From contig JAHWKB010000008.1 in assembly GCA_019348115.1 (NCBI GenBank), forward strand, positions 1 through 37,412: a DNA stretch of 37,412 nt. The letters run 5' to 3'. The stretch is from Actinomycetota bacterium. GTDB lineage: Bacteria; Actinomycetota; Nitriliruptoria; Nitriliruptorales; Nitriliruptoraceae. Of this stretch, positions 1 through 37,412 are shown piece after piece; the stretch's first letter is position 1; the number at the start of each line of letters is the position of its first letter. Below the pieces are notes generated by a model. It saw only the letters and a list, made by a program, of their open reading frames with translations, did no database searches and was not told the origin of the DNA. Both the position numbers and the translations under genes were made by a program.

Positions 1-586
1 CCGACGCGTCCCCGAACGAGCACACCACGATGCTGTCCGCCGGCAGCGGCACGTCGCGTGCCACCCGGTCCGCGCGGGTCAGCGCCACGGCGGCCCCGAC
101 GGCCTTGGGGGGGTGCGAGCCGATCGTGCTCGTCTGCGGCGGGATCCACAGCTCGCGACTCCCCCACACCTTGTGCCGGCCCCGCGAGATCGGCTCCTGC
201 GCGGAGACGACCAGGGACCGCACCGTGTCCGCGACCGCGTCGACCGTCGGCACCTGCCGTGCCCTGGCCAGGACGAGCCCTCCCGACCGGTAGTGCAGGA
301 ACGCTGGATCGGTCGGGCGGGTGAGCGCGCCGACGGTGGCGTTCGCCTCGTGACCGGCGCTCGAGATCGTGTAGTAGCCCCGACCGTCGGCCTTCAACCG
401 GCGGGCCGTCACGTCGAGCGCCCGCGACCGCACCTGATCGGCGAACAGCTCGCGGGCGCGGCGCGCGGTGAGGCTCGACCCGTCCCGGACGGGATCGTCG
501 TCGCCCAGCGTGGCGGGGCCTGCGGCCAGCTCGGAGAGGAGCCGGTCCAGGTTCGCTTCGACGATCTCGACACGGGAGGTGGGCAC
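1..586 (-). CDS. Thiamine-diphosphate-dependent 2-oxoacid dehydrogenase E1, N-terminal part (runs off the left edge)
   Basis: The first 195 or so residues of a 2-oxoacid dehydrogenase E1 are visible; the rest lies outside the window. The translation contains GYYTISSAGHEANA, then PTDPAFLHYRSG, then SRGRHKVWGS and PQTSTIGSHPPKAVG, and ends at VVCSFGDAS, which begins the thiamine-diphosphate-binding region (GDG-type, here GDAS). These blocks match the E1 alpha half of actinobacterial pyruvate or branched-chain 2-oxoacid dehydrogenases, often made as an alpha-beta fusion, but the fusion cannot be checked here. Such enzymes decarboxylate a 2-oxoacid and pass the acyl group to an E2 lipoyl domain. 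The GTG at 586 is chosen because a TAGCAT box lies 8 nt before it and an in-frame stop lies further upstream, which points to a leaderless transcript. The substrate is not decidable from this fragment. Confidence 0.85.
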   Translation of the reverse strand, partial: MPTSRVEIVEANLDRLLSELAAGPATLGDDDPVRDGSSLTARRARELFADQVRSRALDVTARRLKADGRGYYTISSAGHEANATVGALTRPTDPAFLHYRSGGLVLARARQVPTVDAVADTVRSLVVSAQEPISRGRHKVWGSRELWIPPQTSTIGSHPPKAVGAAVALTRADRVARDVPLPADSIVVCSFGDAS

Positions 587-594
587 GGGCGCGG

Positions 595-600
595 ATGCTA
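595..600 (-). promoter_or_regulatory. Candidate -10 box (TAGCAT) for the E1 gene
   Basis: On the minus strand TAGCAT is followed by 8 nt and then the GTG start at 586, the spacing of a -10 box to a transcription start that coincides with the start codon. No ribosome binding site fits between them. No clear -35 box is visible. It faces the plus-strand promoter at 654-659. Confidence 0.45.
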
Positions 601-653
601 GGGCCCCCGGCCGACCGGCGGGCACGCAGGCGGAGGCGAGGCCCGGCGTGACC

Positions 654-659
654 TAGGCT
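654..659 (+). promoter_or_regulatory. Candidate -10 box (TAGGCT), leaderless promoter
   Basis: TAGGCT, within CCTAGGCTC, is followed by 7 nt and then the ATG at 667. There is no room for a ribosome binding site, so the transcript is probably leaderless. The same CCTAGGCTC string stands before the starts at 5565 (minus) and 14880 (plus). No convincing -35 box is seen. Confidence 0.5.
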
Positions 660-666
660 CCGCGAG

Positions 667-1032
667 ATGTCCCTCACCCGAGAGCCGTGGATGACGACCA
701 CGCTGCCACCGCACACCCCGGGCCTCCGACGGGTGATCCCACCCGATCCGTCGCCCGAGGTGGTCGAGCACCTGCGCAGGCTCGTCGAGCAGCGTGACGC
801 CTGGGTCCGCCGGCCGAGCTGGACGGACTACCTCGCGAAGGGCGGCGACGCGCACCTCCGCCCGATCACCGAGCTCAGCCGCGACCAGCTCGTGGCCGTC
901 CACGCCTGGTTCCGCCAGCAGCGGCACAACCTGCACCGCGTCCTCGAAGGGGGCGGGTCGGCGCCCGACGGGTGGGTCGAGTCGCTGCCCCTGTACCGGG
1001 CCGTCCGCGACGGAGCCAGACTCGACGCCTGA
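667..1032 (+). CDS. Hypothetical protein, 121 aa
   Basis: I do not recognise this protein. It is soluble, with no signal peptide or membrane segment, and is rich in Arg, Trp and His. The middle reads like a small helical domain (VVEHLRRLVEQRDAW, then LSRDQLVAVHAWFRQQ). The ATG at 667 is supported by the TAGGCT box 7 nt upstream; an alternative ATG exists at codon 9. It lies 25 nt before the DUF421 gene on the same strand and could be co-transcribed with it. Codon use follows the high-GC pattern of its neighbours, so it is probably a real gene, but no function can be given. Confidence 0.65.
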   Translation: MSLTREPWMTTTLPPHTPGLRRVIPPDPSPEVVEHLRRLVEQRDAWVRRPSWTDYLAKGGDAHLRPITELSRDQLVAVHAWFRQQRHNLHRVLEGGGSAPDGWVESLPLYRAVRDGARLDA

Positions 1033-1057
1033 GCCACCTCACGACACTGGAGCCAGC

Positions 1058-1609
1058 ATGGCCGAACATCTCGGAGCGTCGTGGTCGGTCCTGGGCTGGA
1101 CGATCGTCAACGGGATCGCCATCTACGTCGTCGTGATCGTGCTGGTCCGCATCCAGGGCCTGCGCTCGTTCGCCAAGATGTCGAGCTTCGACTTCGCGGC
1201 GACCGTCGCGGTCGGGTCCGTCATGGCGACGACCGCGGCCTCGTCCGACATCCCCCTCGCCACCGGGGCGGCGGCCGTGGGCGCACTCTTCCTGGCGCAG
1301 ATCGCCGTGGCGACCGGGCGGCGCTGGGCGGCCGTACGGTCGGTGGTCGACAACGAGCCGATGCTGCTCATGGTCGGCAGCGAGCTGCTGCACGACAACC
1401 TCCGACGCGGCCAGGTCACCGAGGACGACGTGAAGGCCAAGCTGCGCGAGGCCAACGTGCTGACCCTCGACCAGGTGCGCGTGGTCGTGCTGGAGACGAC
1501 GGGTGACATCTCGGTGCTCCACGGCGACGCGGACGGTCCCGCGGTCGAGCGCTACCTGCTCGACGGCGTCCGCGGCCTCGAGGAGCGCGACGACCTGCCG
1601 GCCGGATGA
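1058..1609 (+). CDS. DUF421 (YetF-like) membrane protein, 183 aa
   Basis: A small membrane protein of the DUF421/YetF family. Three hydrophobic segments lie at about residues 14-33, 46-60 and 66-88. The family-type stretch RSFAKMSSFDFAATVAVGS joins the first two. A cytoplasmic domain follows, with PMLLMVGSELLHDNLRRG and then VTEDDVKAKLREANV and VVVLETTGDISVL, which is the usual C-terminal fold of the family. The role of the family is poorly known. The start is set by GGAG five bases before the ATG. It lies 25 nt downstream of the hypothetical gene and ends 24 nt before the convergent GGDEF gene. The length is a little short for the family, but all the core parts are present. Confidence 0.88.
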   Translation: MAEHLGASWSVLGWTIVNGIAIYVVVIVLVRIQGLRSFAKMSSFDFAATVAVGSVMATTAASSDIPLATGAAAVGALFLAQIAVATGRRWAAVRSVVDNEPMLLMVGSELLHDNLRRGQVTEDDVKAKLREANVLTLDQVRVVVLETTGDISVLHGDADGPAVERYLLDGVRGLEERDDLPAG

Positions 1610-1633
1610 GCCCGCCGCCGGCGGCCCCGGCGG

Positions 1634-2559
1634 TCAGACGGAGACGCGGTCCCGGCCCGCCGCCTTGGCGCGGTAGAGCGCCTGGTCGGCGGCGTGCACG
1701 ACCGCGTCCGGCCCATGGTGGATCTCCGGGTCGAAGCACGCCACACCGACGCTGATCGTCAGGATGTCGCCGCCGTCCGCCCGAGCGTCGTGGACGAGCG
1801 CGAGTCCCCGGACGGCCTCGCGGAGCCGCTCGCCGGCCGCGACCGCCCCCGCGACGTCGGTCTCGGGAAGGAGGACCGCGATCTCCTCGCCGCCGTAGCG
1901 GTAGATGGCGTCGCCGTACCGGCTGACGGCCGCCATCGTCGCCGCCACCGCGTGCAGCGCCTCGTCGCCGGCGGGGTGGCCGTACCGGTCGTTGTAGGTC
2001 TTGAAGCTGTCGATGTCGGCGAGCGCGACGGCGAAGCGCCGGTCGTGGCGCAGCGACGACGCGTGGAGCGCCGCGAGATCCTCGCGGAAGCGGAGGCGGT
2101 TGCCGACCTCGGTCAGGGCGTCCGTCCGTGCCAGCCGGTCGAGCTGGTCGTTGGCGACACGCAGCTCGGCGGTGAGCTCCTCCATGCGCCGGTGGACCGC
2201 GGTGACGCGCTCCGCGGCGATGAGACGGACGCGCAGGTCGAACGGGTCCGGGGGCTTCACGAGGTAGTCGTCGGCGCCCGCCTCCATGCCCTCGAGCACC
2301 TGCTCGCGGCCGCCGAGCGACGTGATGAGGATGATGTAGGTGTACCCGCGGAGACCGGTCGCGCGGATCCGCCGGCACAGCTCGAGACCGTCGATGCCCG
2401 GCATCATGCGGTCGGTCAGGAGCGCCCCGGGCTGCACCTCCAGGTAGCGCTCCCAGGCCTCCTCGCCATCGGTCGCCACGACGGCCTCGTGTCCGAGGTT
2501 GCGGACCGCCGACGACAGGATCATCGCCGTCGTCGGGTCGTCGTCGACGACGAGCACCT

Positions 2560-2563
<4 letters not shown>
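1634..2563 (-). CDS. Response regulator with REC and GGDEF (GGEEI) domains, 309 aa
   Basis: A two-domain response regulator predicted to make cyclic di-GMP from two GTP. The REC domain (about 1-120) has the acidic cluster VVDDD at 5-9, the phosphoacceptor Asp51 in LLTDRMMP and the Lys in LVKPP at 101-105. A short coiled linker (about 122-145) leads to the GGDEF domain (about 146-309), with [18 protein letters not shown] for Mg-GTP binding. The signature is GGEEI at 224-228 rather than GGEEF or GGDEF. The inhibitory-site motif RYGD (215-218) sits exactly five residues before it, so product feedback is likely. The ATG overlaps the stop of the upstream hybrid kinase (ATGA), implying translational coupling and a dedicated signalling pair. 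The Phe-to-Ile change probably allows activity, but this is unproven. Confidence 0.92.
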
Positions 2564-5565
<3,002 letters not shown>

Positions 5566-5574
5566 TCGACGCCG

Positions 5575-5580
5575 AGCCTA
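5575..5580 (-). promoter_or_regulatory. Candidate -10 box (TAGGCT) for the hybrid kinase operon
   Basis: On the minus strand CCTAGGCTCG precedes the GTG at 5565 by 9 nt. The string is nearly identical to those at 654-659 and 14867-14872. It suggests a leaderless or almost leaderless transcript for the kinase and the GGDEF gene. If translation instead starts at codon 23, this would give a leader of about 65 nt. Confidence 0.45.
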
Positions 5581-5617
5581 GGAGGTGCCTGCGTCCGGAC
5601 GGACGAGACCATGGCCC

Positions 5618-5632
5618 GGACGGGCCCCGTCC
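5618..5632 (-). terminator. Terminator-like hairpin after the DUF427 gene
   Basis: GGACGG and CCGTCC form a 6-bp stem with a 3-nt loop just past the stop codon of the DUF427 gene. No T-run follows, as is common in GC-rich actinobacteria, so the call rests on position and pairing only. Confidence 0.35.
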
Positions 5633-5633
5633 G

Positions 5634-6458
5634 TCAGCTGAACTTCGTCGTCGGCCGCTCCCAGCGTTGCCCGTCGACCTCGAGGTCGACCTTCTCGTTG
5701 AGGAAGGCGATCAGCTCCGCGATGCGCTCGACCTCGGCGTGCGGGTCGTCGTACACCCACGCCACGTCCTCGAGGCGCTCGCCGCCGGCCACCACGTGGT
5801 AGTACCGGCTCGTCGTGCCCTTGTAGGGGCACGCGGTCGCGGTCCCCGAGGCTTCCAGCGCGTCCAGCTCGACATCGTCCGCGGGGAGGTAGAAGCGTGG
5901 CGGGAGCCCGGTCTCGAACAGGATCGACGGACGCCGGCTGTCCGCGACGACCTCGCCACCCACGCGGACGACCACGTGGCGGTCGGAGCGGACGACGTCG
6001 CAACGGTGGTACGGGTCACGCGCGTGGACGCCGATGCGCTCGGCCTCCTCCCACCACTCGTCGACCGCATCCCACTGGAAGGCGACGTGGCCGGCGAGCG
6101 GCGCCGCCTGCGGGAGCGGGTCCTGGTACCCCCACACCGCGTTCGCGCGCTCGACCCCACCGGCGCGGATGGTCCAGTACGAGGCGTCGCCCTTGAGCCC
6201 GCAGTGGGTCGTCAGCTCGGCGGGCTCGAGCAGCTCGGTGCGGACGTCCTCGATCGGGAAGTAGTAGACGGGCAGGAGGCCGGTCTCGTGGAGGAGTCTC
6301 GTCCGCGAGCTCTCCGCGACCGTCTCGCCGGCCACCACGACACGGACGCGGCGTGGACTGGCCTCGACGTAGAGGACGCCCTCCGGTGCGTCGTAGGGGA
6401 AGTTGAACGTGCCGGCGGGGCGATCGCCGAACGGGCCGGTGCCGATGGTCAAGGTCAT
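5634..6458 (-). CDS. Tandem DUF427 domain protein, 274 aa
   Basis: Two copies of the DUF427 domain (about 100 residues each) lie head to tail. The first (about 18-115) contains VRVVVAGETVAESSRTRLLHETG, split over its core strands, then LPVYYFPIEDV and CGLKGDASYWTI. The second (about 150-255) repeats this as VVVRVGGEVVADSRR, then FETGLPPRFYLPADDV and CPYKGTTSRYYHVV. A Trp-rich linker, including WDAVDEWWEEAERIGV, joins them. The structure of this family is known, but to my knowledge its biochemical role is not. The start has AGGA 7-8 bases upstream. It lies 55 nt downstream of the flavoprotein gene on the same strand and may share its transcript. It is soluble, with no signal peptide. Confidence 0.9.
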   Translation of the reverse strand: MTLTIGTGPFGDRPAGTFNFPYDAPEGVLYVEASPRRVRVVVAGETVAESSRTRLLHETGLLPVYYFPIEDVRTELLEPAELTTHCGLKGDASYWTIRAGGVERANAVWGYQDPLPQAAPLAGHVAFQWDAVDEWWEEAERIGVHARDPYHRCDVVRSDRHVVVRVGGEVVADSRRPSILFETGLPPRFYLPADDVELDALEASGTATACPYKGTTSRYYHVVAGGERLEDVAWVYDDPHAEVERIAELIAFLNEKVDLEVDGQRWERPTTKFS

Positions 6459-6513
6459 CGCTCTTCCTCTGTTCTCGCTCGATCGCGATCGGCCGTCGGT
6501 TCGTCGGAGGCGG

Positions 6514-7908
6514 TCAGGAGATCCCCCGGTCCGCTTCGAGCAGTCGCAGCCAGACCTCGCTCATGGTGGGGAACGACGGCACGGCGTGCCACAGGTCGTC
6601 GAGGGTGAGGCCCGAGACGATGGCGATCGTGGCCGCGTGGAGCATCTCGCCCACGCCGGGCCCGGTGAACGTGGCGCCCACCACGGTCCGCTTCCCGCGG
6701 TCCACGACCAGCTGCGCGGTCCCGGAGACGCCCTCGCCGAGGAGCGCGCCGCCGGCGACGTCGCCGATCCCGTGCGACAGGGTCGTCACGTCGAGGTCCT
6801 GCTCGCGTGCCATGGCCTCGGTCCGTCCGACCGCCGCGACCTGCGGATCGGTGAACACGACCCGCACGACGGCCTCGTGGTCGGCGCGGGCCTCGACGTC
6901 CTTGCCGGCGAGATGGTCGCCGACGAGCCGGGCCTGGTACTTGCCGTGGTGCGTCAGGAGCGCCCGGCCGTTGACGTCGCCCACGGCGTAGAGCCAGCCG
7001 TCGATGCCGACCGCCCGCAGCTGGTCGTCGGTCTCGATGTACCCGTCCGTCTCGAGTCCGACGGTGTCCAGCCCGAGGTCGCCCGTGTTGGGCCGGCGGC
7101 CGGTCGCCACCAGCAGCTCGTCGGCCTCGAGCTCGGTCCCGTCCTCGAGGCGCAGGGTCACGGGCCCGTCGGTCCCGTCCCGTCGGGCGCCGACGGCCTT
7201 CGCGTCGACGTGGACGGTGATGCCCTCGGCGTCGAACGCCTCGCGGAGCTCCTCGCCGACGAACGGCTCCTCCGTCGCGAGGAGCCGGCCGCCCATCTCG
7301 ACGATGGTGACCTCGTCCGCACCGAGCCGGCGGAACGCCTGCGCCATCTCCACGCCGACCACCCCGCCGCCGAGGACGAGCAGGCGGTCGGGGATCTCCT
7401 TCGCGGTGGTGACGTCGCGGCTGTCCCAGGTGCGGATGTCCCGCAGACCGTCGATCGGCGGGATGGCCGCGGAGGAACCCGTGGCGACGACCACGCCCCT
7501 GCGGGCCCGCAACGTGCGCGTGCCGTCGTCGGTCTCGACCTCGACGGTCCGCTCGCCGGCGATGCGACCGTGCCCGCGGATGAAGGTCGTACCGGTGCTC
7601 TCGACCCACTCGACCTGGTCCCGGTCGTCCCAGTGGGAGGAGAACGCATCCCGCGTGCGCAGGGTCTCCTCGACGTCGACCTCGCCGGTCACGGCCGGCG
7701 CGGCGCCGGGGACACGACGGGCGGCGGCGAGCGCCTCCCCGGGGCGGAGCAGCGCCTTCGACGGCATGCAGGCCCAGTAGGAGCACTCGCCGCCCACGAG
7801 CTCGCGCTCGATCAGCGCCACCTCCAGGTCGTTGTCCCGGGCGTACCAGGCGGCGTTCTCCCCCGCGGGCCCGCCACCGATCACGATCACGTCGAACTCG
7901 TCCCTCAT
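6514..7908 (-). CDS. FAD-dependent pyridine-nucleotide disulfide oxidoreductase (Lpd/MerA-like), 464 aa
   Basis: A class I flavoprotein disulfide reductase, cytosolic. It has the FAD-binding GGGPAGENAA (11-20), the redox disulfide motif ECSYWACMPSK with Cys42 and Cys47, an NAD(P)-binding LLVLGGGVVGVEMAQAF at about 175-191, the FAD-contacting TDDQLRAVGIDGWLYAVGD block, and a C-terminal dimerisation domain. In lipoamide dehydrogenase the C-terminal motif is HPTLSE, whose His is catalytic. Here the aligned residues are FPTMSE (446-451), so the His is a Phe and only the Glu remains. True lipoamide dehydrogenase activity is therefore doubtful; a MerA-, transhydrogenase- or quinone-reductase-like role is possible. 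The ATG at 7908 is chosen for the strong GGAGGAG five bases upstream; an in-frame extension of 22 codons lacks family similarity. It is divergent from the hydrolase gene. Confidence 0.9.
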   Translation of the reverse strand: MRDEFDVIVIGGGPAGENAAWYARDNDLEVALIERELVGGECSYWACMPSKALLRPGEALAAARRVPGAAPAVTGEVDVEETLRTRDAFSSHWDDRDQVEWVESTGTTFIRGHGRIAGERTVEVETDDGTRTLRARRGVVVATGSSAAIPPIDGLRDIRTWDSRDVTTAKEIPDRLLVLGGGVVGVEMAQAFRRLGADEVTIVEMGGRLLATEEPFVGEELREAFDAEGITVHVDAKAVGARRDGTDGPVTLRLEDGTELEADELLVATGRRPNTGDLGLDTVGLETDGYIETDDQLRAVGIDGWLYAVGDVNGRALLTHHGKYQARLVGDHLAGKDVEARADHEAVVRVVFTDPQVAAVGRTEAMAREQDLDVTTLSHGIGDVAGGALLGEGVSGTAQLVVDRGKRTVVGATFTGPGVGEMLHAATIAIVSGLTLDDLWHAVPSFPTMSEVWLRLLEADRGIS

Positions 7909-8055
7909 GCCCGCTCCTCCGGATGTCCCACCATCCGTAACCCATGCCGGGACCGGATGCATCCCGTCCACCACGGACGGAAGGCTGCCGGGGGGGAGAG
8001 ACGGGAGCCGCCGCCGCGGTCACCATGCACCGTCCCCGAACCCCCTGGAGCAAGC

Positions 8056-8898
8056 ATGCCCACCGCGACGACCAGCCGACACGCCGACGTCGACGGCGTC
8101 CCCATCCGCTGGGAGGAGGGCGGCGAGGGCCTCCCGGTGGTCCTGGTGCACGGCATCCCCACGAGTCCGGACCTCTGGCGCCACGTGATCCCGCTCCTCG
8201 ACGGCGTCCGTGTGCTGGCGTTCGAGATGGTCGGCTACGGCCGGAGCATGCGCGCCGGGCGGGACCGCGACATCTCCGTGGCGGCGCAGGCCCGCTACCT
8301 CAACGCCTGGCTGGACCACCTCGACATCGACCGCGCGATCCTGGTCGGTCACGACCTCGGTGGCGGCGTGGTACAGATCGCGGCGGTTGCCCGCCCCGAG
8401 CGGTGCGCCGGCCTCGTCCTCACGAACGCGATCTCGTACGACTCCTGGCCGATCCCGAGCGTGAAGGCCTTCGGTGCGGCCCCCGCGCTCGTCGCCCGGA
8501 CCCCGGACGCGATGCTGAAGGCCGTCCTCGGGAGCCTCCTCGCCCGTGGCCACGACGACCTCGAGATCGGACGCGAGTCCCTCGAGCTGCACTACGCGCA
8601 CTACGCCGATGCCGACGGCGGGGCGGCGATGGCACGCCAGGTCGCGGCACTCGATGTCGGGGACACGCTCGCGGTCGCCGACCAGCTCCGCCACCTGGAC
8701 GTCCCGACGCGGATCGTGTGGGGCCTCGCCGACCAGTTCCAGAAGGCGCGCTACGGCGAGCGGCTCGCCCGTGACCTCGGCACCCGACCCATGGGCATCG
8801 AGGGCGGCAAGCACTTCACCCCGGAGGACCACCCGCGGGAGGTCGCGGGCGCCATCCTGGAGCTCGTCGCCGAGGTCGCCGCGACGACGAGGTCCTGA
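8056..8898 (+). CDS. Alpha/beta hydrolase with Asp nucleophile (epoxide hydrolase or haloalkane dehalogenase-like), 280 aa
   Basis: A soluble alpha/beta-fold hydrolase. The oxyanion-hole motif is VHGIPTS (31-37). The nucleophile elbow is VGHDLGGG (97-104), so the nucleophile is Asp100 rather than Ser. The likely acid is Asp226 in VWGLADQ and the catalytic His is His253 in GKHFTPEDHP. A GHD elbow with an HGxP motif is typical of epoxide hydrolases and haloalkane or haloacetate dehalogenases, which act through an alkyl-enzyme ester. The cap domain (about 130-200) is too divergent for me to choose between them. The start follows GGAG by five bases. The next gene begins one base after its stop codon, so the two are co-transcribed. 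Confidence 0.88.
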   Translation: MPTATTSRHADVDGVPIRWEEGGEGLPVVLVHGIPTSPDLWRHVIPLLDGVRVLAFEMVGYGRSMRAGRDRDISVAAQARYLNAWLDHLDIDRAILVGHDLGGGVVQIAAVARPERCAGLVLTNAISYDSWPIPSVKAFGAAPALVARTPDAMLKAVLGSLLARGHDDLEIGRESLELHYAHYADADGGAAMARQVAALDVGDTLAVADQLRHLDVPTRIVWGLADQFQKARYGERLARDLGTRPMGIEGGKHFTPEDHPREVAGAILELVAEVAATTRS

Positions 8899-8899
8899 C

Positions 8900-9169
8900 G
8901 TGGACGTCCCGCTCCTGTACGTCCACGGCTGCCCCAGCTGGGAGCTGGCCGACCGACGGCTCCGCGCGCTCGAGGACGAGCTCGGCTTCCCGGTGGAGCG
9001 ACGTCGGGGGGAGACGCTCGAGGACGCGGAGCGCGTCGGCTTCCGCCGCTCGCCCATGATCCCCGTCGACGGCCGCGATCCCGTCGCCGAGGGGGACGAG
9101 CCCGTAGGACGCTCGTGCCGGCTCCACCGGACCCCGGACGGACTGGCCGGCGCCCCGACGGTGGAGTAG
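8900..9169 (+). CDS. Small thioredoxin-fold protein (DF-family-like), 89 aa, apparently shortened by an in-frame TAG
   Basis: The sequence LLYVHGCPSWELADRRL, then a run to RRSPMIPVDGRDPVAE and a C-terminal CRLHRTPDGLAGAPTVE, is the pattern of small thioredoxin-like proteins sometimes annotated as DF family (seleno)protein or alkylmercury-lyase-like. Cys11 stands where related selenoproteins would carry selenocysteine. Relatives, as I recall them, continue after SVE with QLRAAL. Here the codon after GAPTVE is TAG at 9167-9169, and the frame then reads LRSVLGGDRAAS and a TGA at 9206-9208. A CAG-to-TAG change would explain this. The protein may still work, losing only a final helix. The GTG start lies one base after the hydrolase stop. 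Its substrate is unknown. Confidence 0.7.
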   Translation: MDVPLLYVHGCPSWELADRRLRALEDELGFPVERRRGETLEDAERVGFRRSPMIPVDGRDPVAEGDEPVGRSCRLHRTPDGLAGAPTVE

Positions 9170-9206
9170 CTGCGCAGCGTCCTCGGCGGAGACCGGGCGG
9201 CAAGCT

Positions 9207-9236
9207 GAGGATCCAGGGCGGCGGCCCTGGATCCTC
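9207..9236. terminator. Perfect 13-bp hairpin, bidirectional terminator candidate
   Basis: GAGGATCCAGGGC (9207-9219) pairs perfectly with GCCCTGGATCCTC (9224-9236) across a 4-nt loop. It lies between the convergent thioredoxin-like gene and the 3' end of the tRNA gene, and could end transcription from both sides. No T-run is present on either strand. Confidence 0.6.
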
Positions 9237-9237
9237 G

Positions 9238-9324
9238 TGGTGCGCGAGGGGAGACTTGAACTCCCACGCCTGTGAAGGCACACGGCCCTCAACCGTGCGC
9301 GTCTGCCAATTCCGCCACTCGCGC
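9238..9324 (-). tRNA. tRNA-Leu (anticodon GAG)
   Basis: Read on the minus strand, the acceptor arms GCGCGAG and CTCGCGC pair perfectly and the 3' CCA is encoded. The D arm is GCGG...GACGC-like with GGCAGA in the loop. The anticodon stem is CACGG/CCGTG around loop TTGAGGG, giving anticodon GAG. A long variable arm (TGCCTTCACAGGCG region) marks a class II tRNA, and the T arm is GGGAG-TTCAAGT-CTCCC. The total is 87 nt. It reads CUC and CUU leucine codons; CUC is frequent in this GC-rich genome. I see no integrase gene or repeated tRNA end nearby, so it is not obviously in use as an integration site. Confidence 0.97.
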
Positions 9325-9359
9325 GTGACTGCGGGGAGAGGTACCCCCGCGGAGCGCGC

Positions 9360-9365
9360 ATCGTA
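9360..9365 (-). promoter_or_regulatory. Candidate -10 box (TACGAT) of the tRNA-Leu gene
   Basis: On the minus strand TACGAT lies about 35 nt before the mature 5' end of the tRNA, with a weak TTCGCG 18 nt further upstream as a possible -35 box. The call depends on position and a modest match. Confidence 0.3.
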
Positions 9366-9381
9366 GCCTCGGCCGACGGGA

Positions 9382-9396
9382 GTCGCGAACCGCGAC
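9382..9396 (-). terminator. Short terminator-like hairpin after the second binding-protein gene
   Basis: GTCGCG and CGCGAC form a 6-bp stem with a 3-nt loop, about 10 nt past the stop codon at 9406. It partly overlaps the proposed tRNA promoter. There is no T-run. Confidence 0.3.
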
Positions 9397-9405
9397 CGGC
9401 GTCGC

Positions 9406-10929
9406 TCACGGTGGCGCGGACGACCCCAGGGTCCAGGCTGCGGCGTCCCAGAACGCGAGCCCCGGCCAGGACGAGGGACGGATCCGCTGCACCTCCGACG
9501 ACCAGGCGTGGAGCACGCCGATGCGGTAGAGCGGCAGCACGAGGGCGTCCGCCCGGGACCGCGTCACCGCATCGGCGAAGGGCACCGACCCCGGACCGGC
9601 GGCGTCGCCGGCGAGCGCGAGCTCGCGGTCGGTGGTCGTCCCGACGAAGCTCGGCGCCGGCCCCGTCCGCAGCGCCGACAGGCGGGCGTCCCCGCTCGCG
9701 CGCGCGGCCAGGACGAACTCCGGCACCGGCTCCGCGATGAGCTCCAGGCCGCCGCCGGCGGAGCGGAGATCACGCTGCAGGGCGCGACCGGTGAACGCGA
9801 TCGCCTCGGCCCAGCGCGGGAGGACCACCGTCGGCTGACCCACCTCCACCCCAGCACCCGGGGCCACACGCGAGGCCGGGCCGTCGACACCGGGCACGAC
9901 CGACGCCGCCGGCTCGCCTGCCGGTCCGAGGAGGCCTTCGACGAGCTGGCTCACGTCGATGGCCGCCGCGACCGCGCGCCGGCGGTCGAGGGCATCCGCG
10001 CCGCCCATCCGCCCATCGGGACGCCACGACAGGGCCACCGTGGTGCCGCCGACCGGGGCGGCCGCCTCGACGCCGTCCAGACGACCTGCCCGCTCCACGC
10101 CGTTCAGCGCGAGGTAGCCCAGCACCACGTCGGCGTCGCCCCGCCGGAGCATCCCCAGCGCCGCCTCGTAGCGCGGCACGATCAGCACCTCGACACGCTC
10201 GAGGACCGGCGCACCGAGCGGACCGTCCGTGTGCGCGGTGAAGCTCGTCCGCAGACCCGGCACGTGCTCGTCGAGGACGAACGAGCCCCCGGCCACGGGG
10301 ATCCCCGCATCGAAGGCGGCGAGGCCGTCCCGAGCCAGCACGGCGGCCGGCAGCACCCCCACCCCGTCGAGGAGCGCCCACCAGCGGGCGTACGGGCGGT
10401 CGAACCTCAGCCGCACCCGATGCTCGTCGACGGAGCCGACCTCGACGAGGGGCGCGAGCTCGGCGGCGCGCGGCCCGTCGCGGAGCGCCGCGAGCGTGGC
10501 CACGACGTCGCCCGCGGTCACCGCCGAGCCGTCCGACCAGCGCCCCGGCCGGAGGTGCAGCTCGACGCCCCACCCGCCGGCGTCGGCGACGATCTCCCAG
10601 TCCTCCACCAGCGCCGGGACGAGCTGGCCCGCAGGGTCGTAGCGGAACAGGGGCAGACCCCAGAGCGCGGCGAGGTCGGCGGCCACCGGGTCGTCGCCGC
10701 GGAGGTCGAGGAACGACGCCGGGCCGTCGGGGACGGCCACCCGCACGACGCCGGCGGGCACGCGCTCCGGCAGCGCCGCGCCGGCGGAGAGGTCGACGGC
10801 CGCACGGTCGACCGGCTGCACCTCGGCGCGGGGGGCGGCGCAGGCGGCGAGGGACAGGACGGCGACGGCCACGAGCACCAGGCGACGGCGTCGTCGCGCG
10901 GGTCCCCGCACCGCTCTCAGTGGTCGCAC
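9406..10929 (-). CDS. Family 5 extracellular substrate-binding lipoprotein, 507 aa
   Basis: A predicted membrane-anchored lipoprotein of the SBP_bac_5 (peptide, nickel or opine binding) family. The signal peptide has a long Arg-rich N-region, a hydrophobic core and the lipobox LAAC at about residue 30. The mature part has the family's early blocks, such as LFRYDPAGQLVPALVEDWEI and RPGRWSDGSAVTAGDVVATL, which match the usual lead-in to the ligand domain. The rest is divergent, and no clear C-terminal signature could be recognised. The GTG start lies directly after the TAG of the upstream paralog, with GAGGAG about 9-14 nt before it, so the two are co-transcribed. No permease or ATPase gene is adjacent; the complete importer in the window lies about 4 kb beyond secG and the BlaR/BlaI pair. 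Confidence 0.82.
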   Translation of the reverse strand: MRPLRAVRGPARRRRRLVLVAVAVLSLAACAAPRAEVQPVDRAAVDLSAGAALPERVPAGVVRVAVPDGPASFLDLRGDDPVAADLAALWGLPLFRYDPAGQLVPALVEDWEIVADAGGWGVELHLRPGRWSDGSAVTAGDVVATLAALRDGPRAAELAPLVEVGSVDEHRVRLRFDRPYARWWALLDGVGVLPAAVLARDGLAAFDAGIPVAGGSFVLDEHVPGLRTSFTAHTDGPLGAPVLERVEVLIVPRYEAALGMLRRGDADVVLGYLALNGVERAGRLDGVEAAAPVGGTTVALSWRPDGRMGGADALDRRRAVAAAIDVSQLVEGLLGPAGEPAASVVPGVDGPASRVAPGAGVEVGQPTVVLPRWAEAIAFTGRALQRDLRSAGGGLELIAEPVPEFVLAARASGDARLSALRTGPAPSFVGTTTDRELALAGDAAGPGSVPFADAVTRSRADALVLPLYRIGVLHAWSSEVQRIRPSSWPGLAFWDAAAWTLGSSAPP

Positions 10930-12603
10930 CTACGGTCGCTCCTCGAGCCAGACCTGGGCGAGGTCGACCCCGCCCAGCGGGTTCAGCACGAGCCCCCGCA
11001 CCGTCGGCGCGACGACCCGGTCGTGCTCGTAGAACAGGATCGGTGCGACGACCGCCCCGTCGAGCACCCGCCGCTCGACGTCCCCGTACAGCTCGTTCCT
11101 GCGTTCCTCGTCGAGCTCCCCGCGCGCGGCGGCGAGGAGCTCGTCGATGTCCGCGGCCGCGAGACGCGTGAGGTTGTCGGCACCGATGCGGTCGGAGCCG
11201 AACAGCGGATGCAGGTAGGAGCCGGGGCTGGGGTAGTCGGCCTCCCACCCGAGCCGGAAGATCTCCATCTCGCCGGCCCGGAGCCGCTGCACGTACGGCT
11301 GCAGGTCCATGGCCTCCACCTCGACCTCGAGGCCGATGCTGCGCATGTCCCGGGCGATGGCCTGGGCGATGGCGTCGTGGGTCCGGCCGCGGTTGTGGAG
11401 GATCCGGATCGGCTCGAGCTCGCGGTCCGCCAGCAGGTCACGCGCCAGATCGGGGTCGAAACGGCAGGTCGAGCAGGCGTCCTCCTGTGCCCCCGGGATC
11501 GACGGCGGCACGATGCTCTCGGCCACCACGCGCGTCCCACGGGTCACCGACTCGACGATGCGGTCCCGGTCGATCAGCGCCGACAGCGCACGCCGCACCT
11601 CGGGGTCGTCGAAGGGCGGTACCGCGGTGTTGAAGCCGTAGTAGTAGATCGTGCTCGACAGGCCGTCGAGCAGCCCCGGCCCCGTGTAGCCGTCGTCCGA
11701 CAGGCCGAACTGCTCCACCGCCTGCGTCAACCGATCGGTCGGGACGTCCGCGACGTGCAGTTGGCCGGCCTCGATGTCGTCGTACTGCTCGTCGCGCCCG
11801 GGGTCGTCGCTGTAGATCGGGAAGACGACCTCGTCGAGTCGCGGCCCGCCCTCCTCCACCGGACGTGCGCGCGCCACGCGGATGAACTGGTCGTGCTGCC
11901 ACGGCTCCGCGAGCTGGAACGGGCCGTTGCCGATGGGACGCTCCGCGAACACCTCCGGTGCGGCGTCGGCGGCCGGTGGGACCGGCGCGAGGCTGGGGTC
12001 CGCGAGCACCTCCGGGAACTCGGCGAACGGGTAGCGCAGGCGGATCACGAGGGTGGCCGCGTCGACCGCCTCGAGGCCGGCGAGCGACGCGCCGGTGGCC
12101 TGCGCCTCCTCGAACCCCACGACGGCCTCCAGCCGGTGGGCCACGAAGGAGCGCGGCTCGGCGGTGCCGGAGGCGATGCGGTCGAAGGCGCGGACGAAGT
12201 CGGTCGCCATCACCGGCGAGCCGTCGTGGAACCGTCCCTCCGGGTCGAGCGTGAAGGTGAACTCGGTCGCGTCCTCGTTGACCTCCCAGGACCGCGCCGC
12301 CGCCGGACGAGGGCGGAGATCGCCGTCGAGCCGCACCAGCGAGTCGAAGACCGCGTCCGCGACGATCCGGCCCTCCGGGTCGGCGAGGAAGCGCGGGTCG
12401 ATCGCCGCGGGGTCGGCGCCGAGCGCGAACCGCAGCGACCCGCCGCCCGTCTCGACCGGGGCCCCGAGGTCGGGCCCGGTCGCGGTGGGCTCGGAGGCGG
12501 TCGGGCGCTCCCCGGGGCGCGCGACCTCCCGGTCCCGGCACGCGCCGGCGACGAGCGCGAGCGCGGCGACCAGCGCGAAGACGGGGAGCGTGGTCCGACG
12601 CAC
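10930..12603 (-). CDS. Family 5 extracellular substrate-binding lipoprotein, 557 aa
   Basis: A clear SBP_bac_5 member. The signal peptide ends at LVAGACRD, with the lipid-modified Cys at about residue 22. An Asp/Pro/Thr-rich linker follows, then the family blocks FALGADPAAIDPRFL, LRPRPAAARSWEVNED, FHDGSPVMATDFVRAFDR, and IGNGPFQLAEPW. The C-terminal half includes FNTAVPPFDDPEVRRALS, RIGADNLTRL and PILFYEHDRVVAP, as in oligopeptide-binding proteins of the OppA type. An unusual CSTC pair lies in the loop after IPGAQEDA. It is likely expressed with the next, more divergent paralog. It starts about 20 nt after the secG stop, so secG and the two binding proteins may form one transcript. The ligand cannot be predicted. 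Confidence 0.9.
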   Translation of the reverse strand: MRRTTLPVFALVAALALVAGACRDREVARPGERPTASEPTATGPDLGAPVETGGGSLRFALGADPAAIDPRFLADPEGRIVADAVFDSLVRLDGDLRPRPAAARSWEVNEDATEFTFTLDPEGRFHDGSPVMATDFVRAFDRIASGTAEPRSFVAHRLEAVVGFEEAQATGASLAGLEAVDAATLVIRLRYPFAEFPEVLADPSLAPVPPAADAAPEVFAERPIGNGPFQLAEPWQHDQFIRVARARPVEEGGPRLDEVVFPIYSDDPGRDEQYDDIEAGQLHVADVPTDRLTQAVEQFGLSDDGYTGPGLLDGLSSTIYYYGFNTAVPPFDDPEVRRALSALIDRDRIVESVTRGTRVVAESIVPPSIPGAQEDACSTCRFDPDLARDLLADRELEPIRILHNRGRTHDAIAQAIARDMRSIGLEVEVEAMDLQPYVQRLRAGEMEIFRLGWEADYPSPGSYLHPLFGSDRIGADNLTRLAAADIDELLAAARGELDEERRNELYGDVERRVLDGAVVAPILFYEHDRVVAPTVRGLVLNPLGGVDLAQVWLEERP

Positions 12604-12624
12604 GGGGGTCCTGCTCGTCGGGTC

Positions 12625-12849
12625 CTAGTGGACGAGGACGAGGAGGACGTTCGTGATCGTGAACCCGACGGCCGCCGCGACGGTCAGGCGGTCGAGGTTC
12701 TTCTCGACCATGGCGTTGCCGTGCAGGCCGCCACCGCCGCCGCCGAACATGTCGGACAGGCCACCACCGGTCCCCCGGTGGAGCAGGATGAACAGCACCA
12801 GCACCATCGAGAAGATCACGTGGATCACGATGAGGAAGATCTCGAGCAC
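12625..12849 (-). CDS. secG: Preprotein translocase subunit SecG, 74 aa
   Basis: A small membrane protein with two hydrophobic helices (about 2-22 and 56-73) joined by a cytoplasmic loop LLHRGTGGGLSDMFGGGGGG, the Gly-rich SecG signature, followed by NAMVEKNLDRLT. It supports SecYEG in protein export. The length is normal for actinobacteria. The GTG has AAGGA about 12 bases upstream. In many actinobacteria secG directly follows tpiA, whereas here tpiA lies more than 10 kb away, with an importer operon and other genes between them. Confidence 0.95.
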   Translation of the reverse strand: MLEIFLIVIHVIFSMVLVLFILLHRGTGGGLSDMFGGGGGGLHGNAMVEKNLDRLTVAAAVGFTITNVLLVLVH

Positions 12850-12913
12850 GGTGCCGGGGTCCTTCGGAAGCGGGTGTGCGGGCGTCGGTGACGGACCGCG
12901 GGATGTGGAGAGG

Positions 12914-12919
12914 AGGCTA
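12914..12919 (-). promoter_or_regulatory. Candidate -10 box (TAGCCT) for secG
   Basis: TAGCCT on the minus strand lies 64 nt before the secG GTG, in the gap after the BlaR1-like gene. It matches the TAGNCT pattern seen before other genes here. A small inverted repeat, GACCGC/GCGGTC at 12926-12940, lies just upstream and may end the preceding transcript. Confidence 0.35.
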
Positions 12920-12965
12920 CCAGCCGACCGCTGCGCGGTCGTCGAGCCCCCGGTCCGGGCGCTGT

Positions 12966-14339
12966 CTAGCGGACGCGGTCCTCGAGCGGCCGGCGGGTGA
13001 GCCAGTAGACGCCGAGGCCGTTCGCCTCGCTCGACAGCACCGGCGGTGAGGCGCGCCACTGGGCCACGAGCTCGTCGTCGACGCGGATGGTCGGCCGCGG
13101 CTGGATCGGGAGGCTGCGTCGGGCGTGGGCCTCGGGGCAGGTCGCCCCGCCAGCGGCGCAGGCGGCCAGTGCCGCCCGGGAGACCTCGGCCGGGTCGTCG
13201 TCGATGACCGGCGCGACGGGGGTGCGTGCGGAGCCGGTCTCGAGCTGACTGCGGCGGTAGACCTGGAAGACGCGGTGCTCGACGGGAGCCTCGGGGGTGA
13301 CCGTCGGCTCCACGGCCGAGGTCCAGACGACGGCCACGGCGTCGCGGTCGCCGGCGTCGCCCGCGACCAGCCGTGGGACCTCCATCGCCGCGCCCACCGC
13401 GACCGTCAGCACGGTCGCGACGGCGAGCAGCTCGACGCCTCCCCGCGTGCGGGTGAGAGGCGGCTGCTCCTCGACCAGGTGCTGGACGCGGCCCACGAGC
13501 GTGCCGCTGGGGACGAACGCCGCGCAGGCGGCGTCGGGCCGGCCGGCGTCGATGACCTTGAGCAGCCCGCTCGCGAGCGCACCCGGGCGGCGCGTGACCC
13601 GGACCGCGCACTGGTCGGCGGCGAGCTCGCGCTCGGTGTGGAGCTGGCGCAGCGCCCAGCGTCCGCCCGGCACGAAGAAGAAGACGTCCCGGACGATGCC
13701 GAGGAGGAGGGCGACGAGGTTGTCCCGCCGACGGAGGTGGGCCAGCTCGTGCGCGAGGACGCCCTCGAGCTCGCCGTCGTCCATGCGCTCGGTCAGCGAG
13801 CGGTCGAGGACCACCAGCGGGCGACGGATGCCGACGGCGCTGGCACCACCCGGACAGTCGTCGACGAGGGCGATCGGCGGCAACGGGACGCGCATGCCAT
13901 CGGCCACGGAGCTGGCGATGCGGTGGACGCGCGCGGTGGGCGCCGTCGCGGCACCGCCCATGAGCCGTCCCCGCGTCCGGCGCACCCGGGAGGTGCGCAG
14001 GACGATGCGGACCGCCGCGATGGCCGCCCAGGCCGCGACCGTGATCGGTGCCGCGAGCGGCGCGAAGTGGAGGTAGCTGTCCCGGATGGGCACCGGCAGC
14101 GCGTCGACGGCATCGACCGGCAGCATGACGAACGGCAGGTCGAAGCTCGTCCAGGTGAGCGCGACCACGGCCATGAGCGCACCGGCCGGCACGAGCGCGG
14201 TCGCGGCGCGGATGCCCGGCGTCCGCAGTCCGACCCGCAGCAGCAGCCGACCGAGGAGTGCCGCGGCGACCGAGGCGACGATCACACGGATCGCGATGCT
14301 CTCGGTCGGCACGCTGAGGAGGACACCCATGTCTGGCAC
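12966..14339 (-). CDS. M56-family membrane metallopeptidase (BlaR1-like), 457 aa
   Basis: A membrane zinc protease of the BlaR1/MecR1 family. Hydrophobic segments lie at about 18-37, 45-63 and 93-112. The zinc motif is VLAHELAH (195-201 region, HExxH), with the third ligand Glu238 in TERELAADQCAV. Another hydrophobic segment lies at about 302-320, followed by an extracytoplasmic tail. That tail is only about 130 residues, so it lacks the full penicillin-binding sensor of BlaR1 and the signal may not be a beta-lactam. The adjacent BlaI-type repressor is the expected cleavage target. The GTG start at 14339 lies 5 nt after the repressor stop; the ATG at 14330 is an alternative. Two Cys in the tail may form a disulfide. 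Confidence 0.9.
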   Translation of the reverse strand: MPDMGVLLSVPTESIAIRVIVASVAAALLGRLLLRVGLRTPGIRAATALVPAGALMAVVALTWTSFDLPFVMLPVDAVDALPVPIRDSYLHFAPLAAPITVAAWAAIAAVRIVLRTSRVRRTRGRLMGGAATAPTARVHRIASSVADGMRVPLPPIALVDDCPGGASAVGIRRPLVVLDRSLTERMDDGELEGVLAHELAHLRRRDNLVALLLGIVRDVFFFVPGGRWALRQLHTERELAADQCAVRVTRRPGALASGLLKVIDAGRPDAACAAFVPSGTLVGRVQHLVEEQPPLTRTRGGVELLAVATVLTVAVGAAMEVPRLVAGDAGDRDAVAVVWTSAVEPTVTPEAPVEHRVFQVYRRSQLETGSARTPVAPVIDDDPAEVSRAALAACAAGGATCPEAHARRSLPIQPRPTIRVDDELVAQWRASPPVLSSEANGLGVYWLTRRPLEDRVR

Positions 14340-14344
14340 GGAGG

Positions 14345-14746
14345 TCAGGACTCCAGGTCCCGGCGGCGTTCGACGGCGGACCGCAGCTGGTCGAGGGTGA
14401 CGTCATCGACGTCGTCGACGACCTCTGCGAGGTAGGAGGCGGCGGGCTCGGGGTAGCGCTCGAGGAGCCAGCCGAGGACCGACCCCAGGGTCTCGCGAGC
14501 GTAGTGCTCGCGCGACACGAGCGGGCGGTAGCGGTGCGCGAGTCCTGCCGTGTCACGGCGGAGCAGGCCCTTGGCGGCGAGCCGCGTCATCGTGGTCATG
14601 ACGGTCGTGTAGGCGATCTTGCGGGAGGCCGCGAGCTGGTCGTGGACGTCGCGGACGGTGGCGTCGCCGAGGCGCCAGACCACGTCCATGACGTCCTGCT
14701 CGAGCGGCCCCAAGAGGGACTCCAGGGGGTCCTTGCGGCGGGTCAC
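14345..14746 (-). CDS. BlaI/MecI/CopY-type transcriptional repressor, 133 aa
   Basis: A winged-helix repressor. The block LLGPLEQDVMDVVWRLGDA, then VRDVHDQL, then AYTTVMTTMTRLAAKGLL is the DNA-binding domain (about 10-70), and AHRYRPLVSREHY forms the wing. The C-terminal helices mediate dimerisation. Family members repress their own operon and are inactivated by the partner M56 protease, whose gene follows by 5 nt. The GTG has AGGAG about 7 bases before it. No resistance gene lies directly next to the pair; the divergent PH and MFS genes are the nearest possible targets besides self-regulation. Confidence 0.93.
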   Translation of the reverse strand: MTRRKDPLESLLGPLEQDVMDVVWRLGDATVRDVHDQLAASRKIAYTTVMTTMTRLAAKGLLRRDTAGLAHRYRPLVSREHYARETLGSVLGWLLERYPEPAASYLAEVVDDVDDVTLDQLRSAVERRRDLES

Positions 14747-14763
14747 CGCGTGCTCCTTCCTGC

Positions 14764-14790
14764 CGGTCGTCCACCCGAGGGCGACGACCG
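14764..14790. promoter_or_regulatory. 8-bp inverted repeat in the repressor leader, candidate operator
   Basis: CGGTCGTC (14764-14771) and GACGACCG (14783-14790) are perfect inverted halves 11 nt apart. They lie between the proposed -10 box (14807-14812) and the start codon of the BlaI-like gene, where an autoregulatory operator would sit. It does not match the classical TACA-N2-TGTA bla operator core, so a leader hairpin is an alternative. Confidence 0.35.
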
Positions 14791-14806
14791 TCTGCGTCGG
14801 TGCCCG

Positions 14807-14812
14807 AGCCTA
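14807..14812 (-). promoter_or_regulatory. Candidate -10 box (TAGGCT) for the BlaI/BlaR1-like operon
   Basis: TAGGCTCG on the minus strand lies about 60 nt before the GTG at 14746, leaving a leader that contains the inverted repeat and a ribosome binding site. It is the same octamer as before several other genes in the window. Confidence 0.4.
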
Positions 14813-14866
14813 CGCCCCCGCAGCGGCCAGCGCACTGACCTCCGCGGTCCGTCGGCGGGGCGGTCC

Positions 14867-14872
14867 TAGGCT
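14867..14872 (+). promoter_or_regulatory. Candidate -10 box (TAGGCT), leaderless promoter
   Basis: CCTAGGCTCG precedes the ATG at 14880 by exactly 7 nt after the hexamer, matching the arrangement at 654-667. No ribosome binding site fits. It drives the PH-domain and MFS pair and faces away from the repressor operon. Confidence 0.5.
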
Positions 14873-14879
14873 CGGCGGG

Positions 14880-15431
14880 ATGCCTCCTCCTCCGGATCGG
14901 GTGACCGTGCACGCCTCCTGGCGTGGCCTGGCCGCTGCCGTCGCCAGCCCGCTCGTCCTGCTGGGCTTCGCCGTCTCGTTGCTGGTCCTCCGCGGGCCCG
15001 GGCCCGTCGCGATCGTGGCGCTCGTCCTCGGGCTGGCTCTCGCCACGGTCACCCTGCTCGACTACCCGCGCCGGACGGAGTTCGCGCCCGACGGCGTCCA
15101 CCGCGTCTGCATGCTGCGACGTCACGTCCTCCCGTGGCCGGAGCTCGTCGCCATCGAGCGGACGGGGGGATCGGCCCGGGAGGCGTTCCGCCGGCGGGAC
15201 GAGCACGCCGCGACCACGCCCCGCGGCGGGCTCGTGGCCCGCGGCGCCGGGAAGCGACGCTTCCTCCTGACCGACCGGGTCGAGAGCCGCAGGGAGTTCG
15301 ACGAGCTGCGAGCGCTCCTGGGCCGACTGGAGGTCCCGACCGTCCTCCGCGCCGGACGGCCCAGCGCCGACGCTCCTCCCACCGATCTGTACCGGCGCAC
15401 GCGCGCCGGCGACCGCCAGGACCGCCCGTGA
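14880..15431 (+). CDS. PH-like domain membrane protein (bPH_6-type), 183 aa
   Basis: Two hydrophobic segments near the N-terminus (about 19-39 and 43-61) anchor a cytoplasmic domain. The domain reads RTEFAPDGVHRVCMLRRHV, then LPWPELVAIERTGG and a Gly/Arg-rich strand KRRFLLTDRVESRREFDEL. This resembles the small bacterial PH-type domain found in actinobacterial proteins such as CFP6, where an LRR-x-VPW-x-E block follows the strands. The role is unknown. The ATG at 14880 is chosen because of the leaderless promoter 7 nt before it. Its stop overlaps the start of the MFS gene (GTGA), so the two products are made together. Confidence 0.75.
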   Translation: MPPPPDRVTVHASWRGLAAAVASPLVLLGFAVSLLVLRGPGPVAIVALVLGLALATVTLLDYPRRTEFAPDGVHRVCMLRRHVLPWPELVAIERTGGSAREAFRRRDEHAATTPRGGLVARGAGKRRFLLTDRVESRREFDELRALLGRLEVPTVLRAGRPSADAPPTDLYRRTRAGDRQDRP

Positions 15432-16783
15432 GCGCCACGACCGACCAGCCCACCCCTGCCGGCGAGCACGATCCGCTCGGTCGCAACTACCGCAAGCTGT
15501 GGACCGCGAGCTTCATCTCCAACCTCGGCGACGGCGTCGACGCCGCGGCCCTGCCCCTCCTCGCGGCGGCGCTCACCCGTGACCCGACGCTGTTCGCCGG
15601 CGTGGCGGTCGCGGGCCGCCTCCCCTGGCTCGTGTTCGCGCTCCAGGCGGGCGCGATCGCCGACCGGGTCGACCGCCGGCGCCTCATGGCCGGCGCGAAC
15701 GTCGTCCGGTTCGCGCTGATGGCGGTCCTCGGTGTCGCCGTCCTCGGCGACTGGGCCAGCATCTGGCTGCTCTACGTCGTGGCGTTCTCGCTCGGCATCG
15801 CCGAGACGCTGTTCGACAACGCGGCCCAGGCGATCATGCCCAGCGTCGTGACCCGGCCGCAGCTCGAGCGCGCCAACGGGCGCCTCTACGCCGGCGAGAT
15901 GGTGGCGAACCAGTTCCTCGGCCCGCCCCTCGGTGGCTTCCTGTTCGCGGTCGCCGCCGCCGTCCCGATCCTGCTCGACGCCGGCACGTTCCTCGTCGCC
16001 GCCGGGCTGATCGCCTGGATGACCGGCAGCTACGCCGCCCGACGGCCGACCCCGACAGCGGCGGCCGGCGGCCCCGGCGTGGTCGCCGACCCGGACCCGA
16101 CCGCAGCGGCGCGGGACGACGCCCAGCCGGCCATCGGGGAACTCCCGAGGCGGCGGATGCGGGCCGAGATCGCCGAGGGGCTCGGCTGGCTGTGGGGCCA
16201 CCGGCTCCTGCGGACGCTCGCCGTCCTGCTCGGGTTCATGAACGGGCTGTCGATGATGTTCTTCGCGACGTTCGCGCTGTTCGCGACCGATCCGGACATC
16301 CTGGGGCTCGGCGAGATCGGGTTCGGGTTCCTGCTGACGGCCGGCGCCGCCGGTTCGGTGCTCGCGAGCCTCGTGGCGGGGCGCATCGTCGAGCGCGTCG
16401 GCCGCGGACCGACGCTGTGGACGACCCTGATCGGCTCCGTCGTCATCCCGGTCGCGACCGGAGCGAGCTCGGACGCCTTCGTCGTCGGCGCCTTGTCCGC
16501 CGGCTTCGGCTTCGTCGCCGTGGTGTGGAACGTCGTGACGGTGTCGCTCCGGCAGACCATCATCCCGGACGAGCTGCTCGGACGGGTCAACTCCGTCTAC
16601 CGCTTCATCGGGTGGGGCTCGATGCCGATCGGCGCGTTCCTCGGCGGCCTCATCGCCAGCTCGTTCGGGCTCCGCGCCCCCTGGTACGTCGCCGGCGGGG
16701 TGATGGCCCTCGCGCTGCTCCCCGCGACGCGGGTCATCACCTCACGCACCATCGAGGAGGCGCGCGCCGCGGCGCAGGACTGA
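15428..16783 (+). CDS. MFS transporter (MFS_3, EntS-like exporter family), 451 aa
   Basis: A polytopic inner-membrane transporter of about twelve helices. It starts with LWTASFISNLGDGVDAAALPLL. Motif A in loop 2-3 is AIADRVDRRRLMAGANVVRF, in pieces, and the mirror motif in the second half is GRIVERVGRGPTLW. The helix 4-5 region AETLFDNAAQAIMPSVV and the late RQTIIPDELLGRVNSVYRF are typical of the MFS_3 group, which includes enterobactin and drug exporters. A Pro/Ala-rich central loop (about 205-245) joins the halves. The GTG overlaps the stop of the PH gene by 4 nt. The substrate is unknown; drug or siderophore export is only a family-based guess. Confidence 0.92.
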   Translation: MSATTDQPTPAGEHDPLGRNYRKLWTASFISNLGDGVDAAALPLLAAALTRDPTLFAGVAVAGRLPWLVFALQAGAIADRVDRRRLMAGANVVRFALMAVLGVAVLGDWASIWLLYVVAFSLGIAETLFDNAAQAIMPSVVTRPQLERANGRLYAGEMVANQFLGPPLGGFLFAVAAAVPILLDAGTFLVAAGLIAWMTGSYAARRPTPTAAAGGPGVVADPDPTAAARDDAQPAIGELPRRRMRAEIAEGLGWLWGHRLLRTLAVLLGFMNGLSMMFFATFALFATDPDILGLGEIGFGFLLTAGAAGSVLASLVAGRIVERVGRGPTLWTTLIGSVVIPVATGASSDAFVVGALSAGFGFVAVVWNVVTVSLRQTIIPDELLGRVNSVYRFIGWGSMPIGAFLGGLIASSFGLRAPWYVAGGVMALALLPATRVITSRTIEEARAAAQD

Positions 16784-16803
16784 CCGCCGGCGTCGTGGGC
16801 GGC

Positions 16804-17898
16804 TCAGGCCTGCGTGATCCCGGTCTCGGACTCCGCGAGGTGGACCTCGCGGCCGAGCTCCTTGACCCGCTGCACCAGCGTCTCGTCCGGCCCGAGGGCG
16901 TAGTGACAGCTGGCCCAGTGCCCCGGTCGGACCTCCAGCAGCGGCGGGACGTCGGTCACGCAGTTGTCCTGGGCGATCGGGCAACGGGTGTGGAACCGGC
17001 AGCCGCTCGGCGGGTCCGACGGGCTCGGGAGGTCACCCTCGAGGATGATCCGCTCGCGCGAGTGCTCGAGGTCGGGGTCCGCGACGGGGACCGCGGACAG
17101 GAGCGAGTGGGTGTAGGGGTGCGCCGGCGCCTCGTAGAGCTCGTCGCGGTCGGCGAGCTCCACGATCTGCCCGAGGTACATCACGGCCACGCGGTCCGAG
17201 ATGTGGCGGACGACCGACAGGTCGTGGGCGATGAAGAGGTAGGAGAGCTCGAACTCCTCCTGGAGGTCCTCGAGGAGGTTCAGGACCTGCGCCTGCACCG
17301 ACACGTCGAGCGCGGAGACCGGCTCGTCCAGGACGACGAGGTCCGGGTTGACGGCGAGCGACCGGGCGATCCCGATCCGCTGGCGCTGGCCGCCGGAGAA
17401 CTCGTGCGGGTAGCGGTTGCCGTGCTCCGGCGACAGCCCGACGGCGGCGAGGAGGGCGCCCGCGCGCTGCCGCGCCTCCTTCTTGTCCGTGCCGTGGATC
17501 TGCAGCGGCTCGGAGATGATGTCCTGGATCGGCATGCGGGGGTTCAGCGACGCGAACGGGTCCTGGAACACCATCTGCATGTCCTGGCGGAGCTCGCGCA
17601 TCCGCCGGTTGCCGGCCGCGACCACGTCCTCGCCCTTGAAGCGCACCTCACCGCTCGTCGGCTCGACCAACCGCAGGAGCGTGCGACCGAGCGTGGTCTT
17701 CCCGCAGCCGGACTCCCCCACGATCCCCAGGGTCTCGGTGTGGCCGAGGGTGAACGAGACGCCGTCGACGGCGTGGACGCTCCCGACCTGCTTGCGGAGG
17801 ATGCCCGCGCGGATCGGGTAGTGCTTGACGAGGTCGGTGACCTCGAGGACGGGGTCGCCGGTCGGCGTGGTCGCGACGGAGCGATCGGTGGCCGTCAT
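16804..17898 (-). CDS. oppF: Oligopeptide-type ABC importer ATPase, OppF-like, 364 aa
   Basis: The second ATPase of an Opp/Dpp-type importer. Walker A is GESGCGKTT (61-69), the Q loop contains [14 protein letters not shown], the signature is [15 protein letters not shown], and Walker B is [12 protein letters not shown] with the catalytic Glu present, followed by the H loop [12 protein letters not shown]. After the ATPase comes the OppD/F C-terminal extension with the Cys-rich [14 protein letters not shown]. The early phrase [17 protein letters not shown] is typical of OppF. The ATG overlaps the oppD stop (ATGA). It is the last gene of the importer operon. Peptides are the usual substrates, but nickel or glycosides are possible. 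Confidence 0.93.
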
Positions 17899-18914
17899 CG
17901 CGCCACCTCCGCCTGGCGCTCGCCGAAGTCCGGCAGCTCCTCGGCGAAGTGGCAGCGGGACTGGTGCGTCCCCGCGGGGTCGAGCGGTCGCAGCGCAGGC
18001 TCCTCGTCGCGGCAGATGGCCTCGGCGAACTCGCACCGTGGCCGGAAGGCACACCCCTCGGGGACGTTGATCGCGGACGGTGGCGCGCCCGGGATGGGGC
18101 TCAGCCGCTCGTCGGTCCGCTTGGAGAACGTCGGGATGGAGCGCATGAGCCCCTGCGTGTAGGGGTTCTTGCTGTGGTAGTAGATGGTGCCGGTGTCGGC
18201 GGTCTCGAACAGCCGCCCGCCGTACATCACCTGCACGCGCTCGGCGACGCCGGCGACGAGTCCGAGGTCGTGGGTGATGAGGATCATGGCGGCGCCGGTC
18301 GCCTCCTGGGCCTTGCGCATGACCTCGATCACCTGGGCCTGGATGGTGACGTCGAGCGCCGTCGTCGGCTCGTCCGCGATGAGGAGCTTGGGCTGGTTCG
18401 CGATCGCCATGGCGATCATGGCGCGCTGGCGCATGCCGCCCGAGAACTCGTGCGGGTAGTTCTCGACGCGGATGCGCGGCTCGGGGATGCCGACGAGCTC
18501 GAGCAGCTCGACCGCCCGGGACATCGCCGCCTTCTTCGACACGTCCGGGTGGTGGATCCGGATCGCTTCGGCGAGCTGGTTCCCCACGGTGAACACGGGG
18601 TTCAGCGCCGTCATCGGGTCCTGGAAGATCATCGCGATGTCCTCGCCCTGGATCCGCCGCATGTCGCGGTCGGAGAGCGCGAGGAGGTCACGGCCGTCGA
18701 ACGAGATCGAGCCGGTGATGTTGGCGCTGCGCGGAAGCAGCCGCATGGTCGCCATCGCGGTCACGGACTTGCCCGAGCCGGACTCGCCGACGACCGCGAG
18801 CGTCTCGCCCGGGTGCACGTCGAAGCTGACGCCGTTGACGGCCTTCACGAGACCGTCGTCGGTGTCGAACGACACCGAGAGGTCGCGGACGGAGAGGAGG
18901 GGTTGCGAGCTCAC
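17895..18914 (-). CDS. oppD: Oligopeptide-type ABC importer ATPase, OppD-like, 339 aa
   Basis: The first ATPase of the importer. Walker A is GESGSGKSV (43-51), the Q loop is [14 protein letters not shown], the signature [15 protein letters not shown], and Walker [17 protein letters not shown]. The H loop is [20 protein letters not shown]. The C-terminal extension has [14 protein letters not shown], as in OppD and DppD. It pairs with OppF to form the heterodimeric motor of the importer. The GTG at 18914 lies 5 nt past the oppC stop, with GGAAGGG upstream. It overlaps oppF by 4 nt. Confidence 0.93.
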
Positions 18915-18919
18915 GCGTG

Positions 18920-19909
18920 TCAGCCCTTCCGGGTCGTCGGGTCGAGCGCGTCCCGGAGGCCGTCCCCGAGGAAGTTGACGCACAGGGCGATCAGCACGAC
19001 GAAGCCGCCGGGGATCAGGATCGTGGACGGCCGGCTGTCGATCGCCCCCTTCGCCTCGTTGACGAGGTTGCCGAGCGTGGGCGTCGGCGGCGTCACGCCG
19101 ACGCCGAGGAACGACAGCGTCGACTCCAGGATGATGGCGGTGCCGATCAGCAGGGTCGCGTTCACGATGATCGGCCCGAACGTGTTCGGGAGGATGTGAC
19201 GGACGATGATCCGGGGAGCCCGCGCACCTGCGGCCTTCGCGGCGAGCACGAACTCCTGCTCGCGGTACTGCAGGAACAGCCCACGCACCACGCGGGCGAT
19301 CCCCGGCCACAGGAGGAACGCGAGGATGATCGCGATGCCGTTGGGGCTGGCGCCGTAGCGGACGCCGACGACCAGCAGCACGACCAGTGCGGGGACGATC
19401 AGGAAGAGGTTGATCACCTGGCTCAGGAGCGTGTCGACGACGCCGCCGAAGTAGCCCGCGATCGAGCCGATGATCGTGCCGATGAGGGTCGTGAGGAGGG
19501 CCACCACGAGCGCGATGCGCAGCGAGAACCGGCCGCCGTGGAACGTGCGGACCATGAGGTCGCGCCCGATCTGGTCCGTCCCGAAGGGATGGGCGATGGA
19601 AGGGCCCTGGCGCATGGCGGCGACGTCGATGTCGCGGAACCCGTAGGGCGACAGCACGGGTGCCACCCAGAAGGAGATGGCCAGCAGGATCAGCAGCGCC
19701 GCCGCGAACATCGCCACCTTGTGGCGGCGGAACCGGTCCCAGGTCTGGCGACCGAACGAGCGCGTGGTGAAGGAGATGCCCTCGCGCTCGTCGACGATCA
19801 CGTCCTGCGCGGGGGCGGTCGTCGCCGGCTGGGAGTCGATCGTGCCGACGCGGGGCGCAGCGTCCTCGCTCGTGGCCGGCGCCTGGTCCGGGCGGAGCTG
19901 CTCACTCAT
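18920..19909 (-). CDS. oppC: Oligopeptide-type ABC importer permease, OppC-like, 329 aa
   Basis: An inner-membrane permease. An N-terminal cytoplasmic tail of about 60 residues leads to the first helix (about 66-85). The domain HPFGTDQIGRDLMVRTFHGGRFSL, in pieces, is the OppC/DppC signature after helix 1. The EAA loop is EQEFVLAAKAAGARAPRI with HILPNTFGPIIV, which contacts the ATPases. The last helix is near LIALCVNFLGDGLRD, followed by the typical end LDPTTRK. It overlaps the oppB stop by 8 nt, which supports coupled translation and a fixed 1:1 ratio with OppB. Confidence 0.94.
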   Translation of the reverse strand: MSEQLRPDQAPATSEDAAPRVGTIDSQPATTAPAQDVIVDEREGISFTTRSFGRQTWDRFRRHKVAMFAAALLILLAISFWVAPVLSPYGFRDIDVAAMRQGPSIAHPFGTDQIGRDLMVRTFHGGRFSLRIALVVALLTTLIGTIIGSIAGYFGGVVDTLLSQVINLFLIVPALVVLLVVGVRYGASPNGIAIILAFLLWPGIARVVRGLFLQYREQEFVLAAKAAGARAPRIIVRHILPNTFGPIIVNATLLIGTAIILESTLSFLGVGVTPPTPTLGNLVNEAKGAIDSRPSTILIPGGFVVLIALCVNFLGDGLRDALDPTTRKG

Positions 19910-20861
19910 AGCGGATCCTCGGATCGAGCATGCCGTAGACCAGGTCGGCGATGAGGTTGAAGAAGATCACGAGCATCGCGATCAGCATCACGATGCCCAT
20001 CGTGAGGTTGAGGTCGCCCTGGAAGATCCCGTCCAGGAGCAGCGGGCCGAGACCAGGCCACGAGAAGATCGTCTCGGTCACGACGGACCCACCCAGCAGC
20101 GCCGCGAAGTCGATGGCCCAGATCGTCACGAGCGGGATCATCGCGTTCCGCAGCCCGTGCTTGAGGATCACCCGCCAGCGCGGGAGCCCCTTGGCCCGGG
20201 CGGTGCGGATGTAGTCGGAGTTGATGACCTCGAGCATGGACGCGCGCTCGAAGCGCGACTCCGCCGCGGTGATCACGAGCACCAGCGTGAGGATGGGCAG
20301 GGTGTGACTGCGGATGATGTCCACGATGCTGCCCATGTGCATCTGCGAGACGTAGAACGGCTTGGCGTCGAACCAGTCCTGCCACCACACCCCGAAGATC
20401 ACCTGGAGCACGAGCGCGAAGAAGAAGGTGGGCATCGAGATGCCGACGAACGAGAAGCCGGTCACGAAGTAGTCGGACTTCGAGTACTGGTTCACCGCCG
20501 AGAAGACGCCGAGCGCGATCGCGAGGACCGCGATGATGAGGAAGGCCGGGATCGCCAGCTGCGCGGTGTTGGCCATGCGCTCCATCACGAGCGGGAAGAC
20601 GTCGAAGTTGCCCTGCGAGGGGGCCTGACCCATGTCCCCCGTGGCCGCACCGAGCATCCACTTGCCGTACCGCACGGGGATGGGGTCGTCGAGGTTGTAG
20701 AGGTCGATGATGCGGTCGAAGGCGGCCTGGTCACACGTGGTGCAGGTCGCGAGCTTCGCCAGCGGGTTCGCCACCGACGCGGTCAGGGCGTAGACGATGA
20801 ACGTGCCGACGAGCAGCAGCGGGATCGTCGTCATGATCCGACGCGCGACGTAGGCGAACAC
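19902..20861 (-). CDS. oppB: Oligopeptide-type ABC importer permease, OppB-like, 319 aa
   Basis: An inner-membrane permease. The N-terminus (YVARRIMTTIPLLLVGTFIVY, in pieces) is the standard OppB/DppB start and first helix. The EAA loop is SDYIRTARAKGLPRWRVIL with KHGLRNAMIPLV, and the gene ends at GMLDPRIRYE, a classic OppB C-terminus. The segment after helix 1 has a CTTC pair (Cys40, Cys43), which is uncommon and may form a disulfide outside the membrane. The GTG has GGGAGG about 8-13 bases upstream. It is the first gene of the permease part and lies 200 nt after the binding-protein gene, with two strong hairpins and a possible promoter between. Confidence 0.94.
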   Translation of the reverse strand: MFAYVARRIMTTIPLLLVGTFIVYALTASVANPLAKLATCTTCDQAAFDRIIDLYNLDDPIPVRYGKWMLGAATGDMGQAPSQGNFDVFPLVMERMANTAQLAIPAFLIIAVLAIALGVFSAVNQYSKSDYFVTGFSFVGISMPTFFFALVLQVIFGVWWQDWFDAKPFYVSQMHMGSIVDIIRSHTLPILTLVLVITAAESRFERASMLEVINSDYIRTARAKGLPRWRVILKHGLRNAMIPLVTIWAIDFAALLGGSVVTETIFSWPGLGPLLLDGIFQGDLNLTMGIVMLIAMLVIFFNLIADLVYGMLDPRIRYE

Positions 20862-20903
20862 GACGTCACCCTCCCTCGTAGGTGGACGTGCCCCGAGGCC
20901 GGG

Positions 20904-20909
20904 AGTCTA
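20904..20909 (-). promoter_or_regulatory. Candidate -10 box (TAGACT) for oppBCDF
   Basis: TAGACT on the minus strand lies about 43 nt before the oppB GTG, downstream of the two hairpins. It would let the permease and ATPase genes be expressed apart from the binding protein. No clear -35 box is visible at the usual spacing. Confidence 0.3.
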
Positions 20910-20985
20910 ACGGGCAGCCGCCTGCAGCACGCCCAAGTGCGCAGGGAGAACGCTGGCCCGGAGGGTGGCCGCGGGGTGGAACGAC

Positions 20986-21011
20986 GGAGGGGGCCGGGAC
21001 CGGCCCCCTCC
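20986..21011 (-). terminator. Strong GC hairpin between binding protein and oppB (distal of two)
   Basis: GGAGGGGGCCGG and CCGGCCCCCTCC are perfect 12-nt complements separated by 2 nt, so the realistic stem is about 11 bp with a 4-nt loop. It is one of two strong hairpins after the binding-protein stop. There is no T-run; it could stop or slow polymerase or protect the upstream mRNA. Confidence 0.6.
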
Positions 21012-21020
21012 GAGGTTGGT

Positions 21021-21053
21021 CGGGCGGGCGCGTCAGGTCGACGCGCCCGCCCG
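21021..21053 (-). terminator. Strong GC hairpin just after the binding-protein stop (proximal of two)
   Basis: CGGGCGGGCGCGTC (21021-21034) pairs perfectly over 14 bp with GACGCGCCCGCCCG (21040-21053) around a 5-nt loop. It begins 8 nt past the stop codon at 21062. Together with the second hairpin it is well placed to raise binding-protein mRNA over permease mRNA. Confidence 0.65.
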
Positions 21054-21061
21054 GGGTCAGG

Positions 21062-22930
21062 TCACTCAGCCGCCGGGAGGTAGTCCACGACGTTCACGAG
21101 CGGGCCAGCCGAGTTGGCGTCCGGCGCCACAGCCCCGCGCTCGAGGCGCTCGTTGCTGTAGGCGTAGTAGGACGGCTTCTGCGTGAGTGGGATCACGACG
21201 AGACCGTTCTCCGGGTCCTTCTCGAGCGTGGTGACGAACTTGTCCATCTCGTTGTAGCAAGCGGCGCGCTCGTCATCGTCGACGGTCGCGTCGCACTCGT
21301 CGGCCATCGCGTCGAACTCGTCGTTCGCGAAGCCGTACGGGTTGTTGCCCGAGCCGGACAGGTAGGCGACGTGGTTGGAGCCCGGCCACGGGCCACCGAC
21401 CCACGCGAACTGGGTGATGTCCCAGATCTCGCAGTTGCCCTCGGTCCCGCCCGAGTTGGCGCAGGCGATGGCGTCGGGGTTGAACGGCTGGGCGCCGAAG
21501 TAGTCACCACCGGGCACGTTGTCGATCACGACCTCGATACCGGCCGGCTTCAGCTGCTCGATGATGAGCTGCTGCTGCAGCTCACGGAGCGCGTTGCCGC
21601 CCGTGGTACCGACCCGCAGCGACAAGGGGCCGCGCTCGGGGTGCTCGTAGATGCCGTTGGCACCCTCGGTGTAGCCAGCCTCCTCGAGGTTGGCCTTGGC
21701 CTCGTCGACGAGGTTGCCCAGGTACTGCGCCTGGTGGTCCTCGTAGGCGGGCTGGTTCGACATCCAGTAGGTGTTGCCCTGGCCCTCGGCCGGCAGCGCG
21801 TCGCCGAACAGCGGCGTGTACAGCGCCGACATCACCTGGCTCTTGTCGAGCGCGTAGGCGATGGCCTCACGGACCAGCGGGTCGGACAGGTGCGGGTTGA
21901 ACAGGTTGAAGCCCCAGTGCTCGTAGACCGGGCCCGCCTCGGAAGCGATCGTGAACGCCTCGTCGGTGGAGATCCGCTCGCCGAAGGCCGTCTGCGGCTG
22001 GGTGAAGATCATGTCGGCCTCGCCGGCCTTCAGCGCGTTGATCTGCGCGTCGGTGTCGGCGACCCAGTTGATCCGCACGCCGGAGACGCAGGCGGCACCG
22101 GCGTTGGTGACGTCCGGGCTCGTCGACCCGTGGTACTCGTCGTTGCGCTCCAGCTGCATCGAGTTGCCGCGCTCCCACTCGCCGAAGAGCATCGGGCCCG
22201 AGGACGGCAGCGTCTCGCCGTTGTGCTCGAACTCCGGGAACGCCGCGTTGGCCTCCTCGGCGGTGGTCACGACGTGGGTCGGGAACACCTCGGAGAAGAG
22301 GGCCTTGTAGCCGGCGAAGAACTTGTCCATGGAGATCGTGAACTCGGTGTCGGAGTTCACGGTGAAGTCCGTGATCTGGTCGTAGCCGGTGCGGTCACCG
22401 ATGAGGTAGACGCCACCCTCGCCGGTCTCGGCGTCGTAGCCCTCCATGATGATGTCGAAGGTGCCCTTGACGTGCTCCGCGGTCAGCGGCGTCCCGTCGG
22501 ACCAGGTGAGGCCGTCGCGCAGCTTGTAGTCGATCGTGACGGAGCCGTCCTCGGCCTCGTTCACGGTCGCTTCCTCGGCCAGCAGCTCGGGGATGAACTC
22601 GGTCGCCGCGGAGACGCCGTACAGGCCGTCCCAGAGCGACTGGCGCACCCACGAGGTGATCGAGAGGTTGTTGTTCGGGTCGTCGAGGTGCATGTCCGGC
22701 GGCTCCTGCTCGTGTGCCCACACGAGCTCCGCCTCGCCGCCACCCTCGCAGTAGTTCGCGGGGTCGACCTCCTCGCCGGTCTCCGTCGGGCTCGACGTGT
22801 CGTCGGCCGCCGCGGTCGTCTCCTCGCCCGAGGGCTCGTCGCCACCACCGTCACCGCACGCCGTCGCGACGAGCGCGACCGCCGCGGCGGCGGCGACGAG
22901 CCTCCGCGCACGCTTCATGTCCCTAGCCAC
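21062..22930 (-). CDS. oppA: Oligopeptide-type ABC importer substrate-binding lipoprotein, 622 aa
   Basis: The extracellular binding protein of the importer. The signal peptide ends at the lipobox VATAC (Cys25), followed by a highly acidic, Gly/Thr-rich linker. The mature protein has the SBP_bac_5 blocks LRDGLTWSDGTPLTAEHVKG, NNLSITSWVRQSLWDGLYG, GPMLFGEWERGNSMQLERND and FNLFNPHLSDPLVREAIAYA. The C-terminal half has LRVGTTGGNALRELQQQLI and FAWVGGPWPGSNHVAYLSG. The protein is strongly acidic and rich in Asn, which would suit a salty or alkaline habitat. The GTG at 22930 is preferred because AAAGG lies about 7 bases before it; the Met at codon 5 lacks a ribosome binding site. It is followed by two hairpins and then oppBCDF. 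The exact ligand is unknown. Confidence 0.92.
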   Translation of the reverse strand: MARDMKRARRLVAAAAAVALVATACGDGGGDEPSGEETTAAADDTSSPTETGEEVDPANYCEGGGEAELVWAHEQEPPDMHLDDPNNNLSITSWVRQSLWDGLYGVSAATEFIPELLAEEATVNEAEDGSVTIDYKLRDGLTWSDGTPLTAEHVKGTFDIIMEGYDAETGEGGVYLIGDRTGYDQITDFTVNSDTEFTISMDKFFAGYKALFSEVFPTHVVTTAEEANAAFPEFEHNGETLPSSGPMLFGEWERGNSMQLERNDEYHGSTSPDVTNAGAACVSGVRINWVADTDAQINALKAGEADMIFTQPQTAFGERISTDEAFTIASEAGPVYEHWGFNLFNPHLSDPLVREAIAYALDKSQVMSALYTPLFGDALPAEGQGNTYWMSNQPAYEDHQAQYLGNLVDEAKANLEEAGYTEGANGIYEHPERGPLSLRVGTTGGNALRELQQQLIIEQLKPAGIEVVIDNVPGGDYFGAQPFNPDAIACANSGGTEGNCEIWDITQFAWVGGPWPGSNHVAYLSGSGNNPYGFANDEFDAMADECDATVDDDERAACYNEMDKFVTTLEKDPENGLVVIPLTQKPSYYAYSNERLERGAVAPDANSAGPLVNVVDYLPAAE

Positions 22931-23033
22931 CGTGTTCCCTTTCGTTGGGCGGCCGGCTCGTGATCCCCGAGCGGCCCGGGCGGGCAGCTGTACGGAAGGG
23001 AGAGCCGAGGTGTCCTGAGGTACTGCGTCCGCG

Positions 23034-23039
23034 AGGCTA
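23034..23039 (-). promoter_or_regulatory. Candidate -10 box (TAGCCT) for the binding-protein gene
   Basis: TAGCCTCG on the minus strand lies about 100 nt before the GTG at 22930, giving a leader long enough to hold structure. It matches the element before secG. The gene is probably transcribed apart from tpiA, which has a hairpin after it. Confidence 0.35.
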
Positions 23040-23075
23040 CTACCGGGGTCGTACGACGTCGCGCATCTCCCCCCC

Positions 23076-23094
23076 TCGTGCGTGACGCGCACGA
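23076..23094 (-). terminator. Terminator-like hairpin after tpiA
   Basis: TCGTGCG and CGCACGA form a perfect 7-bp stem with a 5-nt loop, 11 nt past the tpiA stop codon. A G-rich run, not a T-run, follows on the minus strand. It would separate the tpiA transcript from the importer genes. Confidence 0.45.
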
Positions 23095-23105
23095 CGGGAA
23101 CCCGG

Positions 23106-23879
23106 CTACCGGCGCCATCCGACGATGAGCGCGAAGTCGTCGGAGTTGAGGCTCGCGCCGCCGACGAGGGCGCCGTCGATGTCGGCCTCTCCCATCAGCT
23201 CGCGGATGTTCCCGGGCTTGACGCTGCCGCCGTACTGGATGCGGATGCCCGCGGCGGTGCCGTCGTCGTAGAGCTCGGCGAGCTCGGCACGGATGGCGGC
23301 GCACAGCTGCTGTGCGTCCTCCTTGGTGGCCGTCTCGCCCGTGCCGATGGCCCAGACCGGCTCGTAGGCGACGACGAGCTCCTCGGGGTCGGTGACCTTG
23401 ACGCCGGCGAGGGAGCCGCGGAGCTGCCCGACGACGACCTCCTGGGCGCGGTCCGCCTGGCGCTCCTCGAGCGTCTCGCCGACGCAGACGATCGGGCGCA
23501 TGTGCTGCTTCTGGACCGCCTTGACCTTGCGGTTGACGACCTCGTCGGTCTCCCCGAACAGCGCCCGCCGCTCCGAGTGCCCGCAGATCACGTAGTCGAC
23601 GTCGAGGCGCGCGAGCATCGGCGCCGACACCTCGCCCGTGAAGGCGCCCTCGGACTCCCCGTGGCAGTTCTGCGCGCCGAGACCGATCGGGAGGTGGTCG
23701 GAGTCGATCAGCGTCTGGATCGACCGCAGGGCGATGAACGGCGGGCAGACCACGATGTCCTGCCCCTCGTAGTCGTCCTCCTCGAGGTGGTAGGTCAGGC
23801 GCTGGACGAGCTGGATCGCCTCGAGGTGATCCTTGTGCATCTTCCAGTTGCCGGCGATGATCGGGCGCCGCTCCGTCAC
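23106..23879 (-). CDS. tpiA: Triose-phosphate isomerase, 257 aa
   Basis: Interconverts dihydroxyacetone phosphate and glyceraldehyde 3-phosphate in glycolysis. All catalytic parts are present: AGNWKMH with Lys13, CGHSERR with the electrophile His101, and AYEPVWAIGTG with the base Glu173 and the closing loop. The phosphate-binding YGGSVKPGN and the final GALVGGASL are also intact. The length is normal. It follows a two-gene ABC exporter, not pgk as is usual. The promoter candidate TAGGGT, 42 nt before the start, uses the TAG stop of the exporter gene. The GTG at 23879 has GGGAG about 9-13 bases upstream. Confidence 0.98.
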   Translation of the reverse strand: MTERRPIIAGNWKMHKDHLEAIQLVQRLTYHLEEDDYEGQDIVVCPPFIALRSIQTLIDSDHLPIGLGAQNCHGESEGAFTGEVSAPMLARLDVDYVICGHSERRALFGETDEVVNRKVKAVQKQHMRPIVCVGETLEERQADRAQEVVVGQLRGSLAGVKVTDPEELVVAYEPVWAIGTGETATKEDAQQLCAAIRAELAELYDDGTAAGIRIQYGGSVKPGNIRELMGEADIDGALVGGASLNSDDFALIVGWRR

Positions 23880-23921
23880 GTGGTGCTCCCTGGGAGGTGT
23901 GGTCGTCGGGGTCGGCCTGCG

Positions 23922-23927
23922 ACCCTA
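23922..23927 (-). promoter_or_regulatory. Candidate -10 box (TAGGGT) for tpiA, overlapping a stop codon
   Basis: The TAG stop of the upstream exporter gene (23925-23927) forms the first three bases of TAGGGTCG on the minus strand. Transcription would begin in the 45-nt gap before tpiA, leaving a leader of about 35 nt with its ribosome binding site. The same design is seen between whiA and gap. Confidence 0.4.
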
Positions 23928-25742
23928 GTCCGGGGTCCGGGCGGCCCCGGCGGTCCGGTCCCGTCCGACGGGCGCCCAGTCGGCGTGGAGACCCGCGTAG
24001 ACGCCCCGCGCGACGACGAGCTCCGCGTGCGTCCCGTCCTCGACGAGCCGCCCGGCGTCGAACACCAGCACCCGGTCCGCGGCCTCCGCGGTCGAGAGCC
24101 GGTGCGCGACCGTGACCGCGGTGCGGCCCGCCGTGAGGTGCTCCAGCGCCCGCTGCATCCGGACCTCGAGGGCCGGGTCGACCGCCGACGTGGCCTCGTC
24201 GAGGACCAGCAGGTCCGGGTCGGCGATCCAGGCGCGGACGAGCGCGACGAGCTGCCGCTCGCCCGAGGACAGCCGGCCGCCCCGCTCCCCCACATCCGTC
24301 GCCAGCCCGTCGGGCAGGCTCGCGATCCAGTCGTCGAGCTCGAGGTCGGTGAAGGCGGCGGCGAGCTCGGCGTCGGCGGCCTCGGGGCGCCCGTAGCGGA
24401 CGTTGTCGGCGATGGTCCCGGCGAAGAGGAACCCCTCCTGCGGCACGAACGCCACCCGCGACCGCAGGGACGCGAACGCCACGCGGTCCAGGGGGACGCC
24501 GCCGATGGCGATGCTCCCGCCGGTCGGGTCGAGCAACCGCACGAGCAGCTTGGCGAAGGTGGACTTCCCCGAGCCCGTCTGGCCCACGACCGCGACGCGG
24601 GACCCCGCCGCGAGGTGGACGCGCACGTCGCACAGCACGTCGGGGCCGTCGCCGTAGGCGAACCGCACGTCGTCGAAGCGGACGTCGAGGCGCCCCGCGG
24701 GGAGCTGCTGCCCGTCGGCGGGGTCCGCGATCTCGCGCGGCGTGTCGAGCACCTCGAGGATGCGGCGGATGCCCGCCGCTGCCCCCTGCGCCTCGTTCAG
24801 GACCTCGACGACGGTCTGGACCGGGTCGATGAACACCGCGACGAGGAACAGGAAGGCGACGAGCGTCCCTGCGCTGATGTCGCCCAGCAGGACCCCGCCG
24901 GCGACGACCGCGGCCGTGACCGAGGCGGCGAACAGCTCGGCGGAGGAGAACAGCACCGCGCCCAGCGTGCCGGCGCGGAACTCGGCGGAGCGCTGGGCGT
25001 CGACCGCCTCGTCGACCCGCTGCTTCGACCGCTCCTCCGCGCCGTAGGCACGGATCGTGGGGAGCCCGACGATGACCTCGCTCAGCGCTGCGAGCGTGTC
25101 CCCGACCTTGACGCGCACGCGGTCCCAGGCGCGGGCCAGCACCCGCTGCGCCAGCAGCAGCATCGCGGCGTAGACGGCGGCGCCGGCGATCACCAGGACC
25201 GCGAGCCGCCACTCGTAGAACAGCATCACCAGCAGCGTGACCGTGATCTGGCCCGCGCCGATCATCATCCCGACGCCACCCCACTCGAGGAAGTGGCTGA
25301 TCGCGTTGACATCCGAGGTCACGCGCGAGACGAGCGTCCCCCGTCGCTCGGCCTGCACGTGCAGCGCCGAGAGGTCGTGGATGTGACGGAAGGTGACCAC
25401 GCGCAGCTGCGCGAGCCCATGGGCGGAGCGCGCCAGCAGGCGGTACAGGGCCACACGCGTGCTCACGAGGGTGAGCAGCAGGACGACGACGGCGATCGCG
25501 ATGGCGGGGAGCGCGGCGGCGACGTCCGCGCCGCCGGGGGCGAGGAGCTGTCCGTCGATGACGCGCTGGAGCACGATGGGGACGACGACCTGGCCGATGG
25601 TGCCGACGAGCGCGAGGGCGACCGTCATCCCGACCCCCCGCTTCAGCTCCGGAGCGATGCGGGCGATGCGGCGGATCGCCGCGATGGTCCCGCCCGTGTC
25701 GGCCTCGTCCCCGACGGTCGCGTCGACCGTGACCGCGCTCAC
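23925..25742 (-). CDS. ABC exporter subunit with canonical catalytic site, 605 aa (TM-NBD)
   Basis: A half-size exporter: six helices (about 35-330) then one ATPase. Walker A is GQTGSGKST, Walker [13 protein letters not shown] with the catalytic Glu, and the H loop [14 protein letters not shown] with the His. The signature is changed to [11 protein letters not shown], so it lacks the normal LSGGQ. This is the mirror image of the upstream partner and means one good and one degenerate ATP site. The arrangement matches heterodimeric exporters such as TM287/288 and the mycobacterial Rv1272c/Rv1273c pair. It overlaps the partner by 4 nt (GTGA). A lipid or drug substrate is likely for the family but not shown here. 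It stands between pgk and tpiA. Confidence 0.94.
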
Positions 25743-27556
25743 GCCTGGACCTCCGCGCGCTCGGCCGTGCGGCGGGCGGCGTCCACCTCGTAGGCCGTCA
25801 GCAGGCGCGCGTAGCCGGGCTCGGAGGCGAGGAGCTCCTCGTGGGGGCCGTGCGCGACGACCCGACCGTCCTCGACGTACGCGACCTCGTCGGCGAGCAC
25901 GATGCTGGAGCGGCGGTACGCGACGAGCACGACGGTGGCCGGCAGCGCCGCGTCCCGGAGGCGGCGCAGGATCGCGGCCTCGACGCTGGGATCCAGCGCC
26001 GAGGTCGCGTCGTCGAGGACCAGCACGCGCGGCCGACGGACGAGCGCCCGCGCCAGCGCGATGCGCTGGCGTTGTCCTCCGGACAGCGTCGTGCCGCGCT
26101 CCCCCAGGGGCGTGTCGTAGCCCTGCGGCAGGTTCGCGATGAAGCCGTCCGCGCCGGCGAGCCGCACCGCGTCCTCGACCTGCTCGAACGGGACGTCGGC
26201 CCCGAGGGTCAGGTTGCCGAGGACCGTGTCGTCGAACAGGAACGTGTCCTGCGCGACGTAGGCGACCTCGCTCGGGACCACGCCGGGCGCGAGGTCACGG
26301 AGGTCGCGACCGTCGAGCTCGACCGCGCCGGCGTCCGGGTCCCAGAGGCGCGCGAGGAGCAGCGTGAGGCTCGACTTCCCCGCGCCGGTGGGGCCGACGA
26401 CCGCGAGCGTCCGCCCCGCCGGGACCTCGAGCTGGAGGTCCTTCAGGACGGGTGCGCCGCGGTAGCCGAAGGTCAGGCCGCGCCCCGTGACCGGCGCCGG
26501 CGTGATCGCGTCGGCCTTCGTGCCGACGCCGTACGGAACGGCGTCGTCGGTCTGCAGGACCTCCTCGACCCGCCGCGAGCCGGCGACGCTGTTCGCCGCG
26601 TCCCACATGAGGAACCCGATGAGCTTGATCGGCATCGACATGAGCGACAGCAGGTAGACCACGCGGACGATCTCGCCGGTCGCGACCGCACCCTCGGCGA
26701 CCCGGTGGATCGCGAGGAGGAGGATGAGCGCGGACCCGAGCGCGGGCAGCGTGTCGGTGATGGCCCGGTAGCCCGTCCAGGTCTTCCCGACGCGGGCGAA
26801 CTGGTCGGCGAGGGCCTCCGCGGACACGGCGAAGCGCGCGGTCTCGAACTCCTCCCGTCCGAGGGACTTGACGGTCAGCGCCCCGTCGAAGCTCTCGTGG
26901 GCCTTGTCGCCGAGGTCCCCACGCCGGCGCTGGAGCTCCTGCATCTCCTCGAACGTCAGCCACGCACCACGCATGTCGATCGCGATCACGATCAGGAGCA
27001 GCGCCGCGGCCGCCGCGCCGAGCCAGGGGTCGGTGAGCGTGATGACCGTGACCGCGCCGAAGACGAGGAACACGACGCCGGTCGCGAAGGGCAGGGGCGC
27101 GAGCACGAACGTGGCCTGGCGCGCGTCGTTGTCGGCGACCGAGAGCAGGTCACCCGTCGAGCGGCCGCCGTACCAGTGGAGCGACAGCCCCAGCTGGTGC
27201 GCGATGAGGCGCTTGCGGATGCGGGACTGCGCCGTGAACTGCAGCCACCCGGCGGTCGCCCGCCGCAGCACGATCCCGGTGGCCTTCCACACCGCCACGC
27301 CCAGGATCAGCAGCAGCGCCGAGCGCAGCCGCGGTCCCGCGGCCTGGCCCTCGTCGAGGACCGGGATGATGAGGTCGTCGGTGACGTGGCCGATCACGAC
27401 CGCCGACGCGATGATCGCCGAGGTGAACGCGATGGCGCCCGCGGCCGCGACGGCGTACACGACCGGTTGGTCGCGTATGAGACGTCCGATGAGGCGCAGC
27501 CCGTCGCCGATCACCTCGGCGGGGGTGTCCACGGGACGTGGGACGGAGCTGGACAC
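25739..27556 (-). CDS. ABC exporter subunit with degenerate catalytic site, 605 aa (TM-NBD)
   Basis: The first half of the heterodimeric exporter: six helices and an ATPase. Walker A is GPTGAGKSS and the signature is normal, [15 protein letters not shown]. However, Walker B is [12 protein letters not shown], with Asp in place of the catalytic Glu, and the H loop reads [14 protein letters not shown], with Tyr in place of His. This half therefore gives a good signature to its partner's competent site, while its own site is degenerate. The GTG at 27556 lies 50 nt after a TAGCAT candidate promoter. It is 146 nt past pgk. Confidence 0.94.
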
Positions 27557-27605
27557 GCGGAGAGCCTGACGCCGACCGGAGGGGCACGCGGAGGTCAGCC
27601 GGCCG

Positions 27606-27611
27606 ATGCTA
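27606..27611 (-). promoter_or_regulatory. Candidate -10 box (TAGCAT) for the ABC exporter genes
   Basis: TAGCAT on the minus strand lies after the pgk hairpin and 49 nt before the exporter GTG. It is the same hexamer as before the E1 gene. Confidence 0.35.
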
Positions 27612-27625
27612 ACGGACGAGCCCGA

Positions 27626-27648
27626 GACGCCCGCGCAGGCCGGGCGTC
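27626..27648 (-). terminator. Terminator-like hairpin after pgk
   Basis: GACGCCCG and CGGGCGTC form an 8-bp stem with a 7-nt loop, right after the second, duplicated pgk tail. It could end the gap-pgk transcript. No T-run follows. Confidence 0.45.
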
Positions 27649-27676
27649 AGGAGCGCAGCGCCTCGACCCCAGGGAC
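27644..27676. repeat. Imperfect 33-bp direct repeat, second copy of the pgk 3' end
   Basis: This stretch matches 27700-27732 at 27 of 33 positions, 56 bp apart. Read on the minus strand, it encodes VPGVEALRS and then TGA, while the copy inside pgk encodes LPGVEALRG and then TGA. The copy is out of frame with pgk (56 is not a multiple of three) and lies past its stop codon. Confidence 0.75.
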
Positions 27677-27699
27677 CGTCGCCCCCGAGGGAGCCCGCC

Positions 27700-27732
27700 G
27701 CGTCAGCCGCGGAGTGCCTCGACCCCGGGGAG
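27700..27732. repeat. Imperfect 33-bp direct repeat, first copy (true pgk 3' end)
   Basis: This copy holds the last nine codons and the stop codon of pgk. Its partner lies at 27644-27676. The matched core includes an 11-bp identical block GCCTCGACCCC. Confidence 0.75.
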
Positions 27733-28895
27733 CTCCTTGCCCTCGAGGAGCTCGAGGGAGGCGCCGCCGCCGGTCGAGACGTGCTCGACGCGGTCGTCGA
27801 GGCCGAGCTGGCGGATCGCCGCCGCGCTGTCGCCACCGCCGACGACGGTGAACGCCTCGGTCGCCGCCATCGCCTCGGCGACCGCACGGGTCCCGTGGGA
27901 GAACGGCTCCCACTCGAACACGCCCATGGGCCCGTTCCAGAAGACGGCGCCGGCCCGGCGGATGACGCCGGCGTAGGTCTCGCCCGTGTCCTTGCCGATG
28001 TCGAGCCCCAGCTGGTCCTCGGGGATCGCGGCCGCGGGCACGCGGTCGTACGGCGCGTCCTCGGCGAACGCCGTCGCGACCACGACGTCGGTCGGGAGAT
28101 GGACGTCGATGCCGCGGTCGCGGGCGCGGGCCACGAGGTCGCGGACGGTGTCGATCTGGTCGACCTCGACCCGCGACGCACCGACGTCGAGACCCTCGGC
28201 CCGCAGGAACGTGAAGCACATCGCCCCGCCGACGCAGATGGCGTCGACCTGCTCGAGCAGCCGCTCCAGCACGACGAGCTTGTCGCTGACCTTGGCGCCC
28301 CCGAGGACGGCGACGTAGGGCCGGGCCGGGTCGGCCTGCAGGCCGCCGAGCACCTCGAGCTCGCGCTCGAGGAGGAAGCCGGCGTAGGCGGGGAGCCGGG
28401 CCGGCACGCCGGCGATCGACGCGTGGGCGCGGTGCGCCGCCCCGAAGGCGTCACCGACGTAGACCTCCGCGAGCGACGCGAGCGCGTCGGCGAAGCCGTC
28501 GTCGTTCGCCTTCTCGCCCGGGTCGAACCGGAGGTTCTCGAGGAGCAGCACCTCGCCCGGCGCGAGGGCCTTGGCCTTCGCCTGGGCGTCGTCGCCCACG
28601 ATGTCGGACGCGACCGTCACCGGACGACCCAACAGCTCGCCGAGCCTCGCGCCCACCGGGGCCATCGACAGCGCAGGATCCGGCTCGCCCGTGGGGCGGC
28701 CGAGGTGGGACGCGACCACCACGGCCGCGTCCCGGTCGAGCAGGTACCGCAGCGTCTCGAGCGAGGCCTCGAGCCGCAGGTCGTCGGCGACCTCGCCGTC
28801 GGCGAGCGGCACGTTCAGGTCCGACCGCACGAGCACGTGCCTGCCGGCGGGATCGAGGTCCCGGACCGAGCGGATGCCCTCCCAGCCGGACGCCA

Positions 28896-28896
<1 letters not shown>
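27703..28896 (-). CDS. pgk: Phosphoglycerate kinase, 397 aa
   Basis: Transfers phosphate from 1,3-bisphosphoglycerate to ADP in glycolysis. Visible parts are [10 protein letters not shown] (21-30), SHLGRPTG (63-70), [37 protein letters not shown] with the substrate Lys, [10 protein letters not shown] and [11 protein letters not shown] at the nucleotide site. The tail [14 protein letters not shown] is the usual C-terminus. The ATG shares one base with the gap stop (TGATG), so it is coupled to gap. A second, out-of-frame copy of its 3' end lies 56 bp downstream. Confidence 0.98.
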
Positions 28897-31817
<2,921 letters not shown>

Positions 31818-31821
<4 letters not shown>

Positions 31822-32726
31822 TCCTGGCCGAGGTCGCGGTGGTCGACCGTGACCGGGACGCCGCTCGTCTCGCTGAGGTAGGAGCCGATGGCGTCGCTGA
31901 TCGCGACCGACCGGTGCCTGCCTCCGGTGCATCCGATCGCGATGGTGAGGTGGCGCTTGCCCTCGTCGATGTAGCCCGGCACGACCACGTCGAGCAGCGA
32001 GCGGAAGGCGGCGATGAAGGGCTCGGTCGCCGGCTGGCCGAGGACGTAGTCGCGCACCGGGGCGTCGAGGCCGTTGTAGGGGCGGAGCTCGTCGACCCAG
32101 TGCGGGTTGGGCAGGAAGCGGACGTCCATCACGAGATCGGCGTCGCGGGGCGCCCCGTGCTTGAAGCCGAACGACACCACGTTGATGTGCAGCGCCGCCT
32201 CGTTCGGCTTGCCGAGCGCGTCGACCACGCGGTCACGCAGCTCGTGCACGTTGAGGTCCGAGGTGTCGATGACGAGGTCCGCGAGGCCGCGGATCTCGGT
32301 CATGAGCTCGCGCTCGTTGCGGATCCCCTCGAGCACCCCGCTGTTGCCCTCGGCGGCCGGGTGCCGGCGCCGGGACTCCTCGAAGCGCTGGACGAGCTCG
32401 TCGTCGTCGGCTTCGAGGTAGACGACCTGGACGTTGCCCGTGGTGCGTCGCAGATCGCGGATCGCGTCGACCAGGCGACCGAAGAACTCCCGGCCGCGGA
32501 TGTCGGCGACGAGCGCCATCCGCTGCACGCTCGACCCCGGCCCGAAGGCGAGCTCGACGACCTTGTCGAGCAGCGTCGGCGGCAGGTTGTCGATCACGAA
32601 GAAGTCGAGGTCCTCGAGGACCTTGGCGACCTGCGTGCGTCCCGCACCGGACATGCCCGTGATGATCACCACCTCGGGGGTGTGGACGTCCGTCTCTTCC
32701 ACCGCCGTGGTCGGCGAGCTGCTCAC
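31818..32726 (-). CDS. rapZ: RapZ/YvcJ family nucleotide-binding protein, 302 aa
   Basis: A P-loop protein; the E. coli homolog RapZ is an RNA adaptor in amino-sugar control, and the Gram-positive role is less clear. Walker A is GMSGAGRT (24-31). Then come DLDFFVIDNLPPTLL and VVYLEADDDELVQRFEESRRRHP. The C-terminal domain has VVSFGFKHGAP, DVRFLPNPHW and IGCTGGRHRSV, all diagnostic. The GTG overlaps the uvrC stop by 4 nt. It is fixed between uvrC and yvcK, as in most actinobacteria. Confidence 0.96.
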
Positions 32727-34705
32727 GTGGCCTCCTCGAGCGCCGCGTCCTCCGCGTGGAGGTGGCGGTACACGGTCGTCGCGATGGTACGGGAGATGCC
32801 CTCCACCCCCATGAGGTCCTCGATCGACGCGAGGCGCAACGCCTTCACGGAGCCGAAGCGCTTCAGCAGCGCCTTGCGTCGGGTCGGGCCGATCCCCGGG
32901 ATGCCGTCGAGCTCGGAGGACGCCACGCTCTTCTTCCGTCGCGTCCGCTGGTAGGTGACGGCGAACCGGTGGGCCTCGTCCCGCAGGCGCTGGACGAGGT
33001 ACAGGGCGTCCGATCCGCGGGGCAGCACGACCGGCTTCGAGCGGCCCGGCACCCACAGCTCCTCGAACCGCTTCGCCAGCGAGACGAACCCGATGTCGCC
33101 GAGGATGGTGGCCGAGGTCTCGGCGTCGCCGCGGACCTGCGCGATGCCCTCGAGCGCGGCGCTCAGCTGGCCGGGGCCGCCGTCGATGATCACGAGGTTC
33201 GGCGGGTACGCGAAGCGGCGGATGTCACCCTCCTCGTCCTGCACCGGCGCCGCCCGCTCCTCGACGTAGCGCGAGAACCGCCGACGCATGATCTCGCGCA
33301 TCGCCGCGAAGTCGTCGTTCCTGTCCTGGCTCAGCTTGAACCGGCGGTAGTCCGACTTCTTCGGCAGGCCGTCCTCGAACACCACCATCGACGCCACGAC
33401 CTCGGTCCCGCCGAGGTGCGAGATGTCGTAGCACTCGATCCGCAGCGGGGCGTCGTCGAGGTCGAGGGCCTCCTGCAGCTCACGCAGCGCCTGGGTCCGC
33501 GAGGTGAAGTCGCTGGCGCGCTTGAGCCGGTTGCGCTGGAAGGCTTCGCGCGCGTTCTCCTCGACCGTCTGCAGGAACGCGGCCTTGTCCCCGCGCTGGG
33601 GGACGTGGAACCGGACCTGCTGGATCGGACGGCCACGCTCGCCCTCGCGCGACGCCCGCCGGAGGTCCGCCAGGAGCCGGCCGAGCGCCTCGACCTCGTC
33701 CGGCTCGACCGGGACGAGCACCTGCGGCGGCACGTCGTCCTCGCGCTCCTCGTAGAGCTGGATGAGGAACTGCGTCAGCATCTCACCGGTGGTGAGCGGC
33801 TCCACCTTGTCGACCGTCCATCCCTTGCGGCCCACCAGCCGGCCGCGCCGGACGAAGAACGCCTGGACCGCGGCCTCGAGCTCGTCCTCGTGCACCGCGA
33901 TGGCGTCGAAGTCCTCCGGCTTCTCGGCGACCATCTGTTGCTTCTCGAGCGCCTTCCGGGCGGCGAACAGCTGGTCGCGCAGGCGCGCCGCGGCCTCGTA
34001 GTTCATCTCCTCCGCAGCCGTCGCCATCAGGCGCTCGAGCTCCTGCAGGACCGGCTCGGTCTCGCCGTCGAGGAACGCGGCGAAGCGGTCGACGAGCTCG
34101 CGGTGCTCCTCGAGCGACACCACGCCCGTGCACGGCGCGGCGCAGCGGTCGATGTGGTGCAGCAGGCACGGACGGTCGGTGCGAGCCGCACGGTCGTAGA
34201 CGCCCTGCGAGCAGGTGCGGATGGGGAAGACGCGCAGCAGCAGGTCGAGCGTCTCGCGGATCGCGTAGGCGTGCGCGTACGGACCGAACCGTCGGTCGCC
34301 CTTCGCGACCTTGCCGCGCTTGACCCGCGCCCGCGGCACGTCCTCGGACGTCGTGACGACGAGGTAGGGGTAGCTCTTGTCGTCGCGGTACTTGACGTTG
34401 TAGCGCGGGCGGTAGCGCTGGATCAGCGTGTACTCGAGGTGGAGCGCCTCGACCTCGTTGTCGACGAGGATCCACTCCACGGAGCGCGCCGCTTCGAGCA
34501 TCGCCTGGGTGCGCGGGGCGATGTTGTGCCACGCCTGGAAGTAGTTCCCCAGTCGCTGGCGGAGCGACTTCGCCTTCCCGACGTAGATGACGCGGCCGGT
34601 CTTGTCCTTGAACTGGTAGCAGCCGGGCGCGTCGGGGACCGCGCCCGGCTCGGGCCGGAACGTGAGCGCAGGGTTCTGCAACGCGGACCTCGGGATCGCC
34701 CGCAA
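32723..34705 (-). CDS. uvrC: Excinuclease ABC subunit C, 660 aa
   Basis: The dual-incision nuclease of nucleotide excision repair. The GIY-YIG domain (about 25-105) starts APGCYQFKDKTGRVIYVGKA. Four Cys at 165, 180, 188 and 192 match the [4Fe-4S] ligands described for UvrC. A UVR motif for UvrB contact lies at about 219-254. The RNase-H-like nuclease holds CYDISHLGGTEVV and VIIDGGPGQLSAAL. Tandem helix-hairpin-helix motifs end the protein (GIPGIGPTRRKALL and GVEGISRTIATTVY). The start is uncertain: TTG at 34705 lies 15 nt after a TACCGT box, and TTG at codon 9 is also possible. It is divergent from the MscS gene. Confidence 0.96.
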   Translation of the reverse strand: MRAIPRSALQNPALTFRPEPGAVPDAPGCYQFKDKTGRVIYVGKAKSLRQRLGNYFQAWHNIAPRTQAMLEAARSVEWILVDNEVEALHLEYTLIQRYRPRYNVKYRDDKSYPYLVVTTSEDVPRARVKRGKVAKGDRRFGPYAHAYAIRETLDLLLRVFPIRTCSQGVYDRAARTDRPCLLHHIDRCAAPCTGVVSLEEHRELVDRFAAFLDGETEPVLQELERLMATAAEEMNYEAAARLRDQLFAARKALEKQQMVAEKPEDFDAIAVHEDELEAAVQAFFVRRGRLVGRKGWTVDKVEPLTTGEMLTQFLIQLYEEREDDVPPQVLVPVEPDEVEALGRLLADLRRASREGERGRPIQQVRFHVPQRGDKAAFLQTVEENAREAFQRNRLKRASDFTSRTQALRELQEALDLDDAPLRIECYDISHLGGTEVVASMVVFEDGLPKKSDYRRFKLSQDRNDDFAAMREIMRRRFSRYVEERAAPVQDEEGDIRRFAYPPNLVIIDGGPGQLSAALEGIAQVRGDAETSATILGDIGFVSLAKRFEELWVPGRSKPVVLPRGSDALYLVQRLRDEAHRFAVTYQRTRRKKSVASSELDGIPGIGPTRRKALLKRFGSVKALRLASIEDLMGVEGISRTIATTVYRHLHAEDAALEEAT

Positions 34706-34720
34706 CGACGGGGGCGCCCA

Positions 34721-34726
34721 CGGTAC
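34721..34726 (-). promoter_or_regulatory. Candidate -10 box (TACCGT) for the uvrC-rapZ-yvcK-whiA unit
   Basis: TACCGT on the minus strand lies 15 nt before the TTG at 34705 in the 95-nt gap shared with the divergent MscS gene. No good -35 box is visible. Confidence 0.25.
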
Positions 34727-34800
34727 CGGCGCCGGTGGGCCGGACCGGGCGTGGCCGGCTCCCCCGTTACGCTCGTCGGTCCGCCCGTCCAGGAACAGCG

Positions 34801-35955
34801 ATGTCCGCCCTCCCGTCCCTGCTGCTCGCGCAGGAGCCCGACCTCACGACCTTCGCCGGCGCGTGCGGCGAGGAGCCCGGCTGGCTGTGCGGTCTCGTCT
34901 GGCGGCTCTCGAACGGGGACGGCGAGCTCGCGCGGACGGCCGACGTGTTCTTCGCGACGCCCGCGCGGATCGTGCTGATCCTCCTGATCGCGTTCCTGAT
35001 CTACCGCGTGACGCGGCGGCTGACCGACCGCTTCGTCGCGCGCATGGAGCTCGAGGTCCGCCGGCGCGTCGAGCGCGGCCACGAGCTCGGGACGAACGCC
35101 GGCACCCCACGGGCCGAGACGCGGCGGATGCAGCGGCTGCACGCCATCGGCGGGGCCATCCGCTCGGCGCTGGGCGTGGTGATCTGGATGACCGCGCTGC
35201 TCCTCGCGCTGTCCCAGGCGGTCGACCTCCGGCCGCTGCTCGCCGGTGCCGGGCTGGCCGGCCTGATCATCGGCTTCGGCGCGCAGAACCTCATCCGTGA
35301 CTTCCTCGCCGGCGTGTCGATGCTGGTCGAGGACCAGTTCGGCGTGGGCGACTGGATCGAGGTGGAGAAGAAGGTCGGCGAGGTCGAGAACGTCGGCCTC
35401 CGGGTGACCCGGATGCGCGACATCGACGGCGTCGTGTGGCACATCCCGAACGGCGAGATGAAGACCGTCGGCAACCTCACCCAGCACTGGGCGCGGGCCA
35501 CGCTCGACGTGCCGTTCGCGCTCGACACCGACATCCCGACGGCCCGACGCATCGTCCAGGCCGTGGCGGACGGGATGGCCGACGACCGGGAGTGGGGCCA
35601 GGACATCATCGCGCCGCCGGAGATCTGGGGCGTGCAGCACTGGGGACCCGACGGCCTCTCGCTCCGGCTCGTCATCCCGACCCGCCCCCTGCGGAACTGG
35701 GACGTGAACCGTCAGCTCCGCGAGCGCCTCAAGCACGCGTTCGAGCGCGAGGGCATCCGGATGCCAGCGCCCTTCCTCGAGGTCGGCGGCCAGCGCTGGG
35801 GCGAGCCGGTCCGCGTCGCCGACGGGGACCCGCCCGCGTCCGAGCCGTGGGACGGCACCTCGCCTGAGGACGGCCCGGCCAGCACGACCGACCGCATCCC
35901 GACCGTGGGCACGCCCCGCCCCGAGCCCGGCGGGCGCTCGACCGTCGACCTGTAG
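34801..35955 (+). CDS. MscS-family mechanosensitive channel, 384 aa
   Basis: A small-conductance-type channel of the inner membrane that releases solutes under osmotic shock. Helices lie at about 56-70 and 121-139, followed by the pore helix LLAGAGLAGLIIGFGAQNLI (about 146-165), the MscS signature. The beta domain has VEDQFGVGDWIEVE and then VWHIPNGEMKTVGNLTQ, also diagnostic. The charged linker between the first two helices is long. The tail after about residue 340 is Pro/Gly/Asp-rich and probably disordered. The ATG follows AGGA by about six bases. It is divergent from uvrC. Confidence 0.95.
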   Translation: MSALPSLLLAQEPDLTTFAGACGEEPGWLCGLVWRLSNGDGELARTADVFFATPARIVLILLIAFLIYRVTRRLTDRFVARMELEVRRRVERGHELGTNAGTPRAETRRMQRLHAIGGAIRSALGVVIWMTALLLALSQAVDLRPLLAGAGLAGLIIGFGAQNLIRDFLAGVSMLVEDQFGVGDWIEVEKKVGEVENVGLRVTRMRDIDGVVWHIPNGEMKTVGNLTQHWARATLDVPFALDTDIPTARRIVQAVADGMADDREWGQDIIAPPEIWGVQHWGPDGLSLRLVIPTRPLRNWDVNRQLRERLKHAFEREGIRMPAPFLEVGGQRWGEPVRVADGDPPASEPWDGTSPEDGPASTTDRIPTVGTPRPEPGGRSTVDL

Positions 35956-35986
35956 GGACCCCTGCCACGGGCCCGGTCGCGGCCCA

Positions 35987-35992
35987 TAGGGT
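35987..35992 (+). promoter_or_regulatory. Candidate -10 box (TAGGGT) for the hydrolase gene
   Basis: TAGGGTTCGG lies 37 nt before the ATG at 36030 and resembles the TAGGGTCG before tpiA. The leader would be about 30 nt with GGAG about 7-9 nt before the start. Confidence 0.35.
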
Positions 35993-36029
35993 TCGGCGTT
36001 GACGGCGACCTCGCGGAGCGGAGCGACCC

Positions 36030-36591
36030 ATGGCGCACGTGCTGCTCTTCCACCACGCCCACGGACTGACCGACGGGGTCCGGGCGTTCGCGGACGACCT
36101 CCGTACGGCGGGCCACGAGGTGACCCTCCCCGACCTCTTCGACGGGGAGATCTTCGCCACCGTCGAGGAGGGCGTCGCGCACGCCGAGGAGGTCGGCTTC
36201 GGCACGCTGATCGACGCGGGCGTGGCGGCAGCGGACGGGCTGCCGTCCGACCTCGTGTACGCGGGGTTCTCGCTCGGAGCGATGCCGGCGCAGAAGCTGG
36301 CGCAGACCCGGACCGGCGCACGCGGGGCGCTGCTGTACCACTCCGCCGTCCCCCTCGGCGAGTTCGCGTTCCCGGCGCAGTGGCCCGCCGACGTGCCGCT
36401 GCAGATGCACGTCATGGTGGACGATCCGTTCGAGGACCTGCCGGTGATGCAGGGGCTGGCCGCGACGACCGGCGGCGAGCTGTTCACCTACCCCGGCGAC
36501 GCGCACCTCTTCACGGATCGCTCGCTGGGCGACCACGACCCGGAGGCCGGGAGGCTGGCCCTCGAGCGGACCCTGGCGTTCCTCGACCGGC

Positions 36592-36599
<8 letters not shown>
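36030..36599 (+). CDS. Dienelactone hydrolase family protein with Ser nucleophile, 189 aa
   Basis: A small cytosolic alpha/beta hydrolase. The early [20 protein letters not shown] and LPDLFDGE blocks are typical of the dienelactone hydrolase family. The nucleophile elbow is [11 protein letters not shown] with Ser81, where classic dienelactone hydrolase has Cys. The likely acid is one of Asp131/132 in MVDDPF and the base is His159 in PGDAHLF. The substrate is unknown. Its stop codon overlaps the convergent uvrA stop region by 8 nt, so transcripts of the two genes must overlap. Confidence 0.88.

Positions 36600-37412
<813 letters not shown>

Follow-up and report, generated by a model that had tools for sequence, protein, structure and literature searches.

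Several described proteins come close to the DF protein studied here. The family to which it is related, NF049942 (DF family (seleno)protein), is entered as 'Hypothetical protein DF' in a table of one review (PMC13188914). A DF homolog matches the thioredoxin-like protein MtH895 (1ilo) by sequence (E 1.3e-4, residues 1-59), and thioredoxin was the top Foldseek match of the modelled DF protein (E 5e-3, TM 0.55), the sequence identity between DF and proteins of the thioredoxin fold (MtH895, Escherichia coli thioredoxin) being low. None of the Foldseek matches reached E<=0.001, and neither Foldseek nor the sequence matches to structures yielded a DF protein whose structure is known; among the papers listed by the literature search, none dealt with this particular DF gene. 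Elsewhere in the phylum, DF homologs with one in-frame TGA occur, and in one Sec-type relative (L028) this UGA codon stands where the focal DF protein has a cysteine (Cys 11).

NF049942 was the sole NCBIfam match of the focal protein at E<=1 (profile positions 1-89 of 96), in agreement with the DF-family-like nature proposed in an initial annotation of this DNA, while a Pfam search gave no match at E<=1. The score was 42.0 bits for the truncated form and 44.1 bits when read through, which is below the curated cut-off of 70. Scored alone against the same profile, four Cys-type relatives obtained 63.6-74.3 bits, with one of the four reaching the cut-off, and L028 obtained 109.4 bits when read with Sec. 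In alignment A2, the DF protein here and its 47 relatives (48 sequences) all match NF049942 at E<=1e-5. Judged from sequence, the DF protein here is homologous to the NF049942 family, yet scores well under the relatives that were scored. Its homology to family relatives extends over the whole length, with up to 62-63% identity and E-values down to 1.7e-34. The residue pairs C11 P12, S51 P52, and C73 R74 are invariant in alignment A1, the DF protein here included; the corresponding Cys/Sec-Pro (near the N-terminus), SP, and CR motifs were taken from the present alignments, not from the definition of the family. The C-terminal helix expected after ..PTxEQL is not intact, being cut by a TAG at codon 90. 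Among genome contigs, the twelve best DF relatives all belong to MAGs, labelled Nitriliruptoraceae, Nitriliruptoria, Euzebyales, Actinomycetales or Actinomycetota; a scan of genome contigs with the focal protein alone as query found no relative.

Reading frame and homologs at the stop position

The window (the whole stretch of 37,412 nucleotides that was analysed) comes from an uncultured actinobacterium, whose draft genome, G000, has 422 contigs and 2,951,256 bases (92.24% complete, 4.38% contaminated). The features around the DF gene are collected in Table 1. According to the initial annotation, positions 8900-9208 encode a protein that ends GAPTVE at a TAG, after which the frame reads LRSVLGGDRAAS and then TGA. 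These coordinates proved exact, and reading the frame from the GTG at 8900 reproduced both segments, with the TGA at 9206-9208; apart from the TAG, the frame is unbroken on either side of it. The inverted repeat that follows was read by eye from the sequence and is possibly an old terminator hairpin, with no T run after it. The GC3 of the gene is 0.92. Its codon usage scores 0.247 per codon, the 5th percentile of called genes being 0.312, and the gene lay under the gene-calling threshold and was left out of the 219 genes called (see below). Codon usage was dropped as a sign of decay because DF relatives score alike. A PADLOC scan gave no match.

Table 1. Features of the DF locus (positions in the window)
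Feature	Position	Strand	Remarks
Alpha/beta hydrolase gene (PF00561, E 2.9e-27)	8056..8898	+	Directly 5' of DF
Inferred deletion junction	8879..8900	+	Matching flanks 22 bp apart; 1,761 bp apart in G001
DF-family thioredoxin-fold gene, truncated	8900..9169	+	GTG start, 89 codons, TAG stop
In-frame TAG	9167..9169	+	83/98 homologs Gln there, 0/98 stop
12 more in-frame codons (LRSVLGGDRAAS) and TGA	9170..9208	+	Corresponds to the remainder of the C-terminal helix and the tail in relatives
Perfect 10-bp inverted repeat	9209..9234	+	Right 3' of the second stop (TGA)
tRNA-Leu (GAG)	9238-9324	-	Just beyond the inverted repeat

Relatives were found in 30 of 101, 27 of 66, and 77 of 396 genomes searched (overlapping sets, with G000 itself among them). 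Of 72,556 plasmid records, 72 gave a relative, and so did 406 of the 430 candidate stretches among genome contigs (80 of these were kept). After removal of duplicates, of frames cut by a contig end, and of partial matches, which failed to cover consensus residues 8-80, 98 distinct full-length homologs were aligned from DNA. At the position of the TAG, their codons are CAG (71), CAA (12), ATG (7), GAC (3), GAT (2), GCG (1), GGG (1), and GAG (1); Gln is therefore encoded by 83 of the 98 and another residue by 15, with a gap or stop in none. At least six residues follow this position in all 98. The expectations that relatives continue with Gln and that a single-base CAG-to-TAG change suffices are both borne out, and the circumstance named beforehand as counting against a truncation, homologs that also end here, was rejected by the alignment (0/98). 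The stop lies inside a frame that all 98 relatives keep open, as in a nonsense pseudogene, and in the match tables of the 66- and 396-genome searches an internal TAG occurs only in the focal row.

The six residues after the TAG score 10.9 against the helix profile of the homologs, which is the best value among the 184 stop-free six-residue stretches that follow any TAG in the six frames of the window (the next being 5.8). When stop-free six-residue stretches in all frames are taken, 22 of 70,229 score as high, the focal segment included. As far as this profile comparison goes, the segment fits the homologs' helix better than chance. Selenocysteine was also considered as an explanation and was rejected, the stop being TAG, not TGA, and lying near the C-terminus, while the TGA of L028 is at the Cys 11 position.

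Amber readthrough or recoding, by which the TAG would be translated and a full-length protein made, was among the options of the initial annotation, and it is now considered very unlikely. The genome encodes release factor 1 (498 bits, cut-off 423.25) and none of the 28 tRNAs found has a CUA anticodon, although this set is incomplete, with tRNAs for His, Cys, Tyr, and Asn not found either, so that a suppressor could be absent from the assembly; the codons past the TAG also keep the helix pattern, as readthrough would have it. The use of TAG elsewhere in the genome points the other way. In a sample of 267,138 bases of the 2.95 Mb (20 stretches and the window), genes were called with a simple codon model, and the 219 called genes end in TGA (163), TAG (55), or TAA (1). 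Extensions past the stop were scorable in 210 of them (160 TGA, 49 TAG, and 1 TAA), and a coding-like extension, with a score >4 and over half of it outside other called genes, was seen in 0 of 210, including 0 of the 49 TAG genes; this test detects long extensions only, and the 12-codon DF tail, which scores -0.14, would go unflagged. By these genomic signs TAG is an ordinary stop in G000.

Conserved positions and predicted effect of the stop

In an AlphaFold2 model built from the read-through protein and 47 relatives (mean pLDDT 80.8, pTM 0.73; residues 98-102 below 50), the C-terminal helix comprises residues 88-100. The stop, at residue 90, takes away 11 of this predicted helix's 13 residues, which agrees with the earlier view that the last helix is missing. 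Inferring from the fold, a product without most of this helix is probably unstable or inactive.

The rest of the protein has also changed. Of the 22 columns with a conservation of 90% or more, it deviates at four (F8V, G50R, F62V, and L71R), G50 being present in every other row of the alignment, and at seven of 37 columns when 30 homologs and a threshold of 80% are used; C11, P12, P52, and C73 are retained. For comparison, 83 of the 99 rows deviate at 0 or 1 of the 22 columns, and six other rows, all without the TAG, deviate at 4-7 columns (four rows at 4, L053 at 5, and the distant L028 at 7). In the protein tree, the end branch of the focal protein is 0.62 (median 0.29); the tree leaves its nearest relative unsettled, with L002 of genome G045 the nearest by path. 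Relaxed selection was sought in the branch lengths by codon position, where the ratio of first/second- to third-position change on the focal end branch was an ordinary 0.17 (13 of 28 other rows are higher). Such a ratio, together with the GC3 of the gene, would speak against simple long-term decay, and any loss of the DF gene is probably recent.

These data bear on the idea of a tolerated truncation, according to which 89 residues suffice for a folded, working protein and this lineage can do without the last helix. The four retained residues named above and a codon-position pattern like that of a constrained gene are in its favor. However, none of the 98 homologs ends at this point, the helix is part of the modelled fold and two of its leucines are conserved (in 89 and 71 of the 98 homologs), and four nearly invariant residues have been changed too. 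A tolerated truncation is considered improbable.

The upstream block and the MerR regulator

The TGA of the alpha/beta hydrolase gene stops one base ahead of the DF GTG. In G001, the only genome of the same genus in the searches, the order is hydrolase, MFS transporter, MerR regulator, operator, and DF, and in the window it is hydrolase and then DF. The hydrolase relative of G001 is 78% identical; the MFS and MerR genes (assigned by Pfam) are on the other strand, and DF is on the strand of the hydrolase. The block between the two flanks in G001 (L129, G001:C234), which is missing from the window, contains the MFS transporter gene, the MerR regulator gene, and a MerR-type operator. Only the first 24 residues of the G001 DF gene beside the hydrolase are on contig C234, and its first 71 bases differ from those of the focal gene at 20 positions. 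A second, full-length DF gene is found on another contig of G001; because there are two, the assignment of the orthologue of the focal gene rests on position. The sequence CGACGAGG at 8885-8892 recurs in the leader of the G001 DF gene, possibly as a retained ribosome-binding region, though an 8-base match could be chance. The simplest reading of the comparison is that a block of ~1.7 kb was probably deleted in the focal lineage, as opposed to inserted in G001.

Two further observations concern the neighbors of DF genes. In G052, a hydrolase relative (65%) lies ~1.2 kb beyond MerR-DF in a different orientation; the DF gene near it (L125 / L053, G052:C18) is full-length and fast-evolving (end branch 0.61), and the other DF copy of this genome, L034, has an end branch of 0.03. 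In the window, a pyridine nucleotide-disulphide oxidoreductase gene occupies positions 6514-7974 (minus strand), and an 81% identical relative adjoins the DF gene of G045 (L122), which suggests a link in function or position between the oxidoreductase gene and DF.

Among the 96 homologs with at least 400 bp upstream, a MerR gene detectable with one query lies within 700 bp in 38 and is divergent from DF in 36 of these; for the 35 divergent genes whose alignment starts at the MerR N-terminus, the distance to DF is 53-150 bp. With the same single query, no MerR was detected in 58 of the 96. Pairing of DF with MerR is therefore frequent, not general, and the homologs with no detected MerR include L002 (G045) and L003 (G016); both are full-length and conserved, and near their DF genes the operator pattern had no match. 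The operator pattern, TTGACCTTNNA...T..AAG...TA, was found with at most one mismatch in 24 of 66 genomes of the class (a reversed-pattern control gave 1 match) and upstream of both G001 DF genes; at the same stringency it is absent from G000. The best MerR match within the window has an E-value of 1.6, and the closest G000 relative of the G001 MerR is 41% identical. In place of a divergent MerR gene with its operator, the hydrolase gene stands upstream of the focal DF.

An error of sequencing or assembly would require just one base, as would a minority allele in a mixed population whose cells mostly have the unbroken gene, and the contig number, completeness, and contamination of the draft leave room for either. 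The changed invariant residues and the missing block are, however, separate signs of decay that a one-base error does not explain, and we regard such an error or allele as unlikely. The missing regulator could also be fitted into a quite different scheme: after the loss of MerR, DF would become the second cistron of a hydrolase operon, and a leaky TAG would yield two forms of the redox protein, one short and one long, at a constant ratio. To this scheme we attach hardly any probability.

Probable decay of the DF gene and comparison with related systems

A recent nonsense mutation in the DF gene, which would make it a pseudogene in the making, is considered the best reading and a rather probable one. 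It had been one of several options in the initial annotation and is now favored by the 98 homologs that all continue past the stop and by the changes at four of 22 conserved columns; these changes, like the missing upstream block, had gone unnoticed in that annotation. Many DF relatives are divergent from a MerR-family regulator over the operator described above, and we infer that a deletion of ~1.7 kb probably took the transporter gene, the regulator, the operator, and the promoter, which would leave DF directly behind the alpha/beta hydrolase gene. Before, with, or after this deletion, substitutions at nearly invariant positions and the nonsense change at codon 90 would have arisen; translation would then stop at codon 90 and yield a product whose C-terminal helix has lost 11 of its 13 residues, presumably with loss of function. 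Against decay, it may be said that the loss of MerR need not mean decay, as the intact L002 and L003 also have no detected MerR. Nonsense truncation and the onset of a pseudogene are ordinary events. The gene would best be annotated as a truncated DF-family gene and probable pseudogene, and not as a functional variant of reduced length, and it is possibly a small case of gene decay that accompanies the loss of the gene's regulator. More generally, the frequent DF-MerR pairing (38/96) is a useful hint to the function of the DF family.

With regard to described relatives, three of the 72 plasmid records were inspected; in two, DF and a 'heavy metal-responsive transcriptional regulator' are divergently placed, and in the third DF adjoins an ArsR/SmtB-type regulator. 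The 'thioredoxin family protein' of the Pimelobacter simplex plasmid pA-N39 is 48.5% identical over 94% of the read-through protein, and that of the Arthrobacter agilis plasmid pAAG24-152 is 42.3% identical over 94%. Both plasmid genes are full-length and divergent from a heavy-metal-responsive regulator, whereas the focal gene has no such regulator adjoining. Compared with the NF049942 family as a whole, the focal protein is like its members over most of the profile and unlike them in its score of 42-44 bits and in its truncation at codon 90.
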